Source of the DNA: an uncultured Clostridia bacterium
Lineage (GTDB): Bacteria; Bacillota; Clostridia; Christensenellales; Borkfalkiaceae
Length of the DNA stretch: 64,000 bases
Direction of reading: 5' to 3'
NCBI GenBank assembly: GCA_944368775.1
Contig: CALVXB010000008.1
Span: 1 to 64,000, forward strand
The translations under genes were made by a program, and so were the position numbers. Below the pieces are notes generated by a model. That model searched no databases and had not been told where the DNA came from. It was given only the letters and a program-made list of their open reading frames with translations. Below are positions 1 through 64,000 of this stretch, piece by piece. Each line of letters begins with the position of its first letter. Positions within the stretch are counted from its first letter, which is position 1.

Positions 1-75
1 GTTTTGCACTTCAGAACACCGCAAGATTTGTTCCAAGAAAATCTCTTAAAGTGTTGCACTTAGTTTGACAATTCA
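1..75 (+). mobile_element. 3' end of an IS30-family-like transposase and its terminal sequence (partial)
   Basis: Reading frame 1 is open from base 1 and stops with TAG at 61-63. The 20 residues include HFRTPQDLF, which resembles the C-terminal (L/H)xFRTPxExF signature of IS30-family transposases. The stop lies inside a TTGCACTT element that also occurs at 4-11, as expected if the gene runs into the terminal inverted repeat of the element. Only the end is in the window, so the family call rests on a short motif. The element boundary lies about 70 bp before the next gene and may supply part of its promoter. Confidence 0.5.
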
Positions 76-77
76 TC

Positions 78-86
78 TGGTATAAT
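78..86 (+). promoter_or_regulatory. Extended -10 promoter
   Basis: TGGTATAAT at 78-86 is an extended -10 element located 55 bp before the start at 142. TTGACA at 65-70 is only 10 bp upstream of the -10 and so is badly spaced to act as its -35. Recognition probably relies on the TGn extension. Confidence 0.55.
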
Positions 87-141
87 GGAGGTACAGAGCG
101 CGGCAGAGGGCGCGCGGTGCAAAAAAAGGGAGGAAGGAGAG

Positions 142-1743
142 ATGGCGAGAGATTTTTGGGAGGACATCGGCAAAATTTACGACCCCTTCAGCTTTTTTGA
201 CGACGACGAGGACGGCCACGATCGGGGCGAGGCGCTGGAGGCGGCCGACTTTGAGGACGCCGTCGACGAATACGAGCGGCGGACGTTCGGCGCGGGCGAC
301 TGTGCAGATGACGAGGAGGACGAGGACGACGAGGAGGATGACGGCGCGGCAGAGCAGGCAGCCGCGGGCATCGCAGGCGCGTACGGCGGGGCTGGCGTCG
401 GCGCGTGCGGCGCGGCAGAGCAGGCAGCCGCGGGCATCGCAGGCGCGTGCGCCGCGGCAGGCGTCGAAGCCGTCGGCGCGGGTGGCGCGGACGGCGACGA
501 TGCGGGGTGTATCGGAGAGGGGGCGTATAAGGCGCTGGTGCGGCGCATCGAGGCGGAGCCGTGCGCAGACGAAGAGGTGCGCGCCCGCCGCCTGAACGCC
601 GCCTTCATGCTGTGCTACCATACCGGCGAGCAAGACGCGGAGATGCGGCGGCGCAGCCGCTTTATTCTGAGAAACAGGGGCCTGCCCGCCGCCGACTACC
701 TTTCCGCCGCCTCCGGGTTCGAGATCGGCAAGGCGGTGTGGGGGCTGTACCCGCTGCCCGCCGACTTTGCCGAAAACTACGGGCGGCAGGTGTATTGGTA
801 CTTTCTGTACGAAAACCTGCTCGACTGCGACTTTTCCCTCGCGCTGCGCGTCTGGCTGTGGGTGTACGAGCAGTTCGCGCCCTACGCCGCGTACGACAGG
901 TACGCGATCAGGCAGACGGTCGATATGCTCCTCTGCGACGACCATACCGAAGTCGACTACGCCGCCTTCCGCATCCTGCTGTTCGACTACTGCGCGGCGC
1001 ATCCCGGCTTCGCCCGCTCGCTTGCGGGGCACTGCGAAGAGGAGCCGCACGGGTTCATCACCACCGTGCGGGAGGCCGTCGGCTGCGGGCAGGGCGACGT
1101 CGCCAAAGAGCTGGTCGAGGGCTTCCTCGCGGCGCCGCGCATCGTGCCCATCCAAAAGGTGCGCACGCTGCGCAGCCTCGTCGAGGACAGGGCGAGCGGG
1201 CGCTTTGCCCGCGCGCGCTGGTATCGCGATGCCCTTCTGCCCATGCTGCGCGCCGAACGTGGCAAGCTCATGCAGCGCGACCTGCCCCGCTTCGAGCGGG
1301 CGGTGCAGGGCATCTTTGAAGAAGAGAAAGAGCGCCGCGCCGCCGAGGAGGCGCGCGCATACGCAGAGGCCGCGCGCGAGAGGGATGCCCGGCGTGCGGC
1401 AACAGAGGCGGAGCGCGCGGCAGAACGCACCGCCGCACGGGAGGCGGCATGGCGCGAGCGGGAGGCGCGCCGGCAGCAGCGGCGGGCGGAGGAAGAGGCG
1501 CGCCGCGCGCGCGAATTGGAGGACGAGGCGGAGTACCGCTGCTTTGCCGTGTACATCGGCGGCTTCGGCCGCGTGTACAGCTACCGCGCGGAGGAGGAAT
1601 ACCGCATCGGCGAGCGGGTGGTCGTGCCCGTCGGCGAGGACGGCCGCACGATGGAGGGCACCGTCGTCGGCGAGCAGCGCGCCCGCCGCATCGCCCTCCC
1701 CTGCCCGCCCGAACAGCTCAAGTATATCCTGCGCCGCGCGTAG
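142..1743 (+). CDS. Hypothetical acidic coiled-coil protein with C-terminal beta module
   Basis: A 533-residue protein of unknown function. The ATG at 142 is chosen because GGAGGAAGGAGAG lies directly upstream. Residues 15-90 are very acidic (runs of D/E) and are followed by two 22-residue Ala/Gly-rich repeats (about 68-111). The middle (about 130-390) is a helical, aromatic-rich region with no recognised motif. About 395-480 is a charged Arg/Glu/Ala coiled coil. The last 55 residues form a small predicted beta module (AVYIGGFGRVYSYRA, then GERVVVPVG) resembling the short barrel-like domain at the N-terminus of PriA and at the ends of other Firmicutes proteins. No membrane segment is seen. 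It stands alone, between an IS end and a strong terminator. Confidence 0.75.
   Translation: MARDFWEDIGKIYDPFSFFDDDEDGHDRGEALEAADFEDAVDEYERRTFGAGDCADDEEDEDDEEDDGAAEQAAAGIAGAYGGAGVGACGAAEQAAAGIAGACAAAGVEAVGAGGADGDDAGCIGEGAYKALVRRIEAEPCADEEVRARRLNAAFMLCYHTGEQDAEMRRRSRFILRNRGLPAADYLSAASGFEIGKAVWGLYPLPADFAENYGRQVYWYFLYENLLDCDFSLALRVWLWVYEQFAPYAAYDRYAIRQTVDMLLCDDHTEVDYAAFRILLFDYCAAHPGFARSLAGHCEEEPHGFITTVREAVGCGQGDVAKELVEGFLAAPRIVPIQKVRTLRSLVEDRASGRFARARWYRDALLPMLRAERGKLMQRDLPRFERAVQGIFEEEKERRAAEEARAYAEAARERDARRAATEAERAAERTAAREAAWREREARRQQRRAEEEARRARELEDEAEYRCFAVYIGGFGRVYSYRAEEEYRIGERVVVPVGEDGRTMEGTVVGEQRARRIALPCPPEQLKYILRRA
343..474 (+). repeat. 66-bp in-frame tandem duplication
   Basis: Two copies (343-408 and 409-474) of a 66-bp unit beginning GGCGCGGCAGAGCAGGCAGC. 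The period is 22 codons, so the frame is kept. Copy 2 has diverged in its 3' half. Confidence 0.85.
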
Positions 1744-1827
1744 CGCGGCGCCCGCGAACCATAGGGGAGGCGCCGGCAACAGATCGCGCAAACAGATCGC
1801 GCAAAAAAAATCGTACATACAGATCGC

Positions 1828-1872
1828 GCGCGCCCGCGCCGCAGAATGCGGCGCGGGCGCGCTGTCTTTTTA
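1828..1872 (+). terminator. Intrinsic terminator
   Basis: Perfect 15-bp GC stem (1828-1842 with 1848-1862), loop AGAAT, followed by TGTCTTTTT. It ends the gene at 142. The preceding 80 bp contain three copies of ACAGATCGCGC of no clear role. Confidence 0.8.
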
Positions 1873-1984
1873 TGTCGGGTATAGTGCGAACGCGGGGCGG
1901 CGCACGAGCGGTGCGGGCCGCCCCGCTCGCGCGCGGGCGGCAGCTTACAGATGGGGCGTCTCCGCTTTGTTTTCCTGCTTTACT

Positions 1985-3169
1985 TTATCGATCGGCGGAA
2001 ATGCCGGGCGGGAGGCCGCGCGTTTGCTTCGTACAGCGGAAGGTCAGCTCGGTCATGACGATCATCAGCAGCACGAAGAAGAGCAGGTAAAAGGGCAAAA
2101 TTCCGAACCCGACGGCGCTGCCCAGCGCCCCGTACAGCGGCGGGAGAAAGGTCGAGCCGACGTACGCGCTCGCCATCTGGATGCCGATGATCGCGCCCGA
2201 GTTTTCCGCGCCGAAGTTTGCGGGCGTCGAGTGGATGATGCAGGGGTAGATGGGCCCGCAGCCGAACCCGATGACGACGAAGGCCGCGACGGGCAGCGCG
2301 CCCGAAACGGGGATAAACAGCAGCGCGATGCCGCAGATCAGGATGCCCGCGCCGATGCAGATCATCTTTCTGTCGCCCAGCTTGTCCGAGATGAAGCCGC
2401 TCAAAAAGCGGCTGGCGGTCAGGCCGATGTAAAAGAGGGAGGCGAGCTGCGCGGCCTGCTCGGCGGTGACGCCCTTCACCTCCGCAAAATAGGTGCTCGC
2501 CCAGCCCATCGCGGTCGCCTCCGCCGCGCAGTAGGCAAAAAACCCGATCAGGAGGAAGGGCACGCCGCGGATCTTGAGCGCGCCCAAAAGCCCGACGCTC
2601 TTTTGCTTTTGTTCGGCGGTCGCCTTGTTGACCTTCCACACGGGCAGCGTAAGCAGCAGCAGCGCGCCGATCGCCAGCTGGATGTACCCGACGATGCGGT
2701 AGCCGTCGTTCCAGGCGGAGCGGGTGAGGGCATAGCTCATCACAAAGGGGCTGACGATGGTACCCACCCCCCAAAAGCTGTGCAGCCAGCTCATGTGCTT
2801 GGCCTTGTAGTGCAGGGCGACGTAGTTGTTGAGCGCCGCGTCGATGGCGCCCGCGCCCAGCCCGTAGGGGAGGGCGAGCAACAGCAGCTGCCAAAAAGCG
2901 TTCGCAAACGAAAACCCGAGCAGCGCGCCCGCCGTCAAAAGCACGCTGACGACGGTGACGGCGGGCGTGCCGCAGGCGCGCGTCAGGCGGTCGGAGAGCA
3001 GGCTGGAGAGGATGGTGCAGGCGGAGATGACCATCGTCACGATGCCCATGTACGACACGGGCACGCCCAGCTCGCCGTGCATGGCGGGCCAGCCCGACCC
3101 GAGCAGAGAGTCGGGCAGGCCGAGGCTGATAAAGGCGAGGTAGATGAGTGCGAGCAGCAGCGAGTACAT
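1985..3169 (-). CDS. MFS transporter (FucP/sugar-permease-like)
   Basis: A 394-residue membrane protein with about 12 hydrophobic segments, the usual MFS length. Features typical of the family include GLPDSLLGSGWP in the first helix, the loop-2/3 basic motif SDRLTRACG, and a repeat of that loop in the second half (ISDKLGDRKM). The NNYVALHYKAKHMSWLH stretch after helix 4 is common in fucose/glucose-permease-like MFS proteins. The substrate cannot be read from sequence. GAAGGA lies 7 bp before the ATG. The gene is transcribed leftwards and is convergent with the gene ending at 1743, with spoIIID divergent on its right. Confidence 0.85.
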   Translation of the reverse strand: MYSLLLALIYLAFISLGLPDSLLGSGWPAMHGELGVPVSYMGIVTMVISACTILSSLLSDRLTRACGTPAVTVVSVLLTAGALLGFSFANAFWQLLLLALPYGLGAGAIDAALNNYVALHYKAKHMSWLHSFWGVGTIVSPFVMSYALTRSAWNDGYRIVGYIQLAIGALLLLTLPVWKVNKATAEQKQKSVGLLGALKIRGVPFLLIGFFAYCAAEATAMGWASTYFAEVKGVTAEQAAQLASLFYIGLTASRFLSGFISDKLGDRKMICIGAGILICGIALLFIPVSGALPVAAFVVIGFGCGPIYPCIIHSTPANFGAENSGAIIGIQMASAYVGSTFLPPLYGALGSAVGFGILPFYLLFFVLLMIVMTELTFRCTKQTRGLPPGISADR

Positions 3170-3413
3170 GGCGTTCCTTCTTTTGCGGAAAATTTTTCCG
3201 TGTCGTTACAGCCCTATTATACAGGTTTGCCGCGCCGTTAACAAGCGATTTTGCTGCGAGAGGGGGGAAGAAGGTTTGTCTTCGGCGCAGCCCGCAAAAA
3301 ATGGCGCGCCGAAGGGCGCGCCGCGGCCGCAAAAGGGCGCGAAAGGGGCGTTCTAATTTTGCATTTTTCGACATAAAATGGACTGTCGCCGATGGGCGGC
3401 AGGGGGAAGTTTT

Positions 3414-3683
3414 ATGTGGGAATATATGGAGCGGCGGGCGCTCGCCTGCGCGCGGTACATTCTGGATACCGGCTGCACGGTGCGCGCCTGCGCCGCGCAT
3501 TTTGGCGTGAGCAAGTCGACGGTGCACAAAGACGTCACCGAGCGGCTCAAGGGGGTGGACCTCGCCGCATGGCGGGCGGTGCGCCGCGTCCTCAACAAAA
3601 ACCTCGCCGAGCGTCACCTGCGCGGGGGAGACGCCACCCGCCGCAAGTATCGCCGCGCTGCCGCAAAGAGCGCGCAGCCGTAA
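3414..3683 (+). CDS. spoIIID: Sporulation transcriptional regulator SpoIIID
   Basis: An 89-residue DNA-binding protein that in Bacillus modulates the sigma-E regulon in the mother cell. The hallmark central segment FGVSKSTVHKDVTERL (helix-turn-helix) and the conserved end ERHLRGGDATRRKY are present, and the length matches the family. The ATG at 3414 is preceded by AGGGGGAAG. An upstream ATG at 3378 would add 12 residues foreign to the family and is not preferred. CATAAAAT at 3372-3379 resembles a sigma-E -10, but a convincing -35 is lacking. It indicates an endospore-forming lineage. Confidence 0.93.
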   Translation: MWEYMERRALACARYILDTGCTVRACAAHFGVSKSTVHKDVTERLKGVDLAAWRAVRRVLNKNLAERHLRGGDATRRKYRRAAAKSAQP

Positions 3684-3760
3684 GCGGAAAGCGGGGCGCG
3701 GCGGACACGCCGCGCGCGGGCAGAAAGGCGGGGCACATTGCTAAATTTCTTCACAAAAAT

Positions 3761-3791
3761 GGGCAAACGGAAGGCGTTTTGCCCTTTTTTT
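3761..3791 (+). terminator. Intrinsic terminator after spoIIID
   Basis: GGGCAAA (3761-3767) pairs with TTTGCCC (3778-3784), followed by seven T. Confidence 0.7.
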
Positions 3792-3835
3792 GGGGCGGAG
3801 CGGGCGGCGGGAGCGCAAAATCGGCGCGCGATTTC

Positions 3836-3864
3836 TTGTCATTTTCCGTCGTTTGTGATACAAT
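3836..3864 (+). promoter_or_regulatory. Sigma-A-type promoter of the activase operon
   Basis: TTGTCA (3836-3841), 17-bp spacer, TACAAT (3859-3864), 67 bp before the start codon at 3932. Confidence 0.7.
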
Positions 3865-3931
3865 ACAAGGAAACTGATAGGCAAGGAAGGCGGCGCGCCC
3901 GCAGCAGGGTCCGCCGCCGTCAGGAAAGTTT

Positions 3932-6868
3932 ATGGCAAAATTTTTGGGGATCGACGTCGGGTCGACCACCGTCAAAGTGAGCGTCTTGTCCGAGTCGCTC
4001 GAAATTTTATACACCAGCTACGAGCGGCACTTTGCGCGCGTCAAAGAGTGCGTGCTCGCGCAGCTTGCCGTCGTCCGCGAAAAGTTCGGCGACGACTTTT
4101 ACACCTGCATCACCGGCTCCGCGGGCTTGGGGCTCGCCGAGCGCAGCGGCGTGCCCTTCGTGCAGGAGGTGCAGGCCGCCTTCACCGCCATCCGCAAGTA
4201 TTATCCCGATGCGGACGCCGCCGTCGAGCTGGGCGGCGAGGACGCCAAGATCATCTTCGTCACCGGCGGCACCGAGCAGCGCATGAACGGCAGCTGCGCG
4301 GGCGGCACGGGCGCTTTCATCGACCAGATGGCGACCCTTTTGAATATTTCCGTGCCCGAGATGGACGCCCTCTCGCTGCGGGCGGAAAAGGTGTATCCCA
4401 TCGCCTCCCGCTGCGGCGTCTTCGCAAAATCGGACATCCAGCCCCTCCTGAACCAAGGGGCGCGCAAGGAGGACATCGCCGCCAGCATCTTTCAGGCGGT
4501 TGTCGACCAGACGGTCGCCGGCCTGGCGCAGGGGCGGCGCATCAAGGGGAAGGTGCTGTTTTTGGGCGGGCCGCTCTACTTTTTACAGGGGCTGCGGCGC
4601 GCCTTCAAACAGACGCTGAAGCTCGACGACGAGCACGCCGTCTTCCCCGAAAACGCCCCCTCGTTTATGGCGATCGGCGCGGCGCTGTACGCCGCCAACG
4701 TCGACCCCATGCCCATCGACGCCGTCATCGCGCGCATCCAAAGCGCTGCCGCCAGCGACGACATCGTCACCGGCGAGCCGCTGTTTGCGAGCATGGCCGA
4801 GTACGACGCCTTCGTCGCCCGCCACAAGGCGCACGACCTCGCCTTCGAGGACATCCGCACCTACCGCGGCGACGCATACCTCGGCGTCGACAGCGGCTCG
4901 ACGACGACCAAGCTCGTGCTCATCACGCCGGACTGCAAGCTCTTATACCGGCACTACCAGTCCAACAATGGCCAGCCGCTGGACATCGTCATCGAGCGCC
5001 TGCGCGAGATCTACTCGCTCGCGGGCGGGCGCATCCGCATCGCGGGCGCGGCGACGACCGGCTACGGCGAGGATCTCATCAAGGCTGCCGTCAAAGCGGA
5101 CTTCGGCATCGTCGAAACGGTCGCGCACTTCAAGGCGGCGCTGCACTTCGACCCCAAGGTCGACTTCATCATCGATATCGGCGGGCAGGACATCAAGTGC
5201 TTCAAGATCAAAAACGGCGCCATCGACAACATCATGCTCAACGAGGCGTGCTCCTCCGGCTGCGGCTCCTTCATCCAGACCTTTGCCAAGGCGATGGACA
5301 TGGAGATCGACGAGTTCTCCAAGCTCGGCCTGTTCGCCAAGCATCCCGTCGAGCTGGGCAGCCGCTGCACGGTGTTCATGAACAGCTCGGTCAAACAGGC
5401 GCAGAAGGAGGGCGCGAGCGTCGAGGACATCTCCGCCGGCCTCTCCGCCTCCATCGTCAAAAACGCCATCTACAAGGTCATCCGCGCCAAAACGCCGGAC
5501 GAGCTTGGCAGCAACATCCTCGTGCAGGGGGGTACCTTCCTCAACGACGCCGTGCTGCGCTGCTTCGAGCTTGAAACGGGCAAGCAAGTGGTCCGACCCG
5601 GCATCGCGGGGCTGATGGGCGCGTTCGGCGCCGCCCTCTACGCCAAGGAGAACGTGCGGGGCAAAAGCACCGTCGTCACCGAGGGCGAGCTGCGCACCTT
5701 CGCCTACACCTCGCGCAGCCACGTCTGCAAGGGCTGCACCTCGCACTGCAACGTCAACGTCATCGGCTTTTCGGACGGCCGCAAGTTCATCTCCGGCAAC
5801 AAGTGCGAAAAGGGCGCCGGCCTCAAGCCCCGCTCCGACGACCTCGATATCTATCATTATAAATATGAAAGGCTGCTGCAATGCGCCGAGGGCACGCGCG
5901 GCACCCGCGGCAGGGTGGGCCTGCCCGTCGTGCTCGGGTTCTACGAACAGCTCCCGCTGTGGACGGGCTTCTTCGAGGCGTGCGGCTTCGAGGTGGTCTT
6001 CAGCGAGCGCTCCTCGCGCAGCCTCTACTTCCGCGGGCAGCACACCGTCGCCAGCGACACCGTCTGCTACCCCGCAAAGCTGGCGCACGGGCACATCGAG
6101 AGCCTGCTCGACGCGGGCGTAGATTTTATCTTCTACCCCTGCGAGAGCTACAACCTCGACGAGCACGACTCGACAAATCACTACAACTGCCCCGTCGTCG
6201 CCTACTACCCCGAACTTTTGAAGGCGAACAACGAGCGGCTGAGCGACGAAAACTTCATCATGCCCTACATCGACCCCAACGACGAGCGCTCGACGGTGCG
6301 CGCGCTGCAGCGCGCGCTGAAACGGTACAAGCTGCCGCCGCGGCTCATCCGCGCGGGGCTCGCCGAGGGCTTTGCCCGCCTCGACGCCTTCCATGCCGAC
6401 GTCGAGCGCAAGGGAGACGAGATCGCCGCCGCCGCGCGCGCCGCGCACAAGCCCATCGTCGTGCTGGCGGGGCGGCCGTACCACGTCGACCCCGAGATCA
6501 ACCACGGCGTCGGCAAGCTGCTCACCTCGCTGGGCGTCGCCGTCCTCTCTGAGGACGCCGTATTCCGCAAGGGCAGGCAGGTGCTGGTCAACGTGCTCAA
6601 CCAGTGGACGTACCACGCCCGCCTCTACCGCGCGGCCGAGTATGTGACCGAAAACGACGACATGGAGCTGGTGCAGCTGGTCTCCTTCGGCTGCGGCATC
6701 GACGCGATCACCACCGACGAGGTGCGCGCCCTGCTCGAGAGCCGCGGCAAGCTGTACACCCAGATCAAGATCGACGAGATCAACAACCTCGGCGTGGTGA
6801 AGATCCGCCTGCGCAGCATGCTCGCCGCCGTCGAAGAACAGAAGAGGCACGCCCATGAAGAAAACTAA
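3932..6868 (+). CDS. Acyl-CoA dehydratase activase-like protein (two BadF/HgdC domains + DUF2229)
   Basis: A 978-residue protein. Residues 1-260 and about 315-570 are two ASKHA ATPase domains of the BadF/BadG/BcrA/HgdC family (LGIDVGSTTVK and LGVDSGSTTTK phosphate loops). Each has the two cysteines that bridge a [4Fe-4S] cluster in HgdC dimers (C122/C161 and C440/C479). A cysteine cluster (about 597-635) follows, then a DUF2229 domain with YPAKLAHGH and FYPCESYN. Known activases use ATP to inject one low-potential electron into 2-hydroxyacyl-CoA dehydratases. The true substrate of these large fused homologues is unknown. The start has GGAAAG upstream. It overlaps the next gene by 14 bp, and together they equal one 1,400-residue protein found fused in other Clostridia. 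Confidence 0.85.
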   Translation: MAKFLGIDVGSTTVKVSVLSESLEILYTSYERHFARVKECVLAQLAVVREKFGDDFYTCITGSAGLGLAERSGVPFVQEVQAAFTAIRKYYPDADAAVELGGEDAKIIFVTGGTEQRMNGSCAGGTGAFIDQMATLLNISVPEMDALSLRAEKVYPIASRCGVFAKSDIQPLLNQGARKEDIAASIFQAVVDQTVAGLAQGRRIKGKVLFLGGPLYFLQGLRRAFKQTLKLDDEHAVFPENAPSFMAIGAALYAANVDPMPIDAVIARIQSAAASDDIVTGEPLFASMAEYDAFVARHKAHDLAFEDIRTYRGDAYLGVDSGSTTTKLVLITPDCKLLYRHYQSNNGQPLDIVIERLREIYSLAGGRIRIAGAATTGYGEDLIKAAVKADFGIVETVAHFKAALHFDPKVDFIIDIGGQDIKCFKIKNGAIDNIMLNEACSSGCGSFIQTFAKAMDMEIDEFSKLGLFAKHPVELGSRCTVFMNSSVKQAQKEGASVEDISAGLSASIVKNAIYKVIRAKTPDELGSNILVQGGTFLNDAVLRCFELETGKQVVRPGIAGLMGAFGAALYAKENVRGKSTVVTEGELRTFAYTSRSHVCKGCTSHCNVNVIGFSDGRKFISGNKCEKGAGLKPRSDDLDIYHYKYERLLQCAEGTRGTRGRVGLPVVLGFYEQLPLWTGFFEACGFEVVFSERSSRSLYFRGQHTVASDTVCYPAKLAHGHIESLLDAGVDFIFYPCESYNLDEHDSTNHYNCPVVAYYPELLKANNERLSDENFIMPYIDPNDERSTVRALQRALKRYKLPPRLIRAGLAEGFARLDAFHADVERKGDEIAAAARAAHKPIVVLAGRPYHVDPEINHGVGKLLTSLGVAVLSEDAVFRKGRQVLVNVLNQWTYHARLYRAAEYVTENDDMELVQLVSFGCGIDAITTDEVRALLESRGKLYTQIKIDEINNLGVVKIRLRSMLAAVEEQKRHAHEEN

Positions 6869-8177
6869 CGGGCAGGCGCCCGCCTGCGGCGTTGCGGACT
6901 TCCGCGACGATTATCCCAAATTCACCCCCGCGATGAAGCACACCCACAAGATCCTCGTGCCCGACATGCTGCCCGTGCACTTCGGCATCATCGTCGACTT
7001 TCTGCGCAAGGACGGCTGGGACATCGAGCTGCTGCGCAACGATTCGCGCGCGGTCATCGACGAAGGGCTCAAGCACGTGCACAACGACACCTGCTTCCCC
7101 GCGCTGTGCGTCACCGGGCAGTTTATCGACGCGCTCAAGAGCGGCAAGTACGACGTCGAGCACACCGCGGTGATGATCACCCAGTCGGGCGGCGGCTGCC
7201 GCGCTTCCAACTATATTCCACTCATCCGCAAGGCGCTCAAGAGCGAGTTCCCGCACGTCCCCGTCATCTCCCTCAACTTTGCGGGGTTGGAAAAGGACAG
7301 CGGCTTCCCCATCGACGCAAAGACGCTGTTAAAGCTCGCCTTCGCCATCTTCTACGGCGATACCCTCATGTCGCTGTACAACCAGTGCAAGCCGTACGAA
7401 GAGGAAGCGGGCGCCGCCGACGCCGCCCGCGCGGAGTGCGTGCGCTACATCAACGGCGCGTACGACCGCGGCAAGTACCTGCACTATATGCGCATCACCC
7501 GCGCCCTGCTCGAGCGCTTCGCGCGCGTGCCGCGCAGCAGGGAGGAGAAGGTCAAAGTGGGCATCGTGGGGGAGATCTACGTCAAGTATTCCCCCCTCGG
7601 CAACTCGCACCTCGAGGAGTTTTTGCTGTCCGAGGGCTGCGAGCCGGTCGTGCCCGCGCTGATGGACTTCGTCATGTACTGCGCGGTCAACAACGTCAAC
7701 GACGCCAAGCTGTACAGCAAGCGCAGCATCACCACCCCCGTGTTCGCGCTCGCCTATCGCTACCTGCACCATGTGCAGAAAAAGATCATCCGCCTCACCC
7801 GCAAGTACGGGTTTGAACCGTTGCACGACTTCGAGCACCTGCGCAAGTGCGCAGACAAGGTGCTCAACCAGGGCGTCAAGATGGGGGAGGGCTGGCTCAT
7901 CCCTGCCGAGATGGCCGCCCTCGCCGAAACGGGCACCGACAACATCGTCTGCGCCCAGCCCTTCGGCTGCCTGCCCAACCACATCGCGGGCAAGGGGGCG
8001 GTGCGCACCTTAAAGCGCATGTATGAGCACGAAAACATCGTCGCCGTCGACTACGACCCCTCCGCCACCAAGGTCAACCAAGAAAACCGCATCAAGCTGA
8101 TGCTCGCCACCGCGCGCGAGAACCTCGCCGCCAAGCAAAAGCAGGGCAAGGGAGAGGGCGATGGACGAGGCGTTTGA
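6855..8177 (+). CDS. 2-hydroxyacyl-CoA dehydratase-like (HgdB/COG3580-type) protein
   Basis: A 440-residue protein that matches the C-terminal part of the large clostridial activase/dehydratase-related fusion proteins. Recognisable elements are the Cys-containing segments HNDTCFPALCVTG (about 77-89), TQSGGGCRASNY (about 110-121), VGIVGEIYVKYSPLGN and AQPFGCLPNHIAGKG near the C-terminus, which are likely Fe-S or substrate-pocket cysteines. Its ATG lies inside the end of the preceding gene (14-bp overlap, different frame), so translation is probably coupled. The biochemical reaction is not established for this subfamily. A role as electron-accepting partner of the adjacent activase domains is inference. 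Confidence 0.8.
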   Translation: MKKTNGQAPACGVADFRDDYPKFTPAMKHTHKILVPDMLPVHFGIIVDFLRKDGWDIELLRNDSRAVIDEGLKHVHNDTCFPALCVTGQFIDALKSGKYDVEHTAVMITQSGGGCRASNYIPLIRKALKSEFPHVPVISLNFAGLEKDSGFPIDAKTLLKLAFAIFYGDTLMSLYNQCKPYEEEAGAADAARAECVRYINGAYDRGKYLHYMRITRALLERFARVPRSREEKVKVGIVGEIYVKYSPLGNSHLEEFLLSEGCEPVVPALMDFVMYCAVNNVNDAKLYSKRSITTPVFALAYRYLHHVQKKIIRLTRKYGFEPLHDFEHLRKCADKVLNQGVKMGEGWLIPAEMAALAETGTDNIVCAQPFGCLPNHIAGKGAVRTLKRMYEHENIVAVDYDPSATKVNQENRIKLMLATARENLAAKQKQGKGEGDGRGV

Positions 8178-8295
8178 AGAGCCGGCAGGCGGCGATGATG
8201 CCTGCCCCTGCGAAGAGGGCGATGCGCCCGCAGACGATATGCAGGACCCCGCCGACGACCTCGGCGAAGGGGGGTTCGGTTACGAGGCAGACTGA
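8161..8295 (+). CDS. Small acidic hypothetical ORF
   Basis: 44 codons (MDEAFEEPAGGDDACPCEEG at the start) with 14 D/E and a CPC motif. The ATG overlaps the 3' end of the previous gene by 17 bp and has GGGAGAGGG just upstream, so coupled translation is plausible. No homologue is recognised. It could be chance in this GC-rich background. Confidence 0.4.
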   Translation: MDEAFEEPAGGDDACPCEEGDAPADDMQDPADDLGEGGFGYEAD

Positions 8296-8385
8296 CCCGT
8301 GCCCCTTGCGGACGGCGGCACAGAAACAGAGCGCGGCGGCGCAGAAACAGAGCGCTGCGGCGCGAGAATACGGTACGGAAAAATT

Positions 8386-8455
8386 CGCAGCGGCAGGCAC
8401 CGCCTGCCGCTGCGATCGGTTGATCGGCCGCCCCGAACGCTGTTCGGGGCGGCCG
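8386..8455 (+). terminator. Two GC hairpins ending the activase operon
   Basis: A 13-bp perfect stem at 8386-8398/8402-8414 and a 14-bp perfect stem at 8425-8438/8442-8455. Neither has a long T run (only CTTTG follows), so this is a likely but imperfect convergent termination zone. Upstream (8328-8365) a CAGAAACAGAGCGC unit is present twice. Confidence 0.5.
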
Positions 8456-8516
8456 CCTGCCTTTGTCGGCAAAAGGGCGGCGCGCCGCAAAGGGAGAAAA
8501 AACATCTCGCAAACGG

Positions 8517-9902
8517 TCACGAAGTCTTTTGGATCCCGCCGAGTTCGCCCAATATTTTTTCGCACGCGGGCTTAAAGATGCTTCTTTGCTCGACGAGGAT
8601 GGGTATGAGCTTGCGGATGAGTTCGGCGTTTGCCTCGATGATCGCCCGCGCCCGCTTGCAGCAGCCGTCGACGATCTCGTCAAACGCGGCGTTGATCTCG
8701 CTCACTCTTTCCTGCGGGTATTTCAGCGTCCCATTTCTGATTTCAGAATACCGCAGGCCGAGCCCCAGCAGCCCCGCTTCAGAAATGCCCGCCAGCACAT
8801 AGTCTGTCGTCATCAGCAGGGGATAGATGTTGTCGTACGTCTTATGCAGCACCACTTCCTCGGCGACGTACCCGCCCATCAGCGCGCAAATGGCGTTGAG
8901 GTAGTCTGCCTTTGTATAATATACAGACCGCTCGTCATCATCGTCATCGTCGTCGTCGCGGTCCGTGTCGTCGAAGTCGGCGCCGTCCTCGGCGTCATAG
9001 TCGTCGTCGTACCGGCCGATCGCCCCGTTGAAGTACAGGTTGCAGACGGTATCGTCGCCCAACCGCAGCAGGTAATCGCCCGTATTCAGGCTCCTCGCCA
9101 CGATAAAGCAGCCGATGTTGCGGCAGGCGGTTATCATGTCCGCCTGCGTGGGCGGCCTGCGCGGCAGATCGCCCGATCTGCTCTCGAGTATGCGCTCTTT
9201 GATCAGCTGTTCGGAGACAAAGCCGCGCTCGTCCGACTGCAAAACACATTCGTTGATCAGCGTTTCGAGCGCCGCGCAAGAAAAGCCGCCGCACAGCTTT
9301 GCAAGCTCTTCCATGCTCATCTCAAACGTGCAGCTCGTCTTTCCCGCGTACAGTTTGAGGATCTCCGCGCGCGAGGCGCGGTCGGGCAGGCCGATCTGTA
9401 TCTTTTTGTCGATCCTGCCGGGGCGGACGAGCGCGGCGGGCAGCTCGGCGTAGTTGTTGCAGGTCGCCACAAAGATAAAGTTTTTGTCGCTGTTCATGCC
9501 GTCGATCAGGGTCAGCAGCTGCGCGAGGACGGCCTTCGAGTGGTCGGAGTAATATTCTTCGCGCGCATTCGGCAGCACCTTGTCCATCTCGTCAAAAAAG
9601 ATCATGGCCGGCTCGCCCGATCTGCGCGCGCCTTCAAACGCCTTCTTGATTTTTTTCAGAAGCGCGTTTCCGTCCGACGGGCTGCCGAGGTCGATCTCGA
9701 TCATCTTCAGGTTGCAGGTGCTCGCCATCACTTTGGCGAACAGCGTCTTTCCCGTCCCCGTGCCCCCGTAAAAGATCACGCCCTTGGGCAGCTTTGCGCC
9801 GCGCGCAAGGTATTGCTCGCGGTCGTTGATGATGTCGCAAAGCCTTTGCAGTTCCGCCTTTTCCTGCGGGTATCCCGCGATGTCCGTAAACTTGTAATTC
9901 AT
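8517..9902 (-). CDS. FtsH-like AAA+ ATPase with degenerate M41 peptidase domain
   Basis: A 461-residue soluble protein. Residues 1-215 are an AAA+ module with Walker A GGTGTGKT (46-53), Walker B IFFDE (101-105), sensor-1 Asn149 and arginine finger RPGR (160-163). Residues 255-455 follow the FtsH peptidase fold: the TKADYLNAICALMGGYVAEEV segment (about 320-340) matches the conserved TKxELLxRIxxxLGGRAAEE helix, and a C-terminal helical bundle follows. The zinc-binding HEAGH is replaced by CRNIG (260-264), the third ligand segment is not conserved, and the aromatic pore loop (FVGVG in FtsH) is replaced by a Pro/Ser/Asp/Gly stretch. An Asp-rich insert lies at about 289-313. There are no membrane segments, unlike FtsH. 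ATP hydrolysis is likely and proteolysis is not. GGAGGTG precedes the ATG. Divergent from a WYL regulator. Confidence 0.8.
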   Translation of the reverse strand: MNYKFTDIAGYPQEKAELQRLCDIINDREQYLARGAKLPKGVIFYGGTGTGKTLFAKVMASTCNLKMIEIDLGSPSDGNALLKKIKKAFEGARRSGEPAMIFFDEMDKVLPNAREEYYSDHSKAVLAQLLTLIDGMNSDKNFIFVATCNNYAELPAALVRPGRIDKKIQIGLPDRASRAEILKLYAGKTSCTFEMSMEELAKLCGGFSCAALETLINECVLQSDERGFVSEQLIKERILESRSGDLPRRPPTQADMITACRNIGCFIVARSLNTGDYLLRLGDDTVCNLYFNGAIGRYDDDYDAEDGADFDDTDRDDDDDDDDERSVYYTKADYLNAICALMGGYVAEEVVLHKTYDNIYPLLMTTDYVLAGISEAGLLGLGLRYSEIRNGTLKYPQERVSEINAAFDEIVDGCCKRARAIIEANAELIRKLIPILVEQRSIFKPACEKILGELGGIQKTS

Positions 9903-9937
9903 GTGTCCACCTCCGTAAAACGTAGTTGTATCTCTAT

Positions 9938-9943
9938 TTTATA
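9938..9943 (-). promoter_or_regulatory. Possible -10 of the AAA+ gene
   Basis: On the minus strand TATAAA lies 36 bp before the start codon at 9902. No good -35 is visible, and activator dependence would fit but is unproven. Confidence 0.35.
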
Positions 9944-9987
9944 CGATGGGGGCAGAATTTGTAATACCGCAATCTTTAAAATTTTTT

Positions 9988-10050
9988 TGACCCCTGTTTT
10001 GCGGGTACGTTCTTGCAAATATGCTTGATTTATGACCCCTTTTCGGGTAC
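9988..10050 (+). promoter_or_regulatory. Twin operator-like repeats in the divergent intergenic region
   Basis: Two related elements lie between the divergent AAA+ and WYL genes: 9988-10008 (TGACCCC, 7 bases, GCGGGTAC) and 10033-10050 (TGACCCC, TTTT, CGGGTAC). Each is partly palindromic (ACCC..GGGT), and their starts are 45 bp apart. The second overlaps the spacer and first -10 bases of the WYL promoter, a position suited to autorepression. Confidence 0.55.
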
Positions 10051-10053
10051 AAT
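10025..10053 (+). promoter_or_regulatory. Promoter of the WYL regulator gene
   Basis: TTGATT (10025-10030), 17-bp spacer, TACAAT (10048-10053). The start codon is 20 bp further on. Confidence 0.7.
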
Positions 10054-10073
10054 ATAGGCGCAAGGAGGGCAGC

Positions 10074-11081
10074 ATGGACGAAAAGATCAAGATCAGCGCG
10101 CCGCAGTCGCTGTTCGAGTTGTTAAAAAAGGACTGCGAAGATTTCAAAATAACCAAGCCGGACGGCTCCCCCAACATGAACGCCTTTTTGAACGCCGTCG
10201 TCGCCAACTTTTACGAGGCGTTTGCCGGCGCGGAAGAAAAGCTGCGCGACGAGGTGAAAAACGCCGTCGCGATCGTGCCCGACCGCTATCGCGAAACGGT
10301 GTTTTTAAGCACGTTGAAGATACTCGCAAAGAGGCAGCCGGACGGCGAAAGCAAGCAGAGCAAGGTCTTTTCTTTCAAGCCCACAAAAAATACGGAAAGG
10401 GCGGTCATCTATATAGAAAATTTGCTGCTGCAAAACGAGTCGCTCTCCTCCTATTACAGGCGGTTGTTCACGGCGTATGCGCAAAAGACGAAAAACGAGC
10501 GGGAGAAGATCGTCTTTAAAGAAAATTATTCCCTGCTGACGAAGGCGCTCAAAAAGGGGGTCAAGGTCTGCATTTCGTTCGCAAAGGGAAACGTGATCAA
10601 GGGCGCGTCCGTCTACGCGGTCAGCGCCGCCAAGGAAGAGCTGTTCAATTACGTCCTCTTTTACAGCGGCAAACAAAACGTCACCGCGAGGCTTGCGTCC
10701 GTAAAGACGGTATCGCTGCTCGCGGAAAAGGGCTCGATGCCCGCGGAAAACGCCGAATTGTTCAGGCGCCAGGCGGAGTGCGCGCCGCAGTACCCCATGT
10801 ACAATACAGACAGAGAGCCGATCCGCGTGCGGCTCACCGAAAAGGGAAAGGCGCTGTTCAAAAAAATTTATCTGTACCGGCCGACGCCTGTCTGCATCGA
10901 GGGCGACGTATATACCTTTGCGTGTTCTGCAAACCAGCTCTTATACTATTTTGAACGCTTCGGCGACAGCGCCGTCATCCTCTCGCCCAAAAAGCTGGGC
11001 ATCTTTATGCGCAACTATTATTACTTTGCCTATAAAAAGTACGCGTCGCTGTACGGCAAAGACGGCTCGTGGAAACCGTAA
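10074..11081 (+). CDS. WYL-domain transcriptional regulator with N-terminal ribbon-helix-helix-like region
   Basis: 335 residues; ATG at 10074 chosen for AAGGAGGG 5 bp upstream. The N-terminus (KIKISAPQSLFELLKK, then MNAFLNAVVANFY) resembles a ribbon-helix-helix DNA-binding unit. About 165-225 has the WYL beta-barrel pattern (VCISFAKG, then FNYVLFYSGKQNVTARLASV), and a WCX-like C-terminal extension follows (REPIRVRLTEKG, then FGDSAVILSPKKLGIFM). WYL proteins are ligand- or nucleic-acid-responsive regulators found near phage-defence, DNA-damage and protein-quality genes. Here the divergent partner is a pseudoprotease AAA+ protein. Codons are less GC-biased than in flanking genes, suggesting an accessory origin. 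Confidence 0.7.
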   Translation: MDEKIKISAPQSLFELLKKDCEDFKITKPDGSPNMNAFLNAVVANFYEAFAGAEEKLRDEVKNAVAIVPDRYRETVFLSTLKILAKRQPDGESKQSKVFSFKPTKNTERAVIYIENLLLQNESLSSYYRRLFTAYAQKTKNEREKIVFKENYSLLTKALKKGVKVCISFAKGNVIKGASVYAVSAAKEELFNYVLFYSGKQNVTARLASVKTVSLLAEKGSMPAENAELFRRQAECAPQYPMYNTDREPIRVRLTEKGKALFKKIYLYRPTPVCIEGDVYTFACSANQLLYYFERFGDSAVILSPKKLGIFMRNYYYFAYKKYASLYGKDGSWKP

Positions 11082-11170
11082 AAAGGGCCGCTGTAAAATA
11101 AAAAAACATAGCAGGTTTTACCTGCCCTGCTTTGGAATTTGTTTTGCGGATCGATTTTTCGGGAACACAA

Positions 11171-11469
11171 AAATTTGATCTTCGGTCTGGCGGATTCAAA
11201 CTTCGCTCACCAACCCAGATAAAAAGGGCATCCTTTATGGATCCCCTTTTTATCTGGAGCTACTGGCCGGACTTGAACCGGCGACCTATTGTCACCCCAA
11301 AAAAATGCGCGGCAGGGGGCCCGTCGGGCGGGTGCGCCTTTTTTTGGGGGCCCCGAAATTTAATCTTCGGTCTGGCGGATTCAAACTTCGCTCACAATTC
11401 CAAACAAAAAAGCACCCATCAGGGTGCTTTTTTGTTTGGAGCTACTGGCCGGACTTGAACCGGCGACCT
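11171..11469 (-). repeat. Duplicated tRNA-Thr 3' flank module
   Basis: Two copies of one arrangement. A 40-bp box (11171-11210 and 11356-11395, one mismatch) is followed by a terminator hairpin (11217-11255, 16 of 17 pairs; and 11402-11437, 16 pairs) of unrelated primary sequence. A 33-bp identical tRNA 3' end comes last (11255-11287 and 11437-11469). The left copy lacks the 5' half of the tRNA. A third hairpin with arms CCCCAAAAAAA/TTTTTTTGGGG lies between them (about 11294-11350). Confidence 0.8.
11402..11437 (-). terminator. tRNA-Thr terminator
   Basis: 16-bp stem (11402-11417/11422-11437) with loop ATCA. The minus-strand reading gives GGGTGC followed by TTTTTT. Confidence 0.85.
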
Positions 11470-11512
11470 GCTGATTACGAATCAGCTGCTCTACCGACTG
11501 AGCCACAGTAGC
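11437..11512 (-). tRNA. tRNA-Thr (anticodon CGU)
   Basis: A 76-nt tRNA on the minus strand, 5' end at 11512. The acceptor stem GCTACTG pairs with CAGTAGC, and the discriminator T plus CCA are encoded at 11440-11437. The D-arm is GCTC..GAGC, the anticodon stem-loop is GCTGA-TTCGTAA-TCAGC with anticodon CGT, and the T-arm is CCGGTTCAAGTCCGG. It is the only intact RNA gene seen in the window. Extra copies of its ends flank it on both sides. Confidence 0.93.
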
Positions 11513-11541
11513 GTATTTAATTAACAATTAGCCAAGTCAAG

Positions 11542-11716
11542 TCCGCGACGAATCAGCTGGAGCGACCGAGCCACAGTAGCGATTGAACTATCAATGTTAT
11601 TTCAGTAATCTCCGCGACGAATCAGCCGGAGCGACTGAGCCACAGTAGCGATTGAACTATTCTGTTATCTCGGTAACTCCGCGACGAATCAGCCGGAGCG
11701 ACTGAGCCACAGTAGC
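11542..11716 (-). repeat. Three tandem tRNA-Thr 5'-half fragments
   Basis: 39-bp units at 11542-11580, 11611-11649 and 11678-11716, spaced 67-69 bp. On the minus strand each keeps the acceptor 5' strand and D-stem start of the tRNA (GCTACTGTGGCTCAG) and GCTGATTCGT of the anticodon arm, but lacks the rest and cannot fold as tRNA. They lie upstream of the intact gene in the direction of transcription. Confidence 0.8.
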
Positions 11717-11850
11717 GATTTTTTTGTGCGGCGTTTTTCAGCGACTTAGCTCGATTATTATAGCATATTTTGCGGAAAAATCAAACGATTTTCGGGCGGA
11801 ATTGCGAAAAAAATCAAAAACCGCCGCGCCGCCGCCCCATGCGGTCGGCG

Positions 11851-12010
11851 GCGCGGCGGTGGGAGGGCGTGCGCGGCGGTGGGAGGGCGTGCGCGGCGGT
11901 GGGAGGGCGTGCGCAGCGGTGGGAGGGCGTGCGCGGCGGTGGGAGGGCGTGCGCGGCGGTGGGAGGGCGTGCGCGGCGGTGAGAGGGGCGTGCGCGGCGG
12001 CGGGCAGGCG
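11851..12010. repeat. 20-bp GC-rich tandem repeat (about 8 copies)
   Basis: Unit GCGCGGCGGTGGGAGGGCGT starting at 11851, 11871, 11891, 11911 (one change), 11931, 11951, 11971 (one insertion) and a decayed copy at 11992. The unit length is not a multiple of three and no start site with an SD precedes it, so it is taken as non-coding. The rest of 12010-12150 shows nothing recognisable. Confidence 0.85.
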
Positions 12011-12153
12011 GTTTCTTCTAACAGGGCAGCGGGGGAGGCAGAGAGGGCGCGCCCATCGCAGAGCAGTCCGCGCCGTTGCGGGCGCGCGGCGGACGGGCGT
12101 GCCGCGCCCTGCAAAAAAATTCCGAAAAATGCAAAAAATTTTCAAAAAATATA

Positions 12154-12182
12154 TTGAAAGCCCGCCCGACCTGTGGTACAAT
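12154..12182 (+). promoter_or_regulatory. Promoter of malQ
   Basis: TTGAAA (12154-12159), 17-bp spacer ending TGG, TACAAT (12177-12182). The 5' UTR is about 120 bp. Confidence 0.75.
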
Positions 12183-12310
12183 AAAAAGGATGGCGCGGCT
12201 CGCGCCGCAAATTTTCGAGGGGTGGCCACCGCGGCCCATCGCGGCCCGCGCCGCAAATTTGTGCGCGGCGGCGCGCCGCATTTTTCAGCCGCATTTTACA
12301 GGTGAGAGGC

Positions 12311-13846
12311 ATGGATATGAATACGAACGAAAAGCAAACGGGGGCTGCGACCATACCGCAGCGTTCGGCGGGGGTGCTGCTGCACATCGCGTCCCTGCCC
12401 GGTAAATACGGCATCGGCACGATGGGCGCAGAGGCTCGCCGCTTTGCCGACTTTCTGCACGCCGCGGGCGTGCGCTATTGGCAGGTGCTGCCGCTGGTGC
12501 AGACGGGCTTCGGCGATTCGCCCTACCAATCTGTGTTCGGCGCGTCCGGCAACCCCTACCTGATCGACGTCGACCGACTCGCCGCGGAGGGGCTGCTGCG
12601 CAAAAGCGAGCTGCGCCCGCTGCGGCACGAGGGGGCCATCGACTACGGCTTTTTGTTCCACCAAAAGTACGCGGTGCTGCGCCGCGCCTTTGCGCGGTTC
12701 GATACGAGCGACGCCGACTTCCGCCGCTTTGTGGAGGGGAAGGAGTTCCATGAGTACGCGCTGTTCATGGCGCTCAAAGAGGCGCACGGCGGGGCTTCCT
12801 TCGACCGTTGGAAAAAGCCGTACAAGCTGCGCGACGAGGCCGCGCTGCAACAGTTTTTGCGGGAGAACGAGCGCGAGTACCTCTTTTGGCTGTTTTTGCA
12901 GTACCAATTCCGCCGCCAATGGGAGGATCTGCGCGCCTACGTCAACGGGCTGGGCATCCGCATCATCGGCGACATCCCCCTCTACGTCGCGGCGGACTCT
13001 GCCGACGTGTGGGCCAACGCGCACCTCTTCAAACTCAACAAAAACCGCACCGCCCGCCGCGTGGCGGGGGTGCCGCCCGACTACTTTTCGGCGACCGGCC
13101 AGCTTTGGGGCAACCCCGTCTACGATTGGAAGGCGCACGCGGCGGAAGGGTACGCCTGGTGGGTCCGCCGTATCCGCGCCGCCTTCTCGCTGTACGACGT
13201 CGTCCGCATCGACCATTTCCGCGGGCTGGACCGCTATTACGAGGTGGAGGCGGGCGCCGTGACGGCCGAGCACGGCTGCTGGCGGCGCGGCCCGGGCATG
13301 AAGCTGTTTGCCGCGGCCGAACGCGCGCTCGGCGAACTTCCCTTCATTGCGGAGGACCTCGGGCAGATGGACGGGGGCGTGCTGCGCCTTTTGCGCCGCT
13401 CCGGCTTCCCGGGGATGAAAATTTTGCAGTTCGCCTTTGACGGCAACCCCGACAACCCCTATCTCCCGCACAACATTCCCGTCAACAGCGTCTGCTATAC
13501 GGGCACGCACGACAACGACACCTCTCTCGGGTTTATGAATTGCCTGCCCGCCGACGAATTTGCGCGCGTCAAGGCCCGCCTGCGCGCGGCCATGCGCACC
13601 ATGGGTTTAGAAGGCCGCATTGTCGGCCGCGCGAGCGCGGTGAAGGCGCTGCGCTCCATCTGCTGGGCGAGCGAGGCCTCCCTCGCCGTCGTCCCCGTGC
13701 AGGACCTGCTGCAGCTCGGCGGCGAGGCGCGCATGAACACCCCCGCCGTGGGGGAGGGCAACTGGCGCTTCCGCCTGCGGCGAGCGCTGCCCGCATCCCT
13801 CGCCGCGCAGCTGCGCGCAGAATTGGCGTCTTGCGGGCGCATCTGA
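12311..13846 (+). CDS. malQ: 4-alpha-glucanotransferase (amylomaltase)
   Basis: 511 residues, GH77 family, which transfers alpha-1,4-glucan segments in glycogen/maltodextrin metabolism. The N-terminal signature GVLLHIASLPGKYGIGTMG, PYQSVFGASGNPYLIDVD, nucleophile Asp in VRIDHFRGL, acid/base Glu in IAEDLG and third carboxylate in TGTHDNDT are all present, and the length is normal. ATG 12311 is preferred (GGTGAGAGG upstream). GTG 12302 or ATG 12317 are possible. Monocistronic, with its own promoter and terminator; no other glycogen genes are nearby. Confidence 0.95.
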   Translation: MDMNTNEKQTGAATIPQRSAGVLLHIASLPGKYGIGTMGAEARRFADFLHAAGVRYWQVLPLVQTGFGDSPYQSVFGASGNPYLIDVDRLAAEGLLRKSELRPLRHEGAIDYGFLFHQKYAVLRRAFARFDTSDADFRRFVEGKEFHEYALFMALKEAHGGASFDRWKKPYKLRDEAALQQFLRENEREYLFWLFLQYQFRRQWEDLRAYVNGLGIRIIGDIPLYVAADSADVWANAHLFKLNKNRTARRVAGVPPDYFSATGQLWGNPVYDWKAHAAEGYAWWVRRIRAAFSLYDVVRIDHFRGLDRYYEVEAGAVTAEHGCWRRGPGMKLFAAAERALGELPFIAEDLGQMDGGVLRLLRRSGFPGMKILQFAFDGNPDNPYLPHNIPVNSVCYTGTHDNDTSLGFMNCLPADEFARVKARLRAAMRTMGLEGRIVGRASAVKALRSICWASEASLAVVPVQDLLQLGGEARMNTPAVGEGNWRFRLRRALPASLAAQLRAELASCGRI

Positions 13847-13874
13847 CCAAAAAAATAGCGCGATCGCTTATCAC

Positions 13875-13912
13875 AAAAACGGGAGTGCCCTTCGCGGCGT
13901 TCCCGTTTTTTT
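13875..13912 (+). terminator. Intrinsic terminator after malQ
   Basis: Imperfect stem AAAAACGGGA..GCC / GGC..TCCCGTTTTT followed by T residues. Confidence 0.8.
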
Positions 13913-13964
13913 CGCGGAGAACTTGCGCCCGACAGCGATCGTATAATTTATTTTGAAATAGGTA

Positions 13965-13993
13965 TTGACGGATATCGCTTTAGGTGGTACAAT
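13965..13993 (+). promoter_or_regulatory. Promoter of the first lipoprotein gene
   Basis: TTGACG (13965-13970), 17-bp spacer ending TGG, TACAAT (13988-13993), 146 bp before the start codon. Confidence 0.75.
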
Positions 13994-14109
13994 AAAGTCG
14001 TAACAGAGGGCGGCATTTTTTGCGCTTTCTCTATATATAGTGAAAGAGGAGGTCTACCAAGAGACAAAATTATACGTAAAGTGGGAGTAAAGCAATGTAT
14101 TTGAATTGA

Positions 14110-14231
14110 TTTGATTGATTTGAAAAGGAGAAAAGTAAAATGACAAAGTGGAAAAAATTGGCAGCGGTTGCGCTGTGTGTGTTGCTGATGGCTTGCATGC
14201 CCCTGCTGTTGTTTGGGTGCAGTACTGTGGA
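14110..14231 (+). repeat. Leader/signal-peptide cassette, copy 1
   Basis: A 122-bp segment repeated at 15371-15492 with two mismatches. It contains an AT-rich leader (TTTGATTGATTTG), the SD, the start codon and codons for the lipoprotein signal through the lipobox Cys. Confidence 0.9.
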
Positions 14232-15336
14232 CGAATTGCAGCGGCAGGTGGAGGAGATGACGCGGCAATATGAGCAGCTTTTGGCAGAAAACGAGCGGCT
14301 TGCCGGGGAGACGGAGCAGCTGCACGGCGATTTCGCCGCATTGCAGGATGCGTTTATGCAGCTTGCGGCGGAGAACACCCTCACGCAAGACGAGCTCATC
14401 GACGCCGAGTATAAATTCAATGCGCTCGTCGGCACAGATTGGTCCGGGGAGAACGCGACGTATGCGCTCGACCGCCTCTATATCCGCGTAGGAGAAGAAT
14501 GTTTAGACAAGACGTTCGCGGCAGAAGACTTTTTGCCGGTCGAAGTTGCTGAGGTCGAACAGACCTATCGTTGCGATACGTTCGCCGAATATTTGCTCAC
14601 GCTGCATACGTCTGATTTGAAAGAGCTTATCGACGACATGACAAAGTTGTATTCCTTTGATTTTGTGGAAGAAGTGCTGTTGTATGAAAATGTGACGAGC
14701 GAATGGCAGCTCGCGGCGGATCGTGGCGGGTATTTTGTGAGCGTCAACAGCGCGCTGACAGACGGCCCGCTCACCGCGGGAGACTTTGCGCCTCTCTCCG
14801 TCTCCGAAATTATCCCCGTGGATGGCGTTCGTGTGTATTCATTAGATGAGGGAAGCATGCTGGGGCTCACGCTGCAGATCTATGTGATTATGGCGGATGG
14901 GGCGCGCGACGAGGTATTGGAAGCGCTGTTGGGGATGGAGATCGTCGACTATGCCTGGGAAAACGCGTACGATTACGAAACGCGGCAATATCCTGCGGAA
15001 GAAAAAGACCTTGAGACAATGGAGTTGGAAGAATGGCTGAAATGTACGGGCAGTCTCGACCTCGATATCGATCGTGCTTATGCTGCGCGCCTGTTTACCA
15101 TCGAAGATTTTGCGGGGTTCGCTTCCGGGGAAACGGTAACGTGGCTGTCGTATGATGCTTTCAAGAGCGGAAGTGAAGAATATTTGCATCGGTTCCGCAT
15201 CGGCACCGGCGACGACTCACTTCGCGCGCTGGAAAGGGATATGCGGATCGTTCTGCGGCTTGATTTTGTCCGCAGTTGCCGCGCCGATTTTTTGGCGACT
15301 GGGTTCCCGGGGTACCCGCTTGAGGACGGGCAATAA
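14140..15336 (+). CDS. Lipoprotein with coiled coil, unknown function
   Basis: 398 residues. Residues 1-26 are a lipoprotein signal peptide ending LLLFGC, with the modified cysteine at 27, so the protein is anchored to the outer face of the membrane. About 30-75 is a heptad-rich coiled coil (VDELQRQVEEMTRQYEQLL and onward). The remainder (about 85-398) is acidic alpha/beta sequence with no recognised motif; two halves both contain short EEW/YAARLF-type segments. AAAAGGAG precedes the ATG. Codon use is visibly less GC-rich than in neighbouring core genes. Its signal is nearly identical to that of the next gene. Function unknown. Confidence 0.8.
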   Translation: MTKWKKLAAVALCVLLMACMPLLLFGCSTVDELQRQVEEMTRQYEQLLAENERLAGETEQLHGDFAALQDAFMQLAAENTLTQDELIDAEYKFNALVGTDWSGENATYALDRLYIRVGEECLDKTFAAEDFLPVEVAEVEQTYRCDTFAEYLLTLHTSDLKELIDDMTKLYSFDFVEEVLLYENVTSEWQLAADRGGYFVSVNSALTDGPLTAGDFAPLSVSEIIPVDGVRVYSLDEGSMLGLTLQIYVIMADGARDEVLEALLGMEIVDYAWENAYDYETRQYPAEEKDLETMELEEWLKCTGSLDLDIDRAYAARLFTIEDFAGFASGETVTWLSYDAFKSGSEEYLHRFRIGTGDDSLRALERDMRIVLRLDFVRSCRADFLATGFPGYPLEDGQ

Positions 15337-15370
15337 AATGTAGTATAGATTACGAGGAAAAGGTAATGAA

Positions 15371-15492
15371 TTTGATTGATTTGAAAAGGAGGAAAGTAAA
15401 ATGACAAAGAGGAAAAAATTGGCAGCGGTTGCGCTGTGTGTGTTGCTGATGGCTTGCATGCCCCTGCTGTTGTTTGGGTGCAGTACTGTGGA
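15371..15492 (+). repeat. Leader/signal-peptide cassette, copy 2
   Basis: Second copy of 14110-14231. Identity stops abruptly four codons after the lipobox cysteine (GCSTVE/D), beyond which the two proteins are unrelated. Confidence 0.9.
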
Positions 15493-15850
15493 GGAGGAGC
15501 CGGAAGAGGATCAAACATATGATGTCGCTATCCGTATCGGATGCAGCGACGGCATGATCTATGAATTCCCCGTCGGCGAAGATGAAAAGCACGTTACCAT
15601 TCCGTACGACGGTATGGAGCGCACGTTTTGGGTGGAAAGCTACAATTTGCCCGACCATCCCCGCTATGGCGACGATTGGTTTGCCCCGAGCGGTGAAGGC
15701 GCCAATGTGTTTTCATTAAGTATAGCAGGAGATACGGGTGAGGTAGAAAGTATTTGCGATAAAGGTAATTATTGTATAAATATATATGCAGACAGCACAT
15801 CTACTCTTTGGAACGAGAGATTTGCTTGGTTATTTATAACTGTGGAATAA
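15401..15850 (+). CDS. Small lipoprotein, unknown function
   Basis: 149 residues. The signal peptide is nearly identical to that of the upstream lipoprotein (only W4R differs), with the lipid-modified cysteine at 27. The mature part (about 120 residues) is a short beta-rich domain (VAIRIGCSDGMIYEFPVGED, then EKHVTIPYDG) without a recognised family. AAAAGGAGGAAAG gives a strong SD. It is 64 bp downstream of the first lipoprotein gene with no promoter or terminator between, so probably co-transcribed. The AT-leaning codon use matches its neighbour. Confidence 0.75.
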   Translation: MTKRKKLAAVALCVLLMACMPLLLFGCSTVEEEPEEDQTYDVAIRIGCSDGMIYEFPVGEDEKHVTIPYDGMERTFWVESYNLPDHPRYGDDWFAPSGEGANVFSLSIAGDTGEVESICDKGNYCINIYADSTSTLWNERFAWLFITVE

Positions 15851-15952
15851 AAGGAGATTGAATGATCGGCGGGCCTTTCGCGTGCCCGCTTCTGCCCGCC
15901 GCGGTTTGGCTTGCCCGCGCGGCGGCAGGGGGCGAGGGCGGCGCAAACTTTA

Positions 15953-15982
15953 TTGACAAGCCTTTCCTCTTTATGGTATAAT
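15953..15982 (+). promoter_or_regulatory. Promoter of prfB
   Basis: TTGACA (15953-15958), 18-bp spacer ending TGG, TATAAT (15977-15982), 25 bp before the start codon. Confidence 0.8.
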
Positions 15983-16007
15983 CGTGTGGCTATATTGAGA
16001 GGTGTTT

Positions 16008-17105
16008 ATGTTTAAGGCAGACGATTACAGGTTGCGCGCCAAGGCTCTCGCCGATTCGCTGGCGGAGACCAAAGAGGCGCTGGATATCGACATTTTGCGC
16101 GGGCAGCTCGCGCAGTTGAAGGCGGAGCAGGAAAAGCCGGAGGTCTGGCAAGACCTCGAGCGCTCGGCAAAGCTGGGGCGGGAGATCTCCGCCGTCGAGG
16201 GCAAGGTCGACTCGTACGACAAGGGCAAAAAGGCGCTCGAAGAGGTGAACGAGGTCATCGACCTCATCGAGGAGACGGGCGAGGAGGAGCTCATCCCCGA
16301 GCTGGACAGCCTGCTCGCGACGGCGGAGGCCGACCTTGAGGATATGCGCATCCGCTCGCTGCTGCGCGGCAAGTACGACAGCTACAACGCGCTGCTCTCG
16401 CTGCACGCGGGCGCGGGCGGCACGGAAAGCTGCGATTGGGTCTCCATGCTCTACCGCATGTACACGCGCTTTGCCGAGCGCAGCGGCTATAAGGTGACCG
16501 AGCTCGACCGCTTAGACGGCGACGAGGCGGGCATCAAGAGCGTCGACTTCAAGATCGAGGGAGAAAACGCCTACGGCTACCTCAAGGCGGAGAGCGGCGT
16601 GCACCGCCTGGTGCGCATCTCCCCCTTCGACGCGAACAAACGCCGCCAGACCTCCTTCGCCGCGCTCGAGGTCATGCCCGAGATCGAGGACGACGGCAGC
16701 GTCGAGATCCGCCCGGAAGACTTGAAGGTGACCACCTTCCGCTCCTCGGGCGCGGGCGGCCAGCACATCAACAAGACGGAGTCTGCCATCCGCATCCAGC
16801 ATATCCCGACGGGCATCGTCGTCTCCTGCCAGAACGAGCGTTCGCAGATCCAGAACCGCGAGATGGCGATGAAGATGCTGCGCTCCAAGCTGATCGAACT
16901 CAAAGAGAACGAGCGCCTCGCCAACGAACAGAACTTGAAGGGCGAGATCAAAAAGATCGAGTGGGGCAGCCAGATCCGCTCGTACGTATTCTGCCCGTAC
17001 ACCCTCGTCAAGGACCACCGCACCGGCTGCGAGACGGGCAACATCCAGGCGGTGATGGACGGCGACATCCAGCCCTTCATCATCGATTACCTCAAAAAGA
17101 GCTGA
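16008..17105 (+). CDS. prfB: Peptide chain release factor 2
   Basis: 365 residues; recognises UAA/UGA stop codons. The RF2 discriminator tripeptide SPF (VRISPFDANKRR) and the catalytic GGQ (SSGAGGQHINKTES) are intact. ATG 16008 sits 5 bp after GAGAGG; the in-frame GTG at 16002 lies on the SD itself and is not preferred. The gene is one continuous frame: the region of codons 20-30, where many prfB genes carry the autoregulatory CUUUGAC frameshift site, reads LDIDILRG without a stop. The next gene starts 3 bp after the stop. Confidence 0.96.
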   Translation: MFKADDYRLRAKALADSLAETKEALDIDILRGQLAQLKAEQEKPEVWQDLERSAKLGREISAVEGKVDSYDKGKKALEEVNEVIDLIEETGEEELIPELDSLLATAEADLEDMRIRSLLRGKYDSYNALLSLHAGAGGTESCDWVSMLYRMYTRFAERSGYKVTELDRLDGDEAGIKSVDFKIEGENAYGYLKAESGVHRLVRISPFDANKRRQTSFAALEVMPEIEDDGSVEIRPEDLKVTTFRSSGAGGQHINKTESAIRIQHIPTGIVVSCQNERSQIQNREMAMKMLRSKLIELKENERLANEQNLKGEIKKIEWGSQIRSYVFCPYTLVKDHRTGCETGNIQAVMDGDIQPFIIDYLKKS

Positions 17106-17108
17106 GCG

Positions 17109-17753
17109 ATGAAAGGCTACTTCCAAAACTATCGGCGGGGGCCGAACATGGCGCTCTTCCTCGTGCTCGGCGGCATCCTCGCCGCCGCGGGCGTGCTCGG
17201 CATCTTTTTCGTGCAGCCGCTCGCGTGGGGCGTCGTCGCCGTCGCCGCGGGCGTTCTGCTCGCGGCGCTGCCGCAGTTTGCCGTGTTTGCGTGCTGCGGC
17301 TTCAAGGGCGACGCCTTTTTCTACCGCCGCCTCGGCGTGCCCCGCCGCATCCCTGCGCGCGACATCGGCGCCGCCGTGCTGTGCATCTTTGACGAATACC
17401 GCCAATGGAAGGGCTTTCAGCCCGCCACCTTCGCGGGGAAAAACGGCCCCGTCACCCTGCCCGCCCTCGTGCTGCTGCGCCGCGGCGACGAGGGCATCGA
17501 AGACGAGCTCGACCTGTGCGACACCCGCACCGCCGCGCGCGCCGTCTTCGGCAAGGACTACATCGTCTCCGCGCCGCTCGACTTCGACCTGCTGCGCGAG
17601 CTGAAAAACTCCGCCTTTGCGGGCAAATTCTATATCTCCGAATATATCTACGAGCTGTATAAGCCGGGGTTTGAAGAGGTATTGGGCGAGAGCGAGCGCG
17701 TCGTCGTGTACGACCGCATCCCCAAGGCGGTCAAACGGCGGCTGAAAAAGTAA
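17109..17753 (+). CDS. Two-TM membrane protein, unknown
   Basis: 214 residues, starting 3 bp after prfB and so translationally linked to it. Two hydrophobic segments (about 15-35 and 40-62) form a hairpin near the N-terminus. The rest is a cytoplasmic-looking domain without known motifs (contains YISEYIYELYKPGFEEVLG near the end). No signal peptide cleavage site is seen. Function unknown; the family seems confined to Clostridia-like genomes, but this is an impression, not a search result. Confidence 0.75.
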   Translation: MKGYFQNYRRGPNMALFLVLGGILAAAGVLGIFFVQPLAWGVVAVAAGVLLAALPQFAVFACCGFKGDAFFYRRLGVPRRIPARDIGAAVLCIFDEYRQWKGFQPATFAGKNGPVTLPALVLLRRGDEGIEDELDLCDTRTAARAVFGKDYIVSAPLDFDLLRELKNSAFAGKFYISEYIYELYKPGFEEVLGESERVVVYDRIPKAVKRRLKK

Positions 17754-17897
17754 GCGCCGCCGCACAGAACGCGTCCGCCGCGCAGAACGCCGTGCGTTTG
17801 CGCGGCAATGTTGTCAGAGAGCAGTCCGCCGGCGGCCCGCAGGGGCGGCCGGCGCTTTGAAATTTTTGCCCCCGCCGCGGCGGGGGAGGAGGGAGTT

Positions 17898-18956
17898 ATG
17901 CAAACGTATGCCGAGCGCGCCGCCGCGCGCCCCCGCCCCGCCGAGCCGGTCATTTTAGGCATCGAAAGCTCGTGCGACGAAACGGCCGCCGCCGTCCTGC
18001 GCGGGCGGTCCATTTTGTCCAACGTCGTGCGCTCGTCCGCGGCAGAGCAGGCCAAGTACGGCGGCGTCGTCCCCGAGATCGCCTCCCGCGCGCACGTCGA
18101 CGTCGTCGACGAGGCGGTGCTCGCCGCCATCGCCGAGGCGGGCATCCGCAAAGAGGACATCGACGCGGTCGCCGTCACCTACGGCGCGGGGCTGCTGGGC
18201 GCGCTGCTCGTCGGCCTGTCCTTCGCCAAGTCCTTCGCCTTCGCGCTGGGCGTGCCGCTCATCGCGGTCAATCACATCCGCGGCCACATGGCGGCGGCAT
18301 ACCTCGCCGCCCCCGCCCTCGAGCCGCCCTTCATTACCCTGCTCGCGTCCGGCGGCCATACCGCCATTTTATATACGAAGTCGTACACAGAGAGCGAGAT
18401 CCTCGGCTCCACCCGAGACGACGCCGCGGGCGAGGCGTTCGATAAGGCCGCCCGCGTGCTCGGCCTGCCCTACCCGGGCGGCCCGAACGTAGAAAAGCTG
18501 GCGCGCGAGGGGCAGCCGAATATTCCCTTCCCCAAAATGTTCCGCGGCGGCGGGTACGATTTTTCGTACAGCGGCTTAAAGACGGCGGTCATCAATTACT
18601 GCCACAACTGCGCGCAAAAGGGGCAGAGCGTGCCGCGCGCGGACGTCGCTGCCTCCTTCCAGAGCGCGGCGTGCGGCGCGCTCGCCGAGCGCGCGGTGGA
18701 GGCGGCCAAGGCAAAGGGCTGCACCGTCATCGCGGCGGGCGGCGGCGTCGCTGCCAACGGCTACCTGCGCGCGCTGCTCGCCGAGCAATGCGCCGCGGCG
18801 GGCATCCGCCTCGTCCTGCCCGAAAAAAAGTACTGCACCGACAACGCCGCCATGATCGCGGCAGAAGGGCTGATGCAGTACCGCGCGGGCAACTTTTCCG
18901 ACCTCACCGTCAACGCCTGCGCCCACATCCCGCTGGGGAGGAAGGGGAAGCAATAG
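17898..18956 (+). CDS. tsaD: tRNA N6-adenosine threonylcarbamoyltransferase TsaD
   Basis: 352 residues; catalytic subunit for t6A37 formation on ANN-decoding tRNAs, with TsaB/TsaE. ASKHA fold: ILGIESSCDETAAA at the N-terminus, metal-binding HxxxH in NHIRGHMAAA, SGGHT, the STRDDAAGEAFDK loop and GGGVAANGYLR. ATG 17898 is preceded by GGGAGGAGGGAG; the upstream open frame from 17808 is not family-like. tsaB/tsaE are not nearby. A CCCCCGCC..GGCGGGG hairpin (about 17869-17886) sits just upstream. Confidence 0.95.
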   Translation: MQTYAERAAARPRPAEPVILGIESSCDETAAAVLRGRSILSNVVRSSAAEQAKYGGVVPEIASRAHVDVVDEAVLAAIAEAGIRKEDIDAVAVTYGAGLLGALLVGLSFAKSFAFALGVPLIAVNHIRGHMAAAYLAAPALEPPFITLLASGGHTAILYTKSYTESEILGSTRDDAAGEAFDKAARVLGLPYPGGPNVEKLAREGQPNIPFPKMFRGGGYDFSYSGLKTAVINYCHNCAQKGQSVPRADVAASFQSAACGALAERAVEAAKAKGCTVIAAGGGVAANGYLRALLAEQCAAAGIRLVLPEKKYCTDNAAMIAAEGLMQYRAGNFSDLTVNACAHIPLGRKGKQ

Positions 18957-18963
18957 TGGGCTC

Positions 18964-19450
18964 GCGAAATTTGTTTCGAGCTGACGAAACAAATTTCTGC
19001 GATTTGAGGGGAAACCCGAGCGGTTTTCCCCTCAGCGGCGCGCTTTTTAAGGGCACGCCTTTTTTTATGCGCGCCGCTTTCACCCCATCCGTGAGCGCTT
19101 GCGCGCAAATTGAGTGCGCTGGCGCAGAAGCGCGGTTCTGCTTGCGCGAGTAATTAAAAAAATAGGGTTCCCGAAAATCGCAGCGGTGCGAAGCGTCGCG
19201 AGATTTTTGGGAAGAGGAGGCGCCGCCGAGCAAGCCGAGCCTTTTGCTAACAGCAAAAGGCAGGCAAGCAAAGGCGAGCGACGACGAGCGCTGGCGCAAA
19301 GGCGTGGCTTTGCTTGCGCGAGTATTTTAATAAAAAATAACTCGAAAAAGCGGAAATCGCAATTTTCGCTTTTTCACAAAAAGCGGCGCAACCGCGCTGA
19401 AAAAATTTTCAAATCACACAAAAAAGGCAAAAGCGTGGTTTTGCCTTTTT
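18964..19450. repeat. Hairpin array / possible structured RNA region
   Basis: About 490 bp without a credible gene. Stems, left to right: 18966-18978/18985-18997 (13 bp), 19006-19016/19022-19033, 19034-19043/19069-19078 (10 bp around an inner AAGG/CCTT), 19124-19129/19136-19141, 19170-19181/19198-19211 (imperfect), 19239-19248/19252-19261 (10 bp), 19296-19301/19308-19313, 19344-19357/19361-19375, 19421-19432/19439-19450. A 37-bp unit is repeated (19116-19152 and 19288-19324). The last hairpin can serve as a terminator. The antisense frame at 18910-19299 has no SD. Confidence 0.7.
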
Positions 19451-19485
19451 CGAGTGTTTTGATAGTAAAAAACCGCGCATGACGG

Positions 19486-19544
19486 TATAATTTGTATTGT
19501 TCGCGGCAATAACGCTTCCGAGTTGTTTCGGAGGCGTTTTTTGT
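19486..19544 (+). promoter_or_regulatory. ywmB promoter and SD-sequestering leader hairpin
   Basis: TATAAT at 19486-19491 has no good -35. The transcript would begin near 19498 and immediately form an 11-bp hairpin (19511-19521/19528-19538) followed by T residues. The right arm contains the SD (GGAGG, 19530-19534), and the start codon follows at 19545. Confidence 0.6.
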
Positions 19545-19979
19545 ATGGTTCGCAGAGTCTTTGCAGCTTTGCTCTTGGCCGCGCTGTGCGCGGCGATGCT
19601 CGCACTTCCGCAGATGCTGCGCGGCGGACTGCTCTTCCCGGGCGCGCAGCGCTACCTCTTTTACGCGGGCGGGGCGTCCTCGCAGGCGCGCATGGTGTTC
19701 GCCTCCGCCGCCGAGGCGCCCCTCGTCCGCGCCCTGCTCGTCGGCCGCAGCGGGGAGAGCGCCTGCTACGCCGACGCGGAGGACGCCTTCGCGCTGGCCG
19801 AGCGGTACGGCGCGCGCCTGCTCTTTTGCGAGCGGGCGGGGGATGTCGTCAATTACTATTACAGCGCCCCCGCGCTGGGCGGCGGCGTGTGGCTGGAGGG
19901 GCAGCCCGTCAACTTGCACGTCGCCGTGCGCGGCCAAGGCGCCTGCATCGGCAGCCCGCTCATCTTCGGCGGCTATTGA
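19545..19979 (+). CDS. YwmB-family protein (sporulation-locus TATA-box-binding-like fold)
   Basis: 144 residues. An N-terminal hydrophobic segment (about 5-25) suggests a signal anchor. The C-terminal part (ARLLFCERAGDVVNYYYSAP, then QPVNLHVAVRGQG and IGSPLIFGGY) matches the end of YwmB proteins, normally VNLHIA..VGSPIIFGSF. In Bacillus ywmB precedes murAA-spoIID-spoIIQ; here it directly precedes spoIIQ, with murA and spoIID absent from the interval. The SD lies in a hairpin arm, so expression may be controlled at translation. Function unknown. Confidence 0.75.
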   Translation: MVRRVFAALLLAALCAAMLALPQMLRGGLLFPGAQRYLFYAGGASSQARMVFASAAEAPLVRALLVGRSGESACYADAEDAFALAERYGARLLFCERAGDVVNYYYSAPALGGGVWLEGQPVNLHVAVRGQGACIGSPLIFGGY

Positions 19980-20092
19980 GCGATAGGGGAAGGGCGCACT
20001 TTCCCAAAAAAAATTTTTCGTTTCCGCGTATAAATTTCGGCAAACGGTCAAAAATCAGGGCAGAAAACTCTAAAAAGAACGGAGGAACAGCT

Positions 20093-20749
20093 ATGAACGA
20101 AAACAAGACCCCGGCCGAGTCGCCGGTCAAGATCAAGCGAAAGGCGCTCTACACCGCGCTCATCGCGGGCGGCGCGCTGCTCGTCGCGGCGGCCATCGCG
20201 CTCATCCTCGCCTTCACCCTGCCCAAAGAGCCGGGCACGCTGGACGAGCCCGGGCCCGTCGAACAGCCGGACGATACGCCGAGTGACGATGACGATGAGG
20301 ACGAGGAGGAGCAGCCGGGCAGCACCGCGGTCGTCTTTGCCCTGCCCGTGCAGGGCGGTACGGTGGGCACGGCGTACACCTTTTGGTATAACTCCACCCT
20401 CGACCGCTATAACCTGCACACGGGCGTCGACTTCAAGGCCCCCGCGGGCACGAGCGTGACGGCGGCCTATGGCGGGCGCATCGAGAGCATCACCGATACC
20501 CTGCTCGAGGGCGGTAAGGTGGTCATCGACCACGGCGACGGCCTCAAGAGCGAGTACGCCTCCCTCGACGTCTCCCCCGATCTGCGCGTGGGTGGCAACA
20601 TCGAGCGGGGCGACCTGCTCGGCACCGTCTCCGCCGCGGCGGACGCGATGGGCAACGAGTACAACGAGGGCGAGCACCTGCACTTTGAAGTCACCTTAAA
20701 CGGCGAGAGCGTCGACCCCGTCGCCTACCTCGACCTCGACGAAAAGTGA
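20093..20749 (+). CDS. spoIIQ: Stage II sporulation protein Q-like M23 (LytM) protein
   Basis: 218 residues. A single N-terminal membrane segment (about 18-40), an acidic linker rich in D/E/P (about 48-75), then an M23 domain (80-218). The zinc ligands are intact: HxxxD in YNLHTGVDF and HxH in EHLHFEV, as in clostridial SpoIIQ and unlike Bacillus, where one is lost. SpoIIQ in the forespore membrane binds SpoIIIAH across the engulfment space. GGAGGAACAGCT precedes the ATG. GTATA (20028-20032) and GGTCAAAAAT (20046-20055) loosely resemble a sigma-F/G promoter. A general cell-wall M23 endopeptidase is the alternative; the ywmB neighbour favours SpoIIQ. Confidence 0.8.
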   Translation: MNENKTPAESPVKIKRKALYTALIAGGALLVAAAIALILAFTLPKEPGTLDEPGPVEQPDDTPSDDDDEDEEEQPGSTAVVFALPVQGGTVGTAYTFWYNSTLDRYNLHTGVDFKAPAGTSVTAAYGGRIESITDTLLEGGKVVIDHGDGLKSEYASLDVSPDLRVGGNIERGDLLGTVSAAADAMGNEYNEGEHLHFEVTLNGESVDPVAYLDLDEK

Positions 20750-20829
20750 GCGGGGCGCGCGTATCCTTGCGCCGCCCGCAGCCTGCACACACCCCCTTCG
20801 GTTCCCTCCCGAACGGGAAACAGCAAAAA

Positions 20830-20859
20830 GGCAGCCCGCACCGTTTGGTGCGGGCTGCC
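20830..20859. terminator. Bidirectional terminator
   Basis: Perfect 13-bp stem (20830-20842/20847-20859), loop GTTT. Five A before and GGTCTTT after serve both convergent genes. Confidence 0.85.
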
Positions 20860-20879
20860 CGGTCTTTATCGGTATCCGA

Positions 20880-22151
20880 TCATTCGGCCGCGCGCGCCTG
20901 GCGGGCGGCGTATGCGTTGTTCTCTTCGATCATTCCGAGGCGCTTTTTGATAGGATGGCACCAGAAGATGGATACCAGCCACAGCGCCACATAGCACACC
21001 GCCGAAACGACGGTCATGCCGAGGAAGGTCGCGGCGATGGCGGGCAGCTCGGGAATCAAGGAGGGCAGCACCGCGAGCGCGAGGATGGGCACGGCCACAA
21101 AGGCCAAAAAGGGCGCAAGCCCGAACAGCTTTACATACCACATCGCCACCTTTTTATTGGGGGTGAAGATGTGCGCGAGCGCAAAGACCGCCAGGATCAG
21201 CCAGAGTGCGGCGTGGGCGACCATGACAAAGCCGAGGGCGAGGCAGGCGGCCTTGATGATCTCCGCCGTCTGATCGTCCAGCCGGTCGACGTAGCTGCCC
21301 GGATCTTCGAGGATCGCAAACAGCGAGTCGCCGCTCTCGCCCGTATCCGCGCTTTCGGCGGCGAGCAGCGATGCGGCCCGGGCGATCGGCGTGAGCGCCG
21401 GGGCTGTTCCGCCGCTGTATTTTTCCAGCAGCACCTGCGCCGCGTCGGGCAGCCGCGCAAAGGAAAATTCGCCGTCCACCGTCATCAGCCCGATCGCCTC
21501 GTCGTAGATAGATTCGATCTCGCTGCGCGCCTCGTCGTCGATCTCCATGCCCAGCGAGTCGCTCGCAAAGGTGTCTACCGCGGTCATGAACGAGTCCTTC
21601 GCCTCGGCGGGCTTCTGCGCGTCCAAAAGCTCGATGGTCTCGTCAAATACCGTCGTGTCGAGGTCCTCGTAGGTGATGCCTTCGGGCAGGGTGATCGTTT
21701 CGGCGACGGCCAGCGTGATCGCGGCGGGCAGCACCTGCTTCCCGACGCTCGCCACCGCGTCCGTCACGTCGCGCAGGGCGTAGTTGACGAGGTCGCGCAG
21801 GCCGCTGCGGTCTGCGCTCATGCCCGCCTGCAGCAGGGTGAAGGGCGTCACTGAGGCGCGCACTTCCGTCTGCACGTCTTTGAGCACGAAGCGCGCGATC
21901 TCCTCGTCCTCGCCGAAGTCGGCCGTCTCCAGCACCTGCTGCACCAGCGGCTCGTTCAGCTGCACGCGCACATCCAGCCACGGCCCGAGCAGCAGAGACA
22001 GCCCCGCCGCCAGCGACAGGATGAGGATGGCGATATTCGGCCAGATCAGCTTTCGCTGCAGGCGCGCCTCCGCGTCCTGCGCGGAGGGCGCAAGGTCCTC
22101 GCCGATCATATCGTATTCCGGTTCCATTCCGGGGTCTCTTTCTATTTCCAT
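20880..22151 (-). CDS. Large membrane protein, unknown
   Basis: 423 residues from the second in-frame Met, which has GGAG 10 bp upstream; a start at 22172 would add seven residues without an SD. One hydrophobic helix near 37-57, a long acidic extracytoplasmic-looking region (about 60-300), then three to four helices (about 305-330, 350-375, 380-405) and a basic tail. It is rich in Asp/Glu/Ala/Thr helices, with no enzymatic motif recognised. Monocistronic and convergent with spoIIQ. A membrane sensor or stress protein is possible, but nothing in the sequence proves it. Confidence 0.7.
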   Translation of the reverse strand: MEIERDPGMEPEYDMIGEDLAPSAQDAEARLQRKLIWPNIAILILSLAAGLSLLLGPWLDVRVQLNEPLVQQVLETADFGEDEEIARFVLKDVQTEVRASVTPFTLLQAGMSADRSGLRDLVNYALRDVTDAVASVGKQVLPAAITLAVAETITLPEGITYEDLDTTVFDETIELLDAQKPAEAKDSFMTAVDTFASDSLGMEIDDEARSEIESIYDEAIGLMTVDGEFSFARLPDAAQVLLEKYSGGTAPALTPIARAASLLAAESADTGESGDSLFAILEDPGSYVDRLDDQTAEIIKAACLALGFVMVAHAALWLILAVFALAHIFTPNKKVAMWYVKLFGLAPFLAFVAVPILALAVLPSLIPELPAIAATFLGMTVVSAVCYVALWLVSIFWCHPIKKRLGMIEENNAYAARQARAAE

Positions 22152-22326
22152 ATTCTTGCTCCATACCCGCATCGCGGGTAAACGAAAATTGAAATAAGCG
22201 ATGAAGCTCTTTCGTTTGTAGAGTTATTATACCGTGTGCATGGGCGTTTGTCAAGGAAGGTTTGCATATGTTGCGGAGGAAAATATTTCCGCACCGAAAA
22301 AATTTTCCCACCCCCGCGCAAATGGC

Positions 22327-22355
22327 TTGACAGAACGCCCCCGTTTTATTAAAAT
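22327..22355 (+). promoter_or_regulatory. Promoter of rpsU
   Basis: TTGACA (22327-22332), 17-bp spacer, TAAAAT (22350-22355). Confidence 0.75.
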
Positions 22356-22398
22356 AGGTATGTTCATCAAGTGCTTAGGCGAAGGAGGGTAGAGAGGA

Positions 22399-22578
22399 AT
22401 GTCCACGATCAGAGTCGGAGAAAACGAGTCCATCGACAGCGCGCTGCGCCGCTTTAAGAGAAAGTGCTCGCGCGACGGCATCATCGGCGATCTTCGGCGG
22501 AAAGAGCATTACGAAAAGCCTTCCGTCCGCAAAAAGAAGAAGTCGGAAGCCGCTCGTAAAAGAAGTTCTAAAAACTGA
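22399..22578 (+). CDS. rpsU: 30S ribosomal protein S21
   Basis: 59 residues. The S21 pattern is clear: [20 protein letters not shown] at the start, [20 protein letters not shown], then a Lys/Arg tail that contacts 16S rRNA near the anti-Shine-Dalgarno. GAAGGAGGGTAGAGAGG precedes the ATG. Monocistronic with its own promoter and terminator; often followed by gatB-like yqeY in Firmicutes, which is absent here. Confidence 0.95.
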
Positions 22579-22590
22579 TTCAAGAAACAC

Positions 22591-22624
22591 AAAAGCCTGT
22601 TATCGTCTGTATAGCGGGCTTTTT
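22591..22624 (+). terminator. Intrinsic terminator after rpsU
   Basis: AAAAGCCTGTTAT pairs (two G-U) with ATAGCGGGCTTTT, followed by T. Confidence 0.8.
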
Positions 22625-22657
22625 GTTTGCTCGAAATTTGTCGATATCGGAGGCGTT

Positions 22658-23056
22658 ATGTCGAAAAATCAGCCGAAAAGCTTTAAGAGCATCGCCAAAG
22701 AAGCAAAAAACCGCTTAAAGAGCGGCTTTTGGGAGAACTGCAAAGACGAATGGGCAGACGAGCGCGAGCGCGCCCGCCGCGTCGGCGTCAGCGAGAGCCG
22801 CGCCGGGCACTACTTTGCGGGCAAGGTCACCTGCACCATCAAGGGGGAGGGCGACGACGAGTTTTACCAAAAGGTCAAGGCCATCCTCGTGCGCGAGGGG
22901 GAGGTGTCCGACGCCATCGGCCGCCTCACCGACCGCGCCGTGTTCGACAAGCTCTCTTACGAGGAGAAGCAGCGCTACACCCTCACCCTCTCCGAGCGGT
23001 ACTTAAAGGCGCTCGAGCGCTACCGCAAGGAGTGCGAGTTCGAAGGGCGGGGCTGA
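22658..23056 (+). CDS. Hypothetical basic protein
   Basis: 132 residues, highly charged (Lys/Arg/Glu) and probably helical throughout, with no signal or membrane segment. It begins MSKNQPKSFKSIAKEAKNRL, contains one central segment with GHYFAGKVTCTIKGEGDDEF, and ends in a helix rich in Arg/Glu. GGAGGCGTT lies just before the ATG. Located between rpsU and pcrA. No family is recognised; base composition and codon pattern are native. Confidence 0.7.
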   Translation: MSKNQPKSFKSIAKEAKNRLKSGFWENCKDEWADERERARRVGVSESRAGHYFAGKVTCTIKGEGDDEFYQKVKAILVREGEVSDAIGRLTDRAVFDKLSYEEKQRYTLTLSERYLKALERYRKECEFEGRG

Positions 23057-23137
23057 CGCCGCACTTCGCTTTCGCGGCGGCACGAACGCCGCACGCGCGG
23101 CCGCCTTTGCCGGCCGCCGCCTTTGTGCGGGAAAGGC

Positions 23138-23166
23138 TTGCCGTTTGGCCGCAAATGTGCTATAAT
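23138..23166 (+). promoter_or_regulatory. Promoter of pcrA-ligA
   Basis: TTGCCG (23138-23143), 17-bp spacer ending TGC, TATAAT (23161-23166). The leader then forms a perfect 12-bp GC hairpin (23207-23218/23221-23232) followed by AATTTTTT, ending 4 bp before the start codon. Confidence 0.7.
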
Positions 23167-23246
23167 AAGAGGGCAGCAAAATCAAACAAAGACGAGAGGG
23201 ACTTTTCCGCGCGCGGGCGTGCCCGCGCGCGGCGGAATTTTTTACG

Positions 23247-25574
23247 ATGATCGACGAAATCCTTGCAAAACTCAACGAAGAACAGATCAAGCCGGTGACG
23301 GATACCGAGGGCGCGGTGCTCGTGCTGGCGGGCGCGGGCAGCGGCAAGACGCGCGTGCTCACCTCGCGCATCGCCTACCTCGTCGAGGCGAAGGGCGTGT
23401 ACCCCTCCGCCATCCTCGCCATCACCTTCACCAACAAGGCCGCCAACGAGATGAAGGAGCGGCTGAGCGCGATGGTCGACGGCGCGTCCTCCATGTGGGT
23501 GTGCACCATCCACAGTATGTGCGTGCGCATCCTGCGGCAGTTCGCCGACAGGCGCGGGTTCAACAAAAACTTTTCCATCTACAGCGAGACGGAGCGCGCC
23601 AACGTCATCAAGCGCGCCTTCGCCGAGAGCGGGTTAGAGGACGAAAAGCAGCTCAAAAACATCAAATTCCACATCGCCAACGCCAAGATGCTCGGGCAGA
23701 GCCCCGAAGAATACGCCGAGAGCAACGCCGACCTCAAGGGCATCCGCGACATCACGGCGGTGTACGCCGCCTACTGCGACCACCTCAAAAAGAACAACGC
23801 GCTCGACTTCGACGACCTGCTCACCGAGACGCTGCGCCTGCTCGAGGCGGACAAGGAGGCGCTCGACTACCTCTCCGGCCGCTTCCGCTACATCCACGTC
23901 GACGAGTTTCAGGACACGAACGGCGTGCAGTACGCCATCGTCAAGCTGCTCGCCACCGTGCACGGCAACCTTTTCGTCGTCGGCGACGACGACCAGAGCA
24001 TCTACGGCTGGCGGGGCGCGAAGATCGAGAACATTTTGGGGTTTGAAAAGGACTTTCCGCAGGCGAAGGTGTACAAGCTCGAGCGCAACTACCGCTCGAC
24101 CAAAAATATCTTGAAGCTCGCCAACGCCGTCATCAAGAACAACGGCCGCCGCAAGAGCAAAGAATTGTGGACGGCCAACGGCGAGGGCGCCGAGGCGCAG
24201 TACTACCAGGCGGAGACGGAGACGGATGAAGCGCTGTTTGCCGCGCGCACCATCGCAGACCTCGCGCGGCAGGGGTACGCCTATTCCGACTTCGCCGTGC
24301 TCATGCGCATCAACGCGCTCACCCGCCCGTACGAGCAGGAGTTCGCCAAGTACGGCATCCCGTACAAGGTGTTCGGCGGCTTCCGCTTCTACGAGCGCAA
24401 AGAGATCAAGGACTTGCTCGCCTACCTGCGCGTCGTCAACAACCCCTTCGACAGCGAGGCGGTCGTGCGCATCGTCAACGTCCCCAAGCGGGGCATCGGC
24501 GCAAAGACGGTGGAGATCTTGCAGCAGTACGCGAAAGACAACGACCTCTCCGTCTACGACGCCGTGCTCGACGTCGACCTGCTCCCCCTCGCCGCGGCCG
24601 CCAAGCAGCGGGTGCGCGCCTTCGGCAGCCTGCTCAAAGAGTTGGTCATCAAGGGGGCGGAGGAGGGCGCCGACGAGCTCATCCGCGACGTGATCAACGA
24701 CAGCGCCATCCTCACCATGTACGCCGACGACTCGGACGAGTCCATCAACAAAAAGGCGAACATCGACGAGTTCGTCAACTCGGTCGACGAGTTCTGTAAG
24801 CTCAACAAGGGCGCGACCCTCGCCGACTTCCTCAACCAGGTCACTTTGAGCTCGGACACCGACGAGATGGACGAGAGCGACTACGTCACCGTCGCGACCA
24901 TCCACTCGGTCAAGGGGCTGGAGTTCCGCGCCGTATTCATCGTCGGCATGGAGGAAAACATCATGCCCGTCTCGCGCGCCGCCTACGACGACAAGGAGCT
25001 CGAGGAGGAGCGGCGGCTGATGTACGTCGCCATCACCCGCGCCCGCGAGCGGCTGTATTTTACCCGTTCGCGCAGCCGCTACCTCTACGGCGAGCGCAGC
25101 ATGACGCTGCAATCTCGCTTCATGAACGAGCTCTCCTCCGTGCTCGATATCGAGCCGCAGCGCCCTGCGCGCGACTACGCCGTCCGCTCCGCGTACGGCG
25201 GGCGGCAGGGGTACGGCTCGTACACCGGCTACGGCGCGCGGCGCAGCTTTTCGCGCGCCCGCAATGCGGACGCGGAGGAGTACGGCTACCACAGCGACCT
25301 CCCGCCCGAACCCGCGCCCTCGCCCGCGCCCGCCTTTTCGGCTGCGTCCGCCTTCAAGCGCACGCAGGCGGCCGGCCGCGCGGCCAAGCCGCAGGGGGGC
25401 AAAGATTACGCCGCCTTCCGCGCGGGCGTCAAGGTGCGCCACCCCAAGTTCGGCGACGGGCTCATCGTATCCACACGCGGCGAGGGCAGCGCCCTCATCG
25501 CCAACGTCAGCTTCCCGGGGCTGGGCATCAAGTCCCTCTCCGTGCAGATCGCGCCGCTGACCGTCATCTCTTGA
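23247..25574 (+). CDS. pcrA: ATP-dependent DNA helicase PcrA (UvrD/Rep family)
   Basis: 775 residues, SF1A 3'-5' helicase in repair and rolling-circle replication. Motif I GAGSGKTRVL, Ia TFTNKAANEMKERL, II VDEFQDTN, III GDDDQSIYGWRGA, IV YRSTKNILKLAN, V TIHSVKGLEF and VI YVAITRARERL are all present. A low-complexity Ala/Pro linker (about 680-720) leads to the Tudor-like C-terminal domain (VRHPKFGDGLIVST) that binds RNA polymerase in Bacillus. The only SD-like element is GGCGGA at the base of the leader hairpin. Followed 18 bp later by ligA, the conserved Firmicutes pcrA-ligA pair. Confidence 0.96.
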   Translation: MIDEILAKLNEEQIKPVTDTEGAVLVLAGAGSGKTRVLTSRIAYLVEAKGVYPSAILAITFTNKAANEMKERLSAMVDGASSMWVCTIHSMCVRILRQFADRRGFNKNFSIYSETERANVIKRAFAESGLEDEKQLKNIKFHIANAKMLGQSPEEYAESNADLKGIRDITAVYAAYCDHLKKNNALDFDDLLTETLRLLEADKEALDYLSGRFRYIHVDEFQDTNGVQYAIVKLLATVHGNLFVVGDDDQSIYGWRGAKIENILGFEKDFPQAKVYKLERNYRSTKNILKLANAVIKNNGRRKSKELWTANGEGAEAQYYQAETETDEALFAARTIADLARQGYAYSDFAVLMRINALTRPYEQEFAKYGIPYKVFGGFRFYERKEIKDLLAYLRVVNNPFDSEAVVRIVNVPKRGIGAKTVEILQQYAKDNDLSVYDAVLDVDLLPLAAAAKQRVRAFGSLLKELVIKGAEEGADELIRDVINDSAILTMYADDSDESINKKANIDEFVNSVDEFCKLNKGATLADFLNQVTLSSDTDEMDESDYVTVATIHSVKGLEFRAVFIVGMEENIMPVSRAAYDDKELEEERRLMYVAITRARERLYFTRSRSRYLYGERSMTLQSRFMNELSSVLDIEPQRPARDYAVRSAYGGRQGYGSYTGYGARRSFSRARNADAEEYGYHSDLPPEPAPSPAPAFSAASAFKRTQAAGRAAKPQGGKDYAAFRAGVKVRHPKFGDGLIVSTRGEGSALIANVSFPGLGIKSLSVQIAPLTVIS

Positions 25575-27566
<1,992 letters not shown>

Positions 27567-27567
27567 A

Positions 27568-27596
27568 TTGCAATTTTTTGCGCTTTCTGCTATAAT
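27568..27596 (+). promoter_or_regulatory. Promoter of yicC
   Basis: TTGCAA (27568-27573), 17-bp spacer, TATAAT (27591-27596), immediately after the ligA stop. Confidence 0.75.
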
Positions 27597-27687
27597 GTTG
27601 TGAACAAAATAGGGCGGCTATGGCATTTCGGCCGAAAACGCGGCGCTTCGGCGCGCTGCGGCCGTGCCGCGGCACAAGGAGAGGGCT

Positions 27688-28563
27688 ATGTTCAGCATGA
27701 CCGGCTACGGCAAGGGAGAGTATAAAGAGGGCGGCATCGAGCTGACCGTCGAGATCAAGACGGTCAACAACCGCTACCTCGACGTCTCCGTCAAAAGCCC
27801 GAAAAGTTTCAACTGCTACGAGGAGACCGTCCGCTCCCTCGTGCGCGGCTCGCTCAGCCGCGGCCACGCGGACGTGTTCATCGGCTTTACCGACCGCAGA
27901 GAGCGCGCCCTCCGCCTCGCCGTCGACGAAAACGCTGCGCGCGCCTATGTAGAGGCCGCGCGCCGCGTCAAAGCGCTCTTTCCCGACATCCCCGACGACT
28001 TTACGCTGACCGCGCTGCTGCGCAGCGGCGACGTGCTGCGCACCGAGGAGGAGGGCGGAGAAGACGAGCAGGTCGGGCAGGCGCTCGCCGCAGCCGTGTC
28101 TGCCGCGCTCGAAAAGCTCAACGCCATGCGCGCCAAAGAGGGCGAAAAGCTGGCGGCGGATATGCTCTCGCGTATGGACACCATCGAGGGGCTCGTCGCA
28201 AACATCGCCGCGCGCGCACCCCTCGTCGCCGAACACTACCGCACCAAGCTGACCGAGCGCATGCGCGAGGTGCTTGCAGGCGTCCCCGTCGACGAGGCGC
28301 GCATCCTCTCCGAGGCCGCCGTGTTCGCGGATAAGTGCAACATCGATGAAGAGCTCACCCGCCTGCGCTCTCACATATCGCAGTTCCGCTCCATCTGCCG
28401 CGAGGCGCGCGTCGGGCGCAAGCTCGACTTTTTGGTGCAGGAGTTCAACCGCGAAGCGAACACCATCTGCTCCAAGAGCAACGATATCGCCGTGACCAAC
28501 GCCGCGCTCGCCCTCAAAAACGAGATCGAAAAGATCCGCGAGCAGGTGCAAAACGTCGAGTGA
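27688..28563 (+). CDS. yicC: YicC/YloC-family endoribonuclease
   Basis: 291 residues. N-terminal MFSMTGYGKGEY and KTVNNRYLDVSVKSP and C-terminal GRKLDFLVQEFNREANTICSKS, with SLRAH-like DEELTRLRSHISQF, are family hallmarks. E. coli YicC is an RNase acting on small RNAs. ATG 27688 fits AAGGAGAGGG; the upstream frame from 27664 is not conserved. In most Firmicutes yicC is followed by remA, gmk and rpoZ; here only rpoZ follows, so gmk and remA must be elsewhere or lost. Confidence 0.93.
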   Translation: MFSMTGYGKGEYKEGGIELTVEIKTVNNRYLDVSVKSPKSFNCYEETVRSLVRGSLSRGHADVFIGFTDRRERALRLAVDENAARAYVEAARRVKALFPDIPDDFTLTALLRSGDVLRTEEEGGEDEQVGQALAAAVSAALEKLNAMRAKEGEKLAADMLSRMDTIEGLVANIAARAPLVAEHYRTKLTERMREVLAGVPVDEARILSEAAVFADKCNIDEELTRLRSHISQFRSICREARVGRKLDFLVQEFNREANTICSKSNDIAVTNAALALKNEIEKIREQVQNVE

Positions 28564-28698
28564 GCCGCGCCGATACAAATTCTTATAATAAATTCTTATA
28601 TATAAATAAGGATAGGGGAAGCGCCGCCGCAGGGCCTCGCACGGCAGCGAGGGCCGCGCCGCATAGAGAACCGTCAAAAATTTTGAGGAGATAGATAC

Positions 28699-28920
28699 AT
28701 GATCAACGAACCTGTCGTGGACAAATTGGTGGAAAAACTGGGTACGCCCGAGCACCCCGCCTCGCGCTATGCGCTGTGCGTGGTCGTCGCCAAGCGCGCC
28801 CGCCAGATCATCGATCAGGAGCAGAGCCAGGGGCTGCACGAGCTGCCCGGCAACGTCAAAGAGATCGCGCTCGCCTGCCAGGAGATCGTCTCCGGCAAGC
28901 TGACGATGGTCAAAGACTGA
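28699..28920 (+). CDS. rpoZ: RNA polymerase omega subunit
   Basis: 73 residues. The conserved helix SRYALCVVVAKRARQI, which wraps the beta' C-terminus, is clear. The C-terminal half (NVKEIALACQEIVSGKLTM) matches the Firmicutes omega. TGAGGAGATAGATAC lies upstream. The preceding 135 bp contain AAATTCTTATA twice and a TATAAT (28583), possibly an internal promoter. Confidence 0.92.
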   Translation: MINEPVVDKLVEKLGTPEHPASRYALCVVVAKRARQIIDQEQSQGLHELPGNVKEIALACQEIVSGKLTMVKD

Positions 28921-29016
28921 CGCACGGAGAGCGGAAGTGCCCCGCGCGGTTGCGGAACACGACGCAGCCGACGGGGCATTCTGTTTTTGCGAGAGAATTT
29001 CGGCGTGGAGGACGCA

Positions 29017-31182
29017 ATGACGGCGGAAGTGATCGTAGACATCGCCCGCAGCGAGGTGGATAGGATATTTGAATACACCGCCATCGGCGGCGTCACCGCC
29101 GGCTGCCGGGTGCGCGTCCCCTTCGGCGGGCGCACCGTCGACGGCTACGTCATGCGGCTGAAGGAGGGGAGCGACTGCCCGCCCGAACGGCTCAAGCCCA
29201 TCCTCTCCGTCGTCGACGAGGCGCTCACCCCCGAGTGCCTCGCGCTGGTGCGCTCGATCGGCGAGCGCTACCGCTGCCCGCAGGCGCTCACGCTGCGCCT
29301 GTTTTTGCCGGCGGAGATGCGCCGTGGCACCGTGCGCGAGCTGACGCGCAGCGTCGTCTATCCCGTCGCGGGGGCAGACATCCCCGCCCGCGCCAAGTCG
29401 CAGGCGGCGGCGTACGCCTACCTGCTTGAGGCGGGCAGCGCGCCGCTCGCAGAGCTGGCGGCCCGCTTCGGCCGCAGCGCGGCGAGCGCCCTCGTCGAAC
29501 GGGGTGCGGCGCGCGTACAAAAGGAGCGGGTCGGGCGCTCGCCGTACACCTCCGTCGGGGAGGGGGCGGGCGCGGCGCACGCGCTCACGCCCGCCCAGCA
29601 GCGGGCGGTGGAGGCCATCGAGAGCGCTTCACAGACGGTGCAGCTGCTGCACGGCGTCACGGGCAGCGGCAAGACGGAGGTGTACCTCACCCTCATCGCC
29701 CGCGCTTTGGCGGCGGGGCGTACCGCCCTCTTCCTCGTGCCCGAAATTTCCCTCACCCCGCAGATGCTCCGCCAGCTGCGCGAGCGGTTCGGCTCCCGCG
29801 CCGCCATCCTGCACAGCGGGCTTTCGGCGGGGGAAAAGTTTGACGAGTGGTGGCGGCTGCGCACGGGAGAGGCGCGCATCGCCGTCGGCGCGCGCAGCGC
29901 CGTGTTCGCCCCGCTCGAAGACATCGGCGTCATCGTTTTAGACGAGGAGCACGACGGCAGCTACCGCAGCGAGACGGCTCCCCGCTACGAGACGGCTGCC
30001 ATCGCTCGCCTGCGCGCCGCGTACAACGGCTGCAAGCTGGTGCTCGGCAGCGCGACGCCCTCCGTCGAAACGTACCGCCGCGCGCAGACGGGGGAGTACG
30101 GCCTCGTCGAGCTGCCCGAGCGCATCAACCGCCGCCCTCTGCCCGCCATCTCCATCGCCGATATGCGCCGCGAGGTGCGCCGCGGCAACGACAGCCCCTT
30201 CTCCGCGCTGCTGCGCGAGGAGCTGGAAGATTGTCTCGCGCGCGGCAGGCAGGCCATCCTCTTCCTCAACCGCCGCGGCTACGCGCAGAGCGTCATCTGC
30301 CGCGAATGCGGGTATGTGGCCAAGTGCGAGCAGTGCGACGTCTCGCTCACCTACCACAGCGAAGAAAACTGCCTCAAATGCCACTACTGCGGCGCGGCGT
30401 ACAAGATGCTCACCGCCTGCCCCGAGTGCGGCGGCACCCATTTGAGCTATGCGGGCACGGGCACCCAAAAGGTGGTCGGCGCCCTGCAGAAGCTGTACCC
30501 GCAGGCGCGCATTTTGCGCATGGACGCGGACACGACGGCGGGCAAGGAGGGGCACCTGCGCATCCTGCGGCAGTTCGCCGCGCACGAGGCGGACATCCTC
30601 GTCGGCACGCAGATGGTCGCCAAGGGGCACGACTTCCCCTCCGTCACCCTCGTCGGCATCCTCGACGCCGACATGAGCCTGCACTTTTCCGACTACCGCA
30701 GCGGCGAGCGCACCTTTCAGCTGATCACGCAGGTCGCGGGGCGCAGCGGCCGCGCCGAGGAGGCGGGCAAGGTCGTCTTGCAGACGTACGACCCCGAAAA
30801 CTACATCCTCCGCTTCGCCGTCAACTACGACTACGCCGGCTTCTACAAGCACGAGATCGCGCTGCGCAAGGCGACCGCCTTTCCGCCCTTCGCGACCATC
30901 GTCCGCGTCATGGCGACGGGCGAGGAGGAGGCGAAGGTCGCCGAGGTGCTCAAGGCCGTCTACCGCGCGCTGGAAGAGGTGTACCGCCGCGACCAAAGCA
31001 AATTTCTCTTTTTCAACAAAATGAAGGCGCCCGTCAAGCGCATCCAGAATAAATTCCGCTACCAGGTGCTCATGCGCATCACAGACGAAGGGCTTTTGCC
31101 GCTCATCTACGAGCGCGCCCTCGCCTGCCGCACGCGCGATGTGCTCGTGTATGTGGAGGAAAACCCCGCCAGCCTCAGTTGA
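29017..31182 (+). CDS. priA: Primosomal protein N' (replication restart helicase PriA)
   Basis: 721 residues; reloads the replisome at stalled forks. The N-terminal 3'-end-binding barrel (about 1-95, RVRVPFGGRTVDGYV), a short winged-helix region, and the helicase core with GVTGSGKTEVY (Walker A), DEEH box and GSATPSVETY are present. An eight-cysteine zinc module (CRECGYVAKCEQC through CPECGG, about 428-470) follows, then motifs V-VI (GTQMVAKGHDFPSVTLVG, QVAGRSGRAEEAG). ATG 29017 has GGAGG upstream; the TTG at 28987 is less likely. First gene of priA-def-fmt-rsmB-rlmN. Confidence 0.96.
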   Translation: MTAEVIVDIARSEVDRIFEYTAIGGVTAGCRVRVPFGGRTVDGYVMRLKEGSDCPPERLKPILSVVDEALTPECLALVRSIGERYRCPQALTLRLFLPAEMRRGTVRELTRSVVYPVAGADIPARAKSQAAAYAYLLEAGSAPLAELAARFGRSAASALVERGAARVQKERVGRSPYTSVGEGAGAAHALTPAQQRAVEAIESASQTVQLLHGVTGSGKTEVYLTLIARALAAGRTALFLVPEISLTPQMLRQLRERFGSRAAILHSGLSAGEKFDEWWRLRTGEARIAVGARSAVFAPLEDIGVIVLDEEHDGSYRSETAPRYETAAIARLRAAYNGCKLVLGSATPSVETYRRAQTGEYGLVELPERINRRPLPAISIADMRREVRRGNDSPFSALLREELEDCLARGRQAILFLNRRGYAQSVICRECGYVAKCEQCDVSLTYHSEENCLKCHYCGAAYKMLTACPECGGTHLSYAGTGTQKVVGALQKLYPQARILRMDADTTAGKEGHLRILRQFAAHEADILVGTQMVAKGHDFPSVTLVGILDADMSLHFSDYRSGERTFQLITQVAGRSGRAEEAGKVVLQTYDPENYILRFAVNYDYAGFYKHEIALRKATAFPPFATIVRVMATGEEEAKVAEVLKAVYRALEEVYRRDQSKFLFFNKMKAPVKRIQNKFRYQVLMRITDEGLLPLIYERALACRTRDVLVYVEENPASLS

Positions 31183-31207
31183 GGCGGCGCTTACAGGAGG
31201 AACAGAT

Positions 31208-31666
31208 ATGGCCATCCGCAACGTGGTGCAGGTCGGAGACGACGTCCTGCGCAAAAAGTGTTTTGAAGTGACTGCCTTCGACGAGAAGCTCGCCCGGCTG
31301 CTCGACGACATGAAGGATACCGTCCGCCGCGAGGAGGGCGCGGGGCTCGCCGCCCCGCAGGTGGGCGTGCTGCGCCGCGCCGTGGTGGTGGACGTCGACG
31401 AGGGCTTTTTTGAAATGGTCAACCCCGTCATCGTCGAGCAGAAGGGGGAGCAGCGCGGCTACGAGGGCTGCCTGTCTGTCCGCGGCCGCCGCGGCATCGT
31501 CACCCGCCCGATGACGGTCACCGTCGAGTATTTCGACCGCAAGGGGAAGAAGAAAAAGCTGACCGCGCACGGCTTCTTCGCCCGCGCCGTCTGCCACGAG
31601 CTCGACCACCTCGACGGCATCCTGTACATCGACCGCGCCGAGCGCGTCGAGCGGGAAACGGACTGA
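31208..31666 (+). CDS. def: Peptide deformylase
   Basis: 152 residues; removes the N-formyl group from nascent peptides. The three motifs are intact: GAGLAAPQVG, EGCLSV (metal Cys) and HELDHLDG (two metal His and catalytic Glu). Length normal for type 1. CAGGAGGAACA upstream. Paired with fmt, which adds the formyl group to initiator tRNA. Confidence 0.96.
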   Translation: MAIRNVVQVGDDVLRKKCFEVTAFDEKLARLLDDMKDTVRREEGAGLAAPQVGVLRRAVVVDVDEGFFEMVNPVIVEQKGEQRGYEGCLSVRGRRGIVTRPMTVTVEYFDRKGKKKKLTAHGFFARAVCHELDHLDGILYIDRAERVERETD

Positions 31667-31677
31667 GGAGGCCGCGC

Positions 31678-32604
31678 ATGAAGATCGTGTATGCGGGTGC
31701 GCCCGTATTCTCCGTCCCGCCGCTCGAACAACTGCTCGCGGCGGGCTTTTGCGTCTGCGCCGTGCTCACCCAGCCCGACCGCCCCGTCGGGCGCAAGGCA
31801 AAGCTCACCCCTACTCCCCTCAAGACCTTCGCGGAGGGGGCGGGCATCCCCGTTCTCTGCTACGAAAAGGTGCGCGCGCACGCCGCGGAGCTCGCCGCCC
31901 TCGGCGCGGACGTGATGGTCACCTGCGCCTACGGGCAGATCCTCACGCAGGAGGTGCTCGACGCCTTCCCCGGCGGCGTGTACAACATCCACGCCTCCCT
32001 CTTGCCCCGCTGGCGGGGGGCCTCGCCCATCCAGCACGCCATCCTCGCCGGCGACGCCGAGACGGGCGTCACCGTCATGAAGACGGACGTCGGCCTGGAC
32101 ACCGGCGACATCCTGCTCTCGCGCGCCGTCCGTTTGGACGGCACGGAGACGGCCGCGACCCTCTCGCGCACCCTCTCCGCGCTGGGCGGGGCGTGTATCT
32201 GCGAGGCGCTCGCGGCGGTGGGCGCGGGCAGGGCGACCTTCACCCCCCAAGGGGAGGGGGCGACGCTGTGCAAAAAGATCCGCAAGGACGCCTGCGCCGT
32301 CGACTTTACCCGCCCCGCGGCCGAGCTTTCTCGCCTGGTGCGGGCGATGGCTCCCGAGCCGCTCGCCTTTTCCTCGCTGCGCGGCACGCCCGTCAACTTC
32401 GGCTACGCCCTCCCGGCGGAAGGGGAGGGCGCGCCCTGCGGCCGCGTGCTGCGGGCGGATAAGACGGGCATCTACATCGCGGCGGGGGAGGGCGCGCTGC
32501 GCGTGACCGAGCTGCAATTTGCAGGGGGGAAGATGCTGCGCGCCGCCGACGCGGTCAACGGCCGCAAAGTCGCCGTCGGCGACCTGTTCGGTGACGGGCG
32601 ATGA
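31678..32604 (+). CDS. fmt: Methionyl-tRNA formyltransferase
   Basis: 308 residues. Formyltransferase domain with the 10-formyl-THF-binding SLLPRWRGASPIQHAI signature and catalytic Asn/His/Asp context (YNIHASLLP, then TGVTVMKTDVGLDTGDI). The C-terminal tRNA-binding OB domain (about 205-308) is present. GAGGAGGCCGCGC lies 11 bp after def. The last four bases (ATGA) start rsmB. Confidence 0.96.
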   Translation: MKIVYAGAPVFSVPPLEQLLAAGFCVCAVLTQPDRPVGRKAKLTPTPLKTFAEGAGIPVLCYEKVRAHAAELAALGADVMVTCAYGQILTQEVLDAFPGGVYNIHASLLPRWRGASPIQHAILAGDAETGVTVMKTDVGLDTGDILLSRAVRLDGTETAATLSRTLSALGGACICEALAAVGAGRATFTPQGEGATLCKKIRKDACAVDFTRPAAELSRLVRAMAPEPLAFSSLRGTPVNFGYALPAEGEGAPCGRVLRADKTGIYIAAGEGALRVTELQFAGGKMLRAADAVNGRKVAVGDLFGDGR

Positions 32605-33839
32605 CCAACCCCCTCTACGACGCCTACGCCGTCCTGCACAAGGTGTACGGGGGCGGCGCCTACCTCAAACAGGCGCTCGCGGATACCCCCGTCGAGCCTG
32701 CCGAGCGCGCCCGCACCGTCAAGCTGTGCTACGGCGTGCTGGAAAACGACCGCTACCTCGACTTCTGCATCCGCTCCTTCGCGCCCAAAAACCCCAAGCT
32801 GCCCGTGCGCATCCTGCTCAAAATAGCGCTGTATATGCTGCTGTTTTTGGATAAGCCGCGCTACATGGTCGCCGACAACGCCGTCTCCCTCGTCAAAAAG
32901 ATGGGCAAGGGGGGCGCGGCGGGCTTCGTCAACGCCTTTCTGCGCGCCTTCGACGCGGACAAAGTACAGCTGCCCGCGGGGGAAGAAGGGCTCGCCATCC
33001 GCTGTTCGTGGCCGGACTTCGCCGTCCGCCGCGTCGCCGAAGAGTACGGCGGCGAGGCGGAAGAGATCTTGCGCCCCCGCCCCGCGCGCACCTTCGTGCG
33101 CTTCCGCGACGAACGGGCAGAGCGCGCCTACCGCGCCGAAGAGCGGGGAGAGCGCACCCCCTTCCCGCTGGTTTGGTCCTTCGCCTCCTTCCGCCGCGAC
33201 GAGGGGTATGACCGCGGCGAGTACACCTTTCAGTCGGTCGGCTCCGTCGCCATCTGCGCGGCCGTCGACCCGTGCGGACAGCTGCTCGACGCCTGTGCCG
33301 CGCCGGGCGGCAAGAGCGTGCTGCTCTCCGCCAAGTGCGCCTCCGTCACCGCCTGCGAGCTGCACCCCCACCGTGCCGCCCTCATCGAGAGCTACTGCGC
33401 CCGCATGGGCGTATCCAACGTGCGCGTCCTCTGCCGCGATTCCTCCGTATTCGACCCCGCCTTTGCAGGCGCCTTCGACGCGGTGCTCGTCGACGTCCCC
33501 TGTTCCGGCTCGGGCGTCGCGGGGGAAAACCCGGACATCAAGCTCTTCCGCAAGGCGGAGGATATCCCCGCCCTCGCGGCGGTGCAGCGCGCCCTGCTTT
33601 CAAACTGCGCCCGCTATGTGCGCCCGGGCGGGCAGCTGTACTACTCCACCTGTTCTATATTCGGGGAGGAAAACGACGGCAGCGTCCGTCATTTTTTAGA
33701 GAGCCACGCCGACTTTACGGCCTTGCCGCTCGATAGCCCCCTCCCCGCCCGCCGCACCCGCTTCGGGCTGCAATTTCTGCCCCACATCTCGATGGGGGCG
33801 GGGTTTTACGTCGCCAAGATGCGAAAGGAGAAGGGATGA
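32601..33839 (+). CDS. rsmB: 16S rRNA (cytosine-967 C5)-methyltransferase
   Basis: 412 residues. N-terminal NusB-like helical domain (1-135, RARTVKLCYGVLENDRYLDF) and a Rossmann methyltransferase with LDACAAPGGKS (SAM), VDVPCSGSG (Cys that releases product) and STCSI (catalytic Cys). ATGA overlap with fmt and with rlmN indicates tight translational coupling. Confidence 0.95.
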   Translation: MTNPLYDAYAVLHKVYGGGAYLKQALADTPVEPAERARTVKLCYGVLENDRYLDFCIRSFAPKNPKLPVRILLKIALYMLLFLDKPRYMVADNAVSLVKKMGKGGAAGFVNAFLRAFDADKVQLPAGEEGLAIRCSWPDFAVRRVAEEYGGEAEEILRPRPARTFVRFRDERAERAYRAEERGERTPFPLVWSFASFRRDEGYDRGEYTFQSVGSVAICAAVDPCGQLLDACAAPGGKSVLLSAKCASVTACELHPHRAALIESYCARMGVSNVRVLCRDSSVFDPAFAGAFDAVLVDVPCSGSGVAGENPDIKLFRKAEDIPALAAVQRALLSNCARYVRPGGQLYYSTCSIFGEENDGSVRHFLESHADFTALPLDSPLPARRTRFGLQFLPHISMGAGFYVAKMRKEKG

Positions 33840-34882
33840 AAGAGATCTTGCAAGACCTGTCTCTGCCCGAGGTCGAGGCGCTCGTCGCCGGGATGGGCGA
33901 GCCCAAGTTCCGCGCCGGCCAGCTGTATCGCGGGCTCATGCGCGGCGCGCGCATCTCGGATATTTCCGAGCTGTCCAAGGCATTCAAGGCAAAACTTTTG
34001 GAAAAGTTTGAAGACGAGCCCGTGCGCATCGCGCAGGTGCTCACCGCTTCCGACGGGACGGAAAAGTACCTCTTCGCGCTCGCCGACGGCAACATCGTCG
34101 AGGGGGTGCTGATGCGCTACAAGTACGGCAACACCCAATGCGTGTCCACGCAGGTGGGCTGCCGCATGAACTGCGCCTTCTGCGCCTCGGGTTTGGGCGG
34201 CCTCGTGCGCGACCTCACCGCGGGCGAGATCTTGTCGCAAGTGCTCGTCGTCAACGCGCGGCTGGGCGGCACGATAGATAAGCGCGCCGTCACCAACGTC
34301 GTGCTCATGGGCAGCGGCGAGCCGCTGGACAACTACGACAACACCGTCCGCTTTCTGCGCAGCGTCACCGCGCCCGGCGGCATCTGCATCAGCGCGCGCA
34401 ACATCTCCCTCTCCACCTGCGGGCTGGTGCCGCGCATGCACGAACTCGCCGAGGAGGGAATCCCCCTCAACCTCACCGTGTCGCTGCACTCCCCGTCGGA
34501 CGAGGAGCGCGCCCGCATCATGCCCGTCGCCAAGGCGTACAAGATCGCCGACATCCTCGCCGCCTGCGACCACTACTTTGAAAAGACCGGCCGCCGCTAC
34601 ATCTTCGAGTACTCCCTCATCGCGGGGGAAAACGACGGCAAGGCGCACGCCGAGCAGCTCGTCTCGCTGCTGCGCGGCAGGCCCTGTCACGTCAACGTCA
34701 TCCGCCTCAACGAGGTCAAAGAGCGCGGCCTGCAGGGGGTGAGCGAAAAGGACGCCTACCGCTTCGTCGGCATGCTCGAGCGGGGCGGGCTGTCCGCCAC
34801 GCTGCGCCGCACCATCGGCGCGGACATCGGCGGTGCCTGCGGCCAGCTGCGCGCCGGCTACCTGAAGGGCGCGTCCGGATGA
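33836..34882 (+). CDS. rlmN: Dual-specificity 23S rRNA/tRNA adenine-C2 methyltransferase
   Basis: 348 residues, radical SAM. The cluster motif CxxxCxxC appears as CRMNCAFCASG, preceded by STQVG. GEPLDNYDNTVRFL and the C-terminal region with the methyl-carrying Cys (TIGADIGGACGQL) are present. An N-terminal HhH-like domain (EPKFRAGQLYRGL) binds RNA. Last gene of the priA operon; the stp-prkC-rsgA genes that often follow are absent and a terminator comes next. Confidence 0.96.
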   Translation: MKEILQDLSLPEVEALVAGMGEPKFRAGQLYRGLMRGARISDISELSKAFKAKLLEKFEDEPVRIAQVLTASDGTEKYLFALADGNIVEGVLMRYKYGNTQCVSTQVGCRMNCAFCASGLGGLVRDLTAGEILSQVLVVNARLGGTIDKRAVTNVVLMGSGEPLDNYDNTVRFLRSVTAPGGICISARNISLSTCGLVPRMHELAEEGIPLNLTVSLHSPSDEERARIMPVAKAYKIADILAACDHYFEKTGRRYIFEYSLIAGENDGKAHAEQLVSLLRGRPCHVNVIRLNEVKERGLQGVSEKDAYRFVGMLERGGLSATLRRTIGADIGGACGQLRAGYLKGASG

Positions 34883-34930
34883 TTTTTTGAATAGGAAGAA
34901 GCGCAAATGTGTGCCGAACTCACTTCGCAC

Positions 34931-34964
34931 GGGGCGCCCGCAGAGCGGGCGCCCCGCGTTTTTA
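34931..34964 (+). terminator. Intrinsic terminator of the priA operon
   Basis: 11-bp perfect stem (34931-34941/34945-34955), loop AGA, then GCGTTTTTAT. Confidence 0.85.
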
Positions 34965-34993
34965 TGCGCGGGCGGGCAGGCGGGTCGCAAATT

Positions 34994-35067
34994 TTACAAA
35001 TTCATTACATTTTATTACAACTCGGTGACGACTTTTTGCAAAGGAGTAGATAACTTTTTGGTATGAT
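34994..35067 (+). promoter_or_regulatory. PHO-box-like direct repeats and promoter
   Basis: TTACA pentamers at 34994-34998, 35005-35009 and 35015-35019, continued by TGACG at 35026 and TTGCA at 35036: five repeats about 10.5 bp apart. An extended -10, TGGTATGAT, lies at 35059-35067. The layout resembles PhoP sites (TT(A/T)ACA repeats spaced by five bases) in Bacillota. Confidence 0.5.
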
Positions 35068-35098
35068 GAGTGCATAAGACAAGATCAGGAGAATTGAA

Positions 35099-37567
<2,469 letters not shown>

Positions 37568-37664
37568 GCGCCCCGCGCGGAAAGCGATCACTCTTTGCGG
37601 CGCGCCTTTCCTTGGCGGCGCGCCGCCTCCCTCTTAGCCCACACTCTATAACAACTTTTTCTTA

Positions 37665-37707
37665 CGGTATCCGTCACGCCGCGAGGCGCGGCGGATATCG
37701 TTTTTTT
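37665..37707 (+). terminator. Intrinsic terminator
   Basis: CGGTATC..CGCCGCG pairs with CGCGGCG..GATATCG, then seven T. Confidence 0.8.
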
Positions 37708-37871
37708 CGCCGATGCGCGGGCGGCGGGGTGGCGGAGGGGCCGCCCGCCGCGGGGCGGCGGGGGCAAACGGACAAAAATCGCAACAATTCTCGAAAAACT
37801 GTGGACGGCGGGCGGGGGGATATGCTATACTGTTGGTGGCGCGGAGAAGATGCCGCGCGCGGAGACTGCAA

Positions 37872-38663
37872 ATGGAAAAGCGGATCGTCGCCTTCGACAT
37901 CGGCGACAAGCGGGTCGGCGTCGCCGCCAGCGACCCGAACAACACGTTCGCGCTGCCCGGTACGACGTACTATCGCACCAAAGACGCCGAGCGCGACGCC
38001 GCGGCGCTCGCCGCCATCGCGGCGGAAAAGGGCGCGGGGCTGATCGTGTGCGGCATTCCCTACAATTTTGACGGGAGCGAGTCGCCGCAGACGCGCAAGA
38101 CCCGCCGCTTTTTAGAGCTGCTCCGCGCAAAGACGGATATTCCCGTCGTCGAAGAGGACGAGCGGTTCACCACCGTCGAGGCAGAGCGGGTGCTCGCCGA
38201 GGGCGGGGCGCGCCGCGGGCAAAAAAAGCGATCGGTCGACAGCATCGCCGCTTCTTATATTTTAGAAGGGTATCTCGGCCGCCTGCAACAAATCAAAAAA
38301 GGAGAACAAACAGCTATGAGCGAAGAAAAGAAGCTGCACGAAGAGGGCTGCGACTGCGAAGAGTGCGCCGGCGAAGAGGTCAACGTCGTCGACCTCGTCG
38401 ACGACGAGGGCAAAGTGCACAAGTGCTACCACATCGGCACCATCCAATACAAGGAGGGCTGGTACGCCTTTTTCCAGGCCGCGGACGAAGAGGACGGCGA
38501 CGAAGACGAGATCACCATCCTGCAGATCGCCGGCGAGGAGGGGGCAGAAGAGCTCGTCCCCATCGAGGACGACGATCTGCTCGACGAAGTGTTCGAGGAG
38601 TTCTGCCGCATGATGGATGAAGAAGAGGAAGAGGAAGAAGAGGAGGAAGGGGAAGAGGGCTGA
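37872..38663 (+). CDS. ruvX: RuvX (YqgF) Holliday junction resolvase/anti-terminator homologue fused in frame to DUF1292
   Basis: One open frame of 263 codons. Residues 1-138 are RuvX/YqgF (RIVAFDIGDKRVGVAASD, IVCGIPYNFDG, DERFTTVEAE, VDSIAASYIL), an RNase-H-fold nuclease with roles in 16S rRNA 5' processing. No stop codon follows: ten linker residues (RLQQIKKGEQTA) run into a complete DUF1292 protein. GGAG lies 8 bp before the ATG, and an extended -10 (TGCTATACT) is at 37823-37831. In other Firmicutes ruvX and the DUF1292 gene are adjacent but separate. Product may be a fusion, or two proteins via the internal start. Confidence 0.85.
   Translation: MEKRIVAFDIGDKRVGVAASDPNNTFALPGTTYYRTKDAERDAAALAAIAAEKGAGLIVCGIPYNFDGSESPQTRKTRRFLELLRAKTDIPVVEEDERFTTVEAERVLAEGGARRGQKKRSVDSIAASYILEGYLGRLQQIKKGEQTAMSEEKKLHEEGCDCEECAGEEVNVVDLVDDEGKVHKCYHIGTIQYKEGWYAFFQAADEEDGDEDEITILQIAGEEGAEELVPIEDDDLLDEVFEEFCRMMDEEEEEEEEEEGEEG
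38316..38663 (+). CDS. DUF1292 protein (internal start within the ruvX frame)
   Basis: 115 residues from an ATG that has AAAAAAGGAGAACAAACAGCT, a strong SD, directly upstream inside the ruvX frame. It contains CDCEECAGEEVNVVDLVDDE and ITILQI, typical of the small acidic DUF1292 family (YrzB-like), and ends in a run of eleven acidic residues. The strong internal SD suggests independent translation in addition to, or instead of, read-through. Confidence 0.7.
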   Translation: MSEEKKLHEEGCDCEECAGEEVNVVDLVDDEGKVHKCYHIGTIQYKEGWYAFFQAADEEDGDEDEITILQIAGEEGAEELVPIEDDDLLDEVFEEFCRMMDEEEEEEEEEEGEEG

Positions 38664-38779
38664 GCCCCTTTGCCCGCCTTTTTCCGCCGCAGGGGGCGGC
38701 GCGCACGCGCGCGCCGCGCTTTCTGCCGCAAGAAAATACGCCCGTCCGCGCAAAAAAGGCTTTGCGGACGCGTTTTCGC

Positions 38780-38808
38780 TTGCAAAAAATCCCGCTGTAT
38801 GCTAAAAT
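38780..38808 (+). promoter_or_regulatory. Promoter of rpsB-tsf
   Basis: TTGCAA (38780-38785), 17-bp spacer ending TGC, TAAAAT (38803-38808). About 117 nt of leader precede rpsB. Confidence 0.75.
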
Positions 38809-38931
38809 AATCGGGATAAAAATTCACACCTCGCGCGCTGCGCGTTCCGTTCCCGCCAAAATCTCAAACGGGCGGGCTGATGCGCATTATAACTGTGCGT
38901 GCGGGGGAGGAATAAACGGAGGTTTTTTATT

Positions 38932-39738
38932 ATGGCAGTCATCACCATGAAGCAGCTGCTCGAAGCGGGCGTGCACTTCGGTCACCAGACCAGAAAATGG
39001 AACCCGAAGATGAAAAAGTACATCTTCGCGGCGCGCAACGACATCCACATCATCGACCTGCAGCTCACCGTCGGCCTCGTCGAAAAGGCGTACGCCTTCG
39101 TCGTCGAAACCGTCAAAGCGGGCAAGAGCATCCTGTTCGTCGGCACCAAAAAGCAGGCGCAGGAGGCCATCCGCGACGAAGCGACCCGCTGCGGTCAGTT
39201 CTATATCAACTCTCGCTGGCTGGGCGGCACGCTCACCAACTTCAAGACCATCCGCTCCCGCATCGACAGGCTCAACAAGCTGGAAAAGATGGAGGAGAAC
39301 GGCGAGTTCGACCTGCTTCCCAAAAAGGAAGTGCTCGGCCTCAAAAAGGAGATGGCCAAGCTCGAGGCGAACCTGGGCGGCATCAAAGAGATGAAGACGC
39401 TCCCCGGCGCCATGTTCGTGGTCGACCCGCACAACGAGGACATCGCCGTGCAGGAAGCGCGCAAGCTGCACATCCCCATCATCGCCATCACCGATACCAA
39501 CTGCGACCCCGATCTCATCGACTATGTGATCCCGGGCAACGACGACGCGATCCGCGCGGTCAAGCTGCTCTCTTCGGTCATCGCCAACGCGGTCATCGAG
39601 GCCAACCAGGGCGAGGCGGTCAACGCCGAGCTGCAGCAGGCAGTCGCCGAAAACGTCGCGGAAGAGAAGGCGATCGAAGAGATCGTCGCCGAAGCGGAAG
39701 AGGAAGCTCCCGCCGCCGAAGCGCCCAAGGCCGAGTAA
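38932..39738 (+). CDS. rpsB: 30S ribosomal protein S2
   Basis: 268 residues. [37 protein letters not shown] and [19 protein letters not shown] are diagnostic. The C-terminal 35 residues are an acidic Ala/Glu-rich extension, common in Clostridia. ACGGAGG upstream of ATG 38932; the in-frame ATG at 38899 lies before that SD and is rejected. First gene of the rpsB-tsf-pyrH-frr-uppS-cdsA-dxr-rseP block. Confidence 0.97.
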
Positions 39739-39813
39739 TTTTTATCCGAATATTCGCCGCCGCGCGCACGCGGCGGGCAAGAGCATAGCGAAATCAATAA
39801 GGAGAACAAGATC

Positions 39814-40473
39814 ATGGCAATTACCGCAAGTGACGTAAACGCGCTGCGCCAGAAGACGGGCGTAGGCATGATGGATTGCAAAAAGGCCCTCACCGAAGCG
39901 AACGGCGACATGGACAAGGCCGTCGAGATCCTGCGTGAAAAGGGCATGGCGACCGCCGCGAAAAAGGCGGGCCGCATCGCCGCCGAAGGCATCGTCGACA
40001 GCTACATCCACATGGGCGGCAAGGTCGGCGTCCTCGTCGAAGTCAACTGCGAGACGGACTTCGTCGCCCGCGGCGAGCAGTTCAAAGAGCTCGTGCACGA
40101 CATCGCGCTGCAGATCGCTGCCGCAAAGCCCCTCTACGTGACCAAAGAGGAGGTCCCCGCCGAGGTGCTCGAGGAGGAGAAAAAGATCCTCAAAGTCCAG
40201 GCGATCAACGAGGGCAAGCCCGAGGCCATCGCCGAAAAGATGGTGCAGGGCCGCATCAAAAAGTACTACGAAGAGTTCTGCCTGCTCGAACAGCCGTTCG
40301 TGAAGGATTCTTCCAAGACGATCAACCAGCTCGTCACCGAGGCGATCGCCTCCATCGGCGAAAAAATCACCGTCCGCCGCTTCGTCCGCTTTGAAATGGG
40401 CGAGGGCATCGAAAAGAAGAAGGACGACCTCGCCGAGGAAGTCGAAAAACAAGTTTCTAAGATGAAAGGCTGA
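39814..40473 (+). CDS. tsf: Elongation factor Ts
   Basis: 219 residues, the short clostridial form (B. subtilis has about 290). Nucleotide exchange factor for EF-Tu. UBA-like N-terminus with [19 protein letters not shown]; the core with [17 protein letters not shown]; and the closing [15 protein letters not shown] helix. AAGGAGAACAAGATC upstream. A terminator follows, so tsf ends a two-gene transcript. Confidence 0.97.
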
Positions 40474-40493
40474 AATTAAAACCGGCTTTTATG

Positions 40494-40527
40494 GGGCACA
40501 CAATCGAGCGTTGTGTGCCCTTTTTTC
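40494..40527 (+). terminator. Intrinsic terminator after tsf
   Basis: 10-bp stem GGGCACACAA/TTGTGTGCCC (40494-40503/40511-40520), then six T. Confidence 0.9.
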
Positions 40528-40612
40528 AAAATTTACGCCTTTTAAGAAAATTTTTTCCGCCCGCGGGCGGGCGGCGGCGCATCGCGCCGCATCGAAATGA
40601 GGAGACATCTGC

Positions 40613-41329
40613 ATGGAACGTAAACCCATCTACAAGAGGATCATCCTCAAACTGTCCGGCGAGGCGCTCGCCGGCGAAAACGGCTTCGGCCTTGACGAAA
40701 CGATCATCGAGCGGGTGGTCGACCAGCTCATCCGCGTGCACGACATGGGCGTAGAGATCGGCATCGTGCTGGGCGGCGGCAACTTCTGGCGGGGCAGGCA
40801 GGGCACCAACATGGACCGCACCACGGCCGACCACATGGGCATGCTCGCCACCGTCATCAACTCGCTCGCCATGCAAGACGCCATCGAAAAGAAGGGCGTC
40901 CCCACCCGCGTGCAGACGGCGCTGAACATGGTCTCCGTCGCCGAGCCATTCATCCTGCGCAAGGCGCTGCGCCACTTCGAGCTGGGGCGCATCGTCATCT
41001 TCGCCTGCGGCACGGGCAACCCGTACTGCTCGACGGACACGGGCGCGGCACTGCGCGCCTGCGAGACCAACGCAGACATCCTGCTGCTCGCCAAAAACGT
41101 CGACGGCATCTACGACAGCGACCCCAGGCTCAACCCGAACGCCAAAAAGATCGACACCATCACCCACATGGAGGTCATCAACCGCGGCCTCAAGGCGATG
41201 GACACGACGGCGATCACCATGTGCATGGACAACGACATCCCCGTGCTCGCCTTTGCTCTGTCCGAGGAGGACGCGATCGTCCGCGCCATCTGCGGCGAGC
41301 GCACGGGTACCCTCATCACCAACGAATGA
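40613..41329 (+). CDS. pyrH: UMP kinase
   Basis: 238 residues, amino-acid-kinase fold hexamer converting UMP to UDP. RIILKLSGEALAG, IGIVLGGGNFWRG, the NPYCSTDTGAALRA loop and AKNVDGIYDSDPRLNPNAKK are intact. GAGGAGACATCTGC upstream. It lies after the tsf terminator, so it needs its own promoter in 40528-40612, where none is obvious. Confidence 0.97.
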   Translation: MERKPIYKRIILKLSGEALAGENGFGLDETIIERVVDQLIRVHDMGVEIGIVLGGGNFWRGRQGTNMDRTTADHMGMLATVINSLAMQDAIEKKGVPTRVQTALNMVSVAEPFILRKALRHFELGRIVIFACGTGNPYCSTDTGAALRACETNADILLLAKNVDGIYDSDPRLNPNAKKIDTITHMEVINRGLKAMDTTAITMCMDNDIPVLAFALSEEDAIVRAICGERTGTLITNE

Positions 41330-41374
41330 CGGGCGGCATACGCCGCATACAATTTCTCCGAGGAGGAAAAAACA

Positions 41375-41947
41375 ATGATCGATAACGAAAAAGTACAGGA
41401 GCTGATGCTCGTTCTGGAAGACAAGCTGGACAAGACGGCGAACGTCCTGCGCGAAGAGTACACCAACATCCGCGCCGGCCGCGCCAACCCGCACGTGCTC
41501 GACAAGATCACCGTCGACTATTACGGCACTCCGTCGCCCATCAACCAGGTGGGCAACATCTCCGTCGCCGACGCCAAGTGCCTGGTCATCAGCCCGTGGG
41601 ATACCGGCCTCTTGAAGGGCATCGAAAAGGCCATCCTGCAGTCCAACATCGGCCTCAACCCGACCAACGACGGCAAGGTCATCCGCCTTATCTTCCCCGA
41701 CCTGACGGAAGAGCGCCGCCGCGAGATCGCCAAGCAGATCAAGGGGCTTGCGGAGGAGGCGAAGGTCGCCGCGCGCAACATCCGCCGCGAGGCGATGGAT
41801 TCCCTCAAAAAGATGAAAAACGCCAAGGAGATCTCCGAAGACGAGTGCGCCGTCAGCGAAAAGGACGTCGAAAAGGTCGTCTCCAAGTGCATGGAGCGCA
41901 TCGAAAAGCACACCGCCGAAAAAGAAAAAGAGATCATGTCCGTATAA
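41375..41947 (+). CDS. frr: Ribosome recycling factor
   Basis: 190 residues. LREEYTNIRAGRANPHVLDKI and YYGTPSPINQVGNISVADA, VRLxFPxLTEERRREIAKQIK, and RNIRREAMD are conserved. With EF-G it splits the post-termination ribosome. GAGGAGG upstream. 45 bp after pyrH, 9 bp before uppS. Confidence 0.97.
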   Translation: MIDNEKVQELMLVLEDKLDKTANVLREEYTNIRAGRANPHVLDKITVDYYGTPSPINQVGNISVADAKCLVISPWDTGLLKGIEKAILQSNIGLNPTNDGKVIRLIFPDLTEERRREIAKQIKGLAEEAKVAARNIRREAMDSLKKMKNAKEISEDECAVSEKDVEKVVSKCMERIEKHTAEKEKEIMSV

Positions 41948-41956
41948 GGCAGGCCG

Positions 41957-42655
41957 ATGAGACGCATCAAACTCCCCGCGCATATCGCCCTGATCATGGA
42001 CGGCAACGGCCGCTGGGCAAAGCGGCGCTTCCGCCCCCGTTCGTACGGCCACCGCATGGGCGTACAGAACATGGTGCGCATCTGCTCGCACGCCTTCCGT
42101 TTGGGCGTGCGCATCGTCACGGTGTACGCGCTTTCGACCGAAAATTTATTCCGCCCGAAAGAGGAGCTGGACACGCTGTTCGACCTCATCCGCACTTATT
42201 TTTCCAAAAAGAAGGATAAGCTGCTCGAGATGGGGGTGAAGATCAACGTCATCGGCGACCTCTCCGTTTTCCCCGCAGACATCCGAGAGAACATCTTGCG
42301 GGTGATGGACGAGACGCGCTCGCTCACAGACGGGCTGTTCAATATCTGCCTCGACTACGGCTCGCGGCAGGAGATCGTGCGCGCCGTCAACGCGGCGGTG
42401 GCGCAGGGCCGCTTCGTCGACGAGGCGAGCTTTTCCGCCCTGTTGCAGACGGGCGGGCTGCCCGACCCCGACCTCATCATCCGCACGGGCGGGGAGGTGC
42501 GCCTCTCCAACTTCCTGCTCTACCAGGCCGCCTATTCCGAGCTGTATTTTTCCAACAAGATGTGGCCGGAGTTTTCGAGGCGCGACCTCGAAAAGGCGAT
42601 CGAAAACTACTCCGCGCGCGACCGCCGGTTCGGCAACGTCGAAGAGGAGGACTGA
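41957..42655 (+). CDS. uppS: Undecaprenyl (cis-prenyl) diphosphate synthase
   Basis: 232 residues. Catalytic Asp in MDGNGRWAKRR, the YALSTENLFRPKEEL loop, and the C-terminal DLIIRTGGEVRLSNFLLYQ and YFSNKMWPEF motifs. Makes the C55 lipid carrier for peptidoglycan. SD AAGGCAGG is weak. Starts 9 bp after frr. Confidence 0.96.
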   Translation: MRRIKLPAHIALIMDGNGRWAKRRFRPRSYGHRMGVQNMVRICSHAFRLGVRIVTVYALSTENLFRPKEELDTLFDLIRTYFSKKKDKLLEMGVKINVIGDLSVFPADIRENILRVMDETRSLTDGLFNICLDYGSRQEIVRAVNAAVAQGRFVDEASFSALLQTGGLPDPDLIIRTGGEVRLSNFLLYQAAYSELYFSNKMWPEFSRRDLEKAIENYSARDRRFGNVEEED

Positions 42656-42658
42656 GCC

Positions 42659-43585
42659 ATGATCGTGTATATGGCCAAGCGCATCGGCGTCGGCCTCGCC
42701 TACGTCGCCGTCATCACCGGCTTCTTTTTCCTGCGCAACGTCGACTACCGCCTGTTCGGCATCCTCATCTACGCCTTTTCGCTGATCGGCACCTACGAGA
42801 TGGTGCACGCCATCAACGGCCCGCACAACGAGACGGCGGAGGCGCAGGTCACCTCGCTGCACATGAGCAAGACGCAGAAGTTCGCCGTCTACGCCTATGC
42901 GCTGCTGTTTACCCCCGTCTTTTATATCGTGGAAGCGCTGGCAGACGGCCAGGGCTACCGCGGGCTGCTCGTGCTCTCCTTTGTGCTCGCCCTCGCGCTG
43001 CTCTGCTTTTTGGTGTTCGACCACCGCAACACGACGCTCGCGGGCACGGGCGCGTCCATGCTCGTCGCCCTCTATCCGACGGCGATGCTCTCGACCATGC
43101 TGCTCATGAACGAGCTGCCCGTCGGCTCCACCCTCGGGCTGCTGCTCATCCACGTCATCGCGCCCGCGGCGGACACCTTCGCCTTTGCGGTGGGCAGCGT
43201 CTTCCACGGCCCCAAACTCTGCCCCTCCATCAGCCCCAACAAGACGGTCTCGGGCGTCATCGGCGGCGTCGTCGCCGGCACGGGCGCGAGCGTGCTGCTC
43301 TATTGGCTGTACACGCTCACTTCCGACTACGTCTATTCGGGCATCGGCAGCGCCTGGGCGGGCGCGCCCTGGGTGGTGTTCACCGTCATCGGTCTGCTCA
43401 CCTCGCTGATGACCGTCTTCGGCGACCTCGTCGAAAGCGTCATCAAGCGCCGCCTCGGCGTCAAAGACATGGGCAAGCTCATGCCCACCCACGGCGGCAT
43501 CCTCGACCGCATCGACGGCACGCTGTTCGCGAGCACCTTCGTGTACATCGTGTTCGCGCTGTTCGTCGTCCCGCCCGTCGCCTGA
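42659..43585 (+). CDS. cdsA: Phosphatidate cytidylyltransferase
   Basis: 308 residues with about eight membrane helices. The CDP-diglyceride synthetase signature is at the C-terminus (GDLVESVIKRRLGVKDMGKL, then PTHGGILDRIDG with metal-binding Asp residues). A soluble loop near 55-75 (INGPHNETAEAQ) is longer than in many homologues. Makes CDP-diacylglycerol. 3 bp after uppS. Confidence 0.93.
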   Translation: MIVYMAKRIGVGLAYVAVITGFFFLRNVDYRLFGILIYAFSLIGTYEMVHAINGPHNETAEAQVTSLHMSKTQKFAVYAYALLFTPVFYIVEALADGQGYRGLLVLSFVLALALLCFLVFDHRNTTLAGTGASMLVALYPTAMLSTMLLMNELPVGSTLGLLLIHVIAPAADTFAFAVGSVFHGPKLCPSISPNKTVSGVIGGVVAGTGASVLLYWLYTLTSDYVYSGIGSAWAGAPWVVFTVIGLLTSLMTVFGDLVESVIKRRLGVKDMGKLMPTHGGILDRIDGTLFASTFVYIVFALFVVPPVA

Positions 43586-43756
43586 CGGGAGAAAACTGCT
43601 TTCCGCGACGCAAGGCGCTCCGCCTTGCGTCTCTCTTTTTCGCCGCAAAAGGAAAAGCCTCCCGCGCGGCATATCCCGCGCGGCACATCCCGCGCCTCCG
43701 CCCCCGCGCGGCGCATATCCCGCGCCGCAGGCGCGTACACTAATTCAGGAGCTCGT

Positions 43757-44890
43757 ATGAAGAAGATCGCCCTCATCGGCAGCACCGGTTCCATCGGCAG
43801 GCAGGCGCTCGCCGTCGCCGCCCGCTATCCCGCCCGCTTCCGCGTCGTCGCCATGGCCGCCAATAAGAACGAGCGGCTGTTTGCAGAGCAGATAGCAGCC
43901 TATCGCCCCGCCTTTGCGGCGCTGCGTGCGGAGGGGCAGCCCGTTGCCGTTCCCCGCGGCGTGCGCTTTGCCCGCGGCGAGGCGGCCTTCGAGGAGGCGT
44001 GCGCTTTCGCCGAGGCAGACGTCGTGCTCGTCGCCGTGTCCGGCTTCGCCGGGCTCAAGGCGACGCTTGCCGCCATCGAGGCGGGCAAAGACGTCGCCCT
44101 CGCCAACAAGGAGAGCCTCGTCGTCGGCGGCGACCTCGTGCTCGCCCGCGCGCGGGCAAAGGGGGTCAACATCCTCCCCGTCGACAGCGAGCACTCCGCC
44201 ATCTGGCAGTGCCTGCACTTCGACCGCGCCGCGCCCTATGCGCGCATCATTCTCACCGCCAGCGGCGGCGCCCTGCGCGACCTCCCGCTCGGGCGGCTCT
44301 CTTCCGTCACCGCCGCCGAGGCGCTCGCCCACCCCAATTGGAAGATGGGCGCCAAGATCACCCTCGACTGCGCCACCATGCTCAACAAGGGCTTCGAGGT
44401 CATCGAGGCGATGCACCTGTACGGCGCCGCCCTTTCGCAGATCGAGGTGCTCATTCACCGCGAGAGCATCGTCCACTCGATGGTCGAATTTGCAGACGGC
44501 GCCGTGCTCGCGCAGATGAGCGTTCCCTCGATGGAGCTGCCCATCCAGCTCGCGCTGACCTGGCCGGAGCGGCTCGACTGCGCGCTGCCGCGCGTCGACT
44601 TCGCAAAGCCGGGCGCGCTGCATTTTAGCTCCGTCGACGAGGCGCGCTATCCCTGCTTCCGCCTCGCCCTCGCCGCCGCCGAGCGGGGCGGCGGCTATCC
44701 CTGCGCGCTCAACGCCGCGGGCGAGGTCGCCGCGGAGGCCTTCTTAAACGGCCGCATCCGCTACACCGACATCGCGCCCCTCATCGAAGAGGCGCTCTCC
44801 GCCCCCGTGCCCGCCGCGCACGGCTATGCCGAGCTGGAGGCGCTGGACGCTGCCGCGCGCGCCCGCGCGCGCGGCCTGCTCCCGCAGTAA
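43757..44890 (+). CDS. dxr: 1-deoxy-D-xylulose 5-phosphate reductoisomerase
   Basis: 377 residues; committed step of the MEP isoprenoid pathway. NADPH-binding ALIGSTGSIGRQAL, ALANKESLVVGG, metal and substrate residues in PVDSEHSAIWQCL, TASGGALRD, HPNWKMGAKITLDCATMLNKG and a C-terminal helical domain. CAGGAG 6 bp before the ATG. The 170 bp before it are GC-rich with repeated CGCGCGGCA-type units but no clear signal. Confidence 0.97.
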   Translation: MKKIALIGSTGSIGRQALAVAARYPARFRVVAMAANKNERLFAEQIAAYRPAFAALRAEGQPVAVPRGVRFARGEAAFEEACAFAEADVVLVAVSGFAGLKATLAAIEAGKDVALANKESLVVGGDLVLARARAKGVNILPVDSEHSAIWQCLHFDRAAPYARIILTASGGALRDLPLGRLSSVTAAEALAHPNWKMGAKITLDCATMLNKGFEVIEAMHLYGAALSQIEVLIHRESIVHSMVEFADGAVLAQMSVPSMELPIQLALTWPERLDCALPRVDFAKPGALHFSSVDEARYPCFRLALAAAERGGGYPCALNAAGEVAAEAFLNGRIRYTDIAPLIEEALSAPVPAAHGYAELEALDAAARARARGLLPQ

Positions 44891-44996
44891 CGGCCGCAAG
44901 GGGTCGGGTGCAGGCAAGGCGCTGCGGCGCGCTGTATGCGTGCCGCCCCACCGCGCGGGTCGGGCGCGCGGGATTTTTCCTTTCTACGAGGTTTGC

Positions 44997-46115
44997 ATGA
45001 CGCTCTGTCTACTCGCCGCGGCGGACGTGCTGCGCGCCGTCGGCTCGGTGCTGCTTGCGCTGCTCATCCTGCTCGCCATGGTCACCGTGCACGAGTTCGG
45101 CCACTACGCCGCGGGAAAGCTGCTGCATTTCAAAGTCGAAGAATTTTCCGTCGGCTTCGGCCCCAAGTTGTTTTCGCGCGCCAAAAAGGACGGAGAAGTT
45201 TTCTCCGTCCGCCTGCTCCCGCTGGGCGGGTTTTGCGCCTTCGCGGGGGAGGACGCCGACGCCGCCGACCCCGCCGCCTTCTCCAACAAGCCGCCGTGGC
45301 AGCGCATCCTCGTGCTGCTTGCGGGGCCGGTGATGAACTACCTGCTCGCCCTGCTGCTCATCCTCTGTTCCTTCGCCTGCTTCGGCCGCCTGCAGCCGAT
45401 GGCGGTAGAAGTCGAGCCCGCCGCCGACCCCGCCGCGGCGGCGTATTCGCTGCAAGAGGGCGACATCCTGCTCGCCTGCGAGGGGAAGAGCATCTTCCTC
45501 ATCTCCGACCTGATGGACGCGCTCGATGGCAGGCGCGCGGGCGAGCGCGCCACCTTCACCCTCGCGCGGGAGAGCGGGGAGGGGAGGACGGTCGTCGAGG
45601 CGGACATCATCCTGCGCGCGAACGCAGATTTTGCAAACCTCGCCGACACCGGCGCGCTCTGGCGGGCGCTGGGCATCCGCTACGACGCGCAGCGGGAGAG
45701 CTACCGCGTCGCCTCAACGCCCTGGCGGTTCGGCTTTTGGGAGACGCTCGGCGGCTCCTTCGGCTACTCCTTCCGCATCGGCGGCACCCTGCTGCGCACA
45801 CTCGGCCAGCTGCTTACCGGCGACATCGGCCTCTCCGCCTTCGGCGGGCCGGTCACCACCATCCGCCTCACCGCCGAAGTCGCCGCGCGCGGCGTGCAGC
45901 CATTTTTGGAGATCGCCGCCTTCATCGGCGTCAACCTCGCCGTGTTCAACCTGCTGCCCGTCCCCGCGCTGGACGGCGCGCGCGTGCTTTTGACGGGCGT
46001 CGAGTGGGTGCGCGGCAAGCCGCTGCCCCGCAAGGTCGAGGGCGCCATCCACGCCGTCGGCTTCGTGCTGCTGCTCGCCTTCGCCGTGCTCGTCGACCTG
46101 CTGCATTTGTTTTGA
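44997..46115 (+). CDS. rseP: RIP zinc metalloprotease RseP
   Basis: 372 residues, site-2 protease. HEFGH (zinc and catalytic Glu) in the first helix, GGFCAFAGED after it, one PDZ domain (about 140-205, LQEGDILLACEG), and NLLPVPALDGARV with the third zinc ligand. Four membrane segments. Cleaves anti-sigma factors and signal remnants within the membrane. ATG 44997 follows TACGAGG; longer frames lack an SD. Last gene of the block; ispG, which often follows, is absent. Confidence 0.94.
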   Translation: MTLCLLAAADVLRAVGSVLLALLILLAMVTVHEFGHYAAGKLLHFKVEEFSVGFGPKLFSRAKKDGEVFSVRLLPLGGFCAFAGEDADAADPAAFSNKPPWQRILVLLAGPVMNYLLALLLILCSFACFGRLQPMAVEVEPAADPAAAAYSLQEGDILLACEGKSIFLISDLMDALDGRRAGERATFTLARESGEGRTVVEADIILRANADFANLADTGALWRALGIRYDAQRESYRVASTPWRFGFWETLGGSFGYSFRIGGTLLRTLGQLLTGDIGLSAFGGPVTTIRLTAEVAARGVQPFLEIAAFIGVNLAVFNLLPVPALDGARVLLTGVEWVRGKPLPRKVEGAIHAVGFVLLLAFAVLVDLLHLF

Positions 46116-46138
46116 ATTTTTGAATCTGTAACAAAAAG

Positions 46139-46173
46139 GGGGTGCGCCGCGCGCTTTGCGCGCGGCGCACCCC
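46139..46173 (-). terminator. Intrinsic terminator of the leftward thioesterase gene
   Basis: 16-bp perfect GC stem (46139-46154/46158-46173). On the minus strand it is followed by CTTTTTG. It may also stop rseP transcripts, though it lacks a T run in that direction. Confidence 0.8.
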
Positions 46174-46200
46174 TTCGGCGTCTCAAAATATTGCGGGCGG

Positions 46201-46623
46201 TCAGCGGCTCTCCTGCGCGCAGCGGCAAAAGAGCGCATCCCACGCGGGATTGCGCCGCCGCAGCGAGATGGGCTTTCCGCTCCCGTCGATGAAGCAGTGC
46301 GCGCTCGTTCCGCGCGCCCGCAGCGTTCCGTCCGGGCCGATCATCTCGTAACTGAGCTCAAAGCGCACCCCCGTGTACTTCGTCAGCTGCGTGCGGATCT
46401 CCACCGTCTCGGCAAAGCGGGTCATCCCCTTAAATTCGCATTGCACGGACAGCACGGGGCTGAGCACACCTTCTATTTCCATCTTGTCGTAGCCCAAGCC
46501 CATCTGCTCGAGCAGGTCGACGCGCGCCTCCTCCATCCAGCGGATGTAGTTGGAGTGGTGCACGATCTGCATGGTATCCGTCTCGTAATACTGCGCCTTG
46601 TGGCGGTAGGGCAAAAGTTCCAC
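46201..46623 (-). CDS. Acyl-CoA thioesterase (YbgC/4HBT hotdog family)
   Basis: 140 residues from a GTG preceded by GGGAGG; longer upstream frames have no SD. Hotdog fold with the active-site segment YYETDTMQIVHHSNYIRWMEEAR, matching the YbgC catalytic Asp motif, and TAHCFID near the end. Hydrolyses acyl-CoA (short-chain or hydroxybenzoyl-type substrates in relatives); substrate here unknown. Strong divergent promoter. Confidence 0.88.
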   Translation of the reverse strand: MELLPYRHKAQYYETDTMQIVHHSNYIRWMEEARVDLLEQMGLGYDKMEIEGVLSPVLSVQCEFKGMTRFAETVEIRTQLTKYTGVRFELSYEMIGPDGTLRARGTSAHCFIDGSGKPISLRRRNPAWDALFCRCAQESR

Positions 46624-46648
46624 GCCGCTCGCCTCCCGTTTTTTGCCT

Positions 46649-46677
46649 ATTATAGCACGCCCGCGCGCCGCTGTCAA
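46649..46677 (-). promoter_or_regulatory. Promoter of the thioesterase gene
   Basis: Minus strand: TTGACA (46677-46672), 17-bp spacer ending TGC, TATAAT (46654-46649). Confidence 0.85.
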
Positions 46678-46741
46678 CGCCCGCGCCGCGCTTTCGCGCG
46701 CGCCGCCGCTCATATCGCCCGCGCGCGGGAGGGATATTTTG

Positions 46742-46770
46742 TTGACGAAGCGCCCGCTTTGTGGTACAAT
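46742..46770 (+). promoter_or_regulatory. Promoter of the TIM-barrel gene
   Basis: TTGACG (46742-46747), 17-bp spacer ending TGG, TACAAT (46765-46770). Confidence 0.8.
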
Positions 46771-46840
46771 TTGCGCTGAAAATACAACGGCGAAGCGGGG
46801 CACGCGGCTTTTGCCGCGCCCCCGCGCGGAGAAAACTACG

Positions 46841-47632
46841 ATGTACAGCGGCGTTTCCACATCCTGCCTCTTTTTGCGGGAGATGAACGAAGACGCGCTC
46901 ACCGTGCTCAACGGCCTCGGCGTGCGCGCGACGGAGATCTTTTTGACCACCTTTTCCGAATACACGCAGCAGTTCGCGCAGCTGCTGTGCGAGCGCAAGG
47001 GGAACTTGCACGTCCACTCGGTGCATGTGCTCAACACCCAATTCGAGCCGCAGCTGTTCGGCAGCCACCCGCGCGCCCGCGCAGACGCCTTCCGCCTGCT
47101 GCACGAGGCGATGGCCGCGGCGCACACCTTCGGCGCGGGTCACTACACCTTCCACGGCATCACCCGCCTCAAAAAGAACAGCGCTCCCGCCGACCCCGCC
47201 CGCCTCGCGCCCGCCTTTCGCGACATCATCGACGCCTGCGCCGAGCACGGCGTGCGCCTGTGCCTCGAAACGGTGCATTGGGCGCTGTACAACGCGCCCG
47301 GGCTGTTCCGTCCCCTCGCCGCCGCCTGCCCCGACCTGATGGGCGTGCTCGACGTCAAGCAGACCCGCCTCTCCGGCTACCCGTACCCCATGTATATCAA
47401 GGACATGGAGGGGCACATCGCGCACGTCCACCTCTCCGACGTAGACGCGCGCGGCCGCATCTGCCTGCCGAGGCAGGGGATCTTCGACTTTGAAGAGTGC
47501 CTGCGCCGCCTCAAAGACGCGGGCTTTGACGGCGCCGCCATCATCGAGGTGTACCCCGACAATTATAAGGAATACGCCGAGCTGAAGCGCGCCTGCGACT
47601 ATATCGACGAACTCATCTACAAGATCGGATGA
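46841..47632 (+). CDS. Sugar phosphate isomerase/epimerase-like TIM-barrel protein
   Basis: 263 residues, AP-endonuclease-2/xylose-isomerase-like barrel. Metal-site-type residues: His in HVHSVHV, His in YTFHGITR, Glu in LCLETVHW, Asp in GVLDVKQTR, His in IAHVHLSDVD and Glu in AAIIEVYPDN. Substrate unknown. CGGAGAAAACTACG precedes the ATG. Monocistronic, with nothing nearby to indicate a pathway. Confidence 0.85.
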   Translation: MYSGVSTSCLFLREMNEDALTVLNGLGVRATEIFLTTFSEYTQQFAQLLCERKGNLHVHSVHVLNTQFEPQLFGSHPRARADAFRLLHEAMAAAHTFGAGHYTFHGITRLKKNSAPADPARLAPAFRDIIDACAEHGVRLCLETVHWALYNAPGLFRPLAAACPDLMGVLDVKQTRLSGYPYPMYIKDMEGHIAHVHLSDVDARGRICLPRQGIFDFEECLRRLKDAGFDGAAIIEVYPDNYKEYAELKRACDYIDELIYKIG

Positions 47633-47639
47633 GCGGCGC

Positions 47640-47735
47640 GGGCTGCGCATCGGGCGGCGCGTCGGGCGTGCCGGGCTGCGCATCGGGCGGCGCGTCGGGC
47701 GGCGCATCGGGCGGCGCATCGGGCGGCGCGGGCAA
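47640..47735. repeat. 12-bp tandem repeats after the TIM-barrel gene
   Basis: GC(A/G)TCGGGCGGC repeated about seven times with small interruptions. An ATG at 47629 overlapping the previous stop would read it as a Ser-Gly-Gly-Ala repeat ORF (66 codons, no SD), judged unlikely to be a gene. Confidence 0.75.
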
Positions 47736-47825
47736 AAAACCCGCTTTGCGGGCGCTTAAAGGGCGCTGTGCGGCCTTTCGGGCGCATTTCGTACAATTTT
47801 TTTACAATTCTCGCGACAGATTTGT

Positions 47826-47854
47826 TTGACAGAAAAGCCCTTTTGCATTACAAT
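47826..47854 (+). promoter_or_regulatory. Promoter of pgi
   Basis: TTGACA (47826-47831), 17-bp spacer, TACAAT (47849-47854). Confidence 0.85.
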
Positions 47855-47927
47855 ATTAACGGTAAAAAACGGAAATAGCACAGGCGCGGCATACCGCCGC
47901 CATGGTCTGAAGGAAACGGAGGTTTTT

Positions 47928-49355
47928 ATGAACACAAGGAGCAAAGAGTGGCGCAGCAGCATGCGCCTGAGCGTCAACTACAACTACATGATGAAAAAGT
48001 TCATCGGCGAAGACGGCTTCAAAGACGCCGACCTCTCCGCGATGAAGGAGGAGGCGGCAAACGCCTTTTCGTACGTCGACAAGAACCGCGGCACGGGCAT
48101 GATGGGCTGGACCGAGCTGCCCTATAACCAGAAGGAGATCGTCGAAGATATCCTCGCCACCGCGAAGGAAGTGCGCCGCAAGTTCAAGTACTTCGTCGTG
48201 CTCGGCATCGGCGGCAGCGCCCTCGGCCCCATCGCCGTGTTCAACGCGCTCTGCCACCTGCACTACAACGACCTCGCGCCCTCCAAGCGCCGCGGCCCCA
48301 AATTCTACGTCGAAGACAACGTCGACCCCGAGCGCATGCAGGCGCTGCTCGACGTCATCGAGCCGGAAAAGACCTGCTTCAACGTCATCACCAAGTCGGG
48401 CGCGACCAGCGAAACGATGGCGCAGTACCTGATCGTCAGCGATCTGCTCAACAAGGCGCTGGGCGACAAGGCGAGCGAGCACATCATCGCCACCACCGAC
48501 AGCGCCAAGGGCAACCTCATCAAGCTCGCCAAGCAGCACGGCTATAAGACCTTCTACATCCCCGACGGCGTCGGCGGCCGCTTCTCCGAGCTGTGCCCCG
48601 TCGGCCTGCTCCCCGCGGCCGTGCTCGGCCTCGACGTCAAGCTGATGCTCGCGGGCGCCGCGTACATGGACGGCCTCTGCAGCCGCCCCTCCATCGCAAA
48701 GAACCCCGCGCTCGCCTGCGCGGTGCTGCAGGTCGCGGCGATGCGCCGCGGCAAAAACGTCGGCGTCATGATGCCCTATGCCGACAGCCTCAAGCTGATG
48801 GCAGATTGGTACTGCCAGCTTTGGGCGGAGAGCCTGGGCAAAAACGTCACTTTGGACGGCGAGCCCTGCAACGTCGGTCAGACCCCCGTCAAGGCGTTGG
48901 GCGTCACCGATCAGCACTCGCAGGTGCAGCTTTACACCGAGGGCCCCTTCGATAAGGTGGTCACCTTCCTCTCCGTCGGCAACTACCGCACCGAGTTCGA
49001 TATCCCGCACGGCTGCGAGGATATCCCCGACGTCGCCTTCCTCGGCGGCCACACGATGAACGAGCTGATCGCCGCGGAGAACAAGGCGACGGCGTACGCG
49101 CTCGCCAAGGCTGGCCGCCAGAACTACACCATCGTGCTGCCCGCCGTCAACGAGTTCACCCTCGGCCAGCTGATGTTCCTCTTCGAGCTGCAGACGGCGT
49201 ACGCGGGCGCGATGCTCAACATCGACACCTACAACCAGCCGGGTGTCGAGGCGGGCAAGCAGGCTACCTACGCGCTGCTCGGCAAAAAGGGTTACGAGGC
49301 GAAGAAGGCAGAGCTGGACAGCGCCCCCGCCGAAGAGGAAAAGTACACCGTATAA
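47928..49355 (+). CDS. pgi: Glucose-6-phosphate isomerase
   Basis: 475 residues, SIS-domain enzyme of glycolysis. VLGIGGSALGPIAV, phosphate-binding NVITKSGATSETMAQY, the DGVGGRFSELCPVGLLPAAV signature, catalytic His in DQHSQVQLYTEG and Lys in NQPGVEAGKQATYALLG. GGAGG lies 7 bp before ATG 47928; the TTG at 47826 is the -35 box, not a start. Monocistronic. Confidence 0.97.
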   Translation: MNTRSKEWRSSMRLSVNYNYMMKKFIGEDGFKDADLSAMKEEAANAFSYVDKNRGTGMMGWTELPYNQKEIVEDILATAKEVRRKFKYFVVLGIGGSALGPIAVFNALCHLHYNDLAPSKRRGPKFYVEDNVDPERMQALLDVIEPEKTCFNVITKSGATSETMAQYLIVSDLLNKALGDKASEHIIATTDSAKGNLIKLAKQHGYKTFYIPDGVGGRFSELCPVGLLPAAVLGLDVKLMLAGAAYMDGLCSRPSIAKNPALACAVLQVAAMRRGKNVGVMMPYADSLKLMADWYCQLWAESLGKNVTLDGEPCNVGQTPVKALGVTDQHSQVQLYTEGPFDKVVTFLSVGNYRTEFDIPHGCEDIPDVAFLGGHTMNELIAAENKATAYALAKAGRQNYTIVLPAVNEFTLGQLMFLFELQTAYAGAMLNIDTYNQPGVEAGKQATYALLGKKGYEAKKAELDSAPAEEEKYTV

Positions 49356-49395
49356 CGCGGCGCGGCATACAGACAAATAAAAGCAAACAGACGAC

Positions 49396-49425
49396 GGCGG
49401 GCGCCCCTCGGGGGCGCCCGCCTTT
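49396..49425 (+). terminator. Intrinsic terminator after pgi
   Basis: 12-bp perfect stem (49396-49407/49411-49422), loop TCG, followed by TTT. The rest of the gap to minD (49426-49649) holds only a TACAAT (49610-49615) as possible -10. Confidence 0.7.
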
Positions 49426-49649
49426 GCGCGCCCGCGCTCGCCGCAAGAACTGCACAAGGGCGCGTTCCGCCGCGCGGGCGGGGGAGAGGGGCGCGGCGGG
49501 GCGGCGAAGCGAACGGGTGCGCATATCTGCATACGTCGATGGGGCGGATAATTTGCAAACTTTTCCCTTCTTCGCCGCAAACAGACAAGAATTGCGCGCG
49601 CGCACGCGCTACAATGGTAGAGTAAAAAAACCATTCGAGGGCAAAGTAC

Positions 49650-50426
49650 GTGGCGCGCAAAATTGTGATCACATCGGGCAAGGGCGGCGTGGGCAAGACG
49701 ACCGTCGCCGCCAACCTCGGCATGCGGCTCTCCGCAATGGGCGAGCGCGTCGTGCTGGCGGATACCGACTTCGGGCTGAACAACATCGACGTCGTCTGCG
49801 GCGTCGAAAACAGGATCGTCTACGACATCGTGGACGCGATCGAGGGGCGCTGCCGCCCCAAACAGGCGCTCGTGCAGCACCCCGACTACCCCAACCTGTT
49901 CGTCCTCGCCTCCAACCACACCGACCCGAACAAGTACATATCCCCGCAGACGGTCCGCCTGATCCTCGACAATCTCGCGCCCCGCTTCGACTATATCCTC
50001 ATCGACTCGCCCGCCGGCATCGACAGCGGCTTTCACCGCGCCGCCGCCTCCGCCGAGGAGGCCGTCGTCGTCACCACGCCGCACATCTCCTCGCTGCGCG
50101 ACGCCGACAAGGTCATCTCCGTGCTGCAGAGTTACCGCATGCGCAGCGTCGACCTCGTCATCAACATGGTGCGCGGCGACCTCGTCGTCGACGGCGAGAT
50201 CCTCTCCCCAGGCGAGATCTCCGAGGCGCTCAACCTGCCGCTGCTCGGCATCATCCCGCAGGAGGACGGCGTCTTTCTCGGTGAGCGGGGCAGCGGCGAC
50301 GCGCAAAAGGCCTTCCGCATGCTCGCGGGCAACATCGTCAACGGCACGCGCAAGCTGTACAACGTCACCAACAAGTACGACGGCTTTTTCGGCAGCATCC
50401 GCCGCAGCCTGAAAAAGAGCCTGTGA
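49650..50426 (+). CDS. minD: Septum site-determining ATPase MinD
   Basis: 258 residues, ParA/MinD P-loop ATPase. Deviant Walker A GKGGVGKTT, switch I DTDFGLNNIDVVCGVENR, Walker B ILIDSPAGID, and an amphipathic C-terminal helix (FFGSIRRSLKKSL) for membrane binding. Start is GTG 49650 with GAGGG upstream. minC is not upstream. Followed 94 bp later by a probable minE. Confidence 0.95.
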   Translation: MARKIVITSGKGGVGKTTVAANLGMRLSAMGERVVLADTDFGLNNIDVVCGVENRIVYDIVDAIEGRCRPKQALVQHPDYPNLFVLASNHTDPNKYISPQTVRLILDNLAPRFDYILIDSPAGIDSGFHRAAASAEEAVVVTTPHISSLRDADKVISVLQSYRMRSVDLVINMVRGDLVVDGEILSPGEISEALNLPLLGIIPQEDGVFLGERGSGDAQKAFRMLAGNIVNGTRKLYNVTNKYDGFFGSIRRSLKKSL

Positions 50427-50520
50427 TTGTGATATTTTTTCGGGAAGAAGTTCCGCCGCGGCCGCAGCTTTACGCCGCGCGCGGGCGGGCCGCACGCCGC
50501 GCGGCCGAAGGAGGGGAGGG

Positions 50521-50751
50521 ATGCGTCGCCTGACAGACAACGCCGTGCGCGCCAAACACATTTTAGAGCGGGAGGGCGCGCCGCTGCCGCCCGACTGCGA
50601 GCAGATGCTCGCGCGCGACCTCGAGCGGGTGCTCGCCGGCTACTTCGACCTCGCCGCCCCCGTGCAGGTCAACATCTCCCGCGCGGGCTGCTACGTCGTC
50701 ACCGTGCGCGCCGAGGCCTCCCGCCCCCGCCCCTGCGCCGTCGTGCGGTAG
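50521..50751 (+). CDS. minE: Probable cell-division topological factor MinE
   Basis: 76 residues. The segment AKHILEREGAPLPPDCEQML, then ARDLERVLAGYFDL, and a closing beta strand (CYVVTVRAEA) follow the MinE layout (KxRLxxVLxxDRxxLxPexlexmkxDilxVIsKYvxid). The N-terminal helix is shortened and the DR motif is replaced. GAAGGAGGGGAGGG just upstream is a very strong SD. The assignment rests on this pattern plus position after minD. It could be an unrelated small protein. Confidence 0.6.
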   Translation: MRRLTDNAVRAKHILEREGAPLPPDCEQMLARDLERVLAGYFDLAAPVQVNISRAGCYVVTVRAEASRPRPCAVVR

Positions 50752-50790
50752 CCGCCGTTGTGGCGATTTGTGTAAAAAATCTGCATTTTG

Positions 50791-50860
50791 CACAATATAT
50801 TGTGGGTTTTGCTCCTATTGTTGCAAATGCTACAGTATTTTTTGGCAAACGTGCTATAAT
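50791..50860 (+). promoter_or_regulatory. NrdR box and promoter of nrdD
   Basis: CACAATATATTGTG (50791-50804) is a perfect 14-bp palindrome matching the NrdR box consensus ACACWATATATWGTGT. The extended -10 TGCTATAAT is at 50852-50860. A second box about one to three turns away is not convincing. Confidence 0.75.
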
Positions 50861-50896
50861 AGTACCATACGAAAAAATTTACCAGAGGGAAGAGAG

Positions 50897-53020
50897 ATGC
50901 AGGTCATCAAGAGAGACGGAACGGTCGTCGAATACGACCGCGCGAAGATCGCCATCGCGATCGGCAAGGCAAACGCGGAGATGGAGGCCAAAGAGCGCGC
51001 CTCGGGCGCAGAGATCGAGGCCATCCTCGCCTACATCGAGGGGAAAAAGAAAAAGCGCATGCTCGTCGAGGACATCCAAGACGTCATCGAGGAGAAGTTG
51101 ATGGAGCAGGGGCACTACGCCCTCGCCAAAACGTACATCATCTACCGCTACAACCGCGCGCTCGTGCGCAAGGCGAACACGACGGACGAGGCCATCCTCA
51201 GCCTCATCAGCAACTCGAATAAGGACGTGATGGAGGAAAACTCCAACAAAAACGCGCTCGCCGCGGCGACCCAGCGCGACCTCATCGCGGGCGAGGTGTC
51301 CAAAGACCTCACCCGCCGCATCCTGCTGCCCGAAAAGATCTCGAAGGCGCACGACGAGGGCGTTTTGCACTTCCACGACGCCGACTACTTCGTGCAGCCC
51401 ATCTTCAACTGCTGCCTCATCAACATTGCGGACATGCTCGACAACGGCACCGTCATGAACGGCAAGCTGATCGAGAGCCCCAAAAGTTTTCAGGTCGCCT
51501 GCACGGTGGTCACGCAGATCATCGCGGCGGTCGCCTGCTCGCAGTACGGCGGGCAGTCGGTGGATATGCGCCACCTCGGCAAGTACCTGCGTAAGAGCCG
51601 CGACAAGTTCGAGCGGCACTTCCGCGAGACCTGCCCGGAGCTCACCGACGAAGAGGTAAACAAGCTGGTCGCCGACCGCATCAAAGACGAGCTGAAAAGC
51701 GGCGTGCAGACCATCCAATACCAGATCAATACCCTGATGACGACCAACGGGCAATCCCCCTTCGTCACCCTCTTCCTCTACCTCGACAAAGAGGACGAGT
51801 ACCTCGAAGAGAATGCGATGATCGTCACCGAGATCCTGCGCCAGCGCTACGAGGGCATCAAAAACGAAAAGGGCGTGTACATCACCCCCGCCTTCCCCAA
51901 GCTCGTGTATGTGCTCGACGAGATCAACTGCCTCAAGGGGGGCAAGTACGACTACGTCACCGAGCTCGCCGTCAAGTGTTCCTCCAAGCGGCTGTACCCC
52001 GACTACATCTCCGCCAAAAAGATGCGCGAGATCTACGAGGGCAACGTCTTCAGCCCCATGGGGTGCCGCTCTTTCCTCTCCCCGTGGAAGGACGAAAACG
52101 GCAACTATAAGTTCGAGGGCCGCTTCAACCAGGGCGTCGTCTCCATCAACCTCCCGCAGATCGGCATCCTCGCCAAGGGAGATGAAGAAAAGTTCTGGAA
52201 GCTGTTCGACGAGCGGCTCGAGCTCTGCCGCGAGGCGCTCATGTGCCGCCACCGCGCCCTGCTCGGCACCAAGAGCGACGTCTCGCCCATCCATTGGCAG
52301 TACGGCGCCATCGCCCGCCTCGAAAAGGGCGCCGTCATCGACGACCTGCTTAAAGGCGGCTACTCCACCCTCTCGCTCGGCTACATCGGTTTGTACGAAG
52401 TGACCAAGCTGATGACGGGCGTCTCGCAGACGGACCCGAAGGGGGAGGACTTCGCGCTGCGCGTCATGCAGCATATGCGCGACGCGACCGACCGCTGGAA
52501 GATGGAGACCGGCCTCGGCTTCGCGCTGTACGGCACCCCGGCCGAGTCGCTGTGCTACCGCTTCGCCCGCATCGATAAGGAGCGCTTCGGCACCATCGAA
52601 GACGTCACCGACAAGGGCTATTACACCAACTCCTACCACGTCGACGTGCGCGAAAACATCGACGCCTTCTCCAAGTTCTCCTTCGAGGCGCAGTTCCAAA
52701 AGATCTCCTCGGGCGGCTGCATCTCCTACGTCGAGATCCCGAATATGCAGAACAACCTCGAGGCGATGCAGGAGATCGTCAAGTTCATCTACGACAACAT
52801 CCAATACGCCGAGTTCAACACCAAGAGCGACTACTGCCACGTCTGCGGCTGGGACGGCGAGATCATCATCAACGACGACAACGAGTGGGAGTGCCCCAAC
52901 TGCCACAACAAGGACCACCGCAAGATGAACGTCACCCGCCGTACCTGCGGGTATCTGGGCGAAAACTTCTGGAACCTGGGCAAGACCAAAGAGATCAAGG
53001 CGCGCGTCCTGCACCTGTAA
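50897..53020 (+). CDS. nrdD: Anaerobic (class III) ribonucleoside-triphosphate reductase
   Basis: 707 residues. ATP-cone at 1-95 (MQVIKRDGTVVEYDRAKI), the ten-stranded barrel with radical-shuttling Cys (FHDADYFVQPIFNCCLIN), the zinc site CHVCG..CPNCHN (about 658-681) and the glycyl radical loop RRTCGYLGENFW near the C-terminus. Makes dNTPs from NTPs with formate as reductant, only without oxygen. ATG 50897 fits GGGAAGAGAG; the ORF start at 50768 lies before the NrdR box. Confidence 0.97.
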   Translation: MQVIKRDGTVVEYDRAKIAIAIGKANAEMEAKERASGAEIEAILAYIEGKKKKRMLVEDIQDVIEEKLMEQGHYALAKTYIIYRYNRALVRKANTTDEAILSLISNSNKDVMEENSNKNALAAATQRDLIAGEVSKDLTRRILLPEKISKAHDEGVLHFHDADYFVQPIFNCCLINIADMLDNGTVMNGKLIESPKSFQVACTVVTQIIAAVACSQYGGQSVDMRHLGKYLRKSRDKFERHFRETCPELTDEEVNKLVADRIKDELKSGVQTIQYQINTLMTTNGQSPFVTLFLYLDKEDEYLEENAMIVTEILRQRYEGIKNEKGVYITPAFPKLVYVLDEINCLKGGKYDYVTELAVKCSSKRLYPDYISAKKMREIYEGNVFSPMGCRSFLSPWKDENGNYKFEGRFNQGVVSINLPQIGILAKGDEEKFWKLFDERLELCREALMCRHRALLGTKSDVSPIHWQYGAIARLEKGAVIDDLLKGGYSTLSLGYIGLYEVTKLMTGVSQTDPKGEDFALRVMQHMRDATDRWKMETGLGFALYGTPAESLCYRFARIDKERFGTIEDVTDKGYYTNSYHVDVRENIDAFSKFSFEAQFQKISSGGCISYVEIPNMQNNLEAMQEIVKFIYDNIQYAEFNTKSDYCHVCGWDGEIIINDDNEWECPNCHNKDHRKMNVTRRTCGYLGENFWNLGKTKEIKARVLHL

Positions 53021-53084
53021 GCGGGCGCGCCTGCCGCCGCGCCGGCGCGGCGGCAAAATTTTTGTAAAAATTTCCCCAACGCTA

Positions 53085-53137
53085 TTGAAATAGGCGGGGA
53101 ACTGTGCTACAATAAAGGAGAAGGGCGCCGCGGCGCC
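53085..53137 (+). promoter_or_regulatory. nrdG promoter and leader palindrome
   Basis: TTGAAA (53085-53090), 17-bp spacer ending TGC, TACAAT (53108-53113). The only SD (GGAGAAGG) lies at the predicted transcript start, and a perfect 14-nt palindrome GGCGCCGCGGCGCC (53124-53137) sits between it and the ATG. Confidence 0.65.
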
Positions 53138-53141
53138 GCAC

Positions 53142-53672
53142 ATGAATTACGCCAACATCAAAAAACACGACGTCGCCAACGGCGTCGGGGTGCGCGTGTC
53201 GCTGTTCGTCAGCGGCTGCACCCACCGCTGCAAGGGCTGCTTCAACGCCGAGGCGTGGGATTTTGCCTACGGGCAGCCGTACACAGAGGAGACGCAGCGC
53301 GAGGTGCTCGACGCCGTCGACAAGAGCTACATCGCCGGGCTCTCGCTGTTGGGCGGCGAGCCCTTCGAGCCGCAAAACCAGCGCGCCCTGCTGCCGCTGC
53401 TGCGCGCCTTCCGCGCGCGCTTCCCGCAAAAGAGCGTCTGGTGCTACACCGGCTACACGCTGGATACGGACCTCGCCCCGGGCGGGCGGGCGCACTGCGA
53501 GGCGACGGACGAGCTGCTCTCATACATCGACGTCCTCGTCGACGGCGAGTTTGTTGAAGAAAAAAAAGACTTGAAGCTGCGCTTCCGCGGCTCCTTCAAC
53601 CAGCGCATCATCGATCTTGCGCGCACGCGCGCCGCAGGGGAGGTGCGCTTGTGGAAGGACGGCGCCTATTAA
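53142..53672 (+). CDS. nrdG: Anaerobic RNR-activating radical SAM protein
   Basis: 176 residues. The cluster motif CTHRCKGC, the LLGGEPF glycine-rich SAM contact and CYTGY are typical. Installs the glycyl radical on NrdD. It has its own promoter, 121 bp after nrdD. The SD is 17 nt from the ATG with a palindrome between; if folded this would bring the SD close. Confidence 0.95.
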   Translation: MNYANIKKHDVANGVGVRVSLFVSGCTHRCKGCFNAEAWDFAYGQPYTEETQREVLDAVDKSYIAGLSLLGGEPFEPQNQRALLPLLRAFRARFPQKSVWCYTGYTLDTDLAPGGRAHCEATDELLSYIDVLVDGEFVEEKKDLKLRFRGSFNQRIIDLARTRAAGEVRLWKDGAY

Positions 53673-53721
53673 GCTGCCGAACGGGCCGCCCGCCCCACAT
53701 TGCGGGCGAAAGGGGATTTGT

Positions 53722-54168
53722 ATGCAAAAGATCGCGGTCAAGATCAAAAAACTCATGCCGGAGGCCAAGCTGCCCACCTACGGCAGCGCCTGCGCGGCGG
53801 GCGCGGACCTGTATGTGTGCAGCGACCACGCCGTGCGCATCGGCCCGCGCGAGACGGCCGTCATCCACACCGGCCTCGCCTGCGAGATCCCCGCAGGGTA
53901 CGTCGGGCTCATCTGCGCGCGCAGCGGGCTGGCGAGCAAAAAGGGCCTCGCGCCCGCCAACAAAGTGGGTGTCATCGACAGCGACTACCGCGGCGAGCTG
54001 CGCGTCGCGCTGCACAACCACTCCAAATACGAGCAGAACATCGAGCCGGGCGAGCGTGTGGCGCAGCTGCTCATCCTCCCGTACTTTGCGGCGGAATTCG
54101 AGGAGACGGAAACCCTGTCCGATACCGACCGCGGTGAGGGCGGGTTCGGCTCCACCGGCCGCGCATAG
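53722..54168 (+). CDS. dut: dUTP diphosphatase
   Basis: 148 residues, trimeric dUTPase. All five motifs are present: AAGADLYV, ICARSGLASKKGL, NKVGVIDSDYRGEL, ERVAQLLI and RGEGGFGSTG. Keeps dUTP low and supplies dUMP. AAAGGGGATTTGT upstream. Follows nrdG by 49 bp, grouping deoxynucleotide genes. Confidence 0.97.
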   Translation: MQKIAVKIKKLMPEAKLPTYGSACAAGADLYVCSDHAVRIGPRETAVIHTGLACEIPAGYVGLICARSGLASKKGLAPANKVGVIDSDYRGELRVALHNHSKYEQNIEPGERVAQLLILPYFAAEFEETETLSDTDRGEGGFGSTGRA

Positions 54169-54242
54169 GCGGCGCAAAACGGCCAAACGCTCCCCGCGCG
54201 GGGGCTCGGCATAGAGAATAAAATTCAAAAAAGGAGAAGGAC

Positions 54243-54401
54243 ATGGCAAAGTACGTTTGCAGCGTTTGCGGCTACGAGTATGACGAGGCTACGGGCGACC
54301 CCGACAACGGCATCGCCCCCGGCACCAAGTGGGAAGACATTCCCGAAGATTTTACCTGCCCGCTCTGCGGCGTGGGCAAAGATCAGTTTGAAGAAGCGTA
54401 A
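54243..54401 (+). CDS. Rubredoxin
   Basis: 52 residues, the canonical length. Two iron-binding knuckles CSVCGYEYD and [11 protein letters not shown], plus [19 protein letters not shown] between them. One-electron carrier, in anaerobes usually serving oxygen/peroxide detoxification. AAAAAAGGAGAAGGAC upstream. Confidence 0.96.
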
Positions 54402-54408
54402 GAGGCGC

Positions 54409-54437
54409 GGGGCGATTTTTTTCAAAAAATCGCCCCC
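54409..54437 (+). terminator. Terminator after rubredoxin
   Basis: GGGGCGATTTTTT (54409-54421) pairs with AAAAAATCGCCCC (54424-54436). The T run is inside the stem, so it may act in both directions. Confidence 0.6.
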
Positions 54438-54444
54438 GTTTCGT

Positions 54445-54473
54445 TTGACAAACGCCGCGGGGCGTGGTATAGT
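54445..54473 (+). promoter_or_regulatory. Promoter of the T-box transcript
   Basis: TTGACA (54445-54450), 17-bp spacer ending TGG, TATAGT (54468-54473). Confidence 0.85.
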
Positions 54474-54493
54474 ATAAGAAATTTATACAAACC

Positions 54494-54761
54494 GATGAGG
54501 CAGAAGAGTAACGCATCTTCGCAATTTTCAGAGAGCTTTTGGTTGGTGAAAAAAAGCAGTTGCCGATGCGCGAATGGGCTGCCGAGGGCATCTTCGAGCC
54601 TGCTTTGCAGGGGTAGCGGATGACGCGGCTCTCGCGTTACAGGGAGGGGATATAACCTTTTTCGCAAAAAAGGCGTATCTGCAACGAGGCGGCAGCTTTT
54701 TTGCCGTGAATTCGGGTGGCAACACGGTTCATTCGTCCCGAGAATGAGCCGTGTTTTTTTA
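54494..54761 (+). promoter_or_regulatory. T-box riboswitch, tryptophan specifier
   Basis: Stem I: GGCAG/CTGCC below and CGCATC/GATGCG above an internal loop with AGTA on the 5' side and GAATGGG on the 3' side. The specifier codon is TGG at 54575-54577 (Trp). The AGAGAGC motif and the GGTTGGTGA apical loop follow. The antiterminator has the T-box AATTCGGGTGGC; its bulge TGGC (54717-54720) is complementary to the GCCA end of tRNA-Trp (discriminator G). The terminator is a 13-bp stem (54722-54734/54742-54754) with seven T. Uncharged tRNA-Trp should allow read-through into the ABC importer. Confidence 0.93.
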
Positions 54762-54811
54762 TTTGCCCGCGCCTTCGGGCGCAAATTTCGTCTCCAAAGG
54801 AGGAACTTACC

Positions 54812-55795
54812 ATGAAAAAGTTTTTGGCGGTCGCGCTCTCCGTCTTCCTGCTGTGCGTCGGTGTCTTCGCATTTTCGGCTTGCGACGCGCGCATACAGGT
54901 CAGCGTGCTGCAGTTTGCGCAGCACGGGTCCCTCGACAACTGCTACGAGGGCATCATAGAGGGGCTCGCCGAGCGCGGCTATACCGAAGAAAACACCAAC
55001 ATCACCCGCCACGTCGCCAACAGCAACTCTTCCGAAAACATGACGGCGGCAGAAAATATCATCAACAGCATGCCCTCCGTCGCCGTCGGCATCGCGACGC
55101 CTTCCGCCTATGCGCTCGCAAACTTTGCGGGCGGCGACGTGCCCGTCGTGTTCACCGCCGTCTCCGATCCCACCGCCGAGGACGCCGATTTCAGAGAATT
55201 TGAAAACGTGACCGGCTCCTCCGACCGCCTGCCCGTGGCGCAGCAGCTGCAGCTCATCCGCGACTTTTTCGATGCGAACGGTGAGGAGGGGAGCGTGACG
55301 GTCGGCATCGTCTATACGCTGTCCGAGATGAACTCCGTCTCGCAGATCGCGCAGTTCGAGGAAGCGGCACCGGAATACGACGTCACGATCGCGTCCAGGG
55401 GCATCAACGATGCGAGCGAGCTCTCTGCTGCGGTAGACGCGCTCATCGCGCAGGGCGTCGACTGCTTCAACAACCTGACGGACAACACCGTCGTGCAGAG
55501 CCTCAACATCCTGCTCGACCGTGCAGATGGCGTCAATATCCCCGTGTTCGGCAGCGAGATCGAGCAGGTAGAAAACGGCTGCGTCGCCAGCTGCTCGCTC
55601 GACTACGTCGAGCTGGGCCAGCAGACGGGCTACATGATCGCCGACATCCTCGAGGGCAAGGACCCGGACGACATCGCATACCTGTATATCGAAGACGGCT
55701 ACACGATCGACTACAATTCGGGCGTGCTCGAAGAGCTCGGCTTCACGATGCCCGCAGGCGAGGGTTACGAGTCTGCAAACGACGTAAACGCGTGA
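54812..55795 (+). CDS. trpX: ABC transporter substrate-binding lipoprotein, TrpX type
   Basis: 327 residues, COG2984 family. Lipoprotein signal with FSAC and lipidated Cys24. Body VSVLQFAQHGSLDNCYEGII, then VVFTAVSDPTAED, DNTVVQSL, PVFGSEIEQV and the usual C-terminal end. Binds the substrate outside the membrane. The Trp T-box upstream indicates tryptophan or a precursor. AAAGGAGGAAC SD. The start at 54812 lies after the terminator. Confidence 0.92.
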   Translation: MKKFLAVALSVFLLCVGVFAFSACDARIQVSVLQFAQHGSLDNCYEGIIEGLAERGYTEENTNITRHVANSNSSENMTAAENIINSMPSVAVGIATPSAYALANFAGGDVPVVFTAVSDPTAEDADFREFENVTGSSDRLPVAQQLQLIRDFFDANGEEGSVTVGIVYTLSEMNSVSQIAQFEEAAPEYDVTIASRGINDASELSAAVDALIAQGVDCFNNLTDNTVVQSLNILLDRADGVNIPVFGSEIEQVENGCVASCSLDYVELGQQTGYMIADILEGKDPDDIAYLYIEDGYTIDYNSGVLEELGFTMPAGEGYESANDVNA

Positions 55796-55808
55796 CCGGG
55801 AGGCCGTC

Positions 55809-56732
55809 ATGTACTTTTTCAACCAAATGAGCACCATCCTGCAGATGGGCTTCATCTATGCCATCGTCGCGCTGGGCGTCTATATCACCTATAAGATCCT
55901 CGACTTCCCCGACCTGTCGGTAGACGGCACCTTCCCCCTCGGCGGGGTGGTCTTCTCCGTCCTGCTGACGGCGGGCTGCCCGTGGCCGGTCGCCATGCTC
56001 GTCTCTTTTGCGGCGGGCTGCGCGGCGGGGCTGGTGACGGGCGTGCTGCACGTCAAGCTCAAGATCAACGGGCTGCTTTCGGGCATCATCACCATGACGG
56101 CGTTGGTCTCCGTCAACCTGCTCATCGCGGGCGGGCCGCAGATCTCCTTTTCGCAGCTGACGACGCTGCTCAACAACGGCTTCCTCGACGGATTGCCCCG
56201 CCTCGCAGAAAATTATGTGCAGGTGCTGTTCATTCTGCTCATCGTCGCCCTCTGCAAGGTGCTGCTCGACCTCTTCTTAAAGACGAAGAGCGGCTTTTTG
56301 CTGCGCGCCACCGGCGACAACCCGCAGATGGTCACCCAGCTTGGCAAAAATATCGACAACTACAAGATGCTCGGCCTTTCGCTCGCCAACGGGCTGGTCG
56401 CGCTGGCGGGCAGCCTGTACTGCCAGTACAGCGCCTCGTACAGCTCCAATATGGGCACGGGCACCGTCGTCATCGCCCTCGCCTGCGTCATCATCGGCTG
56501 CGTCATCGCCAAGCACATCCGCGTCATGAAGGACACGACGGGCGTCGTCATCGGCGCGCTCATCTACTACGCCATCCTCTCCGTCGCCATGCTGCTGTTG
56601 GGCAGCGACTACACGCGCCTGATCGTCGCCGTGCTCTTCGTGCTCGTGCTCGTGTTCGATTCCGGCCTCATCGGCAGGGCGGTCAAAAAATTGTTCCGCA
56701 AAAAAAAGGAGGGCGGCGATGTTACAGCTTAA
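55809..56732 (+). CDS. trpY: ABC transporter permease, TrpY type
   Basis: 307 residues with about nine membrane segments, in the same family as branched-chain-type permeases of COG4120. YKILDFPDLSVDGTFPLGG near the N-terminus and LRATGDNPQMVTQLGKNID in the coupling region are typical. Starts 13 bp after trpX; its last 14 bases overlap trpZ. Confidence 0.93.
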   Translation: MYFFNQMSTILQMGFIYAIVALGVYITYKILDFPDLSVDGTFPLGGVVFSVLLTAGCPWPVAMLVSFAAGCAAGLVTGVLHVKLKINGLLSGIITMTALVSVNLLIAGGPQISFSQLTTLLNNGFLDGLPRLAENYVQVLFILLIVALCKVLLDLFLKTKSGFLLRATGDNPQMVTQLGKNIDNYKMLGLSLANGLVALAGSLYCQYSASYSSNMGTGTVVIALACVIIGCVIAKHIRVMKDTTGVVIGALIYYAILSVAMLLLGSDYTRLIVAVLFVLVLVFDSGLIGRAVKKLFRKKKEGGDVTA

Positions 56733-57492
56733 AGGCATCCGCAAGGTATTCAACAAGGGCACGCCGGACGAGTCTGTGCTCTTCGATAACTTCAACTTTT
56801 CGGTGGAGGAGGGTGAATTTGTCTCCATCGTCGGGTCCAACGGCTCGGGCAAGACGACCCTCTTGAACCTCATCGCGGGTAATATGCAGCCGGAAGCGGG
56901 GCGCATCCTGCTGCGCGGCGAGGACATCACCTCTCAAAAAGAATTTGTGCGCGCCCGCCGCATCGGCCGCGTCTTTCAGGACCCCGCCCTCGGCGCGGCG
57001 GGGCACATGACCATCGCCGAAAACCTCGCCATCGCCGAAAACAAGGGCAAACCGTACGGCCTTGCGGCGGGGCTCAATAAAAGGCGCATCGCCGCCTACC
57101 GCGACATGCTCCACCCCCTCGGGCTGGGGCTGGAAGAGCGCATGAACGTCCCCGTCCGCGCCCTCTCGGGCGGACAGCGGCAGGTGCTCGCCCTGCTGAT
57201 GGCGACCATGACCCCCCTCGACGTGCTGCTGCTCGACGAGCACACCGCCGCCCTCGACCCCAAGACGGCCGAGCAGACCATGCTGCTGACCGACCGCATC
57301 GTGCGCGAGAAGAAGCTGACCGCGCTGATGGTCACCCACAACCTGCGCTTTGCCGAGCGGTACGGCACCCGCCTGTGCATGTTCGACAAGGGCCGCGTCG
57401 TCCTCGACGCGGCGGGGGAGAGCAAGGCCGCGCAAAAGGTAGACGACCTGCTCGCCCTCTTCAACGAAATCTCCATCGAGTGCGGCAACTGA
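56719..57492 (+). CDS. trpZ: ABC transporter ATP-binding protein, TrpZ type
   Basis: 257 residues. Walker A GSNGSGKTTLL, Q-loop VFQDPALG, signature ALSGGQRQVLALLMA, Walker B VLLLDEHTAAL with the catalytic Glu, and H-loop VTHNLRFA. COG1101 partner of TrpXY. GGAGGGCGGCG lies upstream inside trpY. A terminator follows, so the unit is T-box-trpXYZ. Confidence 0.94.
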   Translation: MLQLKGIRKVFNKGTPDESVLFDNFNFSVEEGEFVSIVGSNGSGKTTLLNLIAGNMQPEAGRILLRGEDITSQKEFVRARRIGRVFQDPALGAAGHMTIAENLAIAENKGKPYGLAAGLNKRRIAAYRDMLHPLGLGLEERMNVPVRALSGGQRQVLALLMATMTPLDVLLLDEHTAALDPKTAEQTMLLTDRIVREKKLTALMVTHNLRFAERYGTRLCMFDKGRVVLDAAGESKAAQKVDDLLALFNEISIECGN

Positions 57493-57515
57493 CCGCCTCG
57501 GCAAAACAAGACAGG

Positions 57516-57553
57516 CGCGGCGCGCCCCGCAAGGGGCGCGCCGCGTATTTTTT
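57516..57553 (+). terminator. Intrinsic terminator of trpXYZ
   Basis: 13-bp perfect stem (57516-57528/57533-57545), loop GCAA, followed by TATTTTTTG. Confidence 0.9.
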
Positions 57554-57670
57554 GCGCCGACCGCGCCGCTTTTGCGCGTTCTTGCGCGCGGGCGGGCGCG
57601 AACGGTTTTACTTTTTTGCGCCGTTGTGGTATAATAGCCGCGTATTTTTTCAGGAAAGTGAGGAAGAACC

Positions 57671-58477
57671 ATGCAAAAGGTCAAAATTTCGCTCGCGGGC
57701 GATCTGGGCAGCGGCAAATCTACCGTCGGCAAGATCCTCGCCAAAAAGTTGGGCGCAGAGGTGTACTCGACGGGCACCATCCAGCGGCGCATCGCCGAAG
57801 AGATGGGCATGACCACCCTGCAGCTCAACCAATACATGGAGACGCACCCCGAGATCGACGGCAAGATCGACGACGGCCTGCGCGCCCTCGAAGGGGAGGA
57901 CGCCCGCCTCGTCATCGATTCGCGCATGGCGTGGCACTTCGTGCCCTCCTCCTTCGCCGTGTACATGGCGGCGGACGCCTACGTCTCGGCCGAGCGCATC
58001 CTCAAGGCCGGCCGCTCGAGCGAGCCCTTCACCTCCGTCGAGGAGGCGGTGCGCTCCATCGCCGACCGCCGCGCCAGCGAGATGCGCCGCTACGGGCAGC
58101 TGTACGGCGTCAACATCAAAGATTTAGAAAATTACGACTACGTCGTCGATACTTCCTACGTCTCCCCCGAAACGGTGGCGGCGCACATCCTCGCGCACTT
58201 TCAGATGGCGCAAAAGGGGCGGCCCTTCGCCCGCTACGAGCTGTGCGCTTCTCGCCTGCTGCCCGCCGCCGATATGCGGGAAGAGGGCGACCCCGCCTTT
58301 TTTGAACGGGAGGGGAAGTACTACATCGCGCGCGGCGCGGCCTCTCTCGCGCAGCAGATGCGGGCGGGCAAACAGCTGCTCGCGCTGACGCGCGCGGAAG
58401 AAGGGGAGCCGGGCTCGGCAGAGCAGCTCGCCGCGTGGGAGGCGCGCACGGGCGTGCGCGTCGCGCGCCGTGGCTGA
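57671..58477 (+). CDS. Cytidylate-kinase-like P-loop protein with C-terminal extension
   Basis: 268 residues. Residues 1-175 are an NMP-kinase-type fold: P-loop GDLGSGKSTVGK, YSTGTIQRRIAEEMGM (lid/NMP-binding), VIDSRMAWHF, and DRRASEMRRYGQLYG. They resemble the archaeal-type short CMP kinases and AAA_33 proteins. Residues 180-268 form an extra domain of unknown role (PFARYELCASRLLPAADM). The nucleotide specificity is not proven. An extended -10 (TGGTATAAT) lies at 57627-57635. It overlaps the next gene by 8 bp. Confidence 0.75.
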   Translation: MQKVKISLAGDLGSGKSTVGKILAKKLGAEVYSTGTIQRRIAEEMGMTTLQLNQYMETHPEIDGKIDDGLRALEGEDARLVIDSRMAWHFVPSSFAVYMAADAYVSAERILKAGRSSEPFTSVEEAVRSIADRRASEMRRYGQLYGVNIKDLENYDYVVDTSYVSPETVAAHILAHFQMAQKGRPFARYELCASRLLPAADMREEGDPAFFEREGKYYIARGAASLAQQMRAGKQLLALTRAEEGEPGSAEQLAAWEARTGVRVARRG

Positions 58478-59342
58478 GCTTTCCCGCCGCGGCGAGATCG
58501 AGCGCGCCATCATCACGTCCTGCCGCAAGGGCATCTGGAGCCGCTTCGTCAAGGGGGTCAAAGAGTACGCCCTCGTCGAGGAGGGGGATGAGATCGCCGT
58601 CTGCATTTCGGGCGGAAAGGACTCGATGTTGCTCGCCAAGTGCATGCAAGAGCTGCAGCGGCACGGCGAGGCGCGCTTCGGGCTGCACTTTTTGACGATG
58701 GACCCCGGCTACGCCCCCGCCAACCGCGCCCTCATCGAGGAAAACGCGCAGCTTTTGGGCATCCCGCTGCACATCTTCTCCGCGCCCGTATTCGACGCCG
58801 TATTTTCTATCCCGCAAAACCCCTGCTATATGTGCGCGCGCATGCGGCGGGGCTACCTGTATAAAGAGGCCAAAAAGCTGGGCTGCAACAAGATCGCCCT
58901 CGGCCACCACTTCGACGACGTCATCGAGACCATCCTCATGAGCATGCTGTACAGCGCGCAGATGCAGAGCATGCCCCCCAAGCTGTGGAGCACCAATCAC
59001 CCGGGCATGCAGCTCATCCGCCCGCTGTACTATGTGCGCGAGCAGGACATCATCCGCTGGCAGCAGCGGTGCGAACTGCGCTTTCTGCGCTGCGCCTGCC
59101 GCTTCACCGAGGGCACGGAGAGCGGCGAGCAAGACTCCAAGAGGCAGGAGGTCAAGCGGCTGATCGCCTCCCTCAGAGAGAGCAACCCGTACGCCGACAT
59201 CAACATCTTCCGCAGCGCCTACAACGTGCACGTCGATACCCTCATCGAGTACGACTCGCGCGGCGTGCGCTACCCCTTTTTGCAGCGCTTCGCCGCAAAG
59301 GCGCCCTCTCCTTCGCAGGGGGAAGAGCCCGCAGAGAGCTGA
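58470..59342 (+). CDS. TtcA-like tRNA 2-thiocytidine/PP-loop ATPase
   Basis: 290 residues from GTG 58470, overlapping the upstream stop by 8 bp. PP-loop CISGGKDSMLLAK, Fe-S/catalytic CYMCARMRRG, ALGHHFDDVIETILMSML, and a second cysteine pair CRKG..RCACRF. Members thiolate C32 of tRNA or related positions. The family is broad (TtcA/TtuA/YdaO) and the exact target is uncertain. Translationally coupled to the kinase-like gene. Confidence 0.83.
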   Translation: MAELSRRGEIERAIITSCRKGIWSRFVKGVKEYALVEEGDEIAVCISGGKDSMLLAKCMQELQRHGEARFGLHFLTMDPGYAPANRALIEENAQLLGIPLHIFSAPVFDAVFSIPQNPCYMCARMRRGYLYKEAKKLGCNKIALGHHFDDVIETILMSMLYSAQMQSMPPKLWSTNHPGMQLIRPLYYVREQDIIRWQQRCELRFLRCACRFTEGTESGEQDSKRQEVKRLIASLRESNPYADINIFRSAYNVHVDTLIEYDSRGVRYPFLQRFAAKAPSPSQGEEPAES

Positions 59343-59398
59343 ATCGCAGCCCTCGCGCGCCGACCGCGGCGCGCCCTGCAAAAAAAGAATAACAAAAG

Positions 59399-59431
59399 GG
59401 CGGCTCCCCGCGTACGCGAGGAGCCGCCTTT
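59399..59431. terminator. Bidirectional terminator
   Basis: GGCGGCTCC (59399-59407) pairs with GGAGCCGCC (59420-59428), AAAA on the left and TTTG on the right. Confidence 0.65.
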
Positions 59432-59515
59432 GCCATTGCCCCGCCGCAGGTGCGGGGAGCCGCCTTTGCCATTGCCCCGCCGCAGGTGCGGGGAGCCGAC
59501 TTTGCCGGTTGCGGG
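59421..59515. repeat. 36-bp tandem repeat (2.6 copies)
   Basis: Units at 59421-59456 and 59457-59492 identical, and a decayed third to 59515, containing CCCCGCCGCAGGTGCGGGG, itself an inverted repeat. It lies between the convergent TtcA-like and TrmH genes. Confidence 0.85.
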
Positions 59516-59518
59516 CGG

Positions 59519-60370
59519 TCATTTTTGGGGATAGCGGTGCAAAAACTTGTTTTTGCGCACCGCCTCGTAGGCGAGCACCGTCGCGGCGACGCCGACGTTG
59601 AGGGAGTCGCAGCTGCCCTCCATCGGGATGGCGATCATGCGGTAGTCTCCCTCGTACCACGCGCGCGAGATGCCGTACCGCTCGCTGCCCATCACCAGCG
59701 CCGTCTTCACGCCGAACGGCTCGTCGAAGTAGTACCGCTCGGCGCGGGTGTCGGCGAGGTACACGGCAAACCCGTGCCCTTCCAGCCACGCGCGGCAGGC
59801 GGCGACGCTTTCAAATTCAAAAAAAGGAACGGACAGCACCGCGCCCTGGCTGCCCTTGATGAGTTTTGGGTGGGTCATGCGCGCCTTGCGGTTGCACAAA
59901 AACACGCCGTCTACCCCCGCGCCGTCCGCCATGCGCAGCATGGTGCCGACATTGCCGGGGATCTCGATGCCGTCCAAAACGAGCAGCACCGCGTCCTTGC
60001 CGGGCGCAAAGGCGGCTATATCGTGCCGCGGCAGCCCCGCCAACGCGAGCAGCCCGTCCGGCTGGCCGCGCTCGGAGATCTTTTCAAAGGTCTTTGCCGA
60101 TACGGTGAAGCGCTCGTCCGTGCGCGCGGCGAGCTTGTCTGCCAGGGCCGCCGCCTCGGGCGTGCGGATGTGCTCGGGGCAGAGGATGAGGCAGTCGATG
60201 GGGGCGTCAAACTTTTCGCAGAGGGAGAGGATCCAGATGCCCTCGGCGACGAACAGCTTGTGCGGGTTGGGCTTGGTGTTGGAGAGGATCGCCCGCACCT
60301 GTTTGATCTTGGGGTTTTGCTCGCCGATCGCCTGCCATTCGCGGGCGGCGAGTACGTCTTGGATGTTCAT
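59519..60370 (-). CDS. TrmH-family (SPOUT) RNA methyltransferase
   Basis: 283 residues. N-terminal substrate-binding domain (1-115, PHKLFVAEGIWILSLC) and the SPOUT knot: IEIPGNVGTMLRMADGAG (motif 1), ALVMGSERYGIS (motif 2) and IPMEGSCDSLNVGVAATVLAYEA (motif 3). Ribose 2'-O methylation of rRNA or tRNA is likely. No SD precedes the only plausible ATG, and the -10 element ends 6 bp before it, so the mRNA may be leaderless. Confidence 0.9.
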   Translation of the reverse strand: MNIQDVLAAREWQAIGEQNPKIKQVRAILSNTKPNPHKLFVAEGIWILSLCEKFDAPIDCLILCPEHIRTPEAAALADKLAARTDERFTVSAKTFEKISERGQPDGLLALAGLPRHDIAAFAPGKDAVLLVLDGIEIPGNVGTMLRMADGAGVDGVFLCNRKARMTHPKLIKGSQGAVLSVPFFEFESVAACRAWLEGHGFAVYLADTRAERYYFDEPFGVKTALVMGSERYGISRAWYEGDYRMIAIPMEGSCDSLNVGVAATVLAYEAVRKNKFLHRYPQK

Positions 60371-60376
60371 ATGCGC

Positions 60377-60405
60377 ACTCTAACAAATTTTGCGCCGTTT
60401 GTCAA
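60377..60405 (-). promoter_or_regulatory. Promoter of the TrmH-family gene (start at or next to ATG)
   Basis: Minus strand: TTGACA (60405-60400), 17-bp spacer, TAGAGT (60382-60377); six bases later the ATG begins at 60370. Confidence 0.65.
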
Positions 60406-60419
60406 GCGTCTGCGCCGCC

Positions 60420-60690
60420 GTTTGAATGGCTACCCCCTTTGCCCCGCCCCGCCGCCCTTGCCGCGCCCCGCCCCGCCCCGTTGCCCTTTGCCCTGTCCGC
60501 CCCGCCCCGCCGCCCTTGCCGCGCCCCGCCCGTACGGGCGGGGCGCGGCGGTTTTTTCCGCCGCTCGCCCGTATTGCCCGCCGCTCGCCCGTATTGCCCG
60601 CCGCTCGCCCGTATTGCCCGCCCGCCCGCACGGGCGTTTCGTTTTTCGCCCCGCCGCCCGCACGGGCGGGCGGCGGGGCGCATACAATGG
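60420..60690. repeat. GC-rich repeat and hairpin patch
   Basis: Contains a C-rich tract (CCCCGCCCCGCC units, 60440-60530) and a 16-bp perfect palindromic stem (60518-60533/60534-60549) followed by GGTTTTTT. Three exact copies of CCGCTCGCCCGTATTGCCCG (60561-60620) and two GCCCGCACGGGC inverted repeats follow. No coding function seen; open frames through it are composition artefacts. Confidence 0.8.
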
Positions 60691-60720
60691 CAGTGGAACT
60701 CTTTTACGGCGGACGGAACC

Positions 60721-61881
60721 ATGACGGACATCGGAAACACGAAGTGCGCCGCGCGCGCCTGCTTTGCGGGCAGCGCGGTGCGGGCGGTCGCCGCCAACGT
60801 GAGCGCGCTGCTCTTTGCCCCCTTCGCGCGGCTGTACGGCTTTACGGCGGTGCAGTTGGGGCTGCTGGCGGCGGTCGGCTTTGCGGCGCAGATGGCGGCG
60901 GACGTCTTGCTCTTATTTTTGGCAGACCGCATCGGCTACCGCAAGATCGCCTGCGCGGCGGCCGCGCTCGCCTGCGCGGGGCTGCTCGTCTACGGCGCGG
61001 CCCCCCTGCGCCTGCGCGGCGGGGCGCTGTACGGCGCGCTCGCCGGGGCGAGCGCCCTCTTCGCCTTTGCGGCGGGCGCGCTCGAGGTGGTGCTCTCCAA
61101 CGTTGCCGACGCCCTTCCGCCCTCGGGCGGCATCGGCGGGCTGCACGCGGCGTATGCGGGCGCGCAGGCGGCGCTCTGCCTGTTTTTGCTCGGTTGGTTC
61201 TGCTTTTTTGGGGTGAAGAGCTGGCCATACGCCGTTCTCGCGCTCGCGGCGCTCCCCGCCGTCGCCTTTGCCCTCCTGCTGCGCGCCCCGCTCCCGCATG
61301 CCGCGCGGGAAGCGCCCCCGCGGGCGGCCTTCAAACCCTTCTACATATGGGCGCTGTGCGCCATCTTTTTCGGCTACGGCGCGGAGGTGGTCATGAACCA
61401 ATGGATCGCCGCCTTCGCGGCGCAGTCTGCGGGCACGGAGGCGGGCGGCCTGCTCGGCTGCGCCCTCTTCGCCCTCTGTTTGGGCGCGGGCGGATGGCTG
61501 TATGTGCGCCGCCGCCGCGCCTCGTACGCGCCCCTCGCCTTTGCCGCCCTCGCCGCCGCCGCGGCGTATGCCGCGGCGGCGCTGTCGGCAGATCTGCCCG
61601 CCCTCTTCTGCGCGGCGGCGTGCGGGCTGTTCGTCGGCTACCTCACGCCGGGCGCGGCGGAGGCGGCGAGCGGTTTTCTGCCCCGCACAGGCGGCTGGAT
61701 GCTCGCCTCCCTCGCCGTCGCGCAGGACGCCGGCGGCGCGGCGCTGCCCGCCCTCGCAGGCCTCATCGCGGGGGAGGGCTCGCTGCGCGCCTCCTTCCTG
61801 TTCCTCTCGGCGGCGCCCCTGCTTGCGGCGCTCTCGCTCGCGGCGATGGCGCGCATCCGCGCCCGTTCCCGCAGGCGCTGA
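60721..61881 (+). CDS. MFS transporter, unknown substrate
   Basis: 386 residues from ATG 60721 (GGCGGACGG upstream). About 12 hydrophobic helices, very Ala/Gly/Leu-rich. Loop 2-3 LADRIGYRKIACA matches the MFS basic motif. YIWALCAIFFGYGAEVVMNQW in the second half and TPGAAEAASGFLPRTGGWM later are family-like. Substrate unknown. The ATG at 60687 is in another frame. GC content is among the highest of the window's genes. Confidence 0.78.
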   Translation: MTDIGNTKCAARACFAGSAVRAVAANVSALLFAPFARLYGFTAVQLGLLAAVGFAAQMAADVLLLFLADRIGYRKIACAAAALACAGLLVYGAAPLRLRGGALYGALAGASALFAFAAGALEVVLSNVADALPPSGGIGGLHAAYAGAQAALCLFLLGWFCFFGVKSWPYAVLALAALPAVAFALLLRAPLPHAAREAPPRAAFKPFYIWALCAIFFGYGAEVVMNQWIAAFAAQSAGTEAGGLLGCALFALCLGAGGWLYVRRRRASYAPLAFAALAAAAAYAAAALSADLPALFCAAACGLFVGYLTPGAAEAASGFLPRTGGWMLASLAVAQDAGGAALPALAGLIAGEGSLRASFLFLSAAPLLAALSLAAMARIRARSRRR

Positions 61882-61992
61882 GCGGGTGTCGATTTTGCGA
61901 AAAATCGCCCCGCAGCCCCTTTTTTGATGGTGAAACGCGCGCCGATGTGGTATAATGGTCGAAAGATCGCCTTTTATATCGGAGAAGCTATC

Positions 61993-63360
61993 ATGCAGCC
62001 CAAAGACCGCGCGCCCGTGCCGCCCGAAAGGGACGCCGGCGCCGCACAGCCCGCGCCCGCCGCCCAAACGGAACGAACGCAGCAGCCCGCGCCCGCCCAA
62101 ACGACAGAAATAGCCGCGCCCGCCCAAACACCCGAAACAGCCGAAGCGCCCGCCGCGCAGGAAAAAGCCGAGGCCGCACAGTCGGCGCAGCAAAGCGCCG
62201 ACGGAGAACAGGCAGGGCAGCCCAAGCAGGAATACACCCAGGCCGAACTGCGCAGCCGCCGCCGTAAAAACATACTCTTCGGCATCGTGTCGCTGGCCAT
62301 CATCGCCTGCGTGGTCGCCGTCCTCTTTCAGCTGAGCAATACCCTCGCCGGCGGCGATTCGGCAACCTTTTCGGAGATGCTCGCGGGGCTGGATTGGCGC
62401 TATTTGCTCGTCGTGGTCGGGCTCTTCCTCGTCGCATTCGTCTGCGACTCTCTCAAATACACCGTGCTCAACCGCTGCAACGGCTATACGCTCGGCTTTC
62501 ATAAAGACATGAAGATGGCGCTCATCGGCAAGTACTACGAGAGCATCACCCCGACGGGCACGGGCGGGCAGCCCATGCAGATCTACTACCTGTACAAGCA
62601 GGGCATGCCCGGCACCAAGAGCACGTCCGTCACCATGGTCAAGTACGGCATCCAGATGCTGGCGTGGACTATCTTCGCCGCCGTCGTTATGATCTGCCTC
62701 GCCGGCACGCTGGGCGAGATCGAAGACGTCGCCGTGCAGACGACGGTGCGCGTGTGCGCGTGGATCGGCTTCGGCATCAACGGCTTCATCCCCGTCTTCG
62801 TCACCTTCGTCATCTTCTGCCCGCGCGCGGTCAGTTGGCTGATCAACCTCGTCATCCGCCTGCTGCACAAGATCCGCCTCATCAAAAATGCAGACAAGCT
62901 CGAAGTCAAGATCCGCAGTTGGATGGACGACTTCGCCGTCTTTTCGCAGTTCGTCTACAAGCGGCCGCTCGTCTTCCTGCTGTTGCTTGCCCTCTGCCTG
63001 GTCGAGCCCGTCACCGAGCTGCTCATCCCGTACTTTTTGCTCATCGCGCTGTGCGGGCAGTACGTCACCCCGGGCATCGACCTCTGCCTCACCGTCGTCG
63101 GGCTGGCGATGTACGCCACCTACGCCGCCACCTTCATCCCCACGCCCGGCAACTCGGGCGCCATCGAGTCCGTGTTCATGCTCGCCTTCGCGGGCATCGC
63201 AGAAAACGTCCTCTTTTGGTACGTGCTCATCTGGCGGTTCGTGCTCTACTATTCCTTCATCGTCCTCGGTATCGGCATGAATATCTTCGACGTCATTGCG
63301 GGCTTCGTCCGCCGCCGCCGTCAAAAAAAGGCGGGCGCGCAGGACGCGTCCGGAACGTAG
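61993..63360 (+). CDS. Lysylphosphatidylglycerol synthase TM-type (flippase-like) membrane protein
   Basis: 455 residues. An N-terminal low-complexity cytoplasmic tail (1-85, rich in Ala/Pro/Gln/Glu) precedes about eight membrane helices. DSLKYTVLNRCNGYTLGFH, ALIGKYYESITPTGTGGQPMQ and FIPTPGNSGAIESVF match the LPG_synthase_TM family (MprF N-domain/AglD2 type). Members move or modify lipids. No aminoacyl-transferase domain is attached, so flipping of an unknown lipid is more likely. CGGAGAAGC precedes the ATG, and the extended -10 TGGTATAAT is at 61948-61956. Confidence 0.87.
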   Translation: MQPKDRAPVPPERDAGAAQPAPAAQTERTQQPAPAQTTEIAAPAQTPETAEAPAAQEKAEAAQSAQQSADGEQAGQPKQEYTQAELRSRRRKNILFGIVSLAIIACVVAVLFQLSNTLAGGDSATFSEMLAGLDWRYLLVVVGLFLVAFVCDSLKYTVLNRCNGYTLGFHKDMKMALIGKYYESITPTGTGGQPMQIYYLYKQGMPGTKSTSVTMVKYGIQMLAWTIFAAVVMICLAGTLGEIEDVAVQTTVRVCAWIGFGINGFIPVFVTFVIFCPRAVSWLINLVIRLLHKIRLIKNADKLEVKIRSWMDDFAVFSQFVYKRPLVFLLLLALCLVEPVTELLIPYFLLIALCGQYVTPGIDLCLTVVGLAMYATYAATFIPTPGNSGAIESVFMLAFAGIAENVLFWYVLIWRFVLYYSFIVLGIGMNIFDVIAGFVRRRRQKKAGAQDASGT

Positions 63361-63420
63361 TTTTGCGGGTTCGCCGCGCGGGTTGCCCCGGCGGAAGGAA
63401 CGGCAAATAAAAGGAAAATC

Positions 63421-63456
63421 AAAAAGATCGGGCGCGGGGAAAATTCCCCGCGCCCG
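63421..63456 (-). terminator. Terminator of the glycosyltransferase gene
   Basis: 13-bp perfect stem (63429-63441/63444-63456). On the minus strand it is followed by ATCTTTTTG. Confidence 0.8.
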
Positions 63457-63485
63457 CGGCGTTTCATGGCTTTGCAGTTTTTCGT

Positions 63486-64000
63486 TCAATCGTGCAGGTC
63501 AAATTCTGCGGCGAGGCCGTCGTATTCGGCGTAGATGTCGTCGAAGGTAAAAATTTTCAGCCGCTTGTGCACACGCTCGCGCTGCCATTGCTTGATGTTC
63601 AGCGGCAGAGGCAAAATAAAGTAAAACTTGATGCCCTGGCAAAAGTGCTTGATGACGGTATCCTCCCGCATACGGCGGCTCTGCTCGTTGTACTTGCGGG
63701 GCAGGTACAGCCGCCGCTGCCCCAGCTTGTGCAGGGCGGTCTGGTCGGGCATGGCAAAGTGCCGCTCGCACATCAGCTGCCGCACCCGTTCGAACAATTT
63801 GCTCTCGCGCACGGCGGGCATATTCAGGAGAAGCACGCCCGAGTTGCAGTAGTGCGGGTCGATCCAATATTTGCAGATGGGGTCGACGCAGGCGGCGTAC
63901 TCGTACCCTTCGATGTCCGTGTCGAACAGCGGCGCGATGTCGCCCGCGCACATGGTGTCGACGTCGAGGTAGAGGACCTTGTCGGGGATGCCCGCAAGCT
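63486..64000 (-). CDS. Glycosyltransferase family 8 protein (partial, 5' end outside)
   Basis: The frame is open to the right edge; 171 codons plus stop are visible. The DxD metal motif is in LYLDVDTMCAGDIAPL, followed by YCNSGVLLLNM and PDQTALHKL, all typical of GT8 enzymes that transfer galactose or glucose from UDP-sugars. The closing segment FTFDDIYAEYDGLAAEFDLH is variable. The ATG at 63953 is internal. Neighbours give no pathway. Confidence 0.85.
   Translation of the reverse strand, partial: LAGIPDKVLYLDVDTMCAGDIAPLFDTDIEGYEYAACVDPICKYWIDPHYCNSGVLLLNMPAVRESKLFERVRQLMCERHFAMPDQTALHKLGQRRLYLPRKYNEQSRRMREDTVIKHFCQGIKFYFILPLPLNIKQWQRERVHKRLKIFTFDDIYAEYDGLAAEFDLHD

Follow-up and report, generated by a model that had tools for sequence, protein, structure and literature searches.

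The best-known inactive FtsH proteins are those of plant chloroplasts, which cannot do without them. Besides those known in plants, one inactive version has been recorded in Prochlorococcus marinus SS120 (PMC8197885, PMC6460958), and the plant FtsHi pseudo-proteases act in mixed complexes with FtsH12 (PMC8197885). FtsH-type AAA components are also part of bacterial conflict systems, in which the first ATPase domain, not the protease, is dead (PMC7159879). Among WYL proteins, RspWYL1 is a three-domain dimer (RHH, WYL and CTD) that binds both ssRNA and Cas13d, and prefers ssRNA over dsDNA (PMC6547453). In the open-access papers searched, we found no account of a bacterial FtsH pseudo-protease that is soluble and has a WYL regulator as its partner.

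Such a pair is present in the window, the whole stretch of 64,000 nucleotides that was analysed. The pseudo-FtsH (8517..9902, reverse strand, ATG start, 461 aa) joins an AAA+ ATPase to a degenerate M41 scaffold, and is divergent to a gene for a WYL1-like protein of 335 aa (10074..11081, forward strand). As in FtsH of peptidase family M41 (TIGR01241, PF01434), the AAA+ core, the second region of homology and the M41 helical scaffold follow each other in the same order; unlike FtsH, the protein lacks the transmembrane part, the FVG pore loop and HExxH, carries an acidic insert, and scores below the family cut-offs. It resembles the FtsHi pseudo-proteases in having an intact AAA module and a lost HEXXH (PMC8197885), but these sit in the membrane and have FtsH12 as their partner, while pseudo-FtsH is soluble, bacterial and WYL-paired. 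RspWYL1 (PDB 6oaw), a type VI-D CRISPR accessory, is matched by the partner protein over its WYL and C-terminal part (E 6e-9); it goes with Cas13d, whereas WYL1 here goes with an AAA+ pseudo-protease gene and conserved operator-like DNA elements. On balance, we lean towards reading the two genes as a mobile divergent unit in which a nucleic-acid-sensing WYL1 switch would control a non-proteolytic FtsH-type remodeller as its effector.

Domain architecture of the pseudo-FtsH

The AAA+ module covers residues 1-245 (9168..9902; all features of this gene lie on the reverse strand). Walker A (9744-9767), Walker B (9588-9605), sensor 1 and the arginine fingers are all present, in agreement with the first-pass annotation, which had described the ATPase residues as intact. 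The HMM search proposed in that annotation was positive for Pfam AAA (1.4e-26), and for Peptidase_M41 it remained sub-threshold, at 26.7 bits against the Pfam cut-off of 29.9. The FtsH equivalog model TIGR01241 gave 163.3 bits, compared with a curated cut-off of 600. Among solved structures, Cdc48/p97-type AAA domains were the best matches, followed by FtsH, all of them through the AAA part.

To the region after the AAA module, profile-profile comparison was applied separately. A profile of 16 sequences of the C-terminal region, compared with the M41 domains of nine canonical FtsH sequences, gave an hhalign probability of 99.3% (E 3.5e-19), against less than 1% for an unrelated profile and five column-shuffled controls. 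By this comparison, the C-terminal part of pseudo-FtsH is homologous to the M41 fold, which bears out the earlier reading that the M41 scaffold helices remain. The retained scaffold, comprising GGYVAEE and the C-terminal helices, spans 8520..8927. An AlphaFold2 model computed from three alignment rows, two of them canonical FtsH, had a pLDDT of 49, and of about 25 over C-terminal residues 271-380.

The catalytic motif of the M41 domain is lost. In the profile alignment, the canonical A-Y-H-E-S-G-H faces A-C-R-N-I-G-C of pseudo-FtsH. The replacement of HEAGH had been recognized from the start, in another register: the position is occupied by R261-N262-I263-G264-C265 (RNIGC, 9108..9122), not by CRNIG at 260-264, so that zinc ligands and catalytic Glu are lost. 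The third zinc-ligand segment had been described as not conserved; this is true of the window protein, where Asp is replaced by Leu, but about half of the orthologues keep Asp there. When aligned with FtsH, pseudo-FtsH shows no FVG, confirming the disappearance of the aromatic pore loop. The N-terminal membrane anchor is also missing, the AAA domain beginning at residue 1, and the maximum 19-residue hydropathy of 1.32, compared with 2.5-3.3 in canonical FtsH, agrees with the annotated lack of membrane segments. The Asp-rich insert noted at first is an acidic low-complexity stretch at residues 299-325 (8928..9008; 19 of 27 residues D/E), and an insert of 24-52 residues with 44-73% D/E is found in 26/26 orthologues. 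As judged from its sequence, pseudo-FtsH is a protein in which the residues for ATP hydrolysis are kept, an acidic loop has been added, and the protease centre, the membrane anchor and the aromatic pore loop are gone.

A soluble, protease-dead form had been called unusual for the bacterial FtsH clade. Solubility alone does not make it so, since the same genome encodes two tandem short soluble HEAGH proteins (L027). These belong to a genus-wide family (L027 6795-8069 and 9893-11167 on contig C5 of the host genome; L028, L029, L032, L033, L035-L038). Like pseudo-FtsH, the short proteins (about 425 aa) are soluble, of AAA+ M41 type and devoid of the aromatic pore loop; unlike it, they keep HEAGH intact, form a separate tree branch, and have no WYL1 gene in the flanks examined.

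Orthologues, selection and genomic setting

Whole-genome searches identified pseudo-FtsH in 22 of the 398 genomes of the family. Four further carriers were found among 396 genomes sampled from the order, and none among 290 other genomes sampled from the class. All 26 orthologues were included in the alignment and form one clade in the tree (support 100/100). Walker A G-K-T, Walker B D-E, sensor-1 N149 and Arg163, the second arginine finger, are invariant in 26/26, and Arg160, the first finger, is kept in 25/26. HExxH is absent and the catalytic Glu missing throughout (26/26), and an RN-[ILV]-G-like signature is present in 24/26. Absence of the zinc ligands from every homologue had been proposed as a check, and it holds for 24/26; the two most divergent members, which read HQVGH (L100) and HSVGH (L096), keep both histidines and also have Asp at the aligned third-ligand position. 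These two branch outside the other 24 (100/99), with weak support for the order of the two deepest branches (86/53). With HQVGH and HSVGH in the two outer branches, tree and alignment suggest a stepwise loss, with Glu lost first and the zinc ligands later.

Between close pairs, dN/dS over residues 246-298, which hold the dead centre, is 0.05-0.12, compared with 0.05-0.10 in the AAA part. The two ranges are similarly low, and by this measure the dead segment is under strong purifying selection, maintained and not eroding. In the orthologue at L095 (5989-7587), the C-terminal helices are lost, and hydrophobic, membrane-like segments form the end of the protein in their place.

Flanking genes differ between loci, only the pair being common to them. 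Of the relatives that share the left flank, the closest (neighbour protein 98% identical) diverges after window position 8342, and approximately 1 kb of this relative past the divergence point contained no match to the pair. Two genomes of another taxonomic family (G474, G694) encode proteins that share 64-65% identity with the window protein, more than most members of the window's own family do, and for this reason horizontal spread of the pair is likely. An origin from phages finds no support, as a search of viral contigs returned a single weak, AAA-only match.

At several loci a tRNA gene is found close to the pair: tRNA-Thr(CGT) in the window and at three loci of another genus (L077, L078, L080), and tRNA-Leu at L097 and L098; at L085 and L086, the pair adjoins tRNA-Lys. 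In the window, the tRNA-Thr(CGT) gene (11437-11512) and a 33-bp copy of its 3' end (11255-11287) fall within 11247-11727, together with three partial copies of its 5' half at 11535-11727; similar arrays exist in relatives. Site-specific integration of the pair at this gene is not supported, the 33-bp copy bounding a small adjacent interval and not the pair. Further along, upstream of malQ, 11851-12010 is occupied by a GC-rich tandem repeat whose unit is 20 bp long (GCGCGGCGGTGGGAGGGCGT). A second, separate lineage of protease-dead short FtsH proteins, with SIAGK for HEAGH (L030 4770-6071, L031 4907-6208), adjoins the same tRNA-Thr(CGT) gene as the window pair.

The WYL1 gene and the putative intergenic switch region

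A survey for a conserved WYL neighbour had been recommended in the first-pass annotation, and a divergent WYL1 gene was indeed found beside 24/24 inner-clade members, in one of them truncated by the contig end; across this clade it codes for about 330 aa. The outer two members with HxxxH (L100, L096) have no WYL1 gene. Within the family, strong WYL1 genes occur only alongside the ATPase, except for two, each at most about 260 bp from a contig end. A search for a third conserved gene around the pair found none, WYL1 being the only neighbour common to the loci. The WYL1-like protein of the window comprises a probable N-terminal ribbon-helix-helix, a WYL domain and a C-terminal domain. The first of these is suggested by a sequence pattern seen by eye, and has no Pfam match; the partner profile matches the WYL and C-terminal part of RspWYL1 at E 6.1e-9 (profile positions 122-318), and the PADLOC WYL model matches at 5e-5.

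The two genes are separated by 171 bp. This region holds two operator-like cores on the forward strand, O1 (TGACCCCT, 9988..9995) and O2 (TGACCCCT, 10033..10040), 45 bp apart. O2 sits in the spacer between the -35 and -10 elements of a promoter-like site of the WYL gene (TTGATT, 17 bp, TACAAT; 10025..10053, forward strand). On the reverse strand, the pseudo-FtsH gene is preceded by a -10-like TATAAA (9938..9943) with no obvious -35, and a block reading ACCGCAAT (9966..9973, forward strand), with the conserved core CGCAA, recurs in most intergenic regions of the pair. The consensus of the operator-like core is TG[AC]CCCCT, in two copies usually 45 bp apart; two cores were counted in 20/24 intergenic regions, against 0.004 expected from shuffles, in an automated count that omits L098 and L084 owing to ORF-start choice (L098 shows both copies on reading). 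The two members without WYL1 have no such cores, and the extended operator pattern is matched exactly at a single place in the host genome, which is O2. At L085 and L086, a tRNA-Lys(TTT) gene (2947-3023 and 5751-5827, respectively) separates the operators from the ATPase start within the intergenic region.

The same bacterial family also contains a second WYL1 class, scoring approximately 195-250 bits compared with about 600 for the ATPase-paired class. Its genes are often divergent to RtcB (PF01139, 2.5e-58) and/or to an unnamed protein of about 165 aa (L114, L115, L118, L119, L122, L124-L126, L129 and similar loci); WYL1 paralogue and RtcB or the ~165-aa protein possibly form a WYL-controlled RNA-repair unit. 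TG[AC]CCCCT occurs twice in 6/16 of these loci and at least once in 13/16, where shuffles give a mean of 0.01 for two cores. As RtcB-linked WYL1 genes carry the same element, the operator logic seems to belong to the WYL1 family and not to a single locus. An operator common to the WYL1-RtcB unit further suggests that one regulator family has been put to different uses, governing RNA repair in certain genomes and a protein remodeller elsewhere.

Proposed mechanism and alternative explanations

From position and conservation, WYL1 would bind both TG[AC]CCCCT elements, repressing its own promoter through O2 between -35 and -10. It would sense a nucleic-acid ligand, a behaviour suggested by other WYL regulators and by the ssRNA-binding RspWYL1, and then switch the pseudo-FtsH promoter; the upstream site may be used to activate the ATPase gene, and the other one for autorepression. 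Because RspWYL1 prefers ssRNA to dsDNA (PMC6547453), the homologue here might act on RNA or protein instead of a promoter. With less support than these WYL1 steps, pseudo-FtsH might assemble into a ring that uses ATP to remodel a complex, or to take it apart, with no degradation; the M41 scaffold would act as the assembly platform, and the acidic loops would contact a basic, probably nucleic-acid-binding, client. Threading of a polypeptide is unlikely because the aromatic pore loop is absent, and the remodelling step may differ from that of FtsH. Whereas the first-pass annotation had inferred an adaptor, chaperone or sensor, the partner gene speaks for an effector under regulation, and pseudo-FtsH has probably been turned into a stress-switched, ATP-driven remodelling machine. 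A more specific version appeals to us only as a speculation: a new mobile stress or defence unit, in which WYL1 would sense damaged or foreign nucleic acid, the nucleic-acid-mimicking acidic loops of the dead-FtsH ring would strip nucleic-acid-binding proteins, and the operator logic would be that of the paralogous WYL1-RtcB RNA-repair unit.

A possible, though less favoured, alternative is a module of conflict with phages or mobile elements, in which WYL1 senses infection and the dead FtsH is the executor. The patchy, sporadic occurrence of the pair in unrelated surroundings would fit this, WYL regulators often govern defence systems (PMC9122601, PMC9122588), and some neighbours match restriction or candidate-defence families (L083, L084); however, 8/10 neighbours tested had no convincing defence match, and the viral-contig search described above offered nothing beyond its AAA-only match. 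The weak similarity of pseudo-FtsH to the AAA protein IetA of the IetAS defence system is limited to the generic AAA core, and no IetS-type protease partner is conserved.

We consider it rather improbable that WYL1 acts on the ATPase directly, as a partner protein or an inhibitor in the manner of toxin-antitoxin pairs or of RspWYL1 with Cas13d, instead of mainly as a transcription factor. RspWYL1 binds and boosts the effector Cas13d directly (PMC6547453), pseudo-FtsH and WYL1 are strictly paired, and contact between the acidic loop and a basic RHH face is conceivable. DNA binding is nevertheless favoured by the conserved repeats on the WYL promoter, common to the RtcB-linked paralogues, and the divergent genes are not co-transcribed.

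More doubtful still is an inactive subunit in mixed rings with active FtsH, be it the membrane-bound one or the short soluble paralogues with HEAGH, comparable to FtsHi-FtsH12. Plant FtsHi pseudo-proteases do join FtsH12 complexes (PMC8197885), and the host encodes a canonical FtsH as well as two soluble paralogues with intact active sites. Yet canonical FtsH is near universal and pseudo-FtsH rare, one carrier genome (G056) has no short soluble FtsH at E 1e-20, and the genomic linkage of pseudo-FtsH is to WYL1 and to neither FtsH form. Finally, a decaying or misread FtsH pseudogene, which the lost active-site residues and membrane anchor might suggest, is refuted by the existence of 26 orthologues, the invariance of their ATPase motifs, the conservation of an RN-[ILV]-G signature and the dN/dS of 0.05-0.12.

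Pseudo-FtsH is a compact, soluble, bacterial inactive FtsH, apparently of separate origin from the chloroplast ones, for which likely intermediates of protease loss are still extant (HQVGH, HSVGH). With one regulator of its own and a well-delimited switch region, it is a simple system for studying the role of the FtsH scaffold once cutting is lost. A related AAA domain also occurs in open frames of 1132-1545 aa (G016:C9, G019:C51, G030:C7, G050:C65, G072:C21, G091:C13), which are possibly large fusion proteins.

Follow-up and report, generated by a model that had tools for sequence, protein, structure and literature searches.

The window analysed here, a 64-kb stretch of a chicken-gut bacterium's genome, carries the tsaD gene, the product of which is 88-91% identical to TsaD of named Candidatus Borkfalkia relatives; we infer that Candidatus Borkfalkia is the host genus. 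Upstream of tsaD, two neighboring lipoprotein-like frames share a 97.6% identical stretch (14080-14239 and 15370-15495) that spans the ribosome-binding site and the signal peptide (MTK.KKLAAVALCVLLMACMPLLLFGCSTV), after which the frames diverge. Downstream, no gene is seen from the end of tsaD at 18956 up to the ATG at 19546 that opens the following frame, so that the gene-free gap of the original prediction is borne out. Near the far end of this gap lies a terminator-like hairpin (19511-19538), with GGAGG in its 3' arm just 5' of the next gene's start codon, that is present in all 8 congeners whose compared stretch extends that far. This hairpin is probably the native tsaD terminator, which places the intervening hairpin array between the stop codon and the terminator; perhaps it is also a translation control.

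Repeated DNA is found throughout 18960-19470. The hairpin array, originally delimited at 18964-19450, has slightly wider limits, with repeats over about 18957-19481. The three covarying hairpins of the form GCA-NNN-GCG(T/C)GG that had been noticed in it are real: the pattern GCANNNGCGYGGNNNTGC has three matches in the window, all inside the region (19124-19141, 19296-19313 and 19427-19444), against a mean of 0.19 in dinucleotide shuffles, none of 100 of which reaches three. The direct repeat that carries two of these hairpins is present as well, with a length of 47 nt (83% identity between 19116-19162 and 19288-19334) instead of 37, and further inverted repeats were recovered at 18966-18997, 19005-19034, 19344-19375 and 19409-19462.

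Comparison of the copies located behind tsaD across other species allowed the complete unit to be recognized, and all three covarying hairpins are the last hairpin, P5, of this larger element (Table 1). The element spans about 200 nt and consists of P1, P2, P3, a linker starting with TTCACC, P4, the conserved CAAATTGAGTG, P5 and an AT-rich tail. The second copy in the region contains a P1-like hairpin, an alternative middle module (19204-19287) and P5 (19288-19319) in the AAG/CTT form. Module borders recur near 18959, 19018, 19162, 19204, 19288, 19335, 19375 and 19421. The copies are mosaics in which modules occur in varying order and in both orientations, some of them truncated or reduced to isolated hairpins.

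Table 1. Features of the tsaD locus and of the hairpin array that follows it (window coordinates)
Feature	Position	Strand	Remarks
tsaD (tRNA threonylcarbamoyltransferase)	17808..18956	+	stop codon adjoined by the array
Copy 1, complete, five hairpins	about 18957..19163	+	covariance model, 213.7 bits (not an independent score, as the copy is among the 66 sequences used to build the model)
P1 hairpin, loop AGCTGA	18962..19002	+	first pair 6 nt past the tsaD stop codon
P2 hairpin, GAGGGG...CCCCTC	19006..19033	+	alignment and pairing
P3 hairpin, conserved loop AAGGGCAC	19034..19078	+	alignment and pairing
Conserved linker TTCACCCCATCCGT	19079..19092	+	variants track the P2 5' strand
P4, short hairpin GCGC-TT-GCGC, followed by conserved CAAATTGAGTG	19095..19104	+	by eye, outside the modelled pairs
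P5 hairpin, GCA-GAA-GCGCGG-TTC-TGC	19116..19147	+	AT-rich tail to 19163
Copy 2, variant	19164..19335	+	about 32 bits; absent from the training set
Copy 3, decayed, reverse	19333..19481	-	33.2 bits; P5 (-) at 19344-19375
Lone P5 hairpin, AAA/TTT form	19421..19450	+	20.2 bits
Terminator-like hairpin	19511..19538	+	kept before the next gene in congeners

Further copies, for which the original prediction had proposed searching the genome and its relatives, were found in both, which clearly contradicts its refuting condition that other copies be lacking. In the source genome, which is 95.5% complete and comprises 1.78 Mb on 22 contigs, blast gives 104 matches to the 586-bp region, and 71 elements form 43 arrays; among the 35 arrays with both flanking genes called, 22 are flanked by co-directional, 10 by convergent and 3 by divergent genes. 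Arrays are located near the ends of four contigs of this genome, designated G000 (C14, C17, C18 and C19), one of which, C17, ends in tandem 124-bp units; the assembly seems to break at such arrays, so that the copy numbers are probably underestimates. By DNA search, 31 of 36 congeners carry the repeats and the 24 genomes from other families yield no match; the covariance model identifies the element in 37 of the 40 genomes of the genus, often with at least 57 matches per congener (56 in the source genome). The three copy-free genomes are G002, G005 and G062; the copy-rich ones include G001, G009, G026, G032, G035 and G061. An order-wide search with the model yields matches in 26 of 297 genomes and 9 of 125 genera; five other families account for 9 of the 26 genomes. 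A class-wide search, run under stricter filters with few candidates scored per genome, gives matches in 4 of 391 genomes, all from the family of the host. The element has no match in plasmid and phage records and is absent from all 20 viral-contig stretches that contain a 15-base motif.

The stem covariation, which had been recommended for checking on the copies, is very strong. The full-length set of 73 hits comprises 69 distinct copies (184-259 nt), 66 of which were aligned (alignment A1); these are not independent because modules are common to several copies. In A1, standard pairing is seen in 92.9% of the 3105 stem cells, and both sides have changed in 41 of 48 pairs, compared to 71.5% and 33.4 pairs in shuffles (none of 500 as high) and to 37-54% paired cells when the partner is moved by 1-3 columns. 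The top-ranked pairs in a mutual-information scan of A1 fall in P1, P3 and P5. In 25 matches from other genera that were outside the training of the model, 94.7% of 917 cells are paired and 45 of 48 pairs show two-sided change, in an alignment fitted by the model. The 5' strand of P2 and the linker vary together in A1, and an alternative pairing between them is at most suggested: the test is equivocal, given that 93.4% of the cells are paired whereas two slid controls reach 89-91% with equal or higher covariation scores. That the linker pairs with the segment following P4 was also considered and was rejected, covariation support being absent.

Covariation of this kind had been taken, in the original prediction, to imply selection on RNA (or cruciform) structure. 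Selection on RNA acting on one strand should tolerate G.T (G.U) pairs above A.C, and the distinct stem haplotypes of A1 do not show such tolerance: excluding the poorly aligned pairs 19-38, 62-109, 64-107, 66-104 and 67-103 and three inner P5 pairs, there are 1247 Watson-Crick, 28 G.T and 29 A.C combinations, compared to 322, 29 and 5, respectively, in a comparison set of 30 tRNAs (Fisher p = 0.0007 for the mismatch balance). Equality of G.T and A.C, unlike the situation in tRNAs, makes the pairing look like one that is kept at the DNA level. With the two mismatches equally rare, compensatory change does not imply selection on RNA, and the DNA hairpin allowed for as a cruciform in the original prediction is the better fit. 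These patterns suggest that the palindromes are kept at the DNA level, via template switching or exchange of whole hairpins; template switching is reported to produce multi-base compensatory changes (PMC8794818).

A structured non-coding RNA family, that is, a 3' UTR element or a small RNA the stems of which are held by RNA selection while its copies spread by duplication, is an alternative that deserves serious attention but appears rather unlikely. Compatible with it are the strand-specific loops and linkers (AAGGGCAC, TTCACC, CAAATTGAGTG and GCGYGG) that persist beyond the genus, in further genera and families of the order, the location 3' of the stop codon and 5' of a conserved terminator-like hairpin, the joint variation of P2 and the linker, and the excess of G.T over A.C (22 vs 8) in the alignment of copies from other genera (A2), to which less weight is given than to A1 because model fitting favors G.T. 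Against it, in addition to the mismatch balance in A1, even nearest stem haplotypes differ mostly by two-sided changes (60 vs 25 one-sided in P1, and 46 vs 26 in P3), both strands of 12 folded copies are about equally stable, and the copies occur in both orientations, truncated, or as isolated hairpins. A search of the region against Rfam 15 at gathering thresholds gives no match, and at lax thresholds the matches are scattered and score far below gathering. Elsewhere in the window, a T-box leader (54486-54743) scores above its Rfam gathering threshold. The cause of the covariation matters wherever covariation is taken as proof of a functional RNA, and this element, with its many copies, the stems of which change freely, is a good system for separating RNA selection from DNA template switching.

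At the prmA-ftsY locus, the nearest relative (G018) has an uninterrupted prmA end and represents an empty site relative to the source genome, in which a copy lies inside the last prmA codons and the prmA frame closes at a TGA of the element; a clean target-site duplication is absent at this site. The element provides new C-terminal residues to prmA and, apparently, to mnmG in the source genome. Matches to the model are located directly 3' of prmA in 3 of 30 loci (G000, G017 and G013). Of 30 loci compared behind tsaD, 6 (G000, G007, G013, G016, G017 and G061) have a copy that begins -1 to 3 nt from the last position of the stop codon, and the tsaD spacers of the three nearest relatives are short and lack the element. 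Thus, the mobile REP-like reading that had been offered among the original possibilities gains support from dispersed, multicopy, extragenic and palindromic repeats, from mosaic arrays and from the empty site of a close relative; to judge from the comparison of genomes, the element is apparently mobile.

Placement at gene ends was analyzed for 51 hits in the source genome above 75 bits and 88 congener hits, with overlapping loci omitted and with ends dropped that had less than 330 nt of flank or a neighbor within 160 nt. Taking as stop codons those of long reading frames, which are crude gene calls that include some spurious frames, 46 of 112 P1 ends have a facing stop at a distance of -5 to +15 nt, and in 38 more the stop is inside the element, compared to 128 and 137, respectively, of 1260 random intergenic points. 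The clear genes among the stop-adjacent frames include prmA and mnmG (named by eye). For P5, 12 of 79 ends are near a facing stop and 7 have the stop inside the element, the distance to the gene being inflated on this side because other repeat modules often follow P5. The stop-facing and start-facing sides of the arrays in the source genome reveal no orientation bias (Fisher p of 0.17, 0.56 and 1.0 at three distance limits). A role as a three-frame stop cassette was rejected: all frames are stopped within 60 nt in 13 of 69 copies, below the level in shuffles (36%).

Candidate mobilizers were sought in the 40 genomes of the genus. The reverse transcriptase of group II introns or retroelements (PF00078; 4 genomes) and the IS110 transposase (PF02371; 6 genomes) were rejected, both being absent from the source genome. 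The Y1 transposase (PF01797) is found in 23 genomes. Its presence, together with hairpins at both ends, the absence of terminal inverted repeats and a REP-like context, is consistent with an IS200/IS605-type PATE or REPIN, in which P1 would be the left-end and P5 the right-end hairpin and a Y1 (HUH) transposase or RAYT would act in trans to move them. This possibility appears improbable, however, given that the only Y1 matches in the source genome are two truncated IS200-type TnpA copies (L096 on contig C16 and L097 on contig C10), on contigs where the region has no blast match, and that PF01797 is not detected in the six copy-rich genomes named above, all of them incomplete, whereas it is present in the three copy-free ones. 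A chance cluster of intrinsic terminators and unrelated hairpins, which the 11 terminator-like sites in 901 bases (vs 2.5 in shuffles) might bring to mind, is extremely improbable and is already refuted by the dispersed copies, given the whole-element homology across dozens of copies and species and the separate conserved terminator-like hairpin further downstream.

Taken together, the region is best explained as an array of a dispersed, apparently non-autonomous mobile element of about 200 nt, with five palindromes and conserved loops and linkers. Copies would spread as single-stranded or cruciform DNA hairpins by means of a recombinase that is supplied in trans and recognizes hairpin shape and loop, with insertion just past stop codons being either directed or tolerated. 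The near-perfect stems would result mainly from DNA-level processes, namely arm-to-arm template switching and exchange of whole hairpin modules, to which selection for hairpin shape could add. For this explanation as a whole, including the mode of spread, the placement at stop codons and the upkeep of stems at the DNA level, we estimate a probability of about 0.6. A secondary effect on the 3' end of the mRNA, by analogy with some E. coli REPs, is plausible. A bolder and rather doubtful extension is an order-wide mobile class with exchange at the level of the single hairpin, so that whole palindromes are replaced and loops persist, and with an enzyme that reads shape (other than Y1, reverse transcriptase or IS110) positioning P1 ends at stops, giving genes new 3' ends and sometimes C-terminal residues. 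The placement at stop codons and the enzyme behind the movement are direct, testable questions.

Several known systems resemble the element in part. Integron attC sites are shape-conserved, sequence-variable palindromes that follow gene stops; the element shares this character but is dispersed in both orientations and does not form one cassette array. BOX and ERIC are modular or structured intergenic repeats. The element is similar to these, as well as to the stem-loop sequence families, from which it differs by the absence of an Rfam match, the five-hairpin order and the placement at stop codons. Stem-loop sequence families are described as structured intergenic repeats (PMC2267715).

The REP/BIME/REPIN repeats of Proteobacteria are portrayed in one report as many-copy extragenic palindromes that occur in clusters and inverted pairs, with RAYTs as the proposed movers of REPINs (PMC3116915); certain E. 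coli REPs are reported to lie within 15 nt past stop codons and to affect translation (PMC12306157). The element likewise consists of extragenic multi-copy palindromes with clusters and inverted pairs. It differs in that REPs are linked to RAYTs and have a unit given as 20-40 bp (PMC3733652), whereas the element comprises five hairpins in 184-259 nt, lacks the GTAG/CGTC tag at the ends of its consensus, and is not tracked or accompanied by a RAYT or Y1 gene in these incomplete genomes. A survey of human microbiomes lists 250 palindromic candidate structured RNAs (PMC8040213), and the motif of the element may be among them. A literature search of titles and abstract openings retrieved no description of the element or of such a family in the order, and within that scope the element looks like a previously undescribed REP/bcr1-like palindrome family. 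In size and copy number, bcr1 is the closest, a likeness drawn from descriptions: the bcr repeats of the Bacillus cereus group are characterized as being 100-400 bp long, with up to 130 copies, confined to one bacterial group and endowed with mobile features (PMC6542083). The element is similarly group-specific, structured and dispersed, with signs of mobility; bcr repeats carry TTTAT motifs and have one host group, whereas the element occurs in several families with its structure kept and its sequence largely changed. As far as those titles and abstract openings go, it extends the REP/bcr1 kind by a large family with several hairpins per unit, from an order in which none was found described.
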